This document shows, piece after piece, positions 1 to 64,000 of a DNA stretch of 64,000 bases (the stretch's first letter is position 1; the number at the start of each line of letters is the position of its first letter). Location of the stretch: the NCBI RefSeq assembly GCF_027889715.1, contig NZ_JAPJZH010000001.1, forward strand, positions 186,001-250,000. The letters run 5' to 3'. The notes beneath the pieces are model-generated. The model ran no database searches, was not told the DNA's origin, and saw only the letters and a program-made list of their open reading frames with translations. This DNA comes from Allohoeflea poritis (GTDB lineage Bacteria > Pseudomonadota > Alphaproteobacteria > Rhizobiales > Rhizobiaceae). The position numbers and the translations under genes were made by a program.

Positions 1-203
1 CCGACCAGCTTGAGAAGTCCTTCTCGGGCGGGCGGATCGCACTGGTGCTCGGTGCGGAGGGAAAGGGGCTGCGCCAGAAGACGCGGCACACGGTCAAGAC
101 ACTGGCCCGTCTCGACATGCCCGGCGCTATCAAGTCGCTGAACGTTTCCAACGCGGCCGCGATCTCGCTTTACGCCGCCCGGCAGTTTCTCGACAATCAC
201 TGA
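1..203 (+). CDS. rlmB: TrmH/SpoU-family 23S rRNA methyltransferase (RlmB-like), C-terminal fragment
   Basis: The window opens inside this gene; 66 C-terminal residues are readable in frame from base 3. Two SPOUT-class signatures are present: ALVLGAEGKGLR (motif 2) and SLNVSNAAAISLY (motif 3). They form the trefoil-knot SAM site of 2'-O-ribose methyltransferases, of which RlmB (23S rRNA G2251) is the usual bacterial match. The start and RNA-binding domain lie upstream of the window, so the exact TrmH subfamily is inferred. The stop overlaps the tail of the convergent acyl-CoA ligase gene by 7 bases. Confidence 0.85.
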   Translation, partial: DQLEKSFSGGRIALVLGAEGKGLRQKTRHTVKTLARLDMPGAIKSLNVSNAAAISLYAARQFLDNH

Positions 204-1732
204 CCGGTCCTGTCCTCAAGCACGCGTCGCAGTTCCGTCTTCAGGACCTTGCCATAGTTGTTCTTGGGCAGTTCATCGAGGAAATGGTAGCGCTTGGGCC
301 GCTTGAAGCGGGCGATGTTGTCGAGGCAATAGGCATCCAGGACTTCGCTGTCCACTTCGGCGTCCGCATGGATGACGATGAAAGCGATGACCACCTCGCC
401 CCATTCGGGATGGTCCTGCCCGACGACGCTCGCCTCCCGGACGCCTGGAAAACGCAGCAGAACCTCTTCGATCTCGCGCGGATAGATATTGCTCCCGCCG
501 GAGATGATCACATCCTTGGACCTGTCCTTGAGGGTCAGGTACCCGTCATCGTCCAGGGTACCCATGTCGCCGGTCCACAGCCAGCCGCCGCGAAGGGTTT
601 CGGCGGTAGCTTCCTCGTTACGCCAGTAACCGGCCATCACCGGCGCGCCGCGCACGAGGATCTCGCCCGTCTCGCCGGCCGGCAGTGCGTGTCCATCCTC
701 GCCGGCAATGCGTATCTCAACGCAGGACTGCGCCGTTCCGACCGACGCCAGGCGCTCGCGCCAGCGCGGGTGGGAACGGTCGGCAATGGTGTGGCGCGGC
801 AATGCTGTGATGGTCATGGGCGATTCGCCCTGCCCGTAGATCTGGCAGAACCGCGAACCGAAAACCTCGACCGCCTCGATAATATCCTCCAGATACATCG
901 GCCCGCCGCCATAAACGATGGTGCGTATCCCCTCACCTTTCGTCTCTCGCTGTTTGCCGGCATCGACAAGGCGGCGCACCATGGTCGGCGCGGCGAACAT
1001 GTGGACATTTTTGAGTTCCGCGGCAAGGTCGAGAATCTCATCCGCATCGAAGGCGCCGGATTCCGGAACGACGTGCCGCGCGCCTTTCATCACATGCTGG
1101 ATGTTGTAGATGCCCGCGCCGTGCGACATGGGTGCCGCGTAGAGTGCGGCATCGTCCGGCATGACCGAATCCACATCGACGAAATATGAGAAGGCCATGG
1201 CGTGCAGGTTACCGTTGGTCAGCATCACGCCTTTCGGCCGACCAGTGGTTCCCGACGTATAGAACAGCCAGGCAAGATCGGCGGATGCCCGCTCCACAGG
1301 ATCGTCCATTTCAGAACCGCTGTGCAACGCGTCCATCTGCTCATCATCCGCGGCGACCAGTTTGCATGCGCCGGCGGGCAATCGGCGATCCAATTCGCCT
1401 ATTGTCTTTGCATCGCAGAACGCCAGCCGAGCCTCTGCGTTTTCGATGATCCAGGCTGCTTCTGCCGCGTGAAGCTTGGCGTTGATCGGCACCGCCACCG
1501 CGCCCGCGTGCCAGATCCCGTAGAGTAATTCGAGATAGGCAAGCGCGTTCTGCGCGTAAATCGCCACATGTGCGCCTGGCTGAATGCCCTCCATTGCACG
1601 CAGACCGCCCGCGATGGAGCGAACCCGGCGCGCGAATTGGCGATAATCGGCCATCATCCGCGTGCCGACAAACAATGCCGGCCGATCCGGATTGAGCCGG
1701 GCGGTGCGTTGCAGCCAGATAGCGAGATTCAT
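197..1732 (-). CDS. AMP-dependent acyl-CoA synthetase/ligase (ANL superfamily)
   Basis: A 511-residue adenylate-forming enzyme that activates a carboxylic acid with ATP and transfers it to CoA. Core motifs appear in order: YTSGTTGRPKG (P-loop, about residues 158-168), YGQGESP (adenine site), WTGDMG (ribose-binding Asp), the hinge DRSKDVIISGG, and the C-terminal catalytic lysine in NNYGKVLK (about residue 495). Length is normal for a fatty or aromatic acyl-CoA ligase. The ATG is preceded by a strong AGGGAGGG ribosome-binding site. It appears monocistronic, so no pathway partner narrows the substrate; a malonyl-CoA or medium-chain ligase is possible. Family is certain, substrate unknown. Confidence 0.85.
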   Translation of the reverse strand: MNLAIWLQRTARLNPDRPALFVGTRMMADYRQFARRVRSIAGGLRAMEGIQPGAHVAIYAQNALAYLELLYGIWHAGAVAVPINAKLHAAEAAWIIENAEARLAFCDAKTIGELDRRLPAGACKLVAADDEQMDALHSGSEMDDPVERASADLAWLFYTSGTTGRPKGVMLTNGNLHAMAFSYFVDVDSVMPDDAALYAAPMSHGAGIYNIQHVMKGARHVVPESGAFDADEILDLAAELKNVHMFAAPTMVRRLVDAGKQRETKGEGIRTIVYGGGPMYLEDIIEAVEVFGSRFCQIYGQGESPMTITALPRHTIADRSHPRWRERLASVGTAQSCVEIRIAGEDGHALPAGETGEILVRGAPVMAGYWRNEEATAETLRGGWLWTGDMGTLDDDGYLTLKDRSKDVIISGGSNIYPREIEEVLLRFPGVREASVVGQDHPEWGEVVIAFIVIHADAEVDSEVLDAYCLDNIARFKRPKRYHFLDELPKNNYGKVLKTELRRVLEDRTGQ

Positions 1733-1892
1733 GGATCCCTCCCTGAAACCGGCCCGTTTTTACGGGCTGATTGTCCCACATCCAATTCGTATTTCTACGA
1801 AAAATCCGCGCTTTGCGACGGGCCTAATCAGAATCGCGGGGTCAATCCGGATGGAGCCCAGCCGTGCAGCCATCCATCAACCAAACGCGTCT

Positions 1893-2681
1893 TCAGGAGG
1901 GTTTCCTGATTCTGCTTTCCGGTATCGCGGCGCGCAGGCGCAGCACGGGGCGCATCAAGCGCCAATAACGGCGCTTCCACCGTCCAGCGGGCCGACGCTC
2001 GTAACTGCCGTAAAACGGCGATTCCATTCCCGCCTGACTAAGGTGGCTGTTTGCAATTTCCAACACCGTTTCCAGTTCGGACATGCGGTAATTGGAGCCT
2101 TTCGTACCCGCGCGATGCATCAGATTGGAAATTCGAATCCGATTGGCCTGCAGACACTCCTTCCGGTAGCACCGGTGCAGAGTCTGCTGAAATATCTCAC
2201 ATGCGATCCACCAGGAGACATCATCGTAATCGGTGACAAGCGGATAGATGCTGCTGCGTTGAATAAACTCAGCCGGAACATAATACATCTGGCCATCGAT
2301 AATGAGCGGCCTTTGAAATTCGCGATCAAGCACTCCCCTGCCCAGAACCGTTCTTTCGACAACCGGCGCGATCACCAGGTTCGAATTGGCCCGGCACAGG
2401 CCGATGAATTGATGCATGTCACCTTCAATGAAGGCCACATCGTCATCCATGAAAATAAAGCCATGGAACCTTCCTGCCGCAACCGCTGCCGAAAAGAGCG
2501 CGTTACGTCCGGCAGCCCAGCTGCAATCCGGATCAAAGATACTGAAGACCCTCAGTCCTTCATCGACCGGGCGGTCATAGCTGAGAACGTAGATGTTCTC
2601 CTGATCCAACCATTGGTGATCGGCAACAAACGCTTCGATGCGCTCAGCCATCCCTTGAATGAGAACCGCAATGCCTAGCAT
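1893..2681 (-). CDS. Putative GT-A-like glycosyltransferase, orphan
   Basis: A 262-residue soluble protein. After a short beta strand (LGIAVLIQG) it has an acidic DDD triplet at residues 79-81 in the hydrophobic context FIFMDDDVAF. That arrangement is typical of the metal- and nucleotide-sugar-binding DXD site of GT-A glycosyltransferases. An upstream AAGRNALFSAA stretch resembles the acceptor-side region of the fold. The C terminus is arginine-rich, suggesting membrane or nucleic-acid contact. I chose the internal ATG because the upstream extension is low-complexity and lacks the fold. No polysaccharide genes flank it. It could instead be a non-enzymatic nucleotide-sugar-binding relative. 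Confidence 0.55.
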   Translation of the reverse strand: MLGIAVLIQGMAERIEAFVADHQWLDQENIYVLSYDRPVDEGLRVFSIFDPDCSWAAGRNALFSAAVAAGRFHGFIFMDDDVAFIEGDMHQFIGLCRANSNLVIAPVVERTVLGRGVLDREFQRPLIIDGQMYYVPAEFIQRSSIYPLVTDYDDVSWWIACEIFQQTLHRCYRKECLQANRIRISNLMHRAGTKGSNYRMSELETVLEIANSHLSQAGMESPFYGSYERRPAGRWKRRYWRLMRPVLRLRAAIPESRIRKPS

Positions 2682-2911
2682 GCCCTGTGACGCTCCCTGT
2701 CGTAGTCTGCCGGCCGGAAAAGACGGTGCGGCCGCCCTCCCAAACGGAACCACTTATGGACGCATCGCCGGCTTTCGTCACGAAAATATGTTGGTTCGGG
2801 AATTGCCGCTGCCACGGATCGATTTTGCAATCGAACAACGCGCTATAAGAGCCGAGCTGCGGGAAATTGAAGGACAGGTTTTGTTTCTACTTTGTCAAAC
2901 CTGCCGCTTAA

Positions 2912-2987
<76 letters not shown>

Positions 2988-3128
2988 ATAGCGTGCAATT
3001 AACATAAATCCTGCGGGAGTAAAGTAAATTAAAAGCGAACATCATGGTTTATTCGCCACCTTGGCGCTAAGCCCTTGTCGTAAGTGCCATTTCTCGCCAT
3101 GTTAGGCGCAAATTCAACCGGAAACCGG

Positions 3129-3908
3129 ATGTCGATGACACGCGAATTCTCTTCCCTGTCCTTTATTTCAAGCGACACCGAAAGCGCGCGCGCCGCCGCC
3201 CAACATCTCGCGTCGCTGTATGGGCAGGCGGATCCGGAACAGGCCGATGTCGTGGTGGCGCTGGGTGGCGACGGCTTCATGCTGCAGACGCTGCACGACA
3301 CGATGGATTCGGGAAAGCTGATCTACGGCATGAACCAGGGCTCTGTCGGCTTCCTTCTCAACGAATACCGGGAGGACGGTCTGCGGGAACGCATACAAGC
3401 CGCCGTCGAACACCACATCCATCCGCTGGAGATGACGGCCACCGACAGCGACGGCAATTCCATCCATGCCTACGCGATCAACGAGGTTTCGCTGCTGCGT
3501 CAATCCTATCAGGCGGCCAAGCTGCGGGTCCTTGTCGACGATCGGGTACGGCTTGAGGAACTGATCTGCGATGGGCTGATGGTTGCGACACCGGCGGGAT
3601 CGACCGCGTATAATCTCTCGGCCCACGGGCCGATCCTGCCGCTCGAGGCGCCGTTGCTAGCGCTCACGCCGGTCAGCCCGTTCCGGCCGAGGCGCTGGCG
3701 CGGCGCGCTTCTGCCCAACCGCGTCACGGTGGAGATCGATGTGCTGGAATCGGGCAAGCGCCCGGTCAACGCGGTCGCCGACCATACGGAAGTCAAGTCG
3801 GTGCAAAGGGTCGTCGTCAGGGAAACGGAAAAGGTAACGGCGCGGATCCTGTCCGATCCCGACCACAGCTGGGATGACCGGATTTTGGCCGAACAGTTCC
3901 TCTATTGA
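3129..3908 (+). CDS. nadK: NAD kinase
   Basis: A 259-residue ATP-NAD kinase that phosphorylates NAD+ at the 2' position to give NADP+. It carries the family signature GGDGFMLQ (GGDG at residues 46-49) and the conserved TPAGSTAYNLSAHGPI block at about 154-169 that contacts NAD. Length matches short bacterial NadK proteins. The start at 3129 drops a poorly conserved upstream extension; an ATG six bases further on (MTREF) is an equally reasonable alternative. A small exported-protein gene follows after 29 bases and may be cotranscribed. Confidence 0.95.
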   Translation: MSMTREFSSLSFISSDTESARAAAQHLASLYGQADPEQADVVVALGGDGFMLQTLHDTMDSGKLIYGMNQGSVGFLLNEYREDGLRERIQAAVEHHIHPLEMTATDSDGNSIHAYAINEVSLLRQSYQAAKLRVLVDDRVRLEELICDGLMVATPAGSTAYNLSAHGPILPLEAPLLALTPVSPFRPRRWRGALLPNRVTVEIDVLESGKRPVNAVADHTEVKSVQRVVVRETEKVTARILSDPDHSWDDRILAEQFLY

Positions 3909-3937
3909 TCCGCAACTCCCCATGTAAGGAGTAGGAG

Positions 3938-4489
3938 ATGTACTTTATGCGATCTGTTTCTCGCTTTGCCGCTGCCTGCCGAATGCCTGTGGCCGGAATG
4001 CTCGCCGCATTGCTGGCGGTCGTCGCGACACCTGCGGCTGCGAACGATGCACCGGACGCCATGGCGACGACCACTCCGGTGCGCGTTCTTGCCGTGGTGA
4101 GCGGCGGCTTCTGGTCGGACGAGGTCGATGCGGACGAAGCTTCCGATGCGGAAGCGAATGCGGGCGAGCGTGCCAAAACAAGCCGCCGGGGATATTACCG
4201 GTCCGTTGCCATCCGTTCACAGGACAACACATCGCGCCTGTTCCTGCAGAGAATCCAGCTGACCGAGAACGGACCCGAATTGCTAGACACGCGGGAAATC
4301 GCGGAGCTGACGGATATGAAGGCCTATATCACGGATATGCGGCCCGAGGATTCCACCGGGATCGCCAAGCTGCCCGGTTTTGTCACCTTCGTTTACCTCA
4401 AGCGCGATCCGTCAACAGCGGAGCCCGACACCTGGGAGCTGTATGTCGACGAATTCGGCGATCTGGCGTTTACCCCGGCGAGCAACTAA
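3938..4489 (+). CDS. Exported conserved hypothetical protein
   Basis: A 183-residue protein with a typical Sec signal peptide: a basic start, a hydrophobic stretch (VAGMLAALLAVVAT) and an A-A-N cleavage region near residue 36. The mature part is acidic and probably periplasmic, with a charged segment (DEVDADEASDAEANAGER) and a more regular alternating C-terminal half. I recognise no catalytic motif. A strong AAGGAGTAGGAG ribosome-binding site fixes the start. It lies 29 bases after nadK on the same strand and converges on prfB. Function unknown. Confidence 0.75.
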   Translation: MYFMRSVSRFAAACRMPVAGMLAALLAVVATPAAANDAPDAMATTTPVRVLAVVSGGFWSDEVDADEASDAEANAGERAKTSRRGYYRSVAIRSQDNTSRLFLQRIQLTENGPELLDTREIAELTDMKAYITDMRPEDSTGIAKLPGFVTFVYLKRDPSTAEPDTWELYVDEFGDLAFTPASN

Positions 4490-4509
4490 GGCCGCGAGAA
4501 ACGACCCGC

Positions 4510-5638
4510 TCAGTCAATGTCTTCGACCACCTCATCGCCGCCGTGGACACGATGGGCGAGTGCCGCCTCCATGAACGCATCGAGGTCGCCATCCAGCACA
4601 TCCTGCGGACTCGTGCTCTCGGTACCGGTCCGCAGGTCCTTGACGAGCTGGTAGGGCTGCAGGACATATGAGCGGATCTGGTGGCCCCAGCCGATCTCGG
4701 TCTTCGAGGCTTCCTGTTCGTTGGCTTCGGCTTCCCGCTTCTTGAGTTCTTCCTCGTAAAGGCGCGAGCGCAGCATCTCCCACGCGGTCGCCCGGTTCTT
4801 GTGCTGGGATCGCTCGTTCTGACACTGCACGACGATATTGGACGGGATGTGGGTGATGCGAACCGCCGAATCCGTCGTGTTGACGTGCTGTCCGCCTGCA
4901 CCGGACGCCCTGTAGGTATCAATGCGGACTTCCGATTCCGGAATTTCGATCTCGATCGTGTCGTCAATGACCGGGTAGACCCAGATCGACGAGAACGAGG
5001 TGTGGCGGCGGGCCTGGCTGTCGAACGGCGAGATGCGCACCAGCCGGTGAACGCCGGATTCGGTCTTCAGCCAGCCATAGGCATTGTGCCCCTTGACCAG
5101 CAGGGTCGCCGATTTGATCCCCGCCTCTTCGCCGTCGTGGACTTCCAGAACCTCGACCTTCATGTTGCGCTTTTCGGCCCAGCGGCTGTACATGCGCATA
5201 AGCATGGCGGCCCAGTCCTGGCTTTCCGTGCCACCGGCGCCGGAGTGAATCTCGACATAGGTATCGTTCGGGTCCGCCTCGCCCGACAGCAGGATGTCGA
5301 TCTGACGCCGGTCGATTTCCGACTTCATGGCGCGCAGGGCATCTTCCGCCTCACGCACGACGTCATCGTCACCCTCTTCCTCGCCGAGTTCGATCAGGCC
5401 GGTATTGTCATCGAGGCGCGATTCCAGATCACGCAGGCGGGAGATGTTCTCCTCGAGCTGCTGACGCTCGCGCATCAGCTTCTGTGCCTCCTGCGGATCG
5501 TTCCAGATATCCGCATCCTCGGCCTTGACGTTCAGGAATTCCAGTCGTTTGAGCGCCTGATCCCAGTCAAAGATGCCTCCTCAGCAGGCTTATGGCCTGC
5601 CTGATTTCATCGACAATCACCTGAATTTCGGAGCGCAT
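4510..5638 (-). CDS. prfB: Peptide chain release factor 2, expressed by +1 programmed frameshift
   Basis: RF2 recognises UGA and UAA stops and triggers peptide release. The gene is in two frames. A 23-codon leader begins at ATG 5638 and ends at an in-frame TGA (5569-5567). The main frame resumes one base on, giving a 375-residue product. The shift site is the canonical CTT-TGA-C preceded by an internal Shine-Dalgarno AGGAGG with a 3-base spacer. The main frame carries the SPF stop-codon anticodon tripeptide (about residues 203-205) and the catalytic GGQ (about 248-250). Length matches the family. An annotation using only the long open frame would start 54 residues late at 5475. The UGA makes the gene self-regulating: low RF2 favours the shift. 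Confidence 0.97.
5567..5581 (-). promoter_or_regulatory. prfB: prfB programmed +1 ribosomal frameshift site
   Basis: Read on the minus strand this is AGGAGGCATCTTTGA, followed by C. It contains the stimulatory Shine-Dalgarno AGGAGG, a 3-base spacer, the slippery CTT and the TGA stop at codon 24. The architecture is the same as the Escherichia coli RF2 site. Confidence 0.96.
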
Positions 5639-5771
5639 AGTCTTTGCTTTTGTCCTTTTTTGATAACGCTTTATCGCATTGCGGCCGTCAGCCGGGCCGG
5701 ACCATAGTCACACGCTCACGGCAAGTAAAGACGCGGCGGAACCGCGCCTGGCGTTTATCCAAATCGGATTG

Positions 5772-8234
5772 TCAGTACAGTCCGCCGGCTCCGGAAATGA
5801 TCGCGCGGTTTGCCTGCGGCGACACGTTGAGGATTTCCTCGCCCGTCGCATATTCCTCCAGGCCGATAACGGAGAAGAAATCCGCCGGTCCGGTGCCCGG
5901 TTTGAAGGACTCGTAGATCACATCCGGTTCGCCCGGCTGGGCTTCCATGCCGGTCTTGCGGTTAATCGGAATGAGCTGCAATCCCGGCGGCACACGGAAA
6001 TCCACCGGCAGGCTTTCTTCGAGCGCAGCGGTCATGAATTCGTTGAAGATCGGCGCCGCCAGCTCACCGCCGGTCGAGCCGCGGCCCATCGGCGTCGGGG
6101 TATCAAAGCCGATAAAGACACCCGCCACGAGATCGGGGGTGTAGCCCACGAACCAGGCATCCTTTTCCTCATTGGTCGTGCCGGTCTTGCCGGCGACGGG
6201 ACGCTCGAGCTTCACCTTGCCTGCCGCGGTGCCGCGCGTCACGACACCCTCCAGCATCGATGTCACCTGATAGGCCGTCATCGGATCGAGCACCTGCTCG
6301 CGGTTGTCGACCACTTCCGGCTCCTGCTGATTTTGCCAATCGGTGACCGTGCAGGCATCGCAGGTGCGTTCCTCGTGCTTGAAGATCGTCTTGCCGTAGC
6401 GGTCCTGAATGCGGTCGATCAGCGACGGCTTGATCTGTTTGCCGCCATTGGCCAGCACCGCATAGGCGGAAATCATCCGCAGTACAGTGGTCTCGCCGGA
6501 GCCGAGCGACATGGCCAGCACCGGCAGCATGTCTTCGTAAATGCCGAAACGCTCGGCATATTCGGCGACAAGGTTCATGCCCATATCCTTGGCGAGGCGC
6601 ACCGTCATCAGGTTGCGCGAGCGTTCGATGCCGAGACGCAATGTCGACGGGCCGGCTGAGCCGCCACCATAGTTCTTCGGCTGCCAAAGTTCCCCGCCGG
6701 ACACCAGTTGGATCGGCGCGTCGAGCACCACCGAGGCCGGGCTGTAGCCATTGTCAAGCGCAGCGGCATAGACGAACGGCTTGAAGGAAGAGCCGGGTTG
6801 GCGCATCGCCTGGGTGGCGCGGTTGAACTGCGACTGCGCGTATGAAAACCCGCCGACCAGCGCAAGAACGCGGCCCGTATGCGGATCGATTGCCGCAATG
6901 GCGCCCTGAACCTGCGGCAACTGCCGCAATATGTGTTTCTTGCCATCGTCGCCGGCGGCGACTTCCTCGACATAGACAACGTCGCCGGGCTTGAGGATCT
7001 CGGCAACGGTCTTGACCTTGCTGGCCTTTCCGTCGGTTCTGACCCGGTACGCCCATTCCATGTCGGCCCCGGCCAGCGCCACGGTCTGCCGTTCCTCGGA
7101 CACCTTGCCTGAAGCCGAACGGGTCGGGCGCAGACCGACGGTTGCCTTTTCATCATCGGCATCCAGCACGACGGCGAGACGCCATTCAGGCAGGTCCCTG
7201 AGCGGATCGACCTCGGAAAGCGCGATGCCCCAATCGCCGCTGACGGAGATGTTGGTGACCGGACCGCGATAACCCTGCTTGACATCGTAGCGCATCAGGC
7301 CGCGCTGCAGCGCCCGACGCGCCTTGACCTGAAGTTGCGGGTCAAGGGTCGTGCGCACGGAAAGCCCGCCCTCATAGAGCGCATCCTCGCCGTAGCGGGC
7401 GATGATCTGCCGGCGGACCTCTTCGGCAAAATAATCGGACGCAAACAGATTCGCGCCGCCAATGCGCGGATTGACGCCGAGCGGCTGTTCCTTGGCGCTG
7501 TCGGCATCCGCCTGCTTGACATAGCCGTTCTCGACCATGCGGTCGATCACCCAGTTACGACGGGTAATCGCCTGATCGGTCTTGCGGTATGGATGGTAGT
7601 TGGACGGTCCCTTGGGCAGAGCAGCCAGATAGGCCGCTTCCGGAAGCGTCAGTTCGTTGACCGACTTGTTGAAGTAAGTCAGCGCCGCGCTGGCAATGCC
7701 GTAGGAGTTGAGGCCGTAGAAAATCTCGTTGAGGTACAGTTCCAGAATGCGGTCCTTGGAATAGGCCTGTTCGATGCGGAAGGCGAGAATCGCTTCGCGC
7801 ACCTTGCGCTCAAATCTCTGTTCGGACGTGAGCAGGAAGTTCTTTGCCACCTGCTGGGTGATCGTCGAAGCGCCGACCAGCCGCTTGCCGGAGGAAAAGT
7901 TCTCGACATTGGTGATCACAGCGCGAACGAGACCGGTGTAGTCGAGTCCGTTGTGCTGATAGAAATTCTTGTCTTCCGCAGAGAGGAATGCGGCCTTGAC
8001 CCGGTCCGGGACCGCCTGGATCGGAATATAAAGCCGGCGCTCCCTGGCGTGTTCGGCCATGAGCGCCCCGTCCGAGGCATGGATCCTGGTGGTTACCGGC
8101 GGTTCATACGTGCTGAGAACCTCGTAATCCGGCAGGTCGCGGGCCACGTCTCCGACGTACCAGGCAACGCCCAGTGCCGCCACGAAAAACAGGACCGCGC
8201 CCATTCCAAACAAATATCCGATCAACCTAAGCAT
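5772..8234 (-). CDS. mrcA: Penicillin-binding protein 1A (class A, bifunctional)
   Basis: An 820-residue class A PBP that polymerises lipid II and cross-links peptidoglycan in the periplasm. One N-terminal membrane anchor (about residues 5-27) precedes a GT51 glycosyltransferase domain with the catalytic EDKNFYQHNG motif (87-96). The transpeptidase domain has the three active-site motifs: SSFK (482-485), SRN (539-541) and KTGT (683-686). An OB-like insertion lies between the domains. It follows the amidase gene on the same strand after 188 bases, so synthesis and hydrolysis of the wall are encoded side by side. Length is normal. Confidence 0.96.
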   Translation of the reverse strand: MLRLIGYLFGMGAVLFFVAALGVAWYVGDVARDLPDYEVLSTYEPPVTTRIHASDGALMAEHARERRLYIPIQAVPDRVKAAFLSAEDKNFYQHNGLDYTGLVRAVITNVENFSSGKRLVGASTITQQVAKNFLLTSEQRFERKVREAILAFRIEQAYSKDRILELYLNEIFYGLNSYGIASAALTYFNKSVNELTLPEAAYLAALPKGPSNYHPYRKTDQAITRRNWVIDRMVENGYVKQADADSAKEQPLGVNPRIGGANLFASDYFAEEVRRQIIARYGEDALYEGGLSVRTTLDPQLQVKARRALQRGLMRYDVKQGYRGPVTNISVSGDWGIALSEVDPLRDLPEWRLAVVLDADDEKATVGLRPTRSASGKVSEERQTVALAGADMEWAYRVRTDGKASKVKTVAEILKPGDVVYVEEVAAGDDGKKHILRQLPQVQGAIAAIDPHTGRVLALVGGFSYAQSQFNRATQAMRQPGSSFKPFVYAAALDNGYSPASVVLDAPIQLVSGGELWQPKNYGGGSAGPSTLRLGIERSRNLMTVRLAKDMGMNLVAEYAERFGIYEDMLPVLAMSLGSGETTVLRMISAYAVLANGGKQIKPSLIDRIQDRYGKTIFKHEERTCDACTVTDWQNQQEPEVVDNREQVLDPMTAYQVTSMLEGVVTRGTAAGKVKLERPVAGKTGTTNEEKDAWFVGYTPDLVAGVFIGFDTPTPMGRGSTGGELAAPIFNEFMTAALEESLPVDFRVPPGLQLIPINRKTGMEAQPGEPDVIYESFKPGTGPADFFSVIGLEEYATGEEILNVSPQANRAIISGAGGLY

Positions 8235-8422
8235 AGATTCCTACCGGTGCTGCCTCTGCCGTAGAGCGAGTCGGGTCGCCCTCCACTATACACCGACTAC
8301 TGTGTCGAATGTGCGGAAAATAGGGCTTAAACCGTTTTTAATAAGATAATCTAGGATGTTACTTATTCAATGTGGCATCTATCACACAATCCGGGAAAGG
8401 GATTCGAACAGCGCTCGCATGG

Positions 8423-9661
8423 TCAATTGCTGACGTTGCCGATCTTCTCGCGATAGGCCTTTATCGCCTCGACCAGCAATTCGGCCGCCTTTTGTCGCCA
8501 CTCGGGGTCATTCAAGAGTTCCTCGTCCTCAACATTGGACAGGTAACCCAACTCAACGAGAACAGATGGCACCTCGGGCGCCCTGAGGACCCGGAAACCT
8601 GCCGAACGGTGCGGATTGGTGATCAGGTTGATCCTTCCGTCAAACGCATCGATGACTTCGCGGGCAAGGCCAATTGAAAAGACTTCCGTTTCCCGGCGCG
8701 TCAGATCGATGAGAATGTCGGCAACGGTATCCGGCTCGTCCTCAAGAGACAGGCCGGCAATCAGGTCAGACTTGTTTTCGCGGTCCGCCAGTTGCCGTGC
8801 CATCTCGTCGGATGCCCTGTCCGAAAGCGTATAGACCGTGGCACCGCGAACGCCACGCAGCCGAAAGGAATCCGCATGGATGGAAACCAGCAGGTCGGCA
8901 CCGTGCTGACGGGCGACACGGACCCGTTCACCGAGCGATATGAAACGGTCGTCGTCGCGCGTCAGCACGACCCGGGCATCGGTCGCCTCCTCCAGGACCG
9001 ACTTCAGGGTCTGGCCGAACGCCAGCGTTATGTCCTTCTCCTGCGTTCCGTTGCGGCCTCGCGTTCCGGTATCGATCCCGCCGTGCCCCGGATCGATGGC
9101 GACGGTGAAGATGTCGTCCGCGCCGTTCCGCGGCTCAGCCATTGCGACATCGGGTTCGGCCGCGCCATCCCAGCGTTGCTCACTGACCAGCCGAGCGAAT
9201 TCGGTGTCTGAGGTGGCGGCAATATCCAGAACCAGCCTGAAGGTTCCTTCAGCGTCGTTTTCAAGAACCTTCGCCATTTCAGCCTTGATCGGTCCACGCG
9301 CCGTCAGGACGACGCGTGAGCGGCCGGGCGCCATGGCTCCATAACGGATATCGGTGATCAAGCCACGTGGCCGGGCCGCCTTGTCCGGAAAGCCGAAGAT
9401 CGTTTCAGGAAGGTCGACAACCAGCCTGTAAGGTGACGGCAGGTGATGGAACGAAAATTCGGGCTGTTGCTCGAATTCGATGACAATACGCGTTCGCACT
9501 TCGTCGCCCGCGATCCGAAAATCGAATGCAACTATTTGATTCTGATCACTTTCTTGGGCCAAGACATAACTGATCGTACCGGACAGGAACAGAGCAGCCA
9601 CGGCGGTGATGAAGCAATTCAGGAAGAATATGGTGCGGCCGGGTCCGGCGGATATCTTCAT
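8423..9661 (-). CDS. amiC: N-acetylmuramoyl-L-alanine amidase (AmiC type, Amidase_3)
   Basis: A 412-residue exported zinc amidase that cuts the bond between MurNAc and the stem peptide during cell separation. A signal peptide or anchor (about residues 9-35) is followed by an AMIN-like beta domain (about 40-150) used for septal targeting. The Amidase_3 domain starts at about 185. Zinc and catalytic residues are visible: H193 in DPGHGG, E208 in QEKDI, H262 in SIHAD and E370 in LVELGY. I chose the ATG at 9661 because the 90-residue upstream extension has no signal or fold and sits in the divergent leader of rne. Confidence 0.93.
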   Translation of the reverse strand: MKISAGPGRTIFFLNCFITAVAALFLSGTISYVLAQESDQNQIVAFDFRIAGDEVRTRIVIEFEQQPEFSFHHLPSPYRLVVDLPETIFGFPDKAARPRGLITDIRYGAMAPGRSRVVLTARGPIKAEMAKVLENDAEGTFRLVLDIAATSDTEFARLVSEQRWDGAAEPDVAMAEPRNGADDIFTVAIDPGHGGIDTGTRGRNGTQEKDITLAFGQTLKSVLEEATDARVVLTRDDDRFISLGERVRVARQHGADLLVSIHADSFRLRGVRGATVYTLSDRASDEMARQLADRENKSDLIAGLSLEDEPDTVADILIDLTRRETEVFSIGLAREVIDAFDGRINLITNPHRSAGFRVLRAPEVPSVLVELGYLSNVEDEELLNDPEWRQKAAELLVEAIKAYREKIGNVSN

Positions 9662-10454
9662 CGAATGTGGAACCTTGGGTTCTTCCGGCTTTGGCGAAAC
9701 AAAGCTGCTGACGCGCGAAGCGGATCGATCCTTAATGTACGAATCGCCGCCTCTCCGCAAGCTGTGAGCAGAGAAAAGCGGACTTGTTCGATCGGTGTTG
9801 CAAACCCGCATCCCAACCGTTGCCGCACGCCGAAGCACGGACCGTTCCAGATGCGGAGAAACGGCCGCAAACGCGCCCATGACCGCAGGGCCTGTGCACA
9901 GATCAGGGCGGGCCGAGGGACGCTCAGCCAAGCGCCGGCCAATTTGTCCCGGCGGTAAACCATTCTTACAGAGTCGAACAGCTTTCCCCTTGCCAGAATG
10001 AATTCAAGAACATAAAAGCGGAGACGAGGGTTGACATGCTGACGAGATAGAATCGGCAATTCCGGCAGCCACCTGTTTCAGGAATTCGGGGCGCCATAAG
10101 CCAATTCGTCTGACGTCATAGCAGCTAAACTTCTCGGACTGAATCGATGGAGCCCGGGCAATACCGGGCATCGAATTGCGGCAATGGCCGTATGCTTCTC
10201 CCAAGGAAGCAAAACTCATCGGTCTGAAACAGACCTAGTGTTCATAAGTTTCCTGTCTGGAATTTGGATGGAAATGCAACCGGCTACAGTTACTGACAAG
10301 GATTTCCGGACCTGCGGTGCTCCGGACCCTGTAGACGTGATGCTCCGAATTCGGCCAGGACGTATCAATTTCGGCACAACGGCAACAATAAAGCTTCGGA
10401 CCAAACCTCCGGGCCTGAATGCGTTGCCGGCTGTCGCCGAGGAGCATCTCTTAC
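9662..10454. other. Divergent amiC-rne intergenic region with long rne leader
   Basis: These 793 bases lack a credible gene; the short open frames here have no good ribosome-binding site or recognisable product. The region must hold promoters for amiC (left) and rne (right). A perfect small hairpin, GGTCTG-aaa-CAGACC, occurs at 10221-10235. RNase E mRNAs in enterobacteria have a long structured leader used for autoregulation, so a similar role is plausible here but is inference. Confidence 0.5.
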
Positions 10455-13364
10455 ATGGCAGACAAAATGCTAATCGACGCGTCCCACGAGGAAGAAACGC
10501 GCGTCGTCGTCGTTCGTGGAAACCGGATTGAGGAATTCGACTTTGAATCGCAGCACAAAAAGCAGCTGCGCGGAAATATCTATCTGGCGAAAGTAACGAG
10601 GGTCGAACCCTCCCTGCAAGCGGCGTTTGTGGAATATGGCGGCAACCGCCACGGTTTCCTCGCCTTCTCCGAAATTCATCCGGACTACTACCAGATCCCA
10701 GTCGCGGACCGTCAGGCACTGCTTGAAGCGGAGGCCGCAGAGGCGCGCGAAGACGACGATGACGAGGTAGAAAAACCCGCCAAGAAAAAATCCCGCTCCC
10801 GCCGCAGCCGAGGCAAATCGCGGAAGGACAAAAAGGCGGAAACCGCGGAAGCGAGTGCAGCACAAGCGGATACTGACGATCAGGACCGCTCGGTCGCCGA
10901 TGCGGCTGACCCTTCCGGGACCGCCGAGACCGAAGCGAATGCGGAACGCCCGACCTCCGATACGGGCGATGCGACCAGCTCTGAACCCGACCCGTCAGAC
11001 AGCGAGGCCAAGACCAAAGCGACCGGGTCAGACGAGGCACTTGCCGGGTCCGCGGCGGATGATCAGGACACCGATACCGAAGGCGACGATGAGACGCCGC
11101 CCGATACGATTGCCGCGGCAATCGATGCGGACGAGGTTTCCGAATCCGTAAACGTCAAGAAAACCGATGAAGACGAGGAGGATGACGAAGCCGAAACGTC
11201 CGAAGGTGATGACGAAGCGGAAGCCGCAAGCCTGAAAAGGCCGGACGACAAGGGTGATGATGCCGACGACGGCGATGATGACGATGATGACGGCGATGCG
11301 TCCGTTGAATCCGTCGGCGCCGAAGACGCGCTGGAAGAAGTTCCGGACCGGGCGCGCAAACAGCGCAAGCAGTACCGCATCCAGGAGGTCATCAAGCGGC
11401 GTCAGATTCTTCTGGTGCAGGTCGTCAAGGAAGAACGCGGCAACAAGGGCGCCGCGCTGACAACCTATCTGTCGCTTGCCGGACGTTACTCCGTGCTGAT
11501 GCCGAACACGGCACGCGGCGGCGGCATCTCTCGCAAAATCACCAATGTGCAGGACCGCAAACGCCTCAAGGAAATCGCGCGCGGCCTGGAAGTGCCGCAG
11601 GGCATGGGCGTCATTCTGCGTACGGCCGGTGCCAATCGCACGAAGAGCGAGATCAAGCGCGACTTCGAATATTTGATGCGGCTGTGGGAAAATGTCCGCA
11701 ACCTCACCCTGACCTCAACGGCGCCGTGCCTCGTATACGAGGAAGGCAGCCTGATCAAACGGTCGATCAGGGATCTGTACAACAAGGATATCGGCGAGGT
11801 TATCGTCTCCGGTGAAGCCGGCTATCGTGAAGCCAAGGACTTCATGAAAATGCTGATGCCAAGCCATGCGAAGGCGGTGCAGCCCTATCGCGATGTGCAG
11901 CCGATTTTCGCGCGATCCGGCATTGAGGCCCAGCTCGACAAAATGCTGCAGCCGCAGGTCACGCTCAAATCGGGCGGCTACATCATCATCAACCAGACCG
12001 AGGCACTGGTAGCCATCGACGTCAACTCGGGGCGTTCCACCAAGGAGCACTCCATCGAAGATACGGCGCTGCGCACCAATCTCGAGGCCGCGGAGGAAGT
12101 TGCCCGTCAGCTACGCCTGCGCGACCTGGCGGGGCTGATTGTCATCGACTTCATCGACATGGAAGAAAAGCGCAACAACCGCTCCGTCGAGAAGAAGCTC
12201 AAGGATTGCCTGAAAAGCGACCGCGCCCGTATTCAGGTCGGTCGCATCTCGCATTTCGGCCTGCTGGAGATGTCGCGCCAGCGCATTCGCGCGAGCGTTC
12301 TGGAAAGCACCATGCAGGTCTGCGACACCTGCGGCGGCACAGGCTATGTCCGGTCCATCTCATCGGTGGCGCTGCACGTCCTGCGCTCGGCTGAGGAGCA
12401 TCTGCTCAAGAACACGACGCACAACATCACCATCCGCACCCTGCCCGAAATCGCGCTCTACGTTCTGAACCAGAAGCGCGATACGATCATCGAGCTCGAA
12501 AACCGGTTCGGCCTTATGATTTCGGTCGAGGCCGATTCCGATGTGGGCCTTCAGCATATTGCGATCGACCAGGGCGAGCCGGTGGATTCGCCTGTGGTCA
12601 TCGAAAATGCCGTGCAGGTCGATACCGAATATGCCGATGTGGATGCCGAAGACAATCTGGCGGTGCAGCCGACGGACGATGAAGGCAATGGCCGCAAGCG
12701 CAAACGCCGCAGACGCCGCCGGGGCGGCCGCGGCGGCGAGGATCGCGGTGATGCACAGGCTGACGCTTCCAGCAACGGAGACGGCTCCGGCGAACGGGAG
12801 ACCGATGCGGAAGAACGTTCCGATGATGATGGCGAGTTCCGCAAGAAACGTCGGCGCCGCGGCAAGCGCGGTGGAAAGCGCAACCGGGAACAGGAAACGG
12901 CAGAAGCCGCTGAAAGCTCTGCGGAGCAGCCGGAAGCCGATGATGCAACCGTTGAGCAGGTAGCAGCAGTTGATGAAAGTTCGGCGGCCGAGGCTGTCAC
13001 GATAGAGGTGAGCGCGCAGGCCGAAAACGTGGACCAGCCGGCGGAAGAAAAACCGAAACGCCGTCGCGGATCACGCAAAAAGCAGACTGAGGAGGAATCA
13101 GCAGCGCCCGCCGAAGCTGCAGCCGATGCCGAAGACGTTGCTGCTGCGGTCGCTGATGTGGCTGCGTCGGAAGCGGTCGAGACGTCTGCTGCCGATATCG
13201 AGCCGGAAGTGGCCGAGAAACCCAAACGGCGTCGCAGAAGCTCGAGTGACGACGCTTCGAGCGAACCGAAACTGACGTCCACCGTTAGTGAAACGGCCGA
13301 CGAAGAAACCACGGACGCCAAGCCGAAAAGGGGCGGCTGGTGGCAACGGCGCGGATTTCTCTGA
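10455..13364 (+). CDS. rne: Ribonuclease E
   Basis: A 969-residue endoribonuclease E/G that starts mRNA decay and matures rRNA and tRNA precursors. The S1 RNA-binding domain starts at about residue 36 and is interrupted at about 91-300 by a very acidic, low-complexity insertion with a short basic patch (KKKSRSRRSRG). The catalytic core follows (VVKEERGNKGAALT, IAIDVNSG, IVIDFIDM). The zinc-link CDTCGGTG is at about 622-629. Beyond about 740 the tail alternates Arg-rich blocks and Glu/Ala-rich stretches, typical of the degradosome scaffold. The ATG at 10455 has an AGGAG ribosome-binding site. Confidence 0.95.
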   Translation: MADKMLIDASHEEETRVVVVRGNRIEEFDFESQHKKQLRGNIYLAKVTRVEPSLQAAFVEYGGNRHGFLAFSEIHPDYYQIPVADRQALLEAEAAEAREDDDDEVEKPAKKKSRSRRSRGKSRKDKKAETAEASAAQADTDDQDRSVADAADPSGTAETEANAERPTSDTGDATSSEPDPSDSEAKTKATGSDEALAGSAADDQDTDTEGDDETPPDTIAAAIDADEVSESVNVKKTDEDEEDDEAETSEGDDEAEAASLKRPDDKGDDADDGDDDDDDGDASVESVGAEDALEEVPDRARKQRKQYRIQEVIKRRQILLVQVVKEERGNKGAALTTYLSLAGRYSVLMPNTARGGGISRKITNVQDRKRLKEIARGLEVPQGMGVILRTAGANRTKSEIKRDFEYLMRLWENVRNLTLTSTAPCLVYEEGSLIKRSIRDLYNKDIGEVIVSGEAGYREAKDFMKMLMPSHAKAVQPYRDVQPIFARSGIEAQLDKMLQPQVTLKSGGYIIINQTEALVAIDVNSGRSTKEHSIEDTALRTNLEAAEEVARQLRLRDLAGLIVIDFIDMEEKRNNRSVEKKLKDCLKSDRARIQVGRISHFGLLEMSRQRIRASVLESTMQVCDTCGGTGYVRSISSVALHVLRSAEEHLLKNTTHNITIRTLPEIALYVLNQKRDTIIELENRFGLMISVEADSDVGLQHIAIDQGEPVDSPVVIENAVQVDTEYADVDAEDNLAVQPTDDEGNGRKRKRRRRRRGGRGGEDRGDAQADASSNGDGSGERETDAEERSDDDGEFRKKRRRRGKRGGKRNREQETAEAAESSAEQPEADDATVEQVAAVDESSAAEAVTIEVSAQAENVDQPAEEKPKRRRGSRKKQTEEESAAPAEAAADAEDVAAAVADVAASEAVETSAADIEPEVAEKPKRRRRSSSDDASSEPKLTSTVSETADEETTDAKPKRGGWWQRRGFL

Positions 13365-13377
13365 TCAGGTGAATTCG

Positions 13378-13399
13378 GCCAGCCGGTTTTCCGGCTGGC
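13378..13399. terminator. Hairpin between convergent rne and aminotransferase genes
   Basis: A perfect 9-bp stem, GCCAGCCGG with CCGGCTGGC, around a TTTT loop. It sits 14 bases after the rne stop and ahead of the convergent aminotransferase stop. There is no downstream T-run, so it may stabilise the 3' end or act as a weak two-way terminator. Confidence 0.6.
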
Positions 13400-13415
13400 T
13401 GTTCATCGTATCGTC

Positions 13416-14570
13416 TCAGGACAACCAGGCAGCCATGCGGTCAAGCGCCTCTTCCATTTCGGCATGGGAGCCGGCATAGGAAAACCGTATCGTCCGATGC
13501 CCCTCGACCGGATCGAAATCCCGTCCGGGTGTCGCCGCGACATTGATTTCCGCCAACATGGTTTTCGAGAACTGCATCGAGTCGTTGGTGAACCGTCCGG
13601 CATCCACATAGGCATAGAAGGCGCCATCCATCGGCGAGGCAATTTCAAAGCCAATTTTCGGGAGGCGCTCCAGCAACAATTGCCGGTTGGCCACATAGCC
13701 GCTCTTGATCGCTTCGAGTTCCTCCGTAGCGTCAAATGCCGCGCAGGCAGCGATCTGGGACAGTTCCGGCGCACTTATGTAAAGGCTCTGAGCGACCCGT
13801 TCCAGTGGGCGGATCGCAGCGTCGGGCAATACCATCCAGCCGATGCGCCATCCGGTCATGCAGTAGTATTTCGAGAACGAGTTTATTACCAGAACCCGGT
13901 CGGAAACTGACAAAGCGGTCGTCTCTTCGCCCGCATAGGTCAGGCCGTGGTAAATCTCGTCCGAAAGAAAGGTTACCCGGTTGGCGTCGCAATAGTCGAT
14001 CAGCGCTGACAAAGCCTTTCGTGCAGTCACGGTTCCCGTAGGATTGGCCGGGCTGGCGAGCAGAACCCCTGAAATCCGTCCATGCCGGCTTGCTGCTTCG
14101 TCAAGCAATCCGGGGCTCAAGGTGAAATCGGTCGCCTGCCCAGCCGGAATTTCAACGACCTCAAGGCCCAGCGCGGTCAGGATGTTTCTGTATGCCGGGT
14201 ATCCGGGTCGCGTGATCGCAACACGATCACCTGCATTGAACATTGTCAGGAAGGCGAGATTGAAGCCGGCCGAAGATCCCGTGGTCACCGCAATCCGGCT
14301 TGCATCGACGTCGACGCCATAGTGGGTACGGTAATGGCGGGAGATCCTCTCGCGCAGTTCCAACCTGCCCAAGGCATCGGTATAGGCGATACGTTCGGTC
14401 CGCAGCGCATTTCTGGCCGCATCGACCACGGCACGCGGCGCACCGTGCGCCGGCTGACCGACTGCCATTGATATGACGGGATGTCCGTCCCTTTTCCGCT
14501 TCGTGGCCTCTGCGAGGACGTCCATCGCATGAAAGGGTTCGATGGCGCTGCGCCCGGATGTCTTGATCAC
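13416..14570 (-). CDS. PLP-dependent class I/II aminotransferase
   Basis: About 384 residues, fold type I. The PLP-binding lysine lies in INSFSKYYCMTGWRIGW, and the conserved SPANPTGT and DEIYHGLTY motifs and a C-terminal IRFSYAG arginine motif are present. These fit aspartate/aromatic/branched aminotransferases; the substrate cannot be set from sequence alone. The frame is open back to a TTG at 14645, but the first conserved block (RSAIEPFHAMDVL) comes later. I therefore prefer the GTG at 14570, which has GGGAAG just upstream. It is divergent from the M48 protease gene. Confidence 0.85.
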   Translation of the reverse strand: MIKTSGRSAIEPFHAMDVLAEATKRKRDGHPVISMAVGQPAHGAPRAVVDAARNALRTERIAYTDALGRLELRERISRHYRTHYGVDVDASRIAVTTGSSAGFNLAFLTMFNAGDRVAITRPGYPAYRNILTALGLEVVEIPAGQATDFTLSPGLLDEAASRHGRISGVLLASPANPTGTVTARKALSALIDYCDANRVTFLSDEIYHGLTYAGEETTALSVSDRVLVINSFSKYYCMTGWRIGWMVLPDAAIRPLERVAQSLYISAPELSQIAACAAFDATEELEAIKSGYVANRQLLLERLPKIGFEIASPMDGAFYAYVDAGRFTNDSMQFSKTMLAEINVAATPGRDFDPVEGHRTIRFSYAGSHAEMEEALDRMAAWLS

Positions 14571-14725
14571 AATTGCTTCCCGATCGAGTTCGCTGCGCCT
14601 CACAAATGCCCGATTGGCATGGCGATCACAACCGTGTTTGCGCAATCACATTCACGCGAAGTTCAATATGACGCACTGTGCATTGCGCGCAAATGGCTGC
14701 TATGGTCGCCAGGAGAATCCCCACT

Positions 14726-16129
14726 ATGTCCGCACACCGATGTAAAAGGTCCGCAACATTGCCGCTTTATTCGAGCCTCATGCGCACCATCCTCTTGTTC
14801 CTGTTGAGCTTTGCCATCGTTTACACACCGGTGTCGCTGGCAGTCGCACAAGGGCGTATCGCTGTTGTCCGGGATGCGGAGATCGAAGGCCTTCTGCTTG
14901 ATTATGCGCGGCCGATATTCAAAGCCGCCGGCCTCAGCCGCAAGGGAATCGACATCATTCTGGTGAACAATCCCTCCTTTAACGCGTTTGTCGACGGGCG
15001 AAGGATCTTCATGAACACGGGCGCCCTGGCGACGGCCGCGACGCCGAATGAAATCATCGGCGTGATCGCCCATGAATCCGGCCATCTGGCGGGTGGCCAC
15101 CAGCAAAGGCTTCGAGAACAGATCGCGCGCGCACGCACGCTCGCGGTCGTCGGCGCGCTTGCCGGTATTGGCGCGGCGGCGGCAGGCAGCCTGAGCGGCA
15201 CCGAAGGCGCAGCGGCGGTGGGTGGCGGCCTCGCGCAGGTGGCACCGTCAGTCGCGCAACGGGCCCTTTTGAGCTATCGCCGTTCGGAAGAAATCACCGC
15301 CGACCGCGCGGCCATCAAATATCTGAACGCGACGGGTCAATCCGCGAAGGGAATGTTGACCACATTCCAGCGGTTCTCGCAGAATAACGTCCTGGCCGGC
15401 GTTCGTGCCAACCCCTATGAGCAAAGCCACCCGCTGCCGCGGGACCGGATTGCCCTGCTTGAGGAACTGGCCAAGAAGAGCAAGCACTACAACAAGAAGG
15501 ATTCGGCTTCTCTTCAAAGGCGGCACGACATGATCCGCGGCAAGATCGCAGCCTATTCCGGCGGCGCGCCGGCCGTAGGACGTGTATTCCGCAACAATCC
15601 AAAGAATGTCGGCGCCAGATACGGTATGGCCATATCGTCCTATCTGCGGGGAGATACAAGGCGGGCAATGGCCGAGATCGACAAGCTGATCGCCGGTGAC
15701 AAGAACAACGCTTATCTCCATGAGATGAAAGGCGAAATTTATCTCAAGGCGCGACAGCCAGCAAAGGCGGCCTCGGCTTTTGCCAAGGCCGTACAACTGG
15801 ACAAATACAAATCCGGCATCCTCAGGGGCCGACTGGGCTTCGCCTATGTTTCGACGGGCGATCCTTCCCTGATGAAAGAAGCCATAAGAGAACTTCGGGC
15901 GGCCCTCACATCAGATCCGAACAACTTCAACGCCTACACCTATCTGTCCCGTGCCTACGCCAAGGCGGGTGATGTGGCCAATGCGGAGCTGACCCAGGCC
16001 GAAGGTTACTTCAGGGCAGGAAAAGTCCGGGACGCAAAACGCTTTGCCGCGCGAGCCCAGCAGAAAATGAAAAAGGGCACGCCGAGCTGGCAACGGGCGA
16101 ACGACATCGTCAAATACAAATCAAAATAG
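14726..16129 (+). CDS. M48-family metalloprotease with C-terminal TPR repeats (BepA-like)
   Basis: A 467-residue exported zinc protease. A long signal peptide (hydrophobic core about residues 20-40) leads to the M48 domain with zinc motif HESGH (116-120) and a downstream RRSEEITADR third-ligand helix. An Ala/Gly-rich stretch lies between them. The second half has tetratricopeptide-like repeats. The architecture matches BepA/YfgC, which cleaves or helps assemble outer-membrane proteins such as LptD. A ribosome-binding site CCAGGAGAA supports ATG 14726 over the ATG at 14780. It is followed after 33 bases by a DsbA-like thiol oxidoreductase, which suggests a shared envelope-quality-control role. 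Confidence 0.88.
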   Translation: MSAHRCKRSATLPLYSSLMRTILLFLLSFAIVYTPVSLAVAQGRIAVVRDAEIEGLLLDYARPIFKAAGLSRKGIDIILVNNPSFNAFVDGRRIFMNTGALATAATPNEIIGVIAHESGHLAGGHQQRLREQIARARTLAVVGALAGIGAAAAGSLSGTEGAAAVGGGLAQVAPSVAQRALLSYRRSEEITADRAAIKYLNATGQSAKGMLTTFQRFSQNNVLAGVRANPYEQSHPLPRDRIALLEELAKKSKHYNKKDSASLQRRHDMIRGKIAAYSGGAPAVGRVFRNNPKNVGARYGMAISSYLRGDTRRAMAEIDKLIAGDKNNAYLHEMKGEIYLKARQPAKAASAFAKAVQLDKYKSGILRGRLGFAYVSTGDPSLMKEAIRELRAALTSDPNNFNAYTYLSRAYAKAGDVANAELTQAEGYFRAGKVRDAKRFAARAQQKMKKGTPSWQRANDIVKYKSK

Positions 16130-16162
16130 TGGCCGCGAGCCGGCTGGAAGGAACAGGCAATC

Positions 16163-16927
16163 ATGATCAGGAAACTTTGCGGATATCTCGGGGGCGCGGT
16201 GATTGCTGCACATATTGTTGCCGCCCCTCTGCCGGCCCACGCACTCGATGATGCGGAAAAAGAGGAAATCGGGCAGTTCATCAGGGAATATCTGATCGAG
16301 AACCCGGAAATCCTCTTCGAGGTTCAGGCTGCATACGAGGCCAAGCAGGAAAGCATCCAGCGTGAGCAGGCGAAGCAGGTCATCGCCGATTCCCGCGACG
16401 CCATCTACAATTCGCCGCACAATGTCGTCCTCGGCAATCCGGAAGGCGATGTGACCATTGTCGAGTTCTTTGACTACAATTGCGGCTTCTGCAAGCGGGC
16501 GCTGAAGGACATGGAAGAGATCATTGCCAGCGATCCGAATGTCCGCTTCATCCTGAAGGAATTTCCCATCCTCGGCGACGACTCGATCGCTGCGCACCGC
16601 GTGAGCGTAGCCGTTCGGCTCGTGGCGCCTGACAAATACGAGGCGTTTCACCTGGAACTGCTTGGCGGTCGCGACCGTGCGACGGAAGACAGCGCGATTG
16701 CCGTTGCCAAGAAGCTCGGCATCGATGAGGCCAAGTTGCAGGCGGCCATGGACGAGGATTCCATTACCGAGAGCTTCCGCGAATCCTACAGGATCGCCGA
16801 CGGTCTCGGCATTTCCGGAACGCCGTCCTATATCGTCGGCGACGAGGCCGTTTTCGGCGCGGTGGGAATTCCGACGCTGATGGGCAAGGTCGCAAATCTG
16901 CGCGACTGTGAGAGCGCGACCTGTTGA
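16163..16927 (+). CDS. DsbA-family thiol:disulfide oxidoreductase
   Basis: A 254-residue periplasmic thioredoxin-fold protein. A signal peptide (about residues 1-27, ending PAHA) precedes a helical N-terminal extension (DUF-like, about 28-85). The DsbA domain has the redox motif CGFC (107-110) and the cis-Pro loop SGTPSY. The arrangement resembles ScsC/Com1-like DsbA relatives. Two further cysteines close the C terminus (CESATC). It lies 33 bases behind the M48 protease gene, probably in one operon, and is followed by a terminator. Confidence 0.9.
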   Translation: MIRKLCGYLGGAVIAAHIVAAPLPAHALDDAEKEEIGQFIREYLIENPEILFEVQAAYEAKQESIQREQAKQVIADSRDAIYNSPHNVVLGNPEGDVTIVEFFDYNCGFCKRALKDMEEIIASDPNVRFILKEFPILGDDSIAAHRVSVAVRLVAPDKYEAFHLELLGGRDRATEDSAIAVAKKLGIDEAKLQAAMDEDSITESFRESYRIADGLGISGTPSYIVGDEAVFGAVGIPTLMGKVANLRDCESATC

Positions 16928-16963
16928 CCAGCTGGCCGGACACGGCCGAGACATAAGGCTAAT

Positions 16964-16987
16964 ACCGGCGCGCAAGCGCCGGTTTTC
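16964..16987 (+). terminator. Rho-independent terminator after the DsbA-like gene
   Basis: Stem ACCGGCG/CGCCGGT with a 6-base loop followed by TTTT, 36 bases after the stop codon. It separates the M48-DsbA operon from aroQ. Confidence 0.75.
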
Positions 16988-17100
16988 ACAATTCAATTAA
17001 TTATCCAACAGAATTTTAAGCCGGCTCCCAATAGCGGGGCTTTTTATTCCGCATCGGGCCGTCTATATGTCTGGGACTAAATTTCTCCAGGTGTAATGCC

Positions 17101-17541
17101 ATGGCCCGCACAGTGTTCGTCCTCAACGGACCCAATCTGAATGCCCTCGGCATACGAGAGCCTGGCATCTATGGCGGCAGTACCCTCGCGGACATAGAGA
17201 AACAATGCCACGACCTGGCCAATACGCTTGGATTTGCCGTCGATTTTCGCCAGAGCAATCACGAGGGCGAGCTGGTCGACTGGATCCAGGAAGCCGGTGA
17301 AAAGGCAGCAGGCGTCGCGATCAATCCCGGCGCCTACAGCCATACATCCATTGCGCTCCACGACGCCATTCGTTCCATAGACATCCCGGTGGTCGAAGTG
17401 CACCTGTCGAATATTCATGCGCGCGAGGCTTTCCGGCACACATCGATGATTTCGCCTGTTGCGGCCGGCGTCATCCTCGGCTTCGGCCCGGACAGCTACG
17501 GGCTGGCCCTGCGGGCATTGGCACAAATCTTCGAAAACTAA
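17101..17541 (+). CDS. aroQ: 3-dehydroquinate dehydratase, type II
   Basis: A 146-residue dodecameric dehydratase that converts 3-dehydroquinate to 3-dehydroshikimate. Family motifs are clear: [19 protein letters not shown] with the catalytic Tyr, [16 protein letters not shown], and [17 protein letters not shown] with the catalytic His and substrate-binding Arg. Length is exactly typical. It precedes accB by 27 bases; the aroQ-accB-accC order is common in alpha- and gammaproteobacteria. Confidence 0.97.
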
Positions 17542-17568
17542 GAACAGGTTCGTAAAGGACACGACCCG

Positions 17569-18048
17569 ATGGCAACAAGAAAAACAGGTATCGATCAGGA
17601 TCTTGTCCGCGATCTCGCCAACATACTGACCGAAACCGATCTGACCGAGATCGAAATCGAGCAGGACGATCTGCGCATTCGGGTTTCCCGAAGCGGCACG
17701 CCCATGGCGCCGGCCACGCAGATATACGCCCCTGCCCCTGTCCCGGCCGCGCCTTCTGCACCAGTGGCTGCTGCAGCGGCCGCGGATGCGCCAACCGAGA
17801 GCGGTGCCAATATGAGCAACGCCGTCACGTCTCCGATGGTCGGAACCGCCTATCTTGCGCCCTCGCCCGACGCCGATCCGTTCGTGCAGATCGGTCAGAC
17901 AGTGGACGAAGGCGAGCCGGTCCTGATTATCGAAGCAATGAAGACCATGAACCAGATCCCGGCACCGCGGGCGGGTAAAGTGACGGCGATCCTTGTCAGT
18001 GACGCGCAACCGGTCGAGTTCGGCGAACCGCTTTTAGTAATCGAATAG
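17569..18048 (+). CDS. accB: Biotin carboxyl carrier protein of acetyl-CoA carboxylase
   Basis: A 159-residue BCCP. An N-terminal helical region binds biotin carboxylase. An Ala/Pro-rich linker at about residues 45-75 leads to the biotinyl domain with EAMKTM, whose lysine (about K125) is biotinylated. It carries CO2 between AccC and the carboxyltransferase in the first step of fatty-acid synthesis. A ribosome-binding AAAGGA precedes the ATG, and accC begins 8 bases after the stop. Confidence 0.97.
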
Positions 18049-18056
18049 GCCGATTG

Positions 18057-19397
18057 ATGCTGTCGAAAATCCTCATAGCCAATCGTGGCGAAATTGCCCT
18101 GCGCGTTCTGCGCGCCTGCAAGGAGCTCGGCATTGCCACCGTTGCCGTGCATTCGACCGCCGATGCGGACGCCATGCATGTACGCCTTGCCGACGAGAGC
18201 GTGTGTATCGGACCGCCTGCGTCCCGGGACAGTTATCTGAACATCCACCAGATCGTATCGGCCTGCGAGATAACCGGTGCGGACGCCGTCCACCCCGGCT
18301 ACGGGTTCCTTTCCGAAAACGCGAAATTTGCTGAAATTCTGGAAGCGCACGGCATCACCTTTATCGGGCCGACCGCCGAACACATCCAGATCATGGGTGA
18401 CAAGATCACCGCCAAGAAAACCGCCGAGGAACTTGGAATTCCCGTTGTGCCGGGATCGGGCGGCGAAGTTTCCGACGAGCATGAAGCGGTGCGAATTTCC
18501 TCTGAAATCGGCTATCCGGTGATCATCAAGGCGACGGCGGGCGGCGGCGGTCGCGGCATGAAGGTCGCCAACAATGAATCGGAACTTTCGCTTGCCCTTG
18601 CCACGGCGCGGACGGAAGCCGGCGCCGCCTTCGGCAATGAAGCCGTTTATATCGAGAAATATCTCGGCAAGCCGCGGCACATCGAAATTCAGGTCATGGG
18701 TGACGGCAACGGCAACGCCGTGCATCTAGGCGAGCGCGACTGCTCGCTGCAGCGGCGCCACCAGAAGGTCTGGGAAGAAGCCAATTCTCCCGCGCTGAAC
18801 GAACAGCAACGTAGCGAAATCGGCAAGATATGCGCCGATGCGATGAAGAAGCTGAAATATCGCGGCGCCGGGACAGTCGAATTTCTCTACGAGAACGGAC
18901 AGTTCTATTTCATCGAAATGAACACCCGGCTACAGGTCGAACACCCCGTCACGGAAGCGATCACGGGCATCGACCTGGTCAACGAGCAGATCAGGGTGGC
19001 ATCAGGCGCCGGCCTTTCGGTGACCCAGGATGAAATCCGCTTCAATGGTCATGCCATCGAGTGCCGCATCAATGCCGAGGACCCGAGGACCTTTACGCCA
19101 TCGCCTGGACGCATCACCCATTATCATCCGCCGGGCGGGCTTGGCGTGCGCGTCGATTCCGGTGTCTATCAGGGCTATTCCATCCCGCCCTACTACGACA
19201 GTCTGATCGGCAAGCTGATCGTTCACGGTCGCACGCGTGTCGAGTGCATGATGCGCCTGCGCAGGGCGCTCGGCGAATTTGTCATTGACGGCATCAACAC
19301 GACAATTCCGCTGTTCATGGATCTGCTGGAAAATCAGGATATCGCAAACGGCGACTATGACATCCATTGGCTGGAGAAATATCTCGAGAACCAATAG
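18057..19397 (+). CDS. accC: Biotin carboxylase subunit of acetyl-CoA carboxylase
   Basis: A 446-residue ATP-grasp enzyme that carboxylates the biotin on AccB using bicarbonate and ATP. Visible signatures are [18 protein letters not shown] at the N terminus, the glycine-rich ATP loop [12 protein letters not shown], the catalytic [16 protein letters not shown] and RINAEDP. The frame also allows a TTG three bases upstream, but the ATG encoding MLSKIL matches the family N terminus. It is translationally close to accB (8-base gap). Confidence 0.97.
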
Positions 19398-19615
19398 ACC
19401 GCCCTCGTCACGATTGCGAACGGAGCGGGTGTCACCTCACACAAAGCTTGCCCTTGGTTGAAGCGTGGTTATACAAATACAGTTGGGCCGGGCGGGTTGC
19501 CCGCTGACAATGGTGCTGTGCCGGGCGCAACCGGTGTGATCGGACACGGCAGGTTTCGTCAGCCATCAGCCTCGTCATGGTCCGAAATGGTATAAACCGG
19601 GAAACCGAATGGACC

Positions 19616-20227
19616 ATGCACAGGAGTGAGGACCGTCTCAACATCTCTCCGCAGCTGCTGATCAAGGCCTATAGCTGCGGCCTGTTTCCCATGGCTGAGT
19701 CGGCGGAAGATCCGGAGGTATTCTGGGTCGAGCCGGAGGTTCGCGGGATCATACCGCTGGATCAGTTCCACATCCCGAAAAGCCTGGCCAAGACGTGCCG
19801 CCAAAACCGTTTCGAAGTGCGGATCAACACGGCTTTCACAGCGGTTATCGATGGCTGTGCGGAACCGGGGCCCGGACGCCGGAAAACATGGATCAACCGT
19901 ACGATCAGACGGCTCTATTGCCAGCTTCACGACCTCGGCCATGCACACAGCGTCGAAGCATGGCGTGATAATCAGCTCATTGGCGGACTTTATGGCGTTT
20001 CGCTGCGCGGCGCTTTCTTCGGCGAGAGCATGTTCTCGCGCGAACGGGATGCATCGAAAGTATGCCTCGTTCATCTTGTCAAACGACTGCGCCAGCAGGG
20101 ATTCATTCTGCTCGACACGCAATTCACCACCGAACATCTCAAACGGTTCGGCGCGATTGATGTGCCGAAAGAAGCCTACGATTCGCTTCTGAGCGAAGCC
20201 ATGATGCTGGAAGCCAATTTCGTTTGA
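19616..20227 (+). CDS. aat: Leucyl/phenylalanyl-tRNA--protein transferase
   Basis: A 203-residue aminoacyltransferase that adds Leu or Phe to proteins with N-terminal Arg or Lys, marking them for ClpAP (N-degron pathway). Motifs [46 protein letters not shown] and LLDTQF define the family. The ATG at 19616 gives the usual length; an in-frame ATG at 19577 would add 13 residues. The stop lies 5 bases from that of the convergent DUF2155 gene. Confidence 0.95.
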
Positions 20228-20232
20228 TCCGG

Positions 20233-20694
20233 TCAGGTCGGCGGCGGGACTTCCGATTCCATGCGGCAATCCTTCAGCCAGACATCATAGACGGCGTGGT
20301 CCACGGCGTTGAGGCCGGGAGAATCGGCAAACATCCAGCCCGTGAAGATACGACGGATCTTTCGGTCGAGCGTGATTTCGTCGACCTCGACAAATGTCGT
20401 TGTCTTCGGCTTTTGCGTTTCGTCGCGGCTGTAGCAGACACGCGGGGTGACCTGCAGCGCCCCGAACTGAACCGTTTCGTTGATATAGACATCGAACGTA
20501 ATGATGCGGCCGGTAATCTTGTCGATACCGGAAAAGACGGCGACCTTGTTTGAGATGCGCGGATCCTGTGCCGGCGCGAGTTCCTGGGTCTCGACGTTAT
20601 CCTGGGCAAACGACATGCCCGGGATCAACGTGCACAACACCAGAAACAGGAACCTTGCGATGAGCTTGCCAACCATGTTCCAACGGGTCCGCAT
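20233..20694 (-). CDS. DUF2155 domain-containing exported protein
   Basis: A 153-residue protein with a signal peptide (hydrophobic core ARFLFLVLCTLIPG, cleavage after SFA-Q). The conserved DUF2155 body (KVAVFSGIDKITGR, RVCYSRDE, GWMFADSPGLNAVDHAVYDVWLKDC) is recognisable. Two conserved cysteines may form a disulfide. Molecular function is unknown; the family is widespread in alphaproteobacteria next to the NDUFA12 gene, as here. The frame is open to a GTG at 20709 directly abutting the upstream stop; I prefer ATG 20694, and ATG 20676 is also possible. Confidence 0.85.
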   Translation of the reverse strand: MRTRWNMVGKLIARFLFLVLCTLIPGMSFAQDNVETQELAPAQDPRISNKVAVFSGIDKITGRIITFDVYINETVQFGALQVTPRVCYSRDETQKPKTTTFVEVDEITLDRKIRRIFTGWMFADSPGLNAVDHAVYDVWLKDCRMESEVPPPT

Positions 20695-20709
20695 CCGTTT
20701 ATGGTGCAC

Positions 20710-21108
20710 CTAGGAACCGGGCGTCCAGGCGTCATAGTCGCCGGTGACGCGCGGACGGTGCGCGGGATTGAGGATCGAGCCCTTCGGCCGATAGGCAGCG
20801 CCGGTACCCGTATGGTTGGGCTCGTGCGGCTTCTGCCAATCGCGCGGCTCATAGGTTTCGTCTGCCGGCGAGATGTCCGTCCTGTGGTGCATCCAGCCAT
20901 GCCAGCCTGGCGGAATGGCGGAGGCTTCAGAGAGACCGTTGTAGATCACCCAGCGGCGGGTCCGGCCTTCGCTGTCCTTGTCGCCCTCATAGTAGACGTT
21001 GCCGAATTCGTCCTCACCAACCCTGGTTCCCTTGCGCCACGTATAGAACCGTGTTCCCGGAGTTGATCCGTTCCACCAGGTAAGCATATGGAGCAGGAAT
21101 TTCTTCAT
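20710..21108 (-). CDS. NADH:ubiquinone oxidoreductase accessory subunit, NDUFA12 family
   Basis: A 132-residue homologue of the eukaryotic complex I subunit NDUFA12 (B17.2), a supernumerary subunit shared by mitochondria and alphaproteobacteria. Typical features are the TWWNGSTPGTRFYTWRKG start, VGEDEFGNVYYEG, RRWVIYNG and the PPGWHGWMHHRTD core. It is encoded away from the main nuo operon, upstream of the DUF2155 gene with which it probably forms a transcript. Confidence 0.95.
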   Translation of the reverse strand: MKKFLLHMLTWWNGSTPGTRFYTWRKGTRVGEDEFGNVYYEGDKDSEGRTRRWVIYNGLSEASAIPPGWHGWMHHRTDISPADETYEPRDWQKPHEPNHTGTGAAYRPKGSILNPAHRPRVTGDYDAWTPGS

Positions 21109-21228
21109 GGATATCCTCGTGCGGAATTCAGCTCTCTGACCTTGTCGCCTTATGCCCCGCCCGGGCCGCGTTGTCCAGTTGCAAGACCCAACTGACGACG
21201 CGAATACGCCAATTGCGTGGCCGACTGC

Positions 21229-21717
21229 CTAATCGAGACTTCGCTCGAGAATGAGCGCGGGCAGTCCGGATTCGTCCTGGCCGCAATTGGCGGTTCGTCC
21301 GACCTCGACGAATCCCTTGTTCTGATAAAATTCAATGGCCTGCGCGTTGGTTTCCTCGACTTCAAGCCGGACCCGACTCGCCTCGGGAAACGAATCGATG
21401 ACCTCGTGCATCAGCAGGCCGCCGGCGCCCTTGCCCTGCGCGTCCGGAAGCACATAGAGCTGATGCAGGTCGATGACGCGACCGTCCTTGGACGACGCGA
21501 ATGCAACCGCGCAGATCCGCTCTCCTGCGTCGGCGACCACGAATTCGCTGTTCGGCTGTGTCAATCGCGGCCTCAGCGCAGCGATACTATGCCAGCTGTC
21601 GGTGATCTCGGTGACCTTATCGACACCGTAGATCCGGTCATAGGTGTCGTGCCATGTGGAAACCAGAAGCGACCGTATTTCGGCGAGATCCCGCTCGCTG
21701 GCCGTCCGAACCCACAT
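21229..21717 (-). CDS. GNAT-family N-acetyltransferase
   Basis: A 162-residue GCN5-related acetyltransferase. The acetyl-CoA motif A is seen as LYVLPDAQGKGAGGLLMHEV, followed by motif B (NAQAIEFYQNKGFVEVGR). The acceptor substrate is not predictable; RimI-like, antibiotic or small-metabolite roles are all possible. The gene starts 3 bases after the gatB stop region on the same strand, so it is probably translated from the gatB message. Confidence 0.88.
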   Translation of the reverse strand: MWVRTASERDLAEIRSLLVSTWHDTYDRIYGVDKVTEITDSWHSIAALRPRLTQPNSEFVVADAGERICAVAFASSKDGRVIDLHQLYVLPDAQGKGAGGLLMHEVIDSFPEASRVRLEVEETNAQAIEFYQNKGFVEVGRTANCGQDESGLPALILERSLD

Positions 21718-21720
21718 GCC

Positions 21721-23220
21721 CTACTCCACGCCGAGCTTCTTGCGCACCAGCGCATTGACCGCCTGCGGGTTCGCCTTGCCTTGCGTCGCCTTCATGACCT
21801 GGCCAACGAACCAGCCGGCCATGGACGGCTTTTCCTTGACCTGCGCAGCCTTGTCCGCATTGGCGGCAATCACCTCGTCGACAGCGGCTTCGATAGCCCC
21901 GGTGTCGGTTACCTGTTTCATGCCGCGCTCTTCGACAATCGCGTTCGGGTCGCCGCCTTCCGTCCAGACGATCTCGAACAGGTCCTTGGCGATCTTGCCC
22001 GAGATCGTGCCTTCCTTGATCAGATCGATGATGGCACCGAGCTGATCCGGCGAGACAGGCGTTTCTTCAATCGTGCTGCCCGCCTTGTTGAGCGCGCCCA
22101 GCAGATCATTGATGACCCAGTTTGCCGCCGTCTTGCCGTCGCGCCCGGATGCCACGGCCTCGAAATAATCCGCAATGGATTTCTCCGACACCAGGATCGA
22201 CGCATCATAGGCGGAAAGCCCCATATCGGCCATCAGCCGGTCCTTCTTGTCGTCCGGAAGTTCCGGAAGGCCCGCCTTCAATGCCTCGACAAAGGCATCG
22301 TCAAATTCGAGCGGCAGAAGATCCGGATCCGGGAAATAGCGATAGTCATGCGCGTCTTCCTTGGAGCGCATGGACCGTGTCTCGCCCTTGCCCGGATCGA
22401 ACAGCCTTGTTTCCTGATCGATGCTGCCGCCATCTTCCAGGATGGCGATCTGGCGGCGCGCCTCGTGTTCGATCGCCTGGCCGACGAAACGAATGGAGTT
22501 CACATTCTTGATCTCGCAACGGGTGCCGAATTCCTCGCCAACCCGACGCACCGAAACGTTGACGTCGGCGCGCATGGACCCTTCGTCCATATTGCCGTCG
22601 CAGGTGCCGAGATAGCGCAGGATGGTGCGCAGCTTGGTGAGGTACGCTTTCGCCTCGTCCGATGAACGAAGATCCGGCTTGGAGACGATCTCCATCAGCG
22701 CCACGCCCGAGCGATTCAGATCGACATAGCTCATGGACGGATGCTGGTCGTGCATCGACTTGCCGGCATCCTGCTCCAGATGCAGCCGCTCGATGCCGAT
22801 CTCGATGTCCTCGAAATCGCCTTTCTTGTCGGGACCGACGGAAATGATGATGGTCCCCTCTCCGACTATCGGGTCCTTGTACTGCGATATCTGGTAGCCC
22901 TGCGGCAAATCCGGATAAAAGTAGTTCTTGCGATCGAAGATCGAACGGTGATTGATCTTCGCTTTCAGCCCGAGGCCGGTGCGCACGGCCTGGCGTACGC
23001 ATTCCTCGTTGATCACGGGCAGCATGCCGGGCATTGCCGCATCAACCAGCGACACATTGTCGTTCGGCGCGTTGCCGAATTCCGTCGAGGCGCCCGAAAA
23101 CAGCTTCGAATTCGACAGCACCTGGGCATGGACCTCCATGCCGATGATGACTTCCCACTCACCGGTGGCTCCCGGAATCAGTCGCTTGGGTTCTGGCGTG
23201 CGTGTGTCGATTATCGTCAT
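21721..23220 (-). CDS. gatB: Asp-tRNA(Asn)/Glu-tRNA(Gln) amidotransferase subunit B
   Basis: A 499-residue GatB, which phosphorylates and amidates mischarged Glu-tRNA-Gln (and Asp-tRNA-Asn) using ammonia supplied by GatA. Signatures include [48 protein letters not shown] and the C-terminal YqeY/GatB tail domain (about residues 350-499) for tRNA binding. Length is normal. gatC and gatA are not in the window. Confidence 0.97.
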
Positions 23221-23282
23221 TTCGAAGCTTCTTGCCGCTTGATTTTACAGGAAAACGATTGGGTTGTTAGGCCGCGATATCG

Positions 23283-23587
23283 GTTAGAGCAAAGGGCGTG
23301 AATATGGCATCATTTGATGGCGGTCAATCGGTTCACTCGGCAAGGCGCGTCGCGCCGCGCGATGTGGTGCATCGGGCAAGCGGCGCAACACAGCCGATGG
23401 CCGATTGTCCGCCACCCTTGCGGGGCCTTTCGTGTTGAAACACAGCGGTGAGCGGGCCGTGCGATTTTGCCCACTGGCGTCGTTGGCCCGCACTTGTGGT
23501 GGGGATACACCACGGCGTGCGAGCCGCCTCGCCAGAGAACCAAATCGCACGGTCAAATGGTGCCATATTCACGCCCTTTGCTCTAAC
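23283..23587. repeat. Inverted-repeat element with 27-bp perfect terminal arms
   Basis: Positions 23283-23309 are the exact reverse complement of 23561-23587 (starting GTTAGAGCAAAGGGCGTG). With one mismatch the match extends inward to about 35 bp, and looser similarity continues for roughly 40 more. The whole unit is about 305 bp. I see no target-site duplication. The minus strand has a 77-codon open frame (23333-23566) starting just inside one arm, without a good ribosome-binding site. The layout suggests a non-autonomous mobile or palindromic repeat; copy number cannot be judged here. Confidence 0.7.
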
Positions 23588-23671
23588 CCAATGCTCAGAC
23601 AGGTTCAAGCCTTTCCGCCTGCGGGGCAAGCTGCGGCAGGACACCGCACCGGGCCGGATTCGCCGAAAAGT

Positions 23672-23685
23672 TTGACATAAATCAA
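23672..23685 (+). promoter_or_regulatory. FNR/FixK-type anaerobox
   Basis: TTGACATAAATCAA fits the consensus TTGAY-N4-RTCAA with perfect half-sites. It lies 63 bases upstream of the DUF6455 gene start, a reasonable distance for an activator site. It predicts low-oxygen induction of that gene. Confidence 0.75.
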
Positions 23686-23748
23686 ATTGTGCGAATTTCA
23701 GCGGGCGTAATATCAGCCACGAACGGCAAAATGAACGGAGGGATGACT

Positions 23749-24021
23749 ATGAATCTTAAGCGCTTTTTGTCCCGCATTGACCGTCATGCCGGCCTGTTTG
23801 AGCGTATGACGGTAAAGCTTGGACTCCGCAAGGAGCTTTCCGAGTTGAACAATGTCGGGCCGATCTATCGCAGAGCCGCCATGCGGTGCCTGAGTTGTGA
23901 AAAGGCCGATGAATGTCAGGCGTGGCTGGAAACAAGGAATGAACCGGCAAACGCACCCGAGTACTGCCGCAACCGCGGACTGTTCTCACGGCTCAAAGCA
24001 ACGCATGCGTTGCACCACTAA
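23749..24021 (+). CDS. DUF6455 family small cysteine-containing protein
   Basis: A 90-residue cytoplasmic protein with a basic amphipathic N terminus and a C-terminal cysteine cluster: CLSCEKADEC followed by PEYCRNR. The pattern recalls DUF6455 proteins and could bind a metal or FeS cluster. The ribosome-binding GGAGGG at 23737-23742 lies 6 bases before ATG 23749 but abuts the in-frame ATG at 23743, so I take 23749. An anaerobox upstream and a cytochrome oxidase operon downstream suggest a link to respiration or low oxygen. Function unknown. Confidence 0.75.
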   Translation: MNLKRFLSRIDRHAGLFERMTVKLGLRKELSELNNVGPIYRRAAMRCLSCEKADECQAWLETRNEPANAPEYCRNRGLFSRLKATHALHH

Positions 24022-24023
24022 TT

Positions 24024-24059
24024 GAAATGGTCCGCGCGGTATCCGCAGCGGACCATTTC
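24024..24059 (+). terminator. Long perfect hairpin after the DUF6455 gene
   Basis: A 12-bp perfect stem (GAAATGGTCCGC with GCGGACCATTTC) around a 12-base loop, starting 3 bases after the stop. There is no T-run, so it may be a 3'-end stabiliser ahead of the true terminator at 24095. Confidence 0.55.
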
Positions 24060-24094
24060 CAAACAGCTCCCTATGGGAGAGTATCCCTCAACTC

Positions 24095-24128
24095 GCCCCG
24101 GTCGTTAACGCGATCCGGGGCCTTTTTT
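24095..24128 (+). terminator. Rho-independent terminator
   Basis: Stem GCCCCGG/CCGGGGC with a 13-base loop, followed by CTTTTTT. It ends the DUF6455 transcript before the cyo operon. The remaining bases up to cyoA (24129-24357) should hold the cyo promoter, but I see no convincing operator there. Confidence 0.8.
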
Positions 24129-24357
24129 GTTGCACAACCCTCCCATAATTGCCGGTTCGCGTAAAGCTCGCTGCGGTTGTATATTCGATATACTGCCATC
24201 CTACGTGTGTTCCTTGAGGAAAATCCGATGGCCGGCTTGTCAACGATCAGGACCGCCGTAAGATGAGGCTCGACTCGTTCGCAAAGCCTGATTGAATCGA
24301 ACGCCGCAGGCTGCTCAAACCCTTGGTAGGGATGGACAAGTGGATATCAAAGCCGGG

Positions 24358-25227
24358 ATGCGACGACTGAATAGGCTGCCGGTGCTGCTGACCGCCCCGT
24401 TGCTGTCGGGCTGCGGCCTCGGCACGGCTCCCATCCTCAACCCGAAAGGCCCGATCGCACTTGCAGAGCGCGATTTGCTGTTCACCGCCTTCTACCTGAT
24501 GTTGATCGTCGTGATACCGGTCTTTGTGCTGGCATTCGTGTTCGTGTGGCGCTACCGGGCAAACGGCGGCAAGGGGCAATACAAGCCCGACTGGTCTTAT
24601 TCTGCCGGCATCGACGCGCTTATCTGGCTTGTACCCGCCCTGCTCGTCGCGGCGATCGGCTATCTTCTCTGGACGGAGACACACAAGCTCGATCCCTACA
24701 AGGCGATTGCCGGTACGGAGAATCCCATCGAGGTCGAGGTCGTCGCGCAGGACTGGAAGTGGCTGTTCATCTATCCCGAATACGGCATTGCGACAGTCAA
24801 CGAGCTGGCATTTCCGCAGGAGCGGCCGCTGTCGCTGCGAATCACATCCGACACGGTGATGAACTCCTTCATGATCCCGGCACTTGGCGGTCAGATCTAC
24901 GCCATGGCCGGCATGACCAGCCGGCTGCACCTGATCGCCGATGAGACGGGGCAGTTCACCGGCCGCAATACCATGTTCAGCGGCGATGGTTTCGCCGATC
25001 AGCATTTCCAGGCGCATTCCATGACCAATGAGGATTTCAACGCCTGGGTCCAAAAAGTCAGGCAATCGCAGACGGCGCTGGATGAGGTCGCATACGCCAC
25101 GCTGGCCCAGCCGAGTGTCGCGCACGATGTCGAATATTATTCGACCTACGAGGCGAACCTGTTCGAGACCATTCTGGCGAAATATGCTGCGCGGCCGGCA
25201 CATTCGGCGGCCGGAATGGAACAGTAG
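24358..25227 (+). CDS. cyoA: Cytochrome o ubiquinol oxidase subunit II
   Basis: A 289-residue lipoprotein subunit of a bo3-type quinol oxidase. The signal ends in lipobox LLSGC (Cys19 from this start). Two transmembrane helices follow (about residues 43-68 and 88-107), then a periplasmic cupredoxin domain. That domain lacks the CuA cysteines (the region reads GGQIYAMAGMTSRLHL), so the electron donor is quinol, not cytochrome c. A GTG at 24340 with GGTAGGGATGG upstream is an alternative start. First gene of cyoABCD. Confidence 0.93.
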   Translation: MRRLNRLPVLLTAPLLSGCGLGTAPILNPKGPIALAERDLLFTAFYLMLIVVIPVFVLAFVFVWRYRANGGKGQYKPDWSYSAGIDALIWLVPALLVAAIGYLLWTETHKLDPYKAIAGTENPIEVEVVAQDWKWLFIYPEYGIATVNELAFPQERPLSLRITSDTVMNSFMIPALGGQIYAMAGMTSRLHLIADETGQFTGRNTMFSGDGFADQHFQAHSMTNEDFNAWVQKVRQSQTALDEVAYATLAQPSVAHDVEYYSTYEANLFETILAKYAARPAHSAAGMEQ

Positions 25228-25245
25228 CCCGAAACGGAGGCGAGC

Positions 25246-27279
25246 ATGCTCGGAAAACTGACGATCGATGCACTTCCGTTCTACAGCTGGGTCGCAATGG
25301 CCGGCGCCGGCGTGACCGTCGGCGGCGGTCTGCTCGTGGTCGCCATCATCACCTATCTCGGCGCCTGGCGTTATCTGTGGACCGAATGGCTGACAAGCGT
25401 CGACCACAAGAAGATCGGCATCATGTATATCGTGCTGGCGCTGGTCATGCTGATCCGCGGTTTCATCGACGCGATCATGATGCGCGCCCAGCAGGCCTTT
25501 GCACTGAACTCGGACGGCTACCTGCCACCGGAGCACTTCGAGCAGATCTTCACCTCGCACGGCACGATCATGGTGTTTTTCATGGCGATGCCGTTCCTGA
25601 CTGGGCTTTTCAATATCGTCGCGCCGCAGCAGATCGGCGCGCGCGACGTCGCCTTTCCATTCATGAACTCCATCAGCCTGTGGCTGACGGCGGCCGGCGC
25701 GGGCCTGGTGCTTGTCTCACTCGTCATCGGCAAGTTCTCGACTGCCGGCTGGACGGGATATCCGCCTTATTCCGGTATCGAGTTCAATCCCGGTGTCGGT
25801 GTCGACTACTGGCTCTGGGCGCTGCTCGTCAGCGGTGTCGGCAGCACCATGACCGGCATCAATTTCGTGGTGACTATCCTGAAGAAACGCGCGCCCGGCA
25901 TGACGCTCATGCGCATGCCGATGTTCGCCTGGACAACGCTGGTCGTCAGTATCCTGATCGCTTTTTCCTTCCCGGCCCTGACCGTCGTCGCGATCCAGCT
26001 CGGCCTCGATCGTTATCTCGGCTTTCATTTCTTCACCAATGGCGATGGCGGAAACATGATGAATTTCGCCAATCTGCTTTGGATCTGGGGCCATCCGGAA
26101 GTCTATATCCTCATCCTGCCCGCCTTCGGCGTCTACTCTGAGGTCGTTGCGACCTTCTCCGGCAAGCGCCTGTTCGGATACGATTCGCTCGTCTATGCCA
26201 CCGGCTGCATCGGCATCCTGTCCTTCACTGTTTGGCTGCATCACTTCTTCACCATGGGCTCCAGCGCCAATGTGAACGCGTTCTTCGGCATCGCGACCAT
26301 GATCATCGCCGTACCGACCGGGGTGAAGGTGTTCGACTGGCTGTTCACCATGTTCCGGGGCCGCATCGTGTTTCACCCGTCCATGTACTGGACGATCGGC
26401 TTCATCGTCACCTTCGTGATCGGCGGTGTCAGCGGCGTCCTGCTTGCCCTGCCGCCGGCCGACTACCTGATGCACAATTCGACCTTCCTGGTGGCGCATT
26501 TCCACAACATGCTGATTCCCGGCGCCCTGTTCGGCTACCTGGCCGGCATGAACTACTGGTTCCCGAAGGCCTTCGGGTTCAAGCTCGACGAGACATGGGG
26601 CATCCGCGCCTTCTGGTTCTGGATTATCGGGTTCTACCTCGCCTTCATGCCGCTCTATGTGCTGGGTTTCATGGGCATGGTGCGCCGCATGGAGCACTAC
26701 AACGTTCCGGAATGGCAACCCTACCTGGTGGTCGCGGCGATCGGCGCGGTCTTTGTCCTAGTCGGCATCTTCTGCATCGCAATGCAGCTCTATGTCAGCG
26801 TGCGCGACAGGGCACAGGCGGTCGATACGACGGGCGACCCATGGAACGGCCGGACGCTCGAATGGGCGACCTCGTCACCGCCGGCACCCTATAATTTCGC
26901 GATCATCCCTAAGGTCGAGGACATCGACGCCTTCGCCGACATGAAACGACGCGGCGTGGTCGGCGCGAAACCGGAACGCTACGAAGACATAACGATGCCG
27001 AAAAACACCGCTGCTGGCGTGTTCCTCGGCGCGGGCGGCTTCGTCCTCGGCTTTGCCATGATCTGGCACATCTGGTGGCTGGCCGCGCTGTGCCTCGTCG
27101 CAGCGGTGGCGATCCTGATCATGAGGGCCAGCAATGACGATGACGAGTTCACGATCCCCGCGGCCGAGGTCGAGGCAATCGAGAGCAAGCGTCAGCACTC
27201 GACCCTGAAGCTTCCGACCGACCAGCCGGAACCGGGCGTGGACCCTGCCGGAAAGCAACCGATGCCGGGGAATATCTGA
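25246..27279 (+). CDS. cyoB: Cytochrome o ubiquinol oxidase subunit I
   Basis: A 677-residue heme-copper oxidase catalytic subunit with about 15 membrane helices. It reduces O2 to water and pumps protons. Ligands are visible: [12 protein letters not shown] (low-spin heme His), [14 protein letters not shown] (CuB His plus cross-linked Tyr), WLHHFF (two CuB His) and [10 protein letters not shown] (heme o3 and heme b His). Length and extended termini match CyoB rather than CtaD. Strong ACGGAGG site; 18-base gap to cyoA. Confidence 0.97.
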
Positions 27280-27280
27280 C

Positions 27281-27898
27281 ATGGCGATCGCTGACACACA
27301 CCCTGCTCACGAAGAACCGGCTGTTCATCTCGGCGGCGGCGAGGAATTCGAGGAACGCGAATTCGGGTTCTGGCTTTACCTGATGACCGATGCGGTGATC
27401 TTCGCCCTCTTATTCGCGACCTATGTGGTGATGAGCGGCAATATCGCCGCCGGACCCGACGCCAAATCGCTGTTCAGCCTGCCGCATACGGCGGGCGAGA
27501 CACTGCTGCTACTGTGCTCGAGCATAACCTTCGGTTTCGCCACGCTGGCGTCGCTCGCGGGTCAGAGCGGCCGTGTCATCCAGTGGCTGATCGTGACGAT
27601 GCTGCTCGGCGCAGGATTTGTCGCCATGGAGATCATCGAATTCGCCGGCATGATCAGCGCCGGCGCCGGACCGGGAACGAGCGGGTTCCTGTCGGCCTTC
27701 CTCACGCTGGTCGGCACCCATGGTCTGCATGTCAGCCTCGGCATTGTGGGGATTGCCGTAATGGCGGTTCAGGTTTCCATCAAGGGGCTCACCAATCCGG
27801 TGCGTTCGCGGCTCTACCGGCTCGGCCTGTTCTGGCATTTCCTTGACATTATCTGGATCGGGATCTTCTCGGTCGTCTATCTGCCGGGGGTCATGTGA
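27281..27898 (+). CDS. cyoC: Cytochrome o ubiquinol oxidase subunit III
   Basis: A 205-residue five-helix membrane subunit. The start EFEEREFGFWLYLMTD and the block LTLVGTHGLHVSLGIVGI are characteristic of CyoC/CoxC. It stabilises subunit I and proton pumping. It starts one base after the cyoB stop and its TGA overlaps the cyoD ATG (ATGTGATG), showing tight translational coupling. Confidence 0.96.
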   Translation: MAIADTHPAHEEPAVHLGGGEEFEEREFGFWLYLMTDAVIFALLFATYVVMSGNIAAGPDAKSLFSLPHTAGETLLLLCSSITFGFATLASLAGQSGRVIQWLIVTMLLGAGFVAMEIIEFAGMISAGAGPGTSGFLSAFLTLVGTHGLHVSLGIVGIAVMAVQVSIKGLTNPVRSRLYRLGLFWHFLDIIWIGIFSVVYLPGVM

Positions 27899-28209
27899 TG
27901 CAAAAACCGGCCGGCACGCACACCCACAAATCCTATCTCACGGGTTTTGTTCTTGCGCTTATCCTGACGATCATTCCCTTCGCACTGGTCTGGGCGGGCG
28001 CCCTGCCCGTCATGGCAACGCTGATCGCGATCGTTGTTGCCGCTGTCGCGCAGATGCTGGTGCATATGTATTATTTCCTGCACCTCAATTTCAGGACCAC
28101 GCCGCGTGACAACATCCTGGCACTGGCTTTCGCCATTGTGCTCATCTGCATCCTTGTCGGCGGCACACTCTGGATCATGTTCGACCTGCATTACCGGATG
28201 ATGGGCTGA
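27898..28209 (+). CDS. cyoD: Cytochrome o ubiquinol oxidase subunit IV
   Basis: A 103-residue subunit with three membrane helices (about residues 15-36, 40-62 and 73-95), and the conserved THKSYLTGF start and HMYYFLHL motif of CyoD. It assists assembly of the CuB site. It overlaps the cyoC stop by one base. No heme O synthase (cyoE) follows, so that function must be encoded elsewhere. Confidence 0.95.
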   Translation: MQKPAGTHTHKSYLTGFVLALILTIIPFALVWAGALPVMATLIAIVVAAVAQMLVHMYYFLHLNFRTTPRDNILALAFAIVLICILVGGTLWIMFDLHYRMMG

Positions 28210-28373
28210 ACGGCCAGGAAATCACCCCCTGCATCGCATAATTCTCGCAGCCCGAAGGAAAGCACTTCGAGAACCACACAATCGTGTTCGCGTCAATCCT
28301 CCCGCAAGGTCCGCGTGGTAACTATTCGTTAACCCCGATTCAAATAGTGTCGGGTTAAGGATTGTTAACGAAG

Positions 28374-29069
28374 ATGACCGAAGTGCTAACCGACACCAAA
28401 CCAATACGCCTCAAGGGACGCTCCTTCCTTGCGCTGGTGCTGAGCCCCGAGCCGCCATTCGATGACTGGCTGGCACGGCTTGACGACCTTGCGGCGCGTT
28501 CGGCGGGTTTCTTCCTTCGGCGTCCGATCGTACTCGACGTGGACGGGCTCGATATTGACGGCGATGAACTGCGCGGTCTGATCGGCCAGCTCAAGGAACG
28601 GCATGTGCGCATCATGGGCATCGAGGGGGCTGACCCTTCCCTGCTCGGCAGTGACATCCCTCCGGCAATGACCGGCGGTCTTCCGGCCTCCGACATGGAG
28701 GCACCGGAAGAGGACGCGGCGGAGATCGACGGCGAAGCGCCGGCTCCCTCGCTGATGGTGACCCAGCCGGTTCGTTCCGGACAGCTCCTGTCTTCGGAGG
28801 GCGATATTACAATCGTCGGTTCGGTGGCATCGGGCGCCGAGGTCGTCGCCGGCGGTTCGGTGCATGTCTACGGCACCATTCGCGGCCGCGTCATCGCGGG
28901 CTCCATGGGCAATGCCGAGGCGAGGATTTTCTGTCGCAAGCTCGAAGCTGAGCTTGTCGCCATCGCGGGCTACTACAAGACATCCGAGGATCTTGAAGAG
29001 GAACTGCGCGGACAGGCCGTGCAGCTCCGGCTGGAGAATGAAGCAATCCTGGGGGACACACTCGGCTGA
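28374..29069 (+). CDS. minC: Septum site-determining protein MinC
   Basis: A 231-residue FtsZ inhibitor. The N-terminal domain (about residues 1-105) blocks FtsZ polymers. The C-terminal beta-helix (about 130-225) has MinC repeats (GDITIVGSVASGAEVVAGGSV, GTIRGRVIAG) and binds MinD. First gene of minCDE; the ATG at 28374 follows GTTAACGAAG without a strong ribosome site. Confidence 0.95.
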   Translation: MTEVLTDTKPIRLKGRSFLALVLSPEPPFDDWLARLDDLAARSAGFFLRRPIVLDVDGLDIDGDELRGLIGQLKERHVRIMGIEGADPSLLGSDIPPAMTGGLPASDMEAPEEDAAEIDGEAPAPSLMVTQPVRSGQLLSSEGDITIVGSVASGAEVVAGGSVHVYGTIRGRVIAGSMGNAEARIFCRKLEAELVAIAGYYKTSEDLEEELRGQAVQLRLENEAILGDTLG

Positions 29070-29099
29070 GCCTATGGCCGGCCAATTAAGGAGAAGGAT

Positions 29100-29915
29100 A
29101 TGGGCAAAGCGATCGTGATCACATCCGGCAAGGGCGGCGTTGGCAAAACGACATCAACAGCCGCCATTGGTGCCGCGTTGGCGCAGAGGAACGAAAAAGT
29201 CGTCGTCGTTGATTTCGACGTCGGCCTTCGCAATCTCGATCTTGTCATGGGCGCCGAGCGGCGCGTGGTCTTCGATCTGATCAACGTCATCCAGGGAGAG
29301 GCAAAGCTCTCGCAGGCGCTGATCCGGGACAAGCGGCTGGAAAACCTTTTCCTTCTGCCGGCATCGCAGACCCGGGACAAGGACAAGCTGACACCCGAGG
29401 GCGTCGAGCGGGTCATCACCTCCCTCAAGAAGGCCTTTGACTGGGTGTTGTGCGACAGCCCGGCCGGCATTGAACGCGGTCCGACGCTGGCGATGCGCCA
29501 TGCCGATGCTGCCATTGTCGTCACCAACCCGGAAGTCTCCTCGGTGCGCGACTCGGACCGCATCATCGGCCTGCTTGACGCTAAGACGGTCAAGGCAGAG
29601 CGCGGCGAGCAGATGGAAAAGCACCTGCTTCTCAATCGTTATGACCCGGTGCGGGCGGCGACTGGCGAGATGCTGAACGTCGACGACATGCTCGAAATCC
29701 TGTCGATCCCCCTCCTCGGCATCATACCCGAGAGCACGGATGTACTGCGCGCCTCCAATCTCGGCGCGCCGGTCACGCTGGCAGACAGCCGCAGCGAAAC
29801 GGCACGCGCCTATTGCGACGCCGCGCGCCGGCTGTCGGGCGAAGCCATACCGATCACGGTGCCAGGTGAAAAACGCGGATTCTTCGGCAAGATCTTCGGA
29901 AGGAAGGCTGCATGA
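29100..29915 (+). CDS. minD: Septum site-determining protein MinD
   Basis: A 271-residue ParA/MinD ATPase with the deviant Walker A KGGVGKTTSTAA (residues 11-22), switch I and II regions, and Walker B WVLCDSPAGIE. A C-terminal amphipathic helix (GEKRGFFGKIFGRK) targets the membrane on ATP binding. It recruits MinC and oscillates with MinE to keep division at mid-cell. An AAGGAGAAGGAT site precedes the ATG and the stop overlaps minE by 4 bases. Confidence 0.97.
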   Translation: MGKAIVITSGKGGVGKTTSTAAIGAALAQRNEKVVVVDFDVGLRNLDLVMGAERRVVFDLINVIQGEAKLSQALIRDKRLENLFLLPASQTRDKDKLTPEGVERVITSLKKAFDWVLCDSPAGIERGPTLAMRHADAAIVVTNPEVSSVRDSDRIIGLLDAKTVKAERGEQMEKHLLLNRYDPVRAATGEMLNVDDMLEILSIPLLGIIPESTDVLRASNLGAPVTLADSRSETARAYCDAARRLSGEAIPITVPGEKRGFFGKIFGRKAA

Positions 29916-30175
29916 ATATACTACGTTTTTTCGGAAGGCGAAGTTCGGCCTCCGCAGCCCGGGAGCGGCTGCAGGTCCTGCTTGCCCATGAACGAGCGTC
30001 GATGGGTGGAACCGACCTTGTGGAGATTCTCCGCGAGGAAATCATTGACGTACTTTCCAAGCATGTGCGGATCGAAGGCCGCAAGGTGCACGTCAAGATG
30101 GAGCGCGGCGCCCAGGTCTCGACACTCGCGGTCGACATTGAAATCCCGTTCGACACGGGCGTGCGGGCCGCCTGA
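29912..30175 (+). CDS. minE: Cell division topological specificity factor MinE
   Basis: An 87-residue MinE. The N-terminal amphipathic helix (NILRFFGRRSSASAARERL) stimulates MinD ATPase; the C-terminal dimerisation domain follows (LVEILREEIIDVLSKHV). The ATG overlaps the minD stop (ATGA), typical of coupled translation. A terminator follows within 40 bases. Confidence 0.96.
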   Translation: MNILRFFGRRSSASAARERLQVLLAHERASMGGTDLVEILREEIIDVLSKHVRIEGRKVHVKMERGAQVSTLAVDIEIPFDTGVRAA

Positions 30176-30214
30176 TCAGGCAGCTTTCAGCGGTTCGCAA
30201 TGAGCGAATACAAG

Positions 30215-30239
30215 ACCCCGGCTTCAGGCCGGGGTTTTT
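30215..30239 (+). terminator. Rho-independent terminator of minCDE
   Basis: Perfect 8-bp stem ACCCCGGC/GCCGGGGT with loop TTCAG and a T5 run. Confidence 0.9.
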
Positions 30240-30310
30240 GCATATCCGGCGAGACGTGCTCACCAAGCCAAAGCGAGCGGGTACAAATCGGAACGGATCA
30301 TGGGTGATTT

Positions 30311-30395
30311 TGGTGCGGTCGAGAAGACTCGAACTTCCACGGGTTGCCCCACAGCGACCTCAACGCTGCGCGTCTACCAATTCCGCCACGACCGC
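30311..30395 (-). tRNA. tRNA-Leu (anticodon GAG)
   Basis: An 85-nt class II tRNA with acceptor stem GCGGTCG/CGACCGC, D arm AATTGGTAGACGC, anticodon loop TTGAGGT (GAG, reading CUC/CUU), an extended variable arm (GTGGGGCAACCCGTG), T loop GTTCGAGTC and an encoded CCA. Confidence 0.95.
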
Positions 30396-30587
30396 ACGTG
30401 GTAGAAGCCGTTACCGGCGCGCCGCATGTACCAAATCGCCTGTGGCGAGACAAGGGGCCGTGACGTTTTTTTGTCGGCCCGCACACAGGCTTGAACGCAA
30501 CCCTTGCGGCCGGTCGCGCGCAGACCTTGCACTGACCGGCCGCGTGCTCCAAATAGGCCTGCAAGGAAGCAACTCATTACGATCGAC

Positions 30588-31304
30588 ATGCAACGCAACG
30601 ACATCGAAACCGGCTTTTTCGCGACCGCGGGGTCACCGCCGGTGCGCTGGCTCGTCGCGCCCGGGCTGACCGACTACGAAGAGGCGGTGGCGTTCATGGA
30701 AGGTCGCGCGGAAGCGATCGCAAAAGGAACCGCCGATGAACTGGTCTGGCTGGTCGAACACCCGCCGCTCTACACCGCCGGAACCAGCGCCGATGAAGCG
30801 GATCTTCTGACACCGGACCGGTTTCCGGTCCATCGGACGGGACGGGGCGGCGAATACACCTATCACGGGCCGGGACAGCGGGTCGGCTATGTCATGCTCG
30901 ATCTCAAGCGCCGCCGCTGCGACGTGCGCGCCTTCGTCTCGGCGCTGGAAGCCTGGGTGATCGAAACGCTGGACAGCATGAATATCAAGGGCGAACGACG
31001 GGAGGACCGTGTCGGCGTGTGGGTCACCCGTCCGGAGCGGCCCGCCCTGCCCGACGGATCGCCGGCCGAGGACAAGATCGCCGCCATCGGCATCAGGCTC
31101 CGCCGCTGGGTCAGCTTTCACGGCATATCGATCAATGTCGAGCCGGATCTGGAACATTTCTCCGGCATCGTGCCGTGCGGCGTTACCGGACACGGGGTGA
31201 CCAGCCTGGTGGACCTTGGCCTGCCGGTCACCATGGCGGATACGGATGTAGCCCTCAGGCAATCCTTCGAAACGATCTTCGGACCGACATCGGACGCGCC
31301 CTAG
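30588..31304 (+). CDS. lipB: Octanoyl-[acyl-carrier-protein]:protein N-octanoyltransferase
   Basis: A 238-residue LipB, which transfers octanoate from ACP to apo-lipoyl domains for LipA to sulfurate; GcvH encoded at 57.7 kb is a likely client. The active-site loop [16 protein letters not shown], the catalytic lysine in EDKIAAIGI (K163) and the acyl-thioester cysteine in [11 protein letters not shown] (C197) are all present. The chosen ATG lacks a close ribosome site (AAGGAAG is about 17 bases upstream), so the start is slightly uncertain. Its stop overlaps the convergent channel gene. Confidence 0.94.
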
Positions 31305-31732
31305 AAATGCTTGCCGGCCTGAAACGGGCCGATGCGCGTCGAAGCAGCCACCAGATAGGCGGTCGACCAGCCGATCAGAACAAAACCGCTGAGGCCCTCC
31401 ATGCCGGCCATCAATTGCCACTCCTTGGTGATGAGCGCATCGCCGTAGCCGAGTGTCGAAAATGTGATGGCGGAAAAATAGAGCGCATCCGAGAATGTCT
31501 CTATGGCGCCGGCGAGCTTGTAGAACACCGCCCAGATCCAGATTTCGACGGAATGCACGATGATCACGCCGTGCACCAGGATCACCATGGAGAAAACCTT
31601 ACTGCGGAACTCGTGTATCGGATGCCGGCCGGCAACACGGTTCATGACGTTCGCGACTCCGACAAGGCCCAGCGTGTGGACGAGGACCGTCAGCGATACC
31701 ACGGCAGTTCCCAGTATTAGATCCGGCAGCAT
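31301..31732 (-). CDS. Two-helix ion channel family protein
   Basis: A 143-residue membrane protein with an N-terminal helix (about residues 3-28), a central helix (about 45-75), a pore-loop-like segment containing TFSTLGYGD, and a final helix ([18 protein letters not shown]). TLGYGD closely resembles the potassium selectivity filter TVGYGD. No cytosolic RCK or cyclic-nucleotide domain is present. The ATG at 31732 has GGGAG upstream. Ion specificity is inferred from the filter only. Confidence 0.8.
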
Positions 31733-32018
31733 GTAGACCCACTCCCAATTTCGCTGTTTCGCCCGTATTCGTTGGTTGGCACAATTCACCGAACCGCGCA
31801 AATACATCGGCATTCGGCAGATATTTGGCGGAATCAAGAAACAATACGCCAATCGGCGGCACTAATAATGCCTCTTGCGAATGGAGAAACCATCCGGTGC
31901 CTTGTACGGCGTATACGGACATAGTGACGCGTGCGCCGACATTTCCTTTCGCAACCGTTCTGCCTGCCATGAAACGTGACGCAAATCGTCGGAAGCAGGA
32001 GCGCAACAGGAGCAGCCC

Positions 32019-32408
32019 ATGTCGACCCAATTGGATATTTCCGTCGAACATCCGGACTACGATACGCTCGGCGGGCGGATCTCGCGGGCGCGCGATGCGC
32101 TCGATCTGACCACATCGCAACTGGCGCGGCGGCTTGGCGTCAAGACAGACACCGTCCAGGCCTGGGAGACGGACCGGTCGGAACCGCGCGCCAACCGGGT
32201 TACAATGCTTGCCGGCGTACTCGGCGTATCGCCGACCTGGCTTCTCAACGGTATCGGCGAAGCGCCGCACATGCCGCTCGTTCATTCCGAGATGCGGGTC
32301 CTGGTCACGCAATTGTCGAAGCTCAAGAAGTCCCATGAAGCGATGGGCCAGATGATCGAAGCGCTCGAAGCGGAAGCCAATCGGGTGTCGGCTCAGATCG
32401 GCGAGTAA
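32019..32408 (+). CDS. XRE-family HTH transcriptional regulator
   Basis: A 129-residue DNA-binding protein. The helix-turn-helix lies at about residues 15-75 (LGGRISRARDALDLTTSQLA, then TDTVQAWETDRSEPRANR). A C-terminal helical, coiled-coil-like segment (about 95-127) probably dimerises it. It lies 107 bases upstream of the formaldehyde dehydrogenase gene on the same strand, so regulation of that gene is possible but unproven. The 286 bases upstream, shared with the divergent channel gene, show no clear operator. Confidence 0.87.
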   Translation: MSTQLDISVEHPDYDTLGGRISRARDALDLTTSQLARRLGVKTDTVQAWETDRSEPRANRVTMLAGVLGVSPTWLLNGIGEAPHMPLVHSEMRVLVTQLSKLKKSHEAMGQMIEALEAEANRVSAQIGE

Positions 32409-32515
32409 ACGACTGACATCGGTAGGATTTTTTTCGGCCCCGGCTATTGAGGCTTCGCCCGCCTTTTGACAGTGTGCCATTCTGGAGCATCAAAAAGACT
32501 TCTGGGGAGGAAGAT

Positions 32516-33625
32516 ATGGACGTTCGCGCAGCACTGGCAGTGGAGGCCGGCAAGCCTCTTGAGATAACGACCGTGCAACTTGACGGTCCTCAGGCCGGTG
32601 AAGTCCTGGTCGAGATCATGGCGACGGGAATCTGTCACACGGACGAATTCACCCTGTCGGGCGCCGATCCGGAAGGCATTTTCCCGGCGATCCTTGGCCA
32701 TGAAGGCGCCGGCATCGTCCGCGAGGTCGGCCCGGGTGTTACGTCGGTGAAGCCCGGCGATCATGTGATCCCCCTTTACACGCCGGAATGCCGGGAATGC
32801 GAATACTGCCTCAATCCGAAAACGAATCTGTGCCAGGCGATCCGCGTGACCCAGGGACAAGGCCTGATGCCGAATGGCACCAGCCGCTTCTCAGCGAACG
32901 GCGAGAAGATTTTCCACTATATGGGCACCTCCACCTTTGCCAATTTCACGGTCCTTCCCGAAATCGCCCTGGCGAAAATCAATCCGGACGCACCTTTCGA
33001 CAAGGTCTGCTATATCGGCTGCGGCGTCACCACCGGCATCGGCGCTGTCATCAACACCGCCAAGGCCGAGCCCGGGTGCCGGGCCGTCGTGTTCGGCCTC
33101 GGCGGTATCGGTCTTAATGTCATCCAGGGGCTGCGGCTGATCGGCGCGGAGATGATCGTCGGGGTGGACCTGAACAACGACAAGAAGGAATGGGGCGAGA
33201 AGTTCGGAATGACCCATTTCGTCAATCCGTCGGAGGTGGAGGGCGACCTCGTCCCCCATCTGGTGGACCTGACAAAGGGCGGCGCCGACTATTCCTTCGA
33301 GTGCATCGGCAATGTGAAGGTCATGCGCGACGCTCTGGAATGCTGCCACAAGGGCTGGGGCGAATCGATCATCATCGGCGTTGCCGGCGCCGGACAGGAG
33401 ATCGCGACCCGCCCGTTCCAGCTGGTGACCGGACGCTCATGGCGTGGTACGGCCTTCGGCGGCGCGCGCGGCCGCACGGATGTTCCCAAGATCGTTGACT
33501 GGTATATGGAGGGCAAGATCGAGATCGATCCGATGATCACCCATACGCTCAGCCTCGATGAAATCAACAAGGGCTTCGATCTCATGCATGCCGGGGAATC
33601 CATCCGATCGGTCGTTGTCTACTGA
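32516..33625 (+). CDS. frmA: S-(hydroxymethyl)glutathione dehydrogenase / class III alcohol dehydrogenase
   Basis: A 369-residue zinc MDR dehydrogenase that oxidises S-hydroxymethylglutathione to S-formylglutathione with NAD+. Catalytic zinc ligands are in TGICHTDEF and GHEGAG. The four structural-zinc cysteines are in [17 protein letters not shown], and the Rossmann loop is GLGGIGL. C-terminal [10 protein letters not shown] is class III specific. A strong GGGGAGG site fixes ATG 32516. The next enzyme of the pathway (fghA) lies 1.6 kb downstream, separated by two other genes. Confidence 0.96.
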
Positions 33626-33632
33626 CCGGGGA

Positions 33633-34100
33633 ATGGACTCAGGGCCTGCGATTTTCGTCGATGCGGACGCCTGTCCGGTAAAGGACGAGGTGGTCAAGGT
33701 GGCGGAACGGCACGGCTTGCCCGTGACGTTCGTTGCCAATGGCGGCCTGCGCCCTTCCCGCGATCCGATGATCCGCAATGTCGTCGTCTCGGCCGGCTTT
33801 GACGCCGCCGATGACTGGATTGTCTCCAATACCGGCGCGACCGATATCGTGATCACCGCGGACATTCTGCTCGCCGGGCGGTGTGTCGAAGGCGGCGCCG
33901 GGGTGCTGGGCCCCACCGGCCGGCTGTTCGATGAAACGACCATCGGCATGGCGACAGCGATGCGTAATCTCAATCAGGACCTGAGAGAGGCCGGAGAAAT
34001 CAAAGGGCGGAACGCACCGTTTTCGCAGCGTGACCGGTCGCGCTTTCTCAGCGCGCTGGACCAACTGGTCCGGCAGAAGATGCGGGAGCGCCCGTCATGA
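33633..34100 (+). CDS. UPF0178 (DUF188, YaiI/YqxD) family protein
   Basis: A 155-residue protein. Acidic PIN-like motifs FVDADACPVKDEV at the N terminus and VSNTGATDIVITADILLA in the middle define the DUF188 family, thought to be a nuclease-like fold; activity is not established. It begins 7 bases after frmA and its stop overlaps the next ATG (ATGA), so it is part of the formaldehyde transcription unit. Confidence 0.9.
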   Translation: MDSGPAIFVDADACPVKDEVVKVAERHGLPVTFVANGGLRPSRDPMIRNVVVSAGFDAADDWIVSNTGATDIVITADILLAGRCVEGGAGVLGPTGRLFDETTIGMATAMRNLNQDLREAGEIKGRNAPFSQRDRSRFLSALDQLVRQKMRERPS

Positions 34101-35176
34101 TCATGTATGGCGCGGAAGTCTCGTACTTTTCGGGAAAGCTGCGGGCCTATCTCGACTGGAAAGGTTTGGAATACAAGGAAATTCAGGCGAGCCGAGACAT
34201 CTACATCCACAAGATCCTGCCGAATATCGGATGGCTGGTCATCCCGGTGATCGAACGCGAGAACGGCACCTATATGCAGGACACCACCGAAATCATCCGA
34301 AGCCTGGAGGCTGAATATCCGGAGCCGCCGGTCCTGCCCGCCGGGCCCGTTCAAGCCATTGCGTCGATGATCCTGGAGCTCTACGGGGATGAGTGGCTGG
34401 TGCTGCCGGCCATGCACTATCGCTGGAACCACAATCGCGAATTCGCGATTGCCGAATTCGGCGCACTTTCGGCGCCGGGACTCGATGCCGATGCGCAGCG
34501 TGCCGTTGGCGAGCGGATCGCCAAACCTTTTGCGGGCGCCCTGCCCGCGCTCGGCGTGTCCAACGGAACGACCGAAGCAATCGAAGAAAGCTACATGGCT
34601 TTGTTGCGCGAGCTCGAGCGTCATTTCAGCGTTCATCATTATGTGCTCGGACGCGCGCCATCGCTTGGCGATTTCGGTCTGTTCGGACCGCTTTACGCAC
34701 ATCTTTACCGGGATCCGGCCTCCGGGGCGCTGATGCGCGAGAAGGCACCGGCCGTGGCCGGCTGGGTGGAACGCATGCGCGGCGCCACTCACCGAGGCCA
34801 GTCCATGAGCGGTGCGGACGCGGTGCCGACGACACTGCTTCCGGTCCTCCGGCGTGCCATGGACGAGCACCTTCCGGTGCTGCTGGACACAGTTCGGCAG
34901 GTCGCACAATTTGCAAAAACAACGGCCGACAGGGAATTGCCGCGGGCGATCGGCTTTCATCAATTCCGGCTCGGCGAGGCAACGGGTCAGCGAGCGGTGT
35001 TTCCCTATGCGCAATGGATGCTGCAGCATGTGGTTGACAAGATCCAATCCGTTGCGGCCGATGAACGATCATCGGTAATGAAATTTCTGGATGAAATCGG
35101 CGCTACGGAACTGGCCAAACTGCGCTTTACAACACGCGTGAGACGCAAGGATTTTCAACTTATTCTGGACAATTAA
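34097..35176 (+). CDS. Glutathione S-transferase-like protein with extended C-terminal domain
   Basis: A 359-residue protein. The first 75 residues form a thioredoxin-like GST domain (SYFSGKLRAYLDWKG, with the cis-Pro in WLVIPVIE, then the glutathione-contact QDTTEII). An unusually long helical C-terminal part follows (GST domains are usually 200-230 residues). It overlaps the DUF188 gene by 4 bases and precedes fghA by 31 bases. The setting suggests a role in glutathione-dependent formaldehyde metabolism, but the reaction is unknown. Confidence 0.82.
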   Translation: MIMYGAEVSYFSGKLRAYLDWKGLEYKEIQASRDIYIHKILPNIGWLVIPVIERENGTYMQDTTEIIRSLEAEYPEPPVLPAGPVQAIASMILELYGDEWLVLPAMHYRWNHNREFAIAEFGALSAPGLDADAQRAVGERIAKPFAGALPALGVSNGTTEAIEESYMALLRELERHFSVHHYVLGRAPSLGDFGLFGPLYAHLYRDPASGALMREKAPAVAGWVERMRGATHRGQSMSGADAVPTTLLPVLRRAMDEHLPVLLDTVRQVAQFAKTTADRELPRAIGFHQFRLGEATGQRAVFPYAQWMLQHVVDKIQSVAADERSSVMKFLDEIGATELAKLRFTTRVRRKDFQLILDN

Positions 35177-35207
35177 TGCACACTATATCAAGGAGATATA
35201 GACTGTT

Positions 35208-36038
35208 ATGAAGACTGTTTCTGAAGTAAATGCGCATGGCGGCGTCCAGGGTGTCTACAGCCACGCGTCAGAGTGCTGTGCCTGCGACATGACATTTGCG
35301 GTTTTCGTCCCGCCGCAGGCCGGCAAAAGGCCCTGCCCGGTTGTCTGGTACCTGTCCGGGCTGACCTGCACCCATGCCAATGTCATGGAAAAGGGCGAAT
35401 ACCGGCGCCTGGCGACCGAGCTAGGCCTGATCATCGTCTGCCCCGACACCAGCCCGCGCGGCGACATCCCGGATGTCGAGGACAATTGGCAACTGGGAAA
35501 GGGGGCCGGTTTCTATGTCGATGCGACCCAGGCTCCGTGGTCGGCAAACTACCGCATGTATTCCTATATCACCGACGAATTGCCGGCGCTGATCGGGGAG
35601 CATTTTCCCGTCGATATGGGCCGTCAGGCCATCTTCGGCCATTCGATGGGCGGCCATGGCGCCTTGACCATCGCCCTGAAAAATCCCGCGCGCTTCAAGA
35701 GCTGTTCGGCCTTCGCCCCGATTGTTCACCCAATGGGCGCCGACTGGGCGATCGGCGCCTTCCGTTCCTATCTCGGAGAGGACGAGAATTTCTGGCGCGA
35801 GCATGATGCCTGCGCGCTTATCGAGGACGGGGCGCGGTTTCCGGAATTCCTCGTCGACCAGGGCAGCGCAGACGGATTTCTCGACGAGGGGCTCAGGCCG
35901 TGGCTCTTCGAGGAGGCCTGCAAGGACACCGGAATTGGCCTTACACTGCGCATGCAGGAAGGCTATGACCACTCCTATTACTTCATTTCCAGTTTCATGG
36001 AGGACCATCTGCGCTGGCATGCGGCCAGGATAGGCTAA
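35208..36038 (+). CDS. fghA: S-formylglutathione hydrolase
   Basis: A 276-residue esterase-D-type alpha/beta hydrolase that splits S-formylglutathione into formate and glutathione, completing formaldehyde detoxification begun by FrmA. The nucleophile elbow GHSMGGHG, the oxyanion region [15 protein letters not shown], the aspartate in QGSADGF and the catalytic histidine in GYDHSYYF are present. An AAGGAG site precedes the ATG. The stop overlaps the tgt tail by 4 bases. Confidence 0.95.
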
Positions 36039-37165
36039 ACGGGCTCGATGTCGCCACGTTCCCATTCGGCTTGCGTTTCCGCCATGAAGTCGGCGTAACA
36101 GCCGGCCTCGATGGCATCGCGGATGCCCTGCATGAGGTGCTGGTAATAGACCAGGTTGTTCCAGCTCAGGAGCATTCCACCCAGCGCTTCGTTTGAGCGT
36201 ACCAGGTGATGCAGATAGGCGCGTGAGTAGTCGCGGGCCGCCGGGCAATCGGACTGCTCGTCGAGCGGGCGCGTGTCTTCCGCATGGCGCGCATTGCGCA
36301 GATTGATCTTGCCCCGGCGCGTATAGGCCAGACCATGACGTCCGGCACGCGTCGGCATGACACAATCGAACATGTCGATGCCCCGCGCGACGGATTTCAG
36401 GATGTCGTCGGGCGTTCCGACGCCCATCAGATAGCGCGGCTTTTCCTGCGGCAGCATGGGACAGGTGACATCCAGCATCGCCAGCATGACCTCCTGCGGC
36501 TCGCCGACAGCCAGCCCTCCAATGGCGTAGCCCTTCAGATCCATCTCCTTGAGAGCCGTCGCAGAACGTTCGCGCAGATGGACCACATCGCCGCCCTGCA
36601 CGATGCCGAACATCGCCTTGCCCGGCTGATCACCAAAAGCAATCTTGCACCGCTCGGCCCAGCGCAGGGACATTTCCATGGATTTTTCGATGGCACTTTC
36701 GTCCGCCGGCAGCCGGACACATTCGTCGAGCTGCATCTGGATGTCAGATCCCAGAAGCCCCTGGATTTCGATCGATCGTTCCGGCGACATCTCGTGCTTG
36801 GTGCCGTCGACATGCGACTGGAAGGTCACGCCCTGTTCGGTGATCTTGCGCAGGCCCGCCAGCGACATGACCTGGAAGCCGCCGCTATCGGTCAGGATCG
36901 GATATTGCCAGCGGCAGAATTCATGCAGGCCGCCGAGACGCGCGACCCTTTCCGCGCCGGGCCGAAGCATCAGGTGATAGGTGTTGCCCAATATGACATC
37001 CGCGCCAAGCGCCCTCACCTGGTCCATGTACATCGCCTTGACGGTGCCGCCTGTGCCGACGGGCATGAAGGCGGGCGTGCGGATTTCGCCGCGCGGCATG
37101 GTGATCGACCCGCGCCGTGCATTGCCGTCCTCGGCCAGCAGTGAAAACCGGAAATTCTCTGTCAT
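36035..37165 (-). CDS. tgt: Queuine/preQ1 tRNA-ribosyltransferase, zinc site degenerate
   Basis: A 376-residue TGT that exchanges G34 of GUN-anticodon tRNAs for preQ1 in queuosine synthesis. Catalytic elements are intact: [12 protein letters not shown] near the N terminus and the second aspartate in [14 protein letters not shown]. The usual C-x-C-x2-C plus His zinc site is not: the region reads [16 protein letters not shown] and the later position is SWNNLVYYQ. Aligned to the Zymomonas enzyme as I remember it, the ligands become Ser, Cys, Ala and Asn. The start overlaps the queA stop by 4 bases, giving a queA-tgt operon. Confidence 0.93.
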
Positions 37166-38259
37166 GGATGTGTCCTGTCCGCGCGCGAAAGCAGGCTCGC
37201 GTCGCCATAGGAATAAAAGCGATAGCCATGATCAATTGCATGGCGATAGGCGCCGCGCATCGTGTCGTAACCCGAAAACGCGCAGACCAGCATGAACAGC
37301 GTGGAACGCGGCAAGTGAAAGTTGGTCATCAGCAGATCGACGAAACGGAAGCGGTAGCCGGGCGTGATGAAGATATCCGTGGAACCGCGCCAGGCGTGAA
37401 GCCGCCCTGCCGGGTCGCTGGCGCTCTCCAGAAGGCGCAATGATGTCGTCCCCACGGAAACAACCCGGCCGCCCCGCGCCTTGACGGCGTTCAGAGCCTG
37501 TGCCGTCTCCTCGGACACCTCACCGATCTCAGCGTGCATGACATGATCGTCCGTATCGTCGGCCTTGACCGGCAGAAACGTGCCGGCACCGACATGCAGC
37601 GTAACGAAGTGACGCTCGATCCCGGCCTCTTCCAGGCGCATGAACATATCATCGGTGAAATGAAGGCCCGCCGTCGGAGCCGCAACGGCCCCCTCCTCGC
37701 GGGCATAGACGGTCTGGTAATCCTTGCGATCCCGTTCATCATCGGCCCGCTTGGACGCGATATAGGGCGGCAGCGGCACATGGCCGGTGGCGGCGATCGC
37801 CTCGTCGAGCGCCGGGCCCGAGAGATCGAATTTGAGGACCACTTCGCCGGCATCGCCCTTGCTTTCAATGCTGCCGTCCACGGACGCGCCGGCGCAAGCA
37901 TTGTTCCGCGTGCCGAAACTGAAGCGGTCGCCGGCCCTCAAGCGCTTGGCCGGTCTTGCGAATGCCTTCCAGCGGTCCGGCGCCACGCGCATATGAAGAG
38001 TTGCCGAGATGTTGACGGCTGTTTCGTCCCCATCGGTCTGCCGGCGCCGGATGCCTTCCAGCTGGGCCGGAATCACCTTGGTATCGTTGAGCACGAGCGC
38101 GTCGCCGGGCCGCAGCAGGTCAACCAGATCGGTGACGACGTGATCGGAAAGGCCGTTCGGCGGATCGACGGCCAGCAGCTTTGCGCTGTCACGCGGCACC
38201 GCCGGGCGCAGCGCAATGGCGCTGTCCGGCAAATCGAAATCAAACAGGTCGACGCGCAT
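37162..38259 (-). CDS. queA: tRNA preQ1(34) S-adenosylmethionine ribosyltransferase-isomerase
   Basis: A 365-residue QueA that converts preQ1-tRNA to epoxyqueuosine-tRNA using the ribosyl part of SAM. Family blocks are [52 protein letters not shown] and [12 protein letters not shown]. Length is slightly above average, due to an insertion around residues 90-140. It is upstream of and overlaps tgt, the preceding enzyme of the pathway. Confidence 0.96.
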
Positions 38260-38329
38260 AATTCAGGCTCAACAACAAACCAGCGCCCGCCTCAAGGAAG
38301 CGGGCGCCGTATTCTTACTGCCGATTCAG

Positions 38330-38803
38330 TCAGCTGTCAGCGGCGACCCGCATGGTCGTGATGCTGTCAGGATCGTTGACGGGCTCGCCGCGCTTGATCT
38401 GATCGATCACATCCATGCCTTCGATCACCTGGCCCCAGACGCTGTACTGCTTGTTGAGCCACGGCGCCTCGTCAAAGCAGATGAAAAACTGGGAATTGGC
38501 CGAGTTGGGGTTCTGCGAGCGGGCCATGGAACAGGTGCCGCGAACATGGTTCATGTTTGAGAATTCAGCCTGAAGGTCGGGTTTGTCCGAGCCGCCCATT
38601 CCCGTGCCCGTCGGATCGCCCGTCTGGGCCATGAACCCGTCGATCACACGGTGGAAGACGATGCCGTCGTAGAAATTCTCCCGCGACAGCTCCTTGATCC
38701 GGGCAACATGATTGGGTGCAAGGTCGGGCAGCAGCTCAATGACGACCTTGCCCTTGCTGGTTTCCATGACAATCGTGTTTTCCGGGTCCTTGTACTCGGC
38801 CAT
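38330..38803 (-). CDS. ppiB: Cytoplasmic cyclophilin-type peptidyl-prolyl isomerase
   Basis: A 157-residue cyclophilin without a signal peptide. The catalytic core shows FHRVIDGFMAQTGDP, the conserved GTCSMAR and SQFFICFDEAPWLN. It isomerises Xaa-Pro bonds and sits 20 bases downstream of a secreted paralogue, a likely tandem duplication with diverged location. Confidence 0.94.
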   Translation of the reverse strand: MAEYKDPENTIVMETSKGKVVIELLPDLAPNHVARIKELSRENFYDGIVFHRVIDGFMAQTGDPTGTGMGGSDKPDLQAEFSNMNHVRGTCSMARSQNPNSANSQFFICFDEAPWLNKQYSVWGQVIEGMDVIDQIKRGEPVNDPDSITTMRVAADS

Positions 38804-38823
38804 GACGACCTCCTTCTTCTGGT

Positions 38824-39399
38824 TTATTCGCCGACGCGCACCTTGATCATGCGATCGGGATTCTGGACGGCGCCATTGGCCGCGTCGTTGCCGCGCTTGA
38901 TGTTATTGATGTGTTCCATGCCGTCCACGACCCGGCCGAATACGGTGTATTTGCCGTCAAGCGAGCCGACACGTTCGAACATGATGAAGAACTGCGAATT
39001 GGCCGTGTCCGGATGGCTTGAGCGTGCCATTCCGACGACGCCGGGCTCAAATGGAATATCGGAGAATTCCTGGCGCAGGTTCCCGTCCCGAGATCCGCCG
39101 GTTCCGACGAGGCGGGCGTTGTAGCCATCTTCCAGATTGCCGTATTCAACATCGCCAGTCTGGGCCATGAAGCCGTCGATCACGCGGTGAAAGGCCACAT
39201 TGTCGTATCTGCCGGCATTGGCAAGGTCCTTGATGCGCTTTACGTGCTCCGGCGCGACATCGGGCAGAAGCTCGATCACCACATCGCCGTCCTTGAGCGT
39301 AATGGTCATCTTGTTTTCCGGATCCATGTCGGCGCGCGCCAGGGAAAGAATGCCAATCGCAAGCAACGCCGCTACGGCCAGTGGTCTCAAGAATTTCAT
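38824..39399 (-). CDS. ppiA: Exported cyclophilin-type peptidyl-prolyl isomerase
   Basis: A 191-residue cyclophilin with an N-terminal signal peptide (LRPLAVAALLAIGILSLARA). The core has FHRVIDGFMAQTGDV, VVGMARSSHPDTANSQFF and YTVFGRVVDGM. Compared with the neighbouring cytoplasmic copy it has an insertion (EYGNLEDGYNARLVGTGG). It folds periplasmic proteins. It lies between coaD and ppiB. Confidence 0.93.
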   Translation of the reverse strand: MKFLRPLAVAALLAIGILSLARADMDPENKMTITLKDGDVVIELLPDVAPEHVKRIKDLANAGRYDNVAFHRVIDGFMAQTGDVEYGNLEDGYNARLVGTGGSRDGNLRQEFSDIPFEPGVVGMARSSHPDTANSQFFIMFERVGSLDGKYTVFGRVVDGMEHINNIKRGNDAANGAVQNPDRMIKVRVGE

Positions 39400-39452
39400 G
39401 ATAACTCCGTCAGTTCTCGGAAAGGTTGGCCGGCTGAGACCAGGCGTTTCGC

Positions 39453-39950
39453 TCAGGATTTGCGTTCCTTCAGTGCCGCCAGGACGGGGGCCGGTACGAA
39501 AGCGCTAACATCTCCCCCCATGGCAGCGATCTGCCGTACCAATGTGGCAGTAATGGGCCGGTTTAGCGGGCTGGCGGGCAAAAACACCGTCTGGATCCCG
39601 GGTGCCATTTCGCGATTCATTCCTGCCATCTGCATTTCATAGTCGAGATCGGAACCGTCCCGCAATCCGCGCATCAGGATTGTCCCGCCGCAATCGCGCG
39701 CCGCGTCGATCGCGAGCCCGTCAAAGGCGACAACGGACACACGTTCTTCCTGCCCCGGAAGAATATCCGACAGGGAGGCCTTGATGAGATCGGAGCGCTC
39801 GTCGAACGAAAACAGCGGTTTCTTGGATGCCTGGATACCGATGCCGACCACCACCTTGTCAGCGACATTCAGGGCCTGAACCAGAACGTCCAGATGGCCG
39901 TTGGTGATCGGATCGAACGATCCCGGATAAAATGCAATCGACATGGGCAA
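39453..39950 (-). CDS. coaD: Phosphopantetheine adenylyltransferase
   Basis: A 165-residue nucleotidyltransferase for the penultimate step of CoA synthesis. The TxGH-type ATP site reads [15 protein letters not shown], and the ISSTxxR-like motif appears as [16 protein letters not shown], with the expected [12 protein letters not shown] block. Length is typical. On the minus strand it follows gyrA, though 720 bases of other sequence intervene. Confidence 0.95.
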
Positions 39951-40092
39951 CTCGTGTCAGCGATCCGCTGCGGATCCGTCCCGCAGCTTTTGTCACGACC
40001 GCGCCGCCGGCGCAAGCAAAACAAGCCCGCAACGGCTTGCAAAGACCCCGCCAATTCCTTTCCCGCCACATGAACACCGGCTGAACGGCCGT

Positions 40093-40108
40093 TTCAGAAA
40101 CGCTTCAG
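40093..40108 (+). promoter_or_regulatory. Possible response-regulator site, 11-bp-phased TTCAG repeat
   Basis: Two TTCAG boxes 11 bp apart (TTCAG-N6-TTCAG), 46-61 bases upstream of a small membrane-peptide gene. One-helical-turn phasing is typical of OmpR/PhoB-class sites. No regulator is identified. Confidence 0.35.
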
Positions 40109-40153
40109 CACACGGTCTCTAAGCTGATCGGGACAATTTGAAAGGAATTCACA

Positions 40154-40270
40154 ATGCTAATTTTATCTTTCATCGCTACGCTGTTCGTAACGATAAGCAT
40201 TGCCGCCGCGGCGCTCCTGGCATCCGAACCGGAACAGAGGCAGCCAGTCAAAAATCAACGCCGGCGCTGA
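40154..40270 (+). CDS. Predicted 38-residue membrane peptide
   Basis: An open frame with ATG preceded by AAAGGAATTCACA, a good ribosome-binding site at proper distance. The product begins with a single hydrophobic helix (LILSFIATLFVTISIAAAAL) and ends with a short polar, basic tail (VKNQRRR). No homologue comes to mind. It is too short for the usual gene-length cutoff. A TTCAG direct repeat lies upstream, and a second tiny membrane peptide follows 176 bases on. Confidence 0.55.
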   Translation: MLILSFIATLFVTISIAAAALLASEPEQRQPVKNQRRR

Positions 40271-40446
40271 ACGACACGGGAAACAGGGGACCAATCCGGG
40301 ATCACAAGCATGTGTGCGAAACAGGCGTGAAGATCACAAGGCCTTTTGCACACATTGAAGAACCGGCGAAAAGTTCCCATATCATTTGTCAAGGGCGCAA
40401 CTAGTGCACTCGATGGTCATTCGGAAATGACGTCACGGAGACGAAA

Positions 40447-40581
40447 ATGGTTACAGCACTGACGATCCTGGCAGTTCTCATCGCCTCGATGTTCCTTGCA
40501 ACCATGGGCGCGGCAATGATGGCCATGCACCGCGAGCAGGTAGAAGCAACCGAGAGAGCGCGAAGCAGGATCAAGAACTAG
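40447..40581 (+). CDS. Predicted 44-residue membrane peptide
   Basis: An open frame with ATG preceded by CGGAGACGAAA, a good ribosome-binding site. A hydrophobic, methionine-rich helix (residues 4-26) is followed by a charged tail (REQVEATERARSRIKN). A proper terminator follows at 40640, supporting a real plus-strand transcript in this gap. Function unknown. Confidence 0.6.
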   Translation: MVTALTILAVLIASMFLATMGAAMMAMHREQVEATERARSRIKN

Positions 40582-40639
40582 GTTCTTATGGATTTACCCA
40601 GGGACTCTTCTGACCTCCAATCAATCAAGTCCCCACCTG

Positions 40640-40671
40640 ATCCGGATGGTTCCCCGCCATCCGGATTTTTT
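40640..40671 (+). terminator. Rho-independent terminator, plus strand
   Basis: Perfect 10-bp stem ATCCGGATGG/CCATCCGGAT with a short C-rich loop and a T6 run. It lies 58 bases after the 44-residue peptide gene and overlaps the gyrA 3' end. The T-run is on the plus strand only. Confidence 0.85.
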
Positions 40672-43438
40672 ATGCGCTGTCCCCTTCCGGCTGCACACCA
40701 TCCGGTGCGCCTTCGGTTTCAGCGCCGTCACCGTTCTCTTCCTCGTCCTCTTCCGGTTCGCTGATACGCTCCACGGATACGACCTTTTCCTGTTTGGCTG
40801 TGGAGAAGATCGTGACGCCCTTGGTCGCGCGGCTGGCAATGCGGATGCCCTCGACGGGAACGCGGATGAGCTGGCCGCCGTCGGAGACAAGCATGATCTG
40901 ATCGTCCGGCTCGACGGGGAATGTCGCCACGAGAGGACCGATTTCATCGACCTTGCTGGTATCAGTCGCCCGGATGCCTTTGCCGCCCCTGCCCGAAATG
41001 CGGAAATCATAGGACGATGAACGTTTTCCGTAGCCCTTCTCGCTGACGGTCAGCACGAACTGCTCCCTGGCCTGCATATCCTTTGCCAGATCGTCGCTGA
41101 ACTCGTCGCCATCACCGGCCGAAGCGTCCTCGCCGACAAGCTCGACATCATCCGCCCTGCTCCACTTTATGTAGGCGGCCCGCTGCGCCGGCGTCGCCTC
41201 CACATGAGCCAGGATCGTCATGGATATGACCTTGTCGCCATCGGCAAGCTGGATGCCGCGCACGCCAACCGAGTTGCGTCCGGCAAAGACGCGCACATCG
41301 GTGACGGGAAAGCGGATGCATTGTCCGAGCGCGGTGGTCAGCAGCACATCGTCATTCTCATCGCAGGTCTCGACGGCCAGGATCTCGTCCTTCTCATCGT
41401 CGAGCTTCATGGCGATCTTGCCGTTGCGATTGACCTGGACGAAGTCCGAGAGCTTGTTCCTGCGCACGGTTCCGCGTGTCGTCGAGAACATGACGTCGAG
41501 CTGGCTCCAGCTCTCCTCGTCCTCGGGCAACGGCATGATCGAGGTGATGCGCTCGCCCTGCTGCAGCGGCAGCATGTTGATCAGCGCCTTGCCGCGCGAT
41601 TGCGGGGAGCCGACCGGCAGGCGCCAGACCTTTTCCTTGTAGACGATGCCGCGCGAGGAGAAGAACAGAACGGGCGTGTGGGTATTGGCGACGAACAGGC
41701 GATTGACGAAATCCTCGTCACGCGTCGCCATGCCGGAACGGCCCTTGCCGCCGCGCCGCTGTGCCCGGTACGTGGCCAGCGGCACGCGCTTGATGTAGCC
41801 GGAATGGGAGACGGTGACCACCATGTCCTCGCGGGCAATCAGGTCTTCGTCGTCCATATCGGCGCCGCCTTCGGTGATTTCCGTGCGGCGCGGCGTCGCG
41901 AACTCGTCGCGGACGTCGGTCAGTTCCTTCTTGACGATTTCAAGGATGCGGATCCGCGATGCGAGGATTTCAAGGTAATCCTTGATCTCGGTGCCGATCT
42001 CGTTGAGTTCGTCGGCAATCTCATCGCGTCCCAGGGCCGTCAGGCGGGCAAGACGCAGTTCAAGGATCGCGCGGGCCTGCTCTTCGGAGAGATTGTAGGT
42101 GCCATCCTCATTGATGCGGTGACGCGGATCGTCGATCAGTTCGATCAGCGGTGCCACGTCCTTGGCCGGCCAGCGGCGTTCCATCAACTGGCTGCGCGCA
42201 GTGCCCGGATCGGGCGCGTTGCGGATGAGGCTGATCACCTCGTCGATATTGGCGACGGCTATGGCAAGCCCGACGAGGACATGAGCGCGTTCACGCGCCT
42301 TGTTCAAAAGGAACTTGGTCCGGCGGCTGATGACCTCTTCGCGGAAGGCGACGAAGGCCTTCAGCATGTCCATCAGGGTCAACTGCTCCGGCTTGCCGCC
42401 GTTCAGCGCCACCATGTTGCAACCGAACGAAGTCTGCAGCGGTGTGAAGCGGTAGAGTTGATTCAATACGACATCGGCCACGGCGTCACGCTTGAGCTCG
42501 ATGACAACACGGTAGCCGTCGCGATCGGATTCATCGCGGATATCGGAGATGCCCTCGACGCGCTTCTCGCGCACGAGTTCGGCCATCTTCTCGATCATCG
42601 ATGCCTTGTTCACCTGATAGGGTATTTCGGTGACGATCAGCGCCTCGCGTTCGCCGCGTATCTGTTCCACGTCGACGCGCCCGCGCATCATCACCGAGCC
42701 GCGGCCGGTGTCGTAGGCGGAACGGATGCCGGACCGTCCGAGGATCAGGCCGCCGGTCGGGAAATCCGGTCCGGGAATGATTTGCATCAGATCGGCAAGC
42801 TCAATCGACGGATTATCGATCAGGGCGATGCAACCATCGATGACCTCGCCGAGATTGTGCGGCGGGATGTTTGTCGCCATGCCGACGGCGATACCACCGG
42901 CTCCATTGACCAGGAGATTCGGGAAGCGTGCGGGGATGACGCGCGGTTCCTTGGCGGAGGCGTCGTAGTTCTCCTGGAAATCGACCGTGTCCTTGTCGAT
43001 ATCCTCGAGCAGCTCGTGGGCCACCTTGGCCAGGCGCGATTCCGTATACCGCATCGCGGCCGGCGGATCGCCGTCAATGGAGCCGAAATTGCCCTGCCCG
43101 TCGATGAGCGGCACGCGCATGGAGAAATCCTGCGCCATGCGTACCATGGCATCGTAGATCGCCTGGTCACCATGGGGGTGATATTTACCCATGACGTCAC
43201 CGATGATGCGGGACGACTTCACATATTTGCGGTTCCAGTGAAAACCGCCTTCATGCATGGCGTACAAGATGCGCCGGTGAACCGGTTTCAGGCCGTCGCG
43301 CACATCCGGCAGCGCACGGCTGACGATAACGCTCATCGCGTAATCGAGATAAGAGCGCTGCATCTCCTCCATAATGGAGATCGGTTCGATGCCCGAAGGG
43401 TCGGATGGCGGAGTCAGGGAGTTATCGTGTTCAGACAA
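40670..43438 (-). CDS. gyrA: DNA gyrase subunit A
   Basis: A 922-residue type II topoisomerase subunit that breaks and rejoins DNA to introduce negative supercoils with GyrB. The winged-helix region has [19 protein letters not shown] and the catalytic tyrosine in [10 protein letters not shown]. The GyrA-box QRRGGKGR is present, and C-terminal beta-pinwheel blades follow. The acidic C-terminal tail ([17 protein letters not shown]) is typical. The residue equivalent to E. coli Ser83 is Gln (residue 92 here); the Asp87 equivalent is conserved (D96). Confidence 0.98.
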
Positions 43439-43786
43439 GAATTATGTCCGTTATATTTCATGGAATCAGCTGCGCTTCTTATAGACGATCAGTCCGGCAA
43501 AAGCCAACTGTGAAACGACAATTCTGAATTCATTTTCTGTATATTTATCAGATAGTTATAGGTGCAAATTTTCGTCACATGATATAAATGCGCGCCGATT
43601 TGGGCACGGGACCGAAAAATGCGCCGATTCGGCACCGGAGCACATCTCCCGACACCCGTTCCAGCGAGCTGGCGGTTCGTGTAATCTGTGGCAAATTCAG
43701 CCATCAGGCCGGTCCGGTTTGGCGGCGGTCAAAGGCTGTGATATCGGGCAATGGACCATTGTTTCGGCAACGGGATTTAAACTGCA
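43439..43786. other. gyrA-marC intergenic region
   Basis: These 348 bases separate two divergent genes and must hold both promoters. The gyrA-proximal half (about 43490-43590) is AT-rich relative to the window. I found no gene, RNA or convincing operator here. Confidence 0.5.
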
Positions 43787-44422
43787 ATGGCCTCCTATGA
43801 CGCTTTGCTCAATGCGTTCGTGACACTCCTGGTGATGCTGGACCCACCGGGAAACGCGCCGCTGTTTCTCGCGCTTACGGTCGGCATGAGCCGCGCCGAT
43901 CGGATTCAGGTGGCCTTGAGAGGCTGCATAACCGCTTTCATTATTCTGACCGTCTTCGCGATCGCCGGCGCAGGTATTCTGAAGGTCATCGGCATCACCA
44001 TACCGGCCTTTCGGGTTGCCGGCGGCCTGCTTTTATTCTGGATCGCCTTCGAAATGGTTTTCGAAAAGCGCCAGGAACGCCGCGAGGCAAGCGCCAAGAA
44101 GGTCGTCACCAAGGACCATATCCGAGACATCGCTGCGTTTCCGCTGGCAATTCCCCTGATCGCGGGCCCCGGGTCCATATCCGCCACGGTGCTGCTCTCA
44201 TCGACCTATTCCACGCCGGTGGAGCGTATCGAACTGATCGCCATCCTGTTTGTGGTGATCGCCATCCTGTTTGCCGCATTCGTCATTGCCGGACGGCTCG
44301 ACCGTCTGCTCGGCGAAAGCGGACGCGCGATCCTTACCCGGCTGCTTGGTGTGCTTCTGGCGGCGTTGGCAGTCCAGTTTGTCGCGGATGGTGTGAAGGC
44401 GCTTGCGGGCACATCGGGCTGA
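43787..44422 (+). CDS. MarC family integral membrane protein
   Basis: A 211-residue protein with six predicted membrane helices. The N-terminal NAFVTLLVMLDPPGNAPLFLAL and the mid-protein FPLAIPLIAGPGSISATVLL blocks, two pseudo-repeats, are diagnostic of MarC/UPF0056. The family was once linked to multiple antibiotic resistance, but this is not supported for E. coli MarC, and the transport substrate is unknown. Confidence 0.9.
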   Translation: MASYDALLNAFVTLLVMLDPPGNAPLFLALTVGMSRADRIQVALRGCITAFIILTVFAIAGAGILKVIGITIPAFRVAGGLLLFWIAFEMVFEKRQERREASAKKVVTKDHIRDIAAFPLAIPLIAGPGSISATVLLSSTYSTPVERIELIAILFVVIAILFAAFVIAGRLDRLLGESGRAILTRLLGVLLAALAVQFVADGVKALAGTSG

Positions 44423-44430
44423 AAAGCTAC

Positions 44431-45381
44431 TCAAATGCCCAATGAAAGAATCAGGGGAAGCAGAAGCAGACTGATCAGATATGTGGCGATGACCAGGCTC
44501 GACGCGACAACACCGTCGCATCCGTAACGGGCGGCGACGATTGCCGCGATCGCCCCGGAAGGCATAGCTGCCTCGATAAACAGCAATTGCCGATCGATTT
44601 CCGGCAACTGGAATAGATATCCGATCAGCAGGGCAACGATGGGCTCCAGAAGCAGTTTGAGCACGACAACCAGCACGACGAGCGGCAGCAGGTTGCGCAG
44701 GTTGACCGGCCGGAGCATGAGGCCGATAGAAAATGCCACAAGCACGTCCATGGAACCGCCCACGACCGCGAGCAGGTTGAAAAGCACACTGGCGGGAGCG
44801 GCGTGCGGATCAACTCCAAGACGCGAAACGGCGATCCCCAGTACCGCTGCGAGGATGACCGGCGCTTTCAAGAGGCTCGCTGCCGAATGGAGAAAGTCGT
44901 GCCGGCTGTCCGGTTCTTCTCCATAGTAGCGGGCAAAGGCCACGCCGAAGGTAAAGAGCGGCACGACGACGCCGAATTCACCCATGGTGACAACTTTCGC
45001 CATGATCGACTCGCCGCCGCCGAAAGCATGGCGGATCAGCAGATATCCGAGCGTCGACGAACTGCCGACGCCGGCAACCAAAACAAATGAACCGAGCACC
45101 GGGGGTGCCAGCCCGATCGCGGTACCCGTGACCCAGGCAAAAAGCGAGACCGTCGCGACCGTCGCAAACATCAGTATGGCGGGAAAAATCTGATCGACCG
45201 AGAACGGATCCAGGCTCAGCGAGGTGAACACGAGGGCAGGCAACGCGAAGTCGGTCACCAGCCGGGCAAAAACTTTTTCCTCGCCCCGCCCAATCGTGAA
45301 CCGGGCGCGCAAGACAATGGCGATGACGGCGAGACCGATCAGTACAAGAAAGTCTTCAATTGTACGCTCGGTCAGAGTCAA
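44431..45381 (-). CDS. AEC (auxin efflux carrier) family permease
   Basis: A 316-residue membrane protein with about ten helices in two inverted halves. The unwound crossover helix near FIEAAMPSGAIAAIVAARYG is typical of AEC proteins. Family members move organic acids or related anions, for example malonate or malate. No metabolic neighbour specifies the substrate. It converges on the MarC gene with an 8-base gap. Confidence 0.85.
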   Translation of the reverse strand: MTLTERTIEDFLVLIGLAVIAIVLRARFTIGRGEEKVFARLVTDFALPALVFTSLSLDPFSVDQIFPAILMFATVATVSLFAWVTGTAIGLAPPVLGSFVLVAGVGSSSTLGYLLIRHAFGGGESIMAKVVTMGEFGVVVPLFTFGVAFARYYGEEPDSRHDFLHSAASLLKAPVILAAVLGIAVSRLGVDPHAAPASVLFNLLAVVGGSMDVLVAFSIGLMLRPVNLRNLLPLVVLVVVLKLLLEPIVALLIGYLFQLPEIDRQLLFIEAAMPSGAIAAIVAARYGCDGVVASSLVIATYLISLLLLPLILSLGI

Positions 45382-45451
45382 ACGTGTCGCCAGCCCGGTT
45401 CAGATATTTGTTTCCTAGCACAAAACCGGGGAAGTCGGACTCGCTACAGAC

Positions 45452-45841
45452 CTAGTTGCCAAGATCGACGGTCATTTCCTTGCCGCCAAGGCCATGGACG
45501 CTGTCATTGCCGCGGATGATCACCGACGTAACGCCATCCGGGATAGCGACACCTGACAGCGAGCGTGTAAACGGCTGCTCGTTTACATGAGGATGCGCAA
45601 GCACGCGCTTGCCGTAGACCGTTCCATCCGGGCCGACCACATCCCAGCGGTCGGCATAATGGTCCCAGCCTTCGTCATCATGCAGCAAAGTGACTGAAAA
45701 CCGCCACTTTCCGTCGGATTGGCGTTCCGCATCCACAGCCACGACGTCGACCTCTCCGGCCGAAACCAATGATGCGGATGAAAAAACTGCCGCGGTCAGA
45801 ATGAGTCGAACGTATTGCCTTGCGAGCGACAAGCCGGACAT
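45452..45841 (-). CDS. Exported hypothetical protein
   Basis: A 129-residue protein with a signal peptide (ARQYVRLILTAAVFSSASLVSA). The mature part is beta-rich with conserved-looking blocks WDHYADRWDVVGPDGTVYG and LAHPHVNEQPFTRSLSGV, suggesting a small Ig-like or jelly-roll periplasmic fold. The start ATG 45841 is set by AGGAGG five bases upstream; the frame is open to a GTG six bases earlier. Function unknown. Confidence 0.78.
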   Translation of the reverse strand: MSGLSLARQYVRLILTAAVFSSASLVSAGEVDVVAVDAERQSDGKWRFSVTLLHDDEGWDHYADRWDVVGPDGTVYGKRVLAHPHVNEQPFTRSLSGVAIPDGVTSVIIRGNDSVHGLGGKEMTVDLGN

Positions 45842-45939
45842 GCGCACCTCCTGTTCGTCAGGCCGCCATCATGCATGCCCGGCAAGTTTAGGGAAATCAC
45901 ATGCGCGCGAGGCAGGTGGCAATGAAAAGTCCGCGTGGG

Positions 45940-46419
45940 TCAGAACGGGATCTCGTCGTCCATATCGCGTGAAAAGCCGCCTTCCTGCGCCGGCGCCGGC
46001 TGACCGTAATCCTGTTGATTGTCGCCAAATCCACCACCACCACCGCCGCCGCCGGCGCCACCTTCCGAACGGCCGTCGAGCATGGTGAGCGCGGAGTTGA
46101 AGCCCTGCAACACCACTTCAGTGGAATAACGGTCCTGTCCGCTCTGGTCCTGCCACTTTCGGGTCTGAAGCTGGCCCTCGATGTAGATCTTCGAACCTTT
46201 TCTCAGATATTGCTCGGCGATCTTGCAAAGACCCTCGTTGAAGATCACGACACGGTGCCACTCCGTCTTTTCCCGGCGCTCGCCGGTGTTGCGGTCACGC
46301 CAGCTCTCCGAAGTCGCGACCCGCAGATTGGCGATCGGCCGGCCATCCTGTGTCCGGCGGATTTCCGGATCCGCACCCAAATTGCCCACCAAAATCACCT
46401 TGTTGACACTGCCTGCCAT
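45940..46419 (-). CDS. ssb: Single-stranded DNA-binding protein
   Basis: A 159-residue SSB. The OB fold covers about residues 1-110 ([52 protein letters not shown]). A Gly-rich linker leads to the acidic tip DMDDEIPF that recruits partner proteins. It is divergent from uvrA across a region with a LexA operator. Confidence 0.97.
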
Positions 46420-46549
46420 CTTCCATCCTCACAAATCCGGGCATGCCGCCATCTGCCGAAAAGCCTATGCCCTCTTCAATCCGGCGCGACAATAAACCAT
46501 CAGGACCGCCCGTGTCCGCTGTCAAAAAACTATCCACAGGAGGTTTTTT

Positions 46550-46564
46550 GTTCACATTATGTTC
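46550..46564 (+). promoter_or_regulatory. SOS (LexA) operator between ssb and uvrA
   Basis: GTTCACATTATGTTC is a perfect match to the alphaproteobacterial LexA box GTTC-N7-GTTC. It lies 131 bases after the ssb start (divergent) and 176 bases before the uvrA ATG. The flanking 321-base region has no gene. Confidence 0.9.
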
Positions 46565-46740
46565 TAGTTGCACTATTGTGTCTTGTCAAATGATTCAGCA
46601 TGGGTCATGTGTGTGTGGCAATGTGGCGTGCGTATCTCGACTTGGCGCGGATCGGCCCTAGATTCTGCATCGCATCCAATCCACGAATTGCTGTCTGAAC
46701 GGCGCGGCGCGCATCATCGATCCGATTGCGGAAGGGGACC

Positions 46741-49659
46741 ATGAGCGAACTCAAGACCATCTCGATCCGCGGTGCGCGCGAGCACAATCTGAAGAGTGTC
46801 GATCTCGACCTGCCGCGCAATACGCTGATCGTCATGACGGGGCTTTCAGGCTCCGGGAAATCCTCGCTCGCCTTCGATACGATCTACGCGGAGGGCCAGC
46901 GCCGCTACGTGGAAAGCCTCTCGGCCTATGCCCGCCAGTTCCTGGAAATGATGCAGAAGCCCGATGTCGACCAGATCGACGGGCTTTCGCCGGCCATCTC
47001 CATCGAGCAGAAGACAACCTCGCGCAATCCGCGTTCGACGGTCGGCACCGTGACTGAGATATACGACTACCTGCGCCTGTTATTTGCGCGTGTCGGTATC
47101 CCCTACTCACCGGCAACGGGGCTGCCGATCGAGAGCCAGACCGTCAGCCAGATGGTCGACCGGGTCATGGCTCTGAAAGAAGGCACGCGGCTCTACATCC
47201 TGGCGCCGCTGGTGCGCGGCCGGAAAGGCGAATACCGCAAGGAACTGGCCGAGCTCATGAAAAAGGGCTTCCAGCGGGTCAAGATTGACGGTGCCTATTA
47301 CGAGATTGCCGACGCGCCGGCGCTGGACAAGAAATACAAGCACGATATCGACGTGGTCGTGGACCGCGTCGTGGTTCGCGAGGATCTGGCGACGCGGCTG
47401 GCGGACAGTCTAGAGACATGCCTGCGCCTTGCCGACGGACTAGCGGTGGCGGAAATGGCCGACAAACCGCTGCCGGAAGAAGAGACCTCCGGCGGCAGCG
47501 CCAACAAGTCGAAGAACGAGACCCACGAGCGGCTGGTGTTTTCCGAAAAGTTTGCCTGCCCGGTTTCCGGCTTCACCATCCCGGAAATCGAGCCACGGCT
47601 GTTTTCGTTCAACAACCCGTTCGGCGCGTGCCCGACATGCGACGGGCTCGGCACACAGCAGAAGATCGATCCGGCGCTGATCGTTCCCGAGCCCGGACGC
47701 ACATTGCGGGACGGCGCCATCGCCCCCTGGGCCAAATCGAGCTCGCCCTATTACGGCCAGACACTTGAGGCGCTCGGCCGGCATTTCGATTTCAAGCTCG
47801 GCGACCGTTTCAACGAACTGTCGGACGCCGCGCAGGACGCGATCCTCAACGGCACCAAGGACAGGATCGATTTCCACTATGACGACGGTCTGCGTTCCTA
47901 CAAGACATCGAAGACCTTCGAGGGCATCATTCCGAACCTGGAACGGCGCTGGAAGGAAACGGACTCGTCCTGGGCACGCGAGGAAATCGAGCGCTATATG
48001 GCGGCAGCCCCCTGCCCCAGCTGCGGCGGCTACCGGCTGAAACCCGAGGCGATGGCGGTCAAGATCGACAACCTGCATGTCGGCAATGTTACGGAGATGT
48101 CGATCCGTGAGGCCGGAGATTGGTTCGACGGGCTGGCGGATCGCCTGACCGACAAGCAGAACGAGATCGCCGGCCGTATCTTCAAGGAGATCAAGGATCG
48201 GCTGAAGTTCCTCAACGATGTCGGGCTGGACTATCTGACCCTGTCGCGCAATTCGGGAACCCTGTCCGGCGGCGAGAGCCAGCGCATCCGCCTCGCCTCG
48301 CAGATCGGCTCAGGTCTGACCGGCGTGCTTTACGTTCTGGACGAGCCGTCGATCGGCTTGCACCAGCGCGACAATGCGCGGCTTCTGACAACGCTGAAGC
48401 ATCTGCGCGACATCGGCAATACGGTGATCGTGGTCGAACATGACGAGGACGCGATCCTGACCGCGGACCATGTGGTCGATATCGGACCGGCGGCCGGCAT
48501 CCATGGTGGCGAGATTGTTGCCCAGGGCACGCCACAGGACGTCATGGCTTCGCCGACCTCGTTGACAGGGCAGTATCTTTCCGGCGTTCAGGAGGTCGCG
48601 GTCCCGGCCGAACGCCGCAAGATCGACAAGAAGCGCCAGATTACTGTCGTCGGCGCGAGCGCCAACAACCTCAAGAACATTACGGCAAGTATTCCGCTGG
48701 GCGTCTTCACTGCGGTTACAGGCGTTTCGGGTGGCGGCAAATCGACCTTCCTGATCGAAACGCTGTACAAGGCGGCGGCGCGGCGGATCATGGGCGCGCG
48801 CGACAATCCGGCCGCGCATGAACGCATCGACGGCCTGCAGCATATCGACAAGGTCATCGATATCGATCAGTCGCCAATCGGCCGCACGCCGCGTTCCAAC
48901 CCGGCGACCTATACGGGCGCATTCACGCCGATCCGAGACTGGTTCTCGGGATTGCCCGAGGCGAAGGCGCGCGGTTACCAGCCGGGGCGCTTTTCGTTCA
49001 ATGTGAAGGGCGGACGCTGCGAAGCCTGCCAGGGCGACGGCGTCATCAAGATCGAGATGCACTTCCTTCCGGATGTCTATGTGACCTGCGATGTCTGCCA
49101 CGGACAACGCTACAATCGCGAAACGCTGGAAGTCACCTTCAAGGGCAAGTCGATTGCCGACGTTCTGGAGATGACCGTCGAGGAAGGCTGCGAGTTCTTC
49201 TCGGCCGTACCGGCTGTGCGCGACAAACTAACGACGCTGCGGCGGGTCGGTCTCGGCTATATCAAGATCGGCCAGCAGGCAACGACACTCTCCGGCGGCG
49301 AGGCGCAGCGCGTAAAACTTGCCAAGGAGCTTTCGAAACGCTCCACCGGCCGGACGCTCTATATTCTGGATGAACCGACGACCGGCCTGCATTTCCACGA
49401 TGTCGCGAAGCTGCTCGACGTGCTGCACGAGATCGTCAACCAGGGCAATTCGGTCGTCGTGATCGAACACAATCTCGAGGTTATCAAAACCGCTGACTAC
49501 ATCATCGATCTGGGCCCCGAGGGCGGCGACGGGGGCGGCGAAATCGTGGCGACCGGCACACCGGAACAGGTCGTGGAGGAAGAGCGCTCTTATACCGGGC
49601 AATTCCTCAAAGACCTTTTGCAAAGACGGCCATCCAAGAACATCGAAGCCGCGGAATAA
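46741..49659 (+). CDS. uvrA: Excinuclease ABC subunit A
   Basis: A 972-residue damage-recognition ATPase for nucleotide excision repair. Two ABC modules are present: Walker [14 protein letters not shown] (near residue 40) and [14 protein letters not shown] (near 660), with LSGGESQRI and LSGGEAQRV signatures. Zinc CxxC pairs appear in [24 protein letters not shown] and CDVCHGQR. The GGAAGGGGACC site fixes ATG 46741 over an upstream alternative. Confidence 0.98.
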
Positions 49660-49679
49660 CTTTTGCGAGGGACCTTGTA

Positions 49680-50486
49680 ATGGCGCACACCGGCACGATC
49701 AGAACTGGTATTGGCGGATGGACCTTCGCTCCATGGCGGGGCACTTTCTATCCGAAAGGTGTGCGACAGAAGGACGAGTTGCACTATGCCAGCCGCCAAC
49801 TCGCGACAATCGAAATCAACGGCACCTATTACGGCACGCAGAAACCGGAAACTTTCGCCAAATGGGCAAAGGACGTACCAGAAGGCTTTGTGTTTTCGGT
49901 CAAGGGCAACCGGTTCGTAACGAACCGGCGTGTGCTCACGGAAGGCGAAGAGTCGATGGAACGGTTCCTCGGCTCGGGCATAACCGAACTGGGCGATCAT
50001 CTCGGCCCCCTTCTGTGGCAGTTCGCGCCGACGAAGAAATTCGATCCTGACGATTTCGGCGCGTTCCTGTCCATGCTGCCGCAATCGCGGGACGGAATTG
50101 CTCTGAAACATGCGGTTGAGGTGCGGCACGAAAGCTTCTCGTCTCCAGAATTCGTGGAGCTGGCGTCACGGCATGGAGCAGCCATCGTCTATGCGGAACA
50201 TCTGAAATATCCCGAGATCGCAGATGTCACGGCACCTTTTGTCTACGCACGTCTGCAGAAAGGGCAGGATGACATTCCGACAGCCTACCCGGCCGAGGCG
50301 CTGGACCTTTGGGGACAGCGCGCAAGGAGATGGGCCGAAGGCGGCACGCCGGACGGGCTTTCCTATGCGGACCCGGATCGCTCGGCCGAGGTCACTGCAC
50401 GTGACGTCTTCGTTTACTTCATCCATGAGGGGAAGGTTCGTGCGCCGCAGGCCGCGCTGGCGTTGCAGGAACGGTGTGCGACTTAG
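49680..50486 (+). CDS. DUF72 domain-containing protein (YecE-like)
   Basis: A 268-residue TIM-barrel-like protein. Typical start RTGIGGWTFAPWRGTFYPKG and later EINGTYYGTQKPETFAKWA, LGPLLWQFAPTKKF and VEVRHESFSS define DUF72. The family is widespread, without established biochemical function. It begins 20 bases after uvrA on the same strand and may be cotranscribed with it. Confidence 0.9.
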   Translation: MAHTGTIRTGIGGWTFAPWRGTFYPKGVRQKDELHYASRQLATIEINGTYYGTQKPETFAKWAKDVPEGFVFSVKGNRFVTNRRVLTEGEESMERFLGSGITELGDHLGPLLWQFAPTKKFDPDDFGAFLSMLPQSRDGIALKHAVEVRHESFSSPEFVELASRHGAAIVYAEHLKYPEIADVTAPFVYARLQKGQDDIPTAYPAEALDLWGQRARRWAEGGTPDGLSYADPDRSAEVTARDVFVYFIHEGKVRAPQAALALQERCAT

Positions 50487-50555
50487 GAAGCGGACCCTCG
50501 AAACGCCTGTTTCACACGCTGCTTCTGCGTTGCTTGTGAAGGAACCAGATAAAGA

Positions 50556-51182
50556 ATGCTCCAGCTCGATCGCGCCTATTCAGCCGTTCTGTTCGATATG
50601 GATGGAACGCTTCTGGATTCCCGGGCCGTGCTCGAGCGTGTCATGACAGACTGGGCCGTCGCCAACGAAATCGACCCCATAGCCTTGCTTGCGGTTTCAC
50701 ATGGCCGGCGAACCATTGACGTGGTTCGAGACCATGCGAAAGCCGGCATGGACTGCGAGGCCGAAGCCATAAAAATCGAAGAGGCGGAAGCCAGCGATGT
50801 CCGAGGCATCGTGGCAATCCCGGGCGCAGTGGACCTGTTGAGCCGATTGCCGCCAAAGCGCTGGGCCATCGTAACGTCCGCCGGCCGTGATCTCGCTGCC
50901 CGCCGGCTGGAAGCAGCCGGCCTGCTCGTTCCCGAGGTGCTGGTGACCGCAGAAGATATCGAACGGGGGAAACCTGATCCTTCCGGTTTCATCCTGGCCG
51001 CGGAAAGGCTTGGTACGAAAGCCGAAGAATGTCTGGTCTTTGAAGACGCGCCCGCGGGCATTCAAGCAGGACTGAACGCGGGAAGCGACGTGATCGCCAT
51101 AGGATTTGCCAATCCGGATGATGCGGAGCCTGTTTGTCCGCTCATTGAAGATTTCCGTGAAATCGACTTCAGACTGAGCTGA
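50556..51182 (+). CDS. HAD-superfamily hydrolase (subfamily IA)
   Basis: A 208-residue phosphatase. HAD motif I FDMDGTLLDS (catalytic Asp pair), motif II VTSAGRD, motif III lysine in GKPDPSGFI and motif IV VFEDAPAGIQAG are all intact. Closest in style to sugar-phosphate or phosphoglycolate phosphatases of the IA group with a helical cap. Substrate unknown. Confidence 0.9.
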   Translation: MLQLDRAYSAVLFDMDGTLLDSRAVLERVMTDWAVANEIDPIALLAVSHGRRTIDVVRDHAKAGMDCEAEAIKIEEAEASDVRGIVAIPGAVDLLSRLPPKRWAIVTSAGRDLAARRLEAAGLLVPEVLVTAEDIERGKPDPSGFILAAERLGTKAEECLVFEDAPAGIQAGLNAGSDVIAIGFANPDDAEPVCPLIEDFREIDFRLS

Positions 51183-51227
51183 AAATGGTGTCGCGCCGCA
51201 TGTTGCCAAGGTCCTGAACCAGTGCGG

Positions 51228-51566
51228 TCAGCCGGCTGCCTCATAGTGAACCGCCAACCAGACCGTTGGCGGGCTTTCCTGTGTCCAGGTCACGCGGTGG
51301 CGGCAATGGGCCGGCAGGTGGATCCAGTCCCCTGCCCCTAATCGACGCTCATCGTCCTCGCCCTCGATCTTGAGGCGCGCGGCGCCGGCAATCACGACCA
51401 CCCATTCGTCGTCGTCCTGGTCATACCATTCGCCTTCTGCGGTCACCTGCCCCGTCGACACAATGCGCTCGATGCGCATGCCCGGCCCCATCGCGAGCGT
51501 ATCGAAGATTTCATCTTGAGCCGTCCCTTCGGGAAGGTCGCTGAGCAGATTTCCGGTCTTCCGCAT
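51228..51566 (-). CDS. Cupin-domain protein
   Basis: A 112-residue single-domain cupin. Motif 1 region GEWYDQDDDEWVVVIAGAARLKIEG and motif 2 region LGAGDWIHLPAHCRHRVTW are visible; the latter supplies candidate metal-binding histidines. ATG 51566 is supported by AGAGGAT seven bases upstream; a longer frame reaches back into the nnrDE stop region. It follows nnrDE on the same strand by 40 bases. Enzymatic role unknown. Confidence 0.82.
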   Translation of the reverse strand: MRKTGNLLSDLPEGTAQDEIFDTLAMGPGMRIERIVSTGQVTAEGEWYDQDDDEWVVVIAGAARLKIEGEDDERRLGAGDWIHLPAHCRHRVTWTQESPPTVWLAVHYEAAG

Positions 51567-51606
51567 CCGATATCCTCTCGCATGAGCGGCACAAAGAGTA
51601 ACCCGC

Positions 51607-53109
51607 CTATTCGAACAGTACGCTAGGCGATAGAATACCATCCGCCAGATCATCGGCCGTCAGACCCTCGCCCAGTTCCATCCCGGCCTCGCCGTGCATA
51701 TAGGCGGCAATCGCCGCAGCCTCGAAGGCCGGGACATGCTGAACCAGCAAAGCGCCGATGATCCCCGCCAGACAGTCACCGGAGCCGGCCGTCGCCAGCC
51801 ATGGAGGCGCGTTGACATTGATCACCGCACGACCGTCGGGCGCAGCAATCACGGTGTCCGCTCCCTTGTAAAGAACGACAGCGCCCGAACGGTCCGCAGC
51901 CATTCGTGCGCGATCGACCTTTGAAAGCTCGGTGTCCGCCGCAAGATCAGGAAACAGCCGCGAAAACTCACCGGCATGGGGCGTCAGAATGACCGGCGCG
52001 GCGCCATCGGCAATCGCTGAGAACAGATCTTCGGCATTGTCCTTGAATGAGGTCAGGCCATCGGCATCCAGAACCAACGCACGATCAGTGGAAATGATCG
52101 TGCGCGCAAACCCACAGGTCTTTTCGCCGACACCGAATCCCGGCCCCAACACAAACCCGTTCATGCGCTGGTCTTGAAGCAATGCGTCAAGATCCTCGTC
52201 GCTGGAGACGTTTCGCAGCATGATGGCGGTCAGATGTGCCGCATTCGATGCAATAGCCGATGCGGGAGCAAGGACGGTGACCAGCCCGGCGCCGGCGCGG
52301 AGCGCCGAATGGGCGGCAAGCCGCGCGGCGCCGGTGTGGGAAAACGCACCGCTGAAGACGCCAAGGTGGCCCTTGCTGTATTTGTGCCCTGACAGTTTTG
52401 GTTCGGGAATCCTGTCGGACCAGATCTCCGGCGTGTTGAGCCAGAGATTCTGATCATGCGCGTCGATTTCACGCTGAGGAATACCGATATCGATGAGATG
52501 GACGTCACCGCAATAATCCGCGCCGGGCACGAGAAAGTGGCCCGGCTTGTAGGTCGCGAAGGTGACCGTATGTTCAGCTGAAAGCGCGACGCCCTGGACC
52601 TCGCCCGTTCTGCCGGAGACTCCGGACGGAAGATCGGCGGCGACGACCGGCAGTTCCGACGAGACAACCGTCATCATGGCCTCGGCGACCGCGCCCTCGA
52701 CCGGACGGTCCAGCCCGGCGCCGAAAAGCGCATCGATGACGATTTCACTATCCCGCCAGTCCAGATCGGCCAACGAATGGATGGGTCCTTGCCAGTCGTC
52801 GCGCGCCGTTGCCGCGTCGCCCTTCAATCGTTCCGGATCCACCGAAGAATAGAGCCGCACAGGCATGCCGGCCTCGGCCAGGCCACGCGCCGCTACATAG
52901 CCGTCCCCGCCATTGTTGCCGGGGCCGCACAGCACGATGGCGCCGGTCGCTTCCGGATAATGCTCGAGCACGCACGCGGAAATTGCCGCGCCGGCGATAA
53001 GCATCAAGCGGTATCCATCAATGCCGGACTGGATGGCCGCGCGGTCCACCTCGCCCATCGCCTTTGGCGTCAGGATCGGATGGTGGCCGCGTATCTCGGA
53101 AACTGTCAT
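51607..53109 (-). CDS. nnrDE: Bifunctional NAD(P)H-hydrate epimerase / ADP-dependent dehydratase
   Basis: A 500-residue fusion that repairs hydrated NADH and NADPH. The N-terminal YjeF epimerase domain has VLCGPGNNGGDGYVAARGL. The C-terminal ribokinase-like dehydratase domain (from about residue 230) has SGHKYSKGHLGVFSGAFSHT, VLDADGLTSF, ILTPHAGEFSRLFP and the catalytic ATAGSGDCLAGIIGAL. The fused form is common in bacteria. It reads away from glnB. Confidence 0.95.
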   Translation of the reverse strand: MTVSEIRGHHPILTPKAMGEVDRAAIQSGIDGYRLMLIAGAAISACVLEHYPEATGAIVLCGPGNNGGDGYVAARGLAEAGMPVRLYSSVDPERLKGDAATARDDWQGPIHSLADLDWRDSEIVIDALFGAGLDRPVEGAVAEAMMTVVSSELPVVAADLPSGVSGRTGEVQGVALSAEHTVTFATYKPGHFLVPGADYCGDVHLIDIGIPQREIDAHDQNLWLNTPEIWSDRIPEPKLSGHKYSKGHLGVFSGAFSHTGAARLAAHSALRAGAGLVTVLAPASAIASNAAHLTAIMLRNVSSDEDLDALLQDQRMNGFVLGPGFGVGEKTCGFARTIISTDRALVLDADGLTSFKDNAEDLFSAIADGAAPVILTPHAGEFSRLFPDLAADTELSKVDRARMAADRSGAVVLYKGADTVIAAPDGRAVINVNAPPWLATAGSGDCLAGIIGALLVQHVPAFEAAAIAAYMHGEAGMELGEGLTADDLADGILSPSVLFE

Positions 53110-53379
53110 GGTGCGCCCGCCTGATTGCGATTCACGTTGTCAGCGACAATACCAACGATGGAAAAATCTTGAACCGTCATCGCAGATTCGAGGTGATTAT
53201 TTGATGTGCAATTGCCTAATTCTTATGCATTCATGGAAGGCTAAATTTTAGGCAGCCTTGCGCAATCGGAGTCATGTGGCATCCCCAAGGTTTTGAATCT
53301 TACCGCTTTTGCATCCGAAATTGCCGAAAACCGCCGGGCAACAAAAAAAGTACGGAGTTTGCGCCGGCGAATATCAAAC

Positions 53380-53395
53380 TGGCACGGCATATGCA
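53380..53395 (+). promoter_or_regulatory. Sigma-54 promoter of glnB
   Basis: TGGCACGGCATATGCA matches the sigma-54 consensus TGGCACG-N4-TTGCW at every position but one, with GG and GC at the required spacing. It lies 60 bases upstream of the glnB ATG, as expected for an NtrC-activated promoter. Clear paired NtrC boxes were not found in the preceding 270 bases. Confidence 0.85.
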
Positions 53396-53418
53396 TTGGC
53401 GTGTGAAGGTGGAGATAA

Positions 53419-53793
<375 letters not shown>

Positions 53794-53795
53794 TC

Positions 53796-53817
53796 GGCAC
53801 CGAACCTCACCGGTGCC
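53796..53817 (+). other. Intercistronic hairpin between glnB and glnA
   Basis: Perfect 7-bp stem GGCACCG/CGGTGCC with an 8-base loop, no T-run. It may protect the glnB message or tune readthrough into glnA. Confidence 0.5.
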
Positions 53818-53851
53818 CGACCACAACCACTCTGGAAACTAGGAAGATTAA

Positions 53852-55261
53852 ATGACCAGTGCCTCTGATGTTCTCAAGCAGATCAAAGACAATGACGTGA
53901 AATTCGTCGACCTCCGCTTCACCGATCCGCGCGGCAAGATGCAGCACGTGACGATGGATGCGGCCGTGGTCGATGAGGACATGTTCGCCGACGGCATCAT
54001 GTTCGACGGTTCCTCGATCGCCGGCTGGAAGGCCATCAATGAATCCGACATGGTCCTGATGCCCGACACGGACACGGTCCACACCGATCCGTTCTTCGCC
54101 CAGTCCACCCTCGCAATCATGTGCGACATCCTCGATCCGATCTCGGGCGAGCCCTACAATCGCGATCCACGCGGAACGGCGAAAAAGGCGGAAGCCTTTC
54201 TGCAGGCATCGGGCATCGGCGACACGGTCTATGTCGGCCCGGAAGCCGAGTTCTTCGTTTTCGACGATGTGCGCTTCACCGTCGACCCCTACAACACCGG
54301 CTTTATCCTGGACAGCTCGGAACTGCCGTCCAACAGCGGTTCGGAATATGAAGTGGGCAACCTGGCGCACCGTCCGCGCACCAAGGGCGGCTACTTCCCG
54401 GTCCCGCCGGTCGACAGCGCCCAGGATATGCGCTCCGAAATGCTGACGGTCATGGCCGAGATGGGCCTGACGGTTGAAAAGCACCACCACGAGGTGGGCG
54501 CCGCCCAGCACGAACTCGGCATCATGTTCGACACAATGACCCGCAACGCCGACAAGCTTCAGATCTACAAATATGTCGTCCACCAGGTCGCCAATGCCTA
54601 TGGCAAGACGGCAACATTCATGCCGAAGCCGGTCTATGGCGACAACGGCACGGGCATGCATGTGCATCAGTCGATCTGGAAAGGCGGCAAGCCGACCTTC
54701 GCCGGCGACGAATATGCCGGCCTGTCGGAGACCTGCCTCTATTATATCGGCGGTATCATCAAACACGCCAAGGCCCTGAATGCACTGACCAACCCGTCGA
54801 CCAACTCCTACAAGCGATTGGTTCCGGGTTATGAAGCGCCCGTGCTTCTGGCCTACTCCGCGCGCAACCGCTCGGCATCCTGCCGCATTCCATTCGGCAC
54901 CTCGCCGAAGTCGAAGCGCGTCGAAGTCCGCTTCCCGGACCCGGCGGCCAACCCCTACCTTGCTTTCGCGGCCATGCTGATGGCCGGCCTCGACGGCATC
55001 AAGAACAAGCTGCATCCGGGCGATGCGATGGACAAGGATCTTTACGACCTGCCGCCGCAGGAACTGAAGGAAATCCCGACCGTTTCGGCATCGCTGCGCG
55101 AAGCCGTCGAAACGCTCGATGCAGACCGCGCGTTCCTGACACAGGGCGGCGTCTTCTCCGACGACCAGATCGACGCCTATATCGAGCTGAAGATGGAAGA
55201 AGTCATCCGCTTCGAACACACGCCGCACCCGGTCGAGTTCGACATGTACTATTCTGTCTGA
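53852..55261 (+). CDS. glnA: Glutamine synthetase, type I
   Basis: A 469-residue GSI that makes glutamine from glutamate, ammonia and ATP. Motifs: beta-grasp start with [24 protein letters not shown], metal-site [27 protein letters not shown]-binding [16 protein letters not shown] and the flexible NRSASCRIP loop. The adenylylation tyrosine lies in DKDLYDLPP. The enzyme is therefore probably controlled by GlnE/PII. Confidence 0.98.
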
Positions 55262-55285
55262 TCAGCAGACACACGAAATGGAAGA

Positions 55286-55311
55286 AGCCGGGCATATTGC
55301 CCGGCTTTTTT
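55286..55311 (+). terminator. Rho-independent terminator of glnBA
   Basis: Perfect 9-bp stem AGCCGGGCA/TGCCCGGCT with a 3-base loop and T6 run, 24 bases after the glnA stop. Confidence 0.92.
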
Positions 55312-55312
55312 G

Positions 55313-56203
55313 TTACCCGGAACTTGAGAACATCCAGTTCAGCGTCTCGCGCCAGTCGACCATTCGGATCGGCGTTCCATGACTGCCGCTCTGAAACAGG
55401 ACAAAGCGGATCGGATAAATCCCATCCGATGATGCGTAACGGATGCGTTCGTAGAGCGCGTGCTGCCCACGCCAGTCATAGACACTGTCGCGGCTGCCAT
55501 GGGCGAGCAGCACCGGAACGCCCGCATGGAACGCGGCACTGCGCACAAATGTCTCGTCCACGGTGCCGCCGAGGATAACGATCCCGGCCAGGCGAGACGA
55601 AATACCCGGATCATTGCCGCCTCTCCAGCAAAGGGTGCTGCCCATTGACCCGCACGCCAGGACGACCGGTGCGTTCGGCGCGGAATGCCGGATATAGGTC
55701 ACCAGCGTCTTAAGATGTTCGAGGCCCTTGCCGTCGAAACTCGGGATCGTCGGTGCATAGTAGACGCCGCCATTCCTGACGGTCAGGTTCTTCAGCCGGT
55801 TGAAATTACCGCCGAAAGTCCAGTCCTTCACGCCGAGGCGCCGGTCTCCACCGCGGCCATGAATGAAAATAACAGCAAATTTCGCCTTCCTGGTCGGGCC
55901 GACCTCATAGGCTTCCACGGCGGTATCGCCAGAGCGGATCGTGACGGTTCTTTGTTGGCGCTTTGGCCGCATCGAGACATAGTGCCTGTGAGCCCGCACC
56001 TCCGGCACCTGGTCCCTTTTGTCGATGTCGCGTTCCTTGCGGTAGTCGATTTTCAGAAAGGCACCGCCGTCGCGGCTTTCCAGCACCGACGGGTAGGAGA
56101 ACAGTTTGTCCTTGTGGGGTCTGAGCGAGATCGATTCGCCGGCTGCCGATGTCATCAGGACCGCAAGGGCGAAAATCACGACTGTTGGTCGCAGGACATT
56201 CAT
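55313..56203 (-). CDS. Exported alpha/beta hydrolase
   Basis: A 296-residue protein with an N-terminal signal peptide (TVVIFALAVLMTSAAG). The hydrolase core shows the oxyanion segment IFIHGRGGDRR, the nucleophile elbow ACGSMGST (Ser in G-x-S-x-G), a candidate aspartate in LAHGSRDSVYDW and a histidine in QSGSHGTP. A substrate cannot be named; carboxylesterase or lipase-like activity is likely. It converges on glnA with the terminator between them. Confidence 0.8.
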   Translation of the reverse strand: MNVLRPTVVIFALAVLMTSAAGESISLRPHKDKLFSYPSVLESRDGGAFLKIDYRKERDIDKRDQVPEVRAHRHYVSMRPKRQQRTVTIRSGDTAVEAYEVGPTRKAKFAVIFIHGRGGDRRLGVKDWTFGGNFNRLKNLTVRNGGVYYAPTIPSFDGKGLEHLKTLVTYIRHSAPNAPVVLACGSMGSTLCWRGGNDPGISSRLAGIVILGGTVDETFVRSAAFHAGVPVLLAHGSRDSVYDWRGQHALYERIRYASSDGIYPIRFVLFQSGSHGTPIRMVDWRETLNWMFSSSG

Positions 56204-56355
56204 CTCGTTACATGTTCACCCGTGTGAAAATCATCGAATCGATAACAGTCTAGTCAATGATCGGTGAATTTCTGGGACAATAGATGACAATGCACGGATA
56301 TTCCACTAATCTGGCGCGGCCAGCTGGTGTTTCTCGGAGCACCGGATGACGTTTG

Positions 56356-56541
56356 CGGGAGAGAGCTCGGGTCCGCCGGATCCGTGGCCGCCGAAGGGGA
56401 AAATGCCCATAATCTCTCAGGCAAAAGGACCGTAGACAGATAGGCACTCTGGAAAGTCGGGACAGCCGTCCCGCGCCGAAGGTGTAAGCGTAACCGACAG
56501 AGTTCCGGTTGCGCGAGTCTCTCAGGCTCCAGACAGAGGGG
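56356..56541 (+). ncRNA. Tandem glycine riboswitch
   Basis: Two adjacent aptamers with the family's conserved elements. Aptamer I (about 56356-56442) has GGGAGAGA, CCGCCGAAGGGGA, and ATCTCTCAGGC-AAAAGGACCG. Aptamer II (about 56445-56541) has CGCCGAAGGTGTAAGCGTAACCG and GTCTCTCAGGCTCCAGACAGAGG. It lies directly before gcvTHP, the usual target, and should raise glycine cleavage when glycine is abundant. Confidence 0.95.
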
Positions 56542-56589
56542 CGCTAACTCCGCGCGAAAGCGCGGATATGCGCAACCATGTTTGGAGCC
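56525..56589 (+). promoter_or_regulatory. Putative expression platform that can sequester the gcvT ribosome-binding site
   Basis: Bases 56525-56535 (GGCTCCAGACA, inside aptamer II) can pair with 56579-56589 (TGTTTGGAGCC), 11 bp with one G-U. The latter contains the gcvT Shine-Dalgarno GGAG and follows an out-of-use ATG. The intervening bases hold a 7-bp GAAA-tetraloop hairpin (56549-56566). The two structures are mutually exclusive with a folded aptamer II. Confidence 0.65.
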
Positions 56590-56592
56590 AGA

Positions 56593-57693
56593 ATGGAAAA
56601 ACAGCTACCACTCAAGCAGTTGCATGTTGCCGCCGGCGCCCGGTTCGGGCCGTTTGCCGGCTATGACATGCCGATTTCCTATCCGCTTGGCGTCATGAAG
56701 GAACATCTTCACACGCGGCAAGCGGCCGGACTTTTCGACATATCGCACATGTCTCATATCGAGGTCTGCGGTCCTCAGGCCGCGGATCTCATAGCGCGCG
56801 TTTGTCCCTATAACGCTTCGGCACAACCGCTGAGGACGGGACGCTACACCTATATGCTCAATGACCGGGCCGGCATGATTGACGACCTGATCGTCAGCCG
56901 TCTCGGCGACGAGCGTTTCCTCGTCGTGGCCAACGGCGCTTGCGCTGAAAAGGACCTGGCGCATCTGCAACAGGCTTCCGCTCAGTTCGATGCGAGCGTC
57001 ACACATATCCCGCGAGTCTTCCTGGCGCTGCAGGGACCAAAATCGGCGGAGGCGCTGGCAAAACTCATCCCGTCCAGCGGCACACTTGTCTTCATGCAGG
57101 TAACGGAGCTGGATGACGGAACGTTTCTGTCCCGGTCGGGCTACACCGGGGAAGACGGATTCGAGATCGGGCTTTCGCCCGACAGCGCCGAGGCATTTGC
57201 CAAACAGCTTGCGGGGGACCCGCAGGTGGAATGGATCGGGCTGGGCGCCCGTGACAGCCTGCGCATCGAGGCGGGCCTGCCCCTTTACGGGCAGGACATG
57301 GATGAGGACACCGATCCCGCAACCGCCGGCCTGATCTGGGCCGTACCGAAAGAATTGCGGTCCGGCGGCAGTTATATCGGCGCCGAGGCGCTTTCCGATA
57401 TTCTTGACAATGGCGTCAACCAAAAACGCGTTGGCCTGAAACCGCAGGGCCGCGCACCGGTTCGCGGCGGCTCGGTGCTGTTTGCCGGTGAAGCGCCGGA
57501 TGCCGCCGAAATCGGCCTTGTTACATCCGGCGGCTTCGGGCCGTCCTGCGAACATCCGGTGACGATCGGCCGGATCGACAAATTGGCAGGTTCTGCCGGA
57601 GACATCGTTTTTGCCGAGGTCCGCGGCAAGCGACATGCCTGCAGCATCGAAAAATTACCCTTTGTAGAACACAACTATTTCCGAGGAGGCTAA
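56593..57693 (+). CDS. gcvT: Glycine cleavage system T protein (aminomethyltransferase)
   Basis: A 366-residue tetrahydrofolate-dependent protein that releases ammonia and makes methylene-THF from the aminomethyl group on GcvH. Blocks: FAGYDMPISYP, GLFDISHMSHIEV, the folate-site DDLIVSRLGDERFLVVAN, SRSGYTGEDGFEI and LGARDSLRIEAGLPLYGQD. The GGAG at 56584 with 5-base spacing selects ATG 56593 over the in-frame ATG at 56578. First gene behind the glycine riboswitch. Confidence 0.96.
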   Translation: MEKQLPLKQLHVAAGARFGPFAGYDMPISYPLGVMKEHLHTRQAAGLFDISHMSHIEVCGPQAADLIARVCPYNASAQPLRTGRYTYMLNDRAGMIDDLIVSRLGDERFLVVANGACAEKDLAHLQQASAQFDASVTHIPRVFLALQGPKSAEALAKLIPSSGTLVFMQVTELDDGTFLSRSGYTGEDGFEIGLSPDSAEAFAKQLAGDPQVEWIGLGARDSLRIEAGLPLYGQDMDEDTDPATAGLIWAVPKELRSGGSYIGAEALSDILDNGVNQKRVGLKPQGRAPVRGGSVLFAGEAPDAAEIGLVTSGGFGPSCEHPVTIGRIDKLAGSAGDIVFAEVRGKRHACSIEKLPFVEHNYFRGG

Positions 57694-57696
57694 CCC

Positions 57697-58065
57697 ATGG
57701 CGACAACCTATTTCACGGAAGATCATGAATGGATCCGCGTTGATGGCGACGAAGCAGTCGTCGGAATTACCGATCACGCACAGGAACAGTTGGGAGATAT
57801 CGTTTTTGTCGAGCTGCCCGAAGCGGGTCAAAAGGTCAACAAGGGCGATGCGGTCATCGTCGTTGAATCCGTCAAGGCGGCATCCGACGTCTATGCGCCG
57901 GTTGCCGGCGAAGTCACGGCGGTCAACGACACGCTGGAGGGCGAGCCGGGACTGATCAACGACGCCGCGCAATCGGACGGCTGGCTCATGAAACTCAAGC
58001 TCGACGATGCGTCGCAGCTCGAGGGGCTGATGGACGAAGCCGCCTACAAGGCGATGGTTGGCTAA
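57697..58065 (+). CDS. gcvH: Glycine cleavage system H protein
   Basis: A 122-residue lipoyl carrier protein. The attachment lysine is K60 in [17 protein letters not shown]. It shuttles the aminomethyl group between GcvP and GcvT. Start is 3 bases after gcvT; a GAGGAGG ribosome site lies within the gcvT end. Confidence 0.97.
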
Positions 58066-58076
58066 CGGAGATTGTC

Positions 58077-60914
58077 ATGACAGTTCACAACCGCAAGGCG
58101 CCTGCCGACAGCAGGGATGAGATCCTGCCCTTTGTGGCACGGCACAACGGACCTGGACCGGAAGATGTCCGCACAATGCTGGCGGCCATTGGCGTTCCGT
58201 CCGTCGACACGCTGATCAGCCAGACCCTGCCCGAGGCCATCCGTTTTGACGGAACACTGGATCTTCCACCTGCGGCGGACGAGCATGATGCGCTTGCCGA
58301 GTTGCGCGCCAAGATCGAGGAAAATGTGGAAGCGCGGTCCTTCATCGGACAGGGCTATTACGGTTGCCGGGTACCGGCCGTCATCCAACGCAACCTTTTC
58401 GAAAACCCTGCCTGGTACACGGCCTACACGCCCTATCAGCCGGAAATCAGCCAGGGCCGGCTGGAAATGCTGTTCAATTTCCAGACGCTGGTCAGCGAGC
58501 TGACCGGCCTTCCCGTGGCCAATGCATCGCTGCTGGACGAAGCAACGGCCGTCGCGGAAGCAGCAGGCATGGCCTATCGGCATCACCGCATGAAGCGCCA
58601 TACCATTTCGGTTCACAACCGGCTTCATCCACAGTCGCGCACCGTGCTGGAAACCCGCATGGCACCGCTCGACATCAAGGTGAAAGACGGCGATCCGGAC
58701 GAGGACACAGCGGCCGTGGTGTTTTCCTGGCCGGACACGTTGGGCGGTTTCGAAGATCCGGCCGAAGTCGTCAAGAAGGCCAAGGATGCGGGCGCGCTCG
58801 TCATCGTGGTGACCGACCCGCTCGCGCTGACCTTGCTTCAGCCGCCTGGCGAATGGGGCGCCGACATCGTTGTCGGCTCGGCTCAGCGCTTCGGCGTGCC
58901 CATGGGTTTTGGGGGACCGCATGCCGCCTATATCGGCGTTGCGGAAAGCCTGACGCGCATCATGCCGGGCCGCCTTGTCGGGCAGTCCGTCGATGCGAAG
59001 GGAAATCCGGCATACCGGCTGGCGCTGCAGACCCGGGAACAGCATATTCGCCGCGACAAGGCGACATCGAATATCTGCACCGCCCAGGCATTGCTTGCCA
59101 ATATGGCGGCCGCCTATGCGATCTGGCACGGCTCCGAGGGCCTGCGGGCCATTGCGACGCGGGTGTCTCAATATGCCGATCGATTTGCAGGCAGCCTCAA
59201 GGCCGGCGGCTATACGATTGCCAATGACCGTTTCTTCGACACGCTGGCTATCGGGGTAAATGGCACAGCACATGATCTGGAGAAGAAGGCGCGCGCCGCC
59301 GGCTACCTGATCCGGGTTATCGACGAGGACACGGTCGGCGTTTCATTCGACGAGACGGCAAGCGACCAGGATTTCACGGAACTCTGCACAATATTCGGTG
59401 TCAGCGAAGACCCGGCCGGGGGCAAGACACACCTCCCCGCCGGGCTGCGAACATCGCCTTTCCTGACCCAGGGTGTGTTTCACTCCATCAGGTCGGAAAC
59501 CGACATGATGCGCTATCTCCGGGTTCTGGCGGACAAGGATCTCGCCCTCGACCGGGCGATGATCCCGCTTGGATCGTGCACCATGAAGCTCAACGCGGCA
59601 GCGGAACTCGCGCCCGTCTCATGGCGCAAGATCGGCAACATTCATCCCTTCGCACCGGCGGAACACGTGACAGGCTATCGCAAGATGGTATCCGAGCTTG
59701 AGGACTGGCTGTGCCAGATCACGGGCTTTGCGGCCGTCAGCCTTCAGCCGAATGCGGGAAGCCAGGGTGAGTTTGCCGGGCTTACCGCGATAAGGCGCTA
59801 CCATGAATCGCGCGGCGAAGGCCATCGCGATGTCTGCCTCATCCCCTCCTCGGCGCACGGAACCAATCCGGCCAGCGCCTCGATGTCGGGGCTGCGGATC
59901 GTCGTCGTGAAATGCACGGATGGCGGTGATGTCGATCTGGAGGATCTGAAGGCAAAGGCCAGCGAGAACAGTGCGAATCTTGCTGCGCTGATGATCACCT
60001 ATCCGTCGACCCACGGCGTGTTCGAGCAGAAGATCAAGGATATCTGCGATATGGTCCACCAGCATGGCGGGCAGGTCTATTTCGACGGCGCCAACCTGAA
60101 TGCCATGGTAGGGCTGTCGCGGCCTTTCGAAATCGGCGCCGACGTCTGCCACATGAACCTGCACAAGACGTTCTGCATTCCCCATGGCGGCGGCGGGCCC
60201 GGCATCGGGCCCATCGGCGTCTCGGAGCACCTGAAGCCATTCCTTCCCGGAAATCCGCTGGAAGACGGCAGCGGGGCCGTGGCGGCGGCGGCGTTTGGAA
60301 GCGCCTCGATCCTGCCGATCTCGTGGATGTATATCCGCATGATGGGCGCCGACGGGCTGAAGGCGGCATCGGAAATGGCAATCCTGTCAGCCAATTACCT
60401 GGCTGCGCGGCTTGGCAAGGCGTTCGACATACTCTATCGCGGCGACAACGGCCGTGTTGCGCATGAGTGCATCATCGACACACGTCCGTTCAAGGAGACA
60501 GCCAATGTCAATGTCGAGGATATTGCAAAGCGTCTGATCGACTATGGCTTCCATGCTCCGACCATGTCCTGGCCGGTAGCCGGAACGCTGATGGTTGAGC
60601 CGACGGAGTCTGAACCGCTGGCGGAACTCGACCGTTTCTGCGATGCCATGATCGCGATCCATGCGGAAATCATGCGTATCGAGCATGGCGAATGGAGCAC
60701 GGACGACAATCCGCTGGTCAACGCGCCGCATACGGCCGAGATGGCCATTGCCGGCAAGTGGACGCACGGTTACGACACCATGCTTGCGGTCGCGCCGGGC
60801 GGTGCGGCGCAACTGACATCCAAATACTGGCCGCCGGTTGCCCGGGTCGACAATGTCTATGGCGACCGCAATCTCGTATGCACCTGTCCGCCGATCGAGC
60901 AATTGGCCAGCTGA
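58077..60914 (+). CDS. gcvP: Glycine dehydrogenase (decarboxylating), P protein
   Basis: A 945-residue PLP enzyme that decarboxylates glycine and loads GcvH. It is the single-chain (homodimeric) form with two homologous halves. The PLP lysine is K697 in [17 protein letters not shown], and [12 protein letters not shown] and [10 protein letters not shown] are conserved. The gap from gcvH is 11 bases. It converges on lpxB with 25 bases between stops. Confidence 0.97.
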
Positions 60915-60939
60915 CGCGGGACCGCGGAGGCGGAAGTCT

Positions 60940-62139
60940 TCAGCCTTCGCGGTTCTTTTCCACGAGTTCAAGCACGACGCCCGCCGCAATTTCCGCCGGC
61001 GGGCGGCTGGCGCGCATGGTGCGGCGGACATAGTCGAAACCGTGCAGCATCTCGTGGCGTTCCGGGGACAGATGGAGCAGCCGCTCCAATCGACGTGCGA
61101 TCAGGCCGGGCCGGATCATCTCCTGCATATATTCATTGATCAGGGGATAGTCGGCTATGAAATTCGGCAATGCCGCCGTCCAGGCCGTGATGCGGTGGAC
61201 GATGAGTTTCGATAGCGCATCGACCCGATAGGCCGAGATACAGGGCACACCGATGAGAGCCAGTTCCAGAAGAACTGTCCCTGATGCCGCCAGCGCCACG
61301 TCCGCCTCTTCGAATGCCTGCCATTTTTCCTCGGCGGTCGCAGTGACGCGGACCGGTATCTGCCAGTCCGCGACCGCAGCCCTGACACGCTCCTCCAGAC
61401 GCGGCAATGTCGGAATCTGGAACCGGACCTGTGGCATGCGCTCGGCCAGAACATGCGCCGTTTCCCTGAAGTCCGGAAGCAGCCTTTTGAGTTCTCCGCC
61501 ACGTGACCCGGGAAGGATCAGGCACAAGGGAGCCTCCGATACCGGCTGTGACTGCGAAATACTGTGGGAACGCCGCGCCATCTGGCCGGTTGCCGCCGCA
61601 AGCAGAGAAGCGTCCGAGGCAAGCCGGTGACCGACATAGGTCAATGGCGGTCCGCCAAGCTTCGATACGACATCCGCCTCGAAGGGAAATATCGACAGCA
61701 CGTGATCGACATAGTCCCGCATCCTGGGCGCCCGCTCCGGCTTCCACGCCCACACGGTCGGGCAGACATAATTGACGATCGGGAGGTTTGGCAGCACCTT
61801 GCGCACCCTGGACGCGACACGATGGGTGAATTCGGGACTGTCAATGATGACAAGCACATCCGGCTTCGCGGCTATGATCGCGTTGGTGGCTTTACGCAGA
61901 TGGCCGAGCAGTCTGGGAAGCTGCGCTACGATCTGTCCGACACCGATGATCGAAAGATCGTTGTAGTCGAACAGGGATACGAGGCCCTGGGCGGTCATCG
62001 CCTCGCCGCCAACGCCCACCAGATCGATGGGCCGATCTCCGTTGGCGTTCAACGCGGCGATCAGGTCCGCGCCAAGGAGGTCGCCGGATGGTTCCCCGGC
62101 GATAATGGCCAGTTTGAGAGGCGGTGGAAGCTCCTTCAT
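60940..62139 (-). CDS. lpxB: Lipid-A-disaccharide synthase
   Basis: A 399-residue GT19 enzyme that joins UDP-2,3-diacylglucosamine and lipid X to form the lipid A disaccharide. Motifs: IIAGEPSGDLLGADLI, VLVIIDSPEFTHRVA, CPTVWAWKPERAPRM, FPFEADV and LPGSRGGELKRLLP. It overlaps the lpxI stop by 4 bases; last gene of the operon. Confidence 0.96.
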   Translation of the reverse strand: MKELPPPLKLAIIAGEPSGDLLGADLIAALNANGDRPIDLVGVGGEAMTAQGLVSLFDYNDLSIIGVGQIVAQLPRLLGHLRKATNAIIAAKPDVLVIIDSPEFTHRVASRVRKVLPNLPIVNYVCPTVWAWKPERAPRMRDYVDHVLSIFPFEADVVSKLGGPPLTYVGHRLASDASLLAAATGQMARRSHSISQSQPVSEAPLCLILPGSRGGELKRLLPDFRETAHVLAERMPQVRFQIPTLPRLEERVRAAVADWQIPVRVTATAEEKWQAFEEADVALAASGTVLLELALIGVPCISAYRVDALSKLIVHRITAWTAALPNFIADYPLINEYMQEMIRPGLIARRLERLLHLSPERHEMLHGFDYVRRTMRASRPPAEIAAGVVLELVEKNREG

Positions 62140-63035
62140 GTTGAGCTGTCCGTCGAGAGAGTGGCCGGGTTTTCCCGATCAATGCCGACGACGAACAAGC
62201 CGCGCCGATCGGCTTCCTCGATGACGGTTTCCCGTTCGAGAACAAACGCCCTGCCCGCATCGACAGCGATGCCCGAAAGCCCTGCGACGTCAGCGTTGCG
62301 GACCGTATCCGGACCGATCGAAGGCAGATCCGCGCGCAGGTCCTGTTGCGGCTTGCACAGTTTCACAAGGACACCCTTGCGCGTCGCGGAGATGCGCCCG
62401 TTTGCGCGCATCTCCGCGACCCGCGCCAGCATACCGTCCGTTCCCTCGGCCCCCTCCAGCGCCACGATGCGCCCGCCGACCGCCACCGCACCCTGGCCGA
62501 CATCCAGCGCGCCGAGCGCATTGGCTGCCGCGCAGGCGGCGGTGATGTTCTTCACGTCATTGGCGCCGGGTTTGCGCTGCGTGATCGCTCCGTATTCGGC
62601 GAGCAGACCCGGAACGACCTCCTGGGCACCGACAACACGACAGCCGGCGGCTTCGATTATGGTGATGACCATGCGCAACAGCTTATCGTCGCCGCCGCTC
62701 GACAAGGCTCTCAGGATTGCCGGAAGGAAACGGACAAGGCGCAACGGTCCGCGCAGTTCAAGGAGTTCGGGGCGCCGGTTGACGCCACCCGACATGACAA
62801 CCCGGTCAATCTTCTTTTCCTTGAGCAAGGCGTGGATCCGCGCGGCATCTCCCAGCCCGACGCTCACCTGTTCGAACTCTGGCGGAATGTCGTTCGCCTC
62901 TCCCACGAGGCCGATGATGAAGGGATCGTCTCCCTGGTCCCGCGCCGCCCTTGCAATATCGAGCGGCAGGCGCCCCCGGCCGGCGATGATGGCCAGGCGT
63001 GCCTCGTTCCGCTGCGACCGGCCGTCGGGCTTCAT
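62136..63035 (-). CDS. lpxI: UDP-2,3-diacylglucosamine diphosphatase LpxI
   Basis: A 299-residue LpxI (DUF1009), which hydrolyses UDP-2,3-diacylglucosamine to lipid X by attack on the alpha phosphate. Its start LAIIAGRGRLPLDIARAARDQG and the conserved VGGRIVALEGAEGTDGMLAR and LPSIGPDTVRNADVAG blocks match. It replaces LpxH, which is a metallophosphatase. Start is 5 bases after lpxA. Confidence 0.94.
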   Translation of the reverse strand: MKPDGRSQRNEARLAIIAGRGRLPLDIARAARDQGDDPFIIGLVGEANDIPPEFEQVSVGLGDAARIHALLKEKKIDRVVMSGGVNRRPELLELRGPLRLVRFLPAILRALSSGGDDKLLRMVITIIEAAGCRVVGAQEVVPGLLAEYGAITQRKPGANDVKNITAACAAANALGALDVGQGAVAVGGRIVALEGAEGTDGMLARVAEMRANGRISATRKGVLVKLCKPQQDLRADLPSIGPDTVRNADVAGLSGIAVDAGRAFVLERETVIEEADRRGLFVVGIDRENPATLSTDSST

Positions 63036-63040
63036 GGCGT

Positions 63041-63853
63041 CTACGCCCTTTTTTCCTTTGCCGCAGAAGCAAGTCCGCGATGGCTTTCACCATCCATGAA
63101 TGAAAACAGATCCGCAAGAGCCGGAACGTTGTCGAATTCGTGCCGGATGGCCTCCAGATTTTGCCGCACAGTACCCTCGCCATGGAAAATCCGCTTGAAG
63201 GCACGCCGAACCGTATGGATTTCGGCCTTGCTCATCCCGGAACGCGACATGCCGATAACATTCAAGCCTCCGAGGATGCCGGGATTGCCGTTGAGCATGC
63301 CATAGGGAATCACATCCAGCGAACAGGCTGCAAGGCCGCCTACGAAAGCATGGTGGCCCACGCGGCAAAACTGATGTACCGCAGCGCCACCGCCCATGAT
63401 AACACGGTCACCGACCGTCACATGTCCGCCCAGCATGACGTTATTGGACAAAATGACATGGCTTCCGACATGGCAATCGTGGGCCACATGAGAATATGCG
63501 AGGAACATTGAGTGATTGCCGACGGACGTCACGCCACCGGCGTCGGGCATGCCCGTGTGCATGGTGACACCCTCGCGGATTAGGCAATCCGTTCCGATGC
63601 GCAGTTCAGTCTCTTCGCCCTTGTAGTTGACGTTTTGCGGCTCCGCACCGAGAGCAGCGCCATGAAAGACGGCGGTGCGTTCGCCGATTGCGGTCTTTCC
63701 CGTGACGACCACGTGACTCATGAGCCGAACACCATTGTCGAGCGTCACATCCTTGCCGACGAAGCAGAAGGGTCCGATCCATACATTCTCGCCGATGCGG
63801 GCGCCATCTTCGATGACGGATGATGGATGTATGCTGGCTGATGCAGCGATCAT
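63041..63853 (-). CDS. lpxA: UDP-N-acetylglucosamine acyltransferase
   Basis: A 270-residue left-handed beta-helix enzyme that starts lipid A synthesis by 3-O-acylation of UDP-GlcNAc. Hexapeptide repeats run through most of the protein (IGENVWIGPFCFVGKDVTLD, VILSNNVMLGGHVTVGDRV). The catalytic histidine lies in LAYSHVAHDCHVG. Its ATG overlaps the fabZ stop by one base. Confidence 0.97.
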   Translation of the reverse strand: MIAASASIHPSSVIEDGARIGENVWIGPFCFVGKDVTLDNGVRLMSHVVVTGKTAIGERTAVFHGAALGAEPQNVNYKGEETELRIGTDCLIREGVTMHTGMPDAGGVTSVGNHSMFLAYSHVAHDCHVGSHVILSNNVMLGGHVTVGDRVIMGGGAAVHQFCRVGHHAFVGGLAACSLDVIPYGMLNGNPGILGGLNVIGMSRSGMSKAEIHTVRRAFKRIFHGEGTVRQNLEAIRHEFDNVPALADLFSFMDGESHRGLASAAKEKRA

Positions 63854-64000
63854 TAAGCGGTACCTTCCTGTTCGTCTTTCACCAGCATCGCGCCCACATC
63901 TGCTTCGGCTACTTTTGTGCCATCGACGATGGCCTCACAATGAAATTTCCAGATGGTCCCGCGCTGTTTCAGCTTCTTGACGTGATATTCGACGCGGTCA
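63853..64000 (-). CDS. fabZ: 3-hydroxyacyl-ACP dehydratase FabZ, C-terminal fragment
   Basis: 48 C-terminal residues are readable to the window edge ([31 protein letters not shown]). They match the end of FabZ hotdog dehydratases, and the position immediately upstream of lpxA is the conserved one. The catalytic His/Glu lie beyond the window. Confidence 0.88.

Follow-up and report, generated by a model that had tools for sequence, protein, structure and literature searches.

A tandem glycine riboswitch upstream of gcvT in Allohoeflea poritis probably controls translation by sequestering the ribosome-binding site

In the stretch of Allohoeflea poritis DNA analysed here (the window, 64,000 nucleotides), a tandem glycine riboswitch precedes the glycine cleavage genes. 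We consider it likely that this riboswitch is a translational ON switch of gcvT that works by sequestering the ribosome-binding site (RBS), its response to glycine and its ON sense being the parts that we infer. By computation, in predicted folds and in the covariation of related leaders, the strand that contributes to the pocket and P1 of aptamer II pairs with the RBS. Riboswitch control would probably extend to the whole gcvTHP operon. The sequestration put forward in the initial annotation of this leader is supported by class-wide covariation, by mutual exclusion between the pairing and aptamer II, and by the lack of a terminator-like site after aptamer II.

Results

The gcvT gene, coding for the aminomethyltransferase of the glycine cleavage system (positions 56593..57693 of the window, forward strand), matches NF010093 with 467.2 bits (cut-off 459). 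It is followed on the same strand by gcvH (57697..58065; TIGR00527, 156.6 bits) and by gcvP, which codes for a single-chain glycine dehydrogenase (58077..60914; TIGR00461, 1297.9 bits). Among named sequences, the GcvT of Nitratireductor sp. XY-223 is the closest (87% identity), followed by those of a MAG from Rhizobiaceae (72%) and one from Pararhizobium (66%). Position 56593, already proposed as the usable gcvT start, is the most likely one, and the best NCBIfam GcvT models align from residue 3 of the protein that begins there. The Shine-Dalgarno sequence of gcvT, GGAG, occupies 56584-56587, and the ATG at 56593 lies five bases downstream. An in-frame ATG or GTG is found 15 bases upstream of the gcvT start in ten of ten close leaders (at 56578 in the window), where it overlaps the sequestered segment described below; no separate Shine-Dalgarno was seen before this codon in the window. 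A divergent gene (55313-56203, reverse strand; 296 amino acids) gave a borderline match to the serine hydrolase model PF12146 (27.2 bits, cut-off 27); at E <= 0.001, none of the NCBIfam models matched it.

The riboswitch is oriented in the sense direction upstream of gcvT, gcvH and gcvP, all genes of glycine metabolism, and both of its aptamers exceed the RF00504 gathering score of 32 bits. Aptamer I (56346..56442, forward strand; 63 bits) is canonical and carries CAGGCAAAAGGAC. Aptamer II (56444..56546, forward strand) scores 47 bits when 56443-56620 is searched and 52.2 bits, as a match to 56439-56546, in the genome search; it was missing from the Rfam search of the whole leader, probably since the 56439-56546 match overlaps aptamer I by four bases. 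Mapping the Rfam alignment to coordinates showed that most core positions of aptamer II are retained together with P1, whose 5' strand (56447..56451, forward strand) pairs with 56534-56538 in the aptamer fold. The segment from CAGG to GAC reads CAAAAG in aptamer I of the window and CTCCA in aptamer II. Both aptamers were readable in 136 of 148 leaders, and in these the segment takes 37 forms in aptamer I (CAAAAG in 64) and 102 in aptamer II. Since aptamer II is variable in the relatives too, agreement of the joining segment before GAC with the consensus cannot serve as a firm test of membership. Judged from these sequences, the variability of aptamer II fits a role as expression platform.

The 11-bp helix that the initial annotation had drawn between the 3' part of aptamer II and the gcvT RBS was recovered in full, with its single G-U pair: GGCTCCAGACA (the anti-RBS strand; 56525..56535, forward strand) pairs with TGTTTGGAGCC (the sequestered segment, which holds the Shine-Dalgarno GGAG; 56579..56589, forward strand). 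In the unconstrained fold, the anti-RBS strand is paired in this way with a probability of 1.00. According to the Rfam alignment, it consists of the 3' end of P3 (56525-56527), the joining segment (56528-56533) and the start of the P1 3' strand (56534-56535). The pairing therefore draws on bases needed by aptamer II, as had been claimed, and because both structures use P3 and P1 bases, the switch helix and the aptamer II fold are mutually exclusive. A 7-bp hairpin with a GAAA tetraloop, likewise anticipated, is present at 56549..56566 (forward strand) and forms the tip of the predicted OFF structure. Between this hairpin and the switch helix sits an extension stem that the initial annotation had not named, GCGC:GCGC, in which the 5' strand (56541..56544, forward strand) pairs with the 3' strand (56570..56573, forward strand) with a probability of 1.00 in the free fold and 0.70 when the aptamers are forced. 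The minimum free energy fold of 56340-56640 includes switch helix, extension stem and hairpin (z -3.4), and none of 100 shuffled sequences folds as stably. A consensus scan of 56200-56700 found no terminator-like site after aptamer II; it gave two terminator-like matches at 56311-56327, upstream of aptamer I.

A further complementarity was seen between GGTTGCGC (56507-56514, in P3 of aptamer II) and GCGCAACC (56570-56577), which lies directly before the switch partner. The two are fully complementary in the window, and among ten close leaders eight of eight positions are paired in seven and seven of eight in three. As a rival helix this pairing was rejected, having a probability of 0.00 in the folds and competing with the extension stem.

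We compared the switch pairing of the window with chance. The 11-mer pairs with 56539-56595 at -20.2 kcal/mol, compared to -8.7 +/- 1.9 kcal/mol for shuffled sequences, and none of 5000 dinucleotide shuffles reached this energy. When both whole aptamers were scanned against 56539-56595, 19 of 300 shuffles contained a run of at least 11 bp. The duplex energy of the whole aptamers is ordinary, being reached by 594 of 1500 shuffles. Taken alone, the window sequence is suggestive; it provides modest evidence for the switch pairing and is not decisive. On sequence evidence, it is the comparison with relatives, and not the window alone, that raises the pairing above chance.

In the ten closest leaders (nine distinct), the switch helix is 89.9% paired, and all 11 pairs are kept only in the window. 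Broken pairs, counted over the nine distinct rows, fall at column 17 in five, at column 11 in three and at columns 12 and 13 in one each; an unprompted consensus fold of the ten leaders recovers the switch helix minus column 17. The aptamer strand is invariant in these leaders, and none of the switch-helix pairs has changes in both strands. Their compensatory changes are located in the extension stem (one of four pairs, with every cell paired in the nine distinct leaders) and in the hairpin (four of seven pairs, with 98.4% of cells paired). A fixed-register count over 33 near leaders gave 94% pairing at seven central positions compared to 28-62% when the register was slid, a count that leans to structure because its register is anchored on a GGAG-like motif. 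Covariation of the two segments among relatives, which had been named as a check on the proposal, is present in the order set and in the set from other orders of the class, as described below, but not in the ten closest leaders. With no compensatory change close by, the covariation belongs to the wider class, and the window is covered by homology.

RF00504 matches were obtained in 17 of 21 genomes of relatives, 274 of 297 genomes of the family and 254 of 297 genomes of the order. The order set comprised 187 loci, mostly the best-scoring among the matches listed, of which 143 had a gcvT match and 44 had none. Thirteen of the 143 were second matches on the same leader, which left 130; the aptamer II motif was present in 127 of these, three of which had no start by our rule. 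One of the three (L001) was restored by hand, giving 125 leaders, 86 of them non-redundant. Where the GcvT alignment began at residue 1, the start was set to residue 1. For each leader we computed the duplex energy between its motif and the 33 bases surrounding its predicted start, compared this to the energies obtained with the corresponding bases of every other leader, and removed row and column means (double-centring) before permutation. The prediction of starts included a Shine-Dalgarno term, which is identical for cognate and swapped pairs.

Among the 86 non-redundant order leaders, the cognate value was -13.02 compared to a non-cognate value of -11.22 (z -7.5; 0 of 2000 permutations), and with one leader per family (34 leaders) the signal persisted (z -5.4; 0 of 2000). 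When leaders were split by their aptamer II, a division that, like the fixed zone before the start, was chosen after inspection of earlier results on the order leaders, the 71 with a non-consensus aptamer II gave z -8.2 (0 of 2000), and no pairing signal was seen in the 15 with a consensus-like one (z -1.1; 297 of 2000). The fixed zone was adopted because a per-leader duplex test without it was weak, its partner region being long: 28 of 107 leaders reached p <= 0.05 and 14 reached p <= 0.01 against shuffles, and 18 and 4 of 107 did so against other leaders. A 13-base segment slid along the riboswitch of the 71 leaders gave its strongest signal at +4 of the motif (z -8.7), the segment homologous to the anti-RBS strand. 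Neighbouring offsets were also strong (-2, z -4.9; +10, z -7.5) and were flanked by shoulders (-14, z -2.4; -8, z -2.3; +16, z -3.2; +22, z -2.0), of which +16 and +22 fall at or just beyond the 3' end of the motif; from -110 to -20, |z| was never above 1.9. Chimeras of unrelated leaders formed at least five expected pairs in 630 of 852 cases, compared to 68 of 71 cognates. Blocking the aptamer segment raised the openness of the RBS zone from 0.32 to 0.54 in the 71 leaders and from 0.48 to 0.50 in the 15 consensus-like ones. Five gcvT leaders of the same family (L047, L043, L055, L015 and L016) have a consensus-like aptamer II and longer linkers.

We extended the comparison to 70 loci of the same class outside the window's order, taken by match score from a class sample in which 86 of 152 genomes had a match; two entries of the class listing that belong to the window's own order (G000 and G340) are not among the 70. 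The motif pattern and zone were those of the order set, with a slightly wider start-codon rule and more GcvT queries. gcvT was absent at two loci, and 43 of the remaining 68 passed the fixed pattern (z -7.1; 0 of 5000), the peak again lying at +4 (z -8.7); upstream offsets gave weak signals (-50, z -2.8, 0 of 500; -20, z -2.2). The other 25 comprised 21 loci without the motif and four without a start, and 17 of the 25 carry CTTTCAGG where the pattern expects CTCTCAGG. A relaxed pattern that allows one T, combined with a wider start rule, admitted 62 of the 68 loci and left out six (z -7.8). Removal of near-duplicates left 42 leaders under the fixed pattern (z -7.0) and 61 under the relaxed one (z -7.6; 0 of 5000 each). 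One leader of the class (L318) has a hairpin and then a T-run in the stretch from aptamer II to gcvT; some lineages may therefore make use of termination.

Covariation can be mimicked by shared ancestry. Variable leaders from the order and class sets were therefore matched to the nearest relative, by GcvT, whose segment differs, and the partners were swapped within the resulting 65 pairs (median identity 61%). The leader's own partner was better in 52 of the 65 pairs and worse in 12, with one tie (Wilcoxon p 4.5e-9); at 60% identity or above (37 pairs), 30 were better and six worse.

To locate the partner, zones of the message were compared in 133 leaders. The signal was strongest for -18..0 (z -12.6), the zone of the sequestered segment, and lower for -30..-14 (z -4.0) and -8..8 (z -5.2). 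Zones further upstream gave z -1.2 (-47..-30, 115 leaders) and z -0.8 (-63..-30, 28 leaders); on the coding side, 3..36 gave z -0.7 (229 of 1000), and 30..63 and 90..123 gave z -1.8 each (35 and 34 of 1000). In 114 of the 133 leaders, the best duplex within -40..+6 overlapped -12..-5. Because the zone test centres there, the covariation partner is the Shine-Dalgarno region. In a set of mostly gammaproteobacterial leaders (30 usable from 77 loci, without a redundancy filter), the motif gave no signal (z -0.5; 623 of 2000), and other offsets gave z -3.0 (-50), -2.3 (-8), -2.1 (-38) and -2.0 (-26). The leader sets include no Neisseria leader.

Energy calculations were less favourable to a simple switch. 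Forcing both aptamers changed the folding energy from -126.4 to -99.7 kcal/mol, a cost of about 27 kcal/mol, and forcing the core of aptamer II alone cost 13.8 kcal/mol; with such a gap, glycine could hardly reopen an OFF helix once formed. Since the sequestered fold is far more stable in the energy model, switching must depend on what this model omits, namely glycine, tertiary contacts and timing. When transcripts of increasing length were folded, the P1 stem of aptamer II had a probability of 0.75, 0.82 and 0.85 for transcripts ending at 56546, 56566 and 56574, falling to 0.18 at 56580 and 0.00 at 56584, so that P1 is lost as the RBS strand emerges. The P3 core of aptamer II had a probability of 0.02-0.08 for transcript ends from 56546 to 56574 and 0.40 at 56580. 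Given this weak P3 core, the model does not show the whole of aptamer II forming unaided, even before the RBS is made. With the aptamers forced, 56582-56589 were unpaired with probabilities of 0.27-0.78, compared to 0.00 in the free fold (long model), and the four bases of GGAG with probabilities of 0.14, 0.25, 1.00 and 0.24 (short model). The RBS is partly paired in the forced fold, and the modelled ON state is therefore not clean. As modelled, both the low probability of the P3 core and the partial pairing of the RBS count against a simple ON model.

A second gene was found downstream of glycine riboswitches. At nine loci (L077, L183, L160, L056, L129, L167, L185, L034 and L071), the riboswitch precedes a gene for a FAD enzyme resembling D-amino-acid dehydrogenase, and all nine downstream proteins tested, from the family and order sets, match D-amino-acid-dehydrogenase models (best NF009074 in eight, NF001933 in one). 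A tblastn search placed the flavoenzyme gene at 39 loci, 36 of them usable and 31 non-redundant. The same covariation test applied to these 31 leaders gave z -4.9 (0 of 5000), with z -1.5 for zone 3..36. Glycine or sarcosine may be the substrate of this enzyme. In the literature searched, no paper contained both 'glycine riboswitch' and 'D-amino acid dehydrogenase'. A genome of the same genus as the window (locus L017) has just one glycine aptamer match, a weak one (32.8 bits), and no gcvT match in the fetched stretch; a flavoenzyme match follows a short reading frame whose beginning resembles, by eye, that of gcvT. Gene loss or change may have left this leader behind.

Discussion

The mechanism that we favour would operate as follows. 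Without glycine, 56525-56535 would pair with the gcvT RBS at 56579-56589 and exclude the ribosome, the GCGC stem and the GAAA hairpin holding the two switch strands together. Were glycine bound during transcription, aptamer II would keep 56525-56535 in P3, the joining segment and P1, the RBS would then emerge free, and translation could initiate at 56593. The choice between the two folds would thus be made while the leader is being transcribed, with the help of glycine.

Control of transcription is an unlikely alternative, in which either a leader terminator or a hidden RBS that exposes the message to Rho would make transcript level the main output. A T-run of at least five occurs between aptamer II and the start in 6 of 132 leaders of relatives, and recruitment of Rho by a translational block is a possibility raised in PMC13104608. 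However, the scan of 56200-56700 gave no terminator-like site after aptamer II, and the covariation is centred on the Shine-Dalgarno zone, of which an intrinsic terminator has no need.

We give slightly less weight still to a switch of the opposite sense, or to one that is partly blind to glycine, with aptamer I the only aptamer to bind it. Aptamer II scores below aptamer I, its CAGG-to-GAC segment is by far the more diverse of the two in the 136 leaders, and its P3 core is not favoured in the folds; it nevertheless keeps P1 and most core positions. The downstream genes degrade glycine, and ON is the sense reported in such a setting in PMC13104608. The same source describes an N. gonorrhoeae aptamer 2 mutant that still responds via aptamer 1, so a blind aptamer II alone would not abolish an ON switch. 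Very unlikely, finally, is a by-product in which a strand bearing CUCC or CUUC matches any GGAG and the riboswitch acts otherwise or not on translation: non-cognate pairs are also good, chimeras often pair and 11-bp runs do arise in shuffles of both aptamers, yet double-centring cancels each strand's average effect, none of 2000 or 5000 permutations matched the observed signal, and the nearest-relative swaps side with cognate pairing.

RBS sequestration by an aptamer strand has a precedent. The gcvT leader of N. gonorrhoeae is described as a translational tandem glycine ON riboswitch in which bases of aptamer 2 pair with the RBS, a proposal supported there by mutations on either strand (PMC13104608, J Bacteriol 2026). 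The two leaders share tandem aptamers before gcvT and the lack of a predicted intrinsic terminator between aptamer 2 and gcvT; in both, the 3' part of the second aptamer (P3a, P3 and P1 in N. gonorrhoeae) is proposed to pair just before the gcvT start, with the same ON sense. N. gonorrhoeae belongs to another class, and sRNAs also target its RBS site (PMC13104608), which is probably not a defining trait of this type of switch. The window differs in that its support comes from covariation, in the extra stem and hairpin between the two strands, and in that gcvP follows in the same direction. The gcvT switch of Bacillus subtilis, as cited in PMC13104608, has the same aptamer class, tandem layout, gcv target and ON sense but works by transcription termination, whereas the window has no terminator-like site after aptamer II.

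Barrick and Breaker (2007) describe translation attenuation as commonest outside the Firmicutes (PMC2258182). In their direct translation attenuation, with the RBS inside the aptamer core, access to the RBS controls translation, as proposed for the window. The criterion given there is a start within 15 nucleotides of the core, compared to 54 nucleotides in the window (56538 to 56593), and in the window a separate strand sequesters the RBS. In the literature searched, outside which most subscription papers fall, no paper is devoted, to judge from titles and abstracts, to this pairing in the Alphaproteobacteria. The mechanism is already published for N. gonorrhoeae gcvT, and broad comparative support for it was not found in the literature searched. 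The present analysis adds such support across many families of one class, Neisseria being the only mutational case found in that literature.

For Alphaproteobacteria in general, the evidence tilts, by a little, toward the view that the joining segment of aptamer II became an anti-RBS strand that evolves with each gene's own RBS. If true, this would account for the variability of aptamer II before gcv genes and for the greater constancy of aptamer I, with aptamer I as the main sensor and aptamer II as the expression platform. A second gene set, that of the D-amino-acid-dehydrogenase-like flavoenzyme, would use the same design, and the enzyme would likely be induced by glycine. Crum et al. report that which glycine aptamer is better conserved depends on the gene, and their model omits the expression platform (PMC6944388). 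The pairing offers a testable reason for this known unequal conservation: the variable aptamer in these leaders may be constrained by the RBS as well as by glycine.
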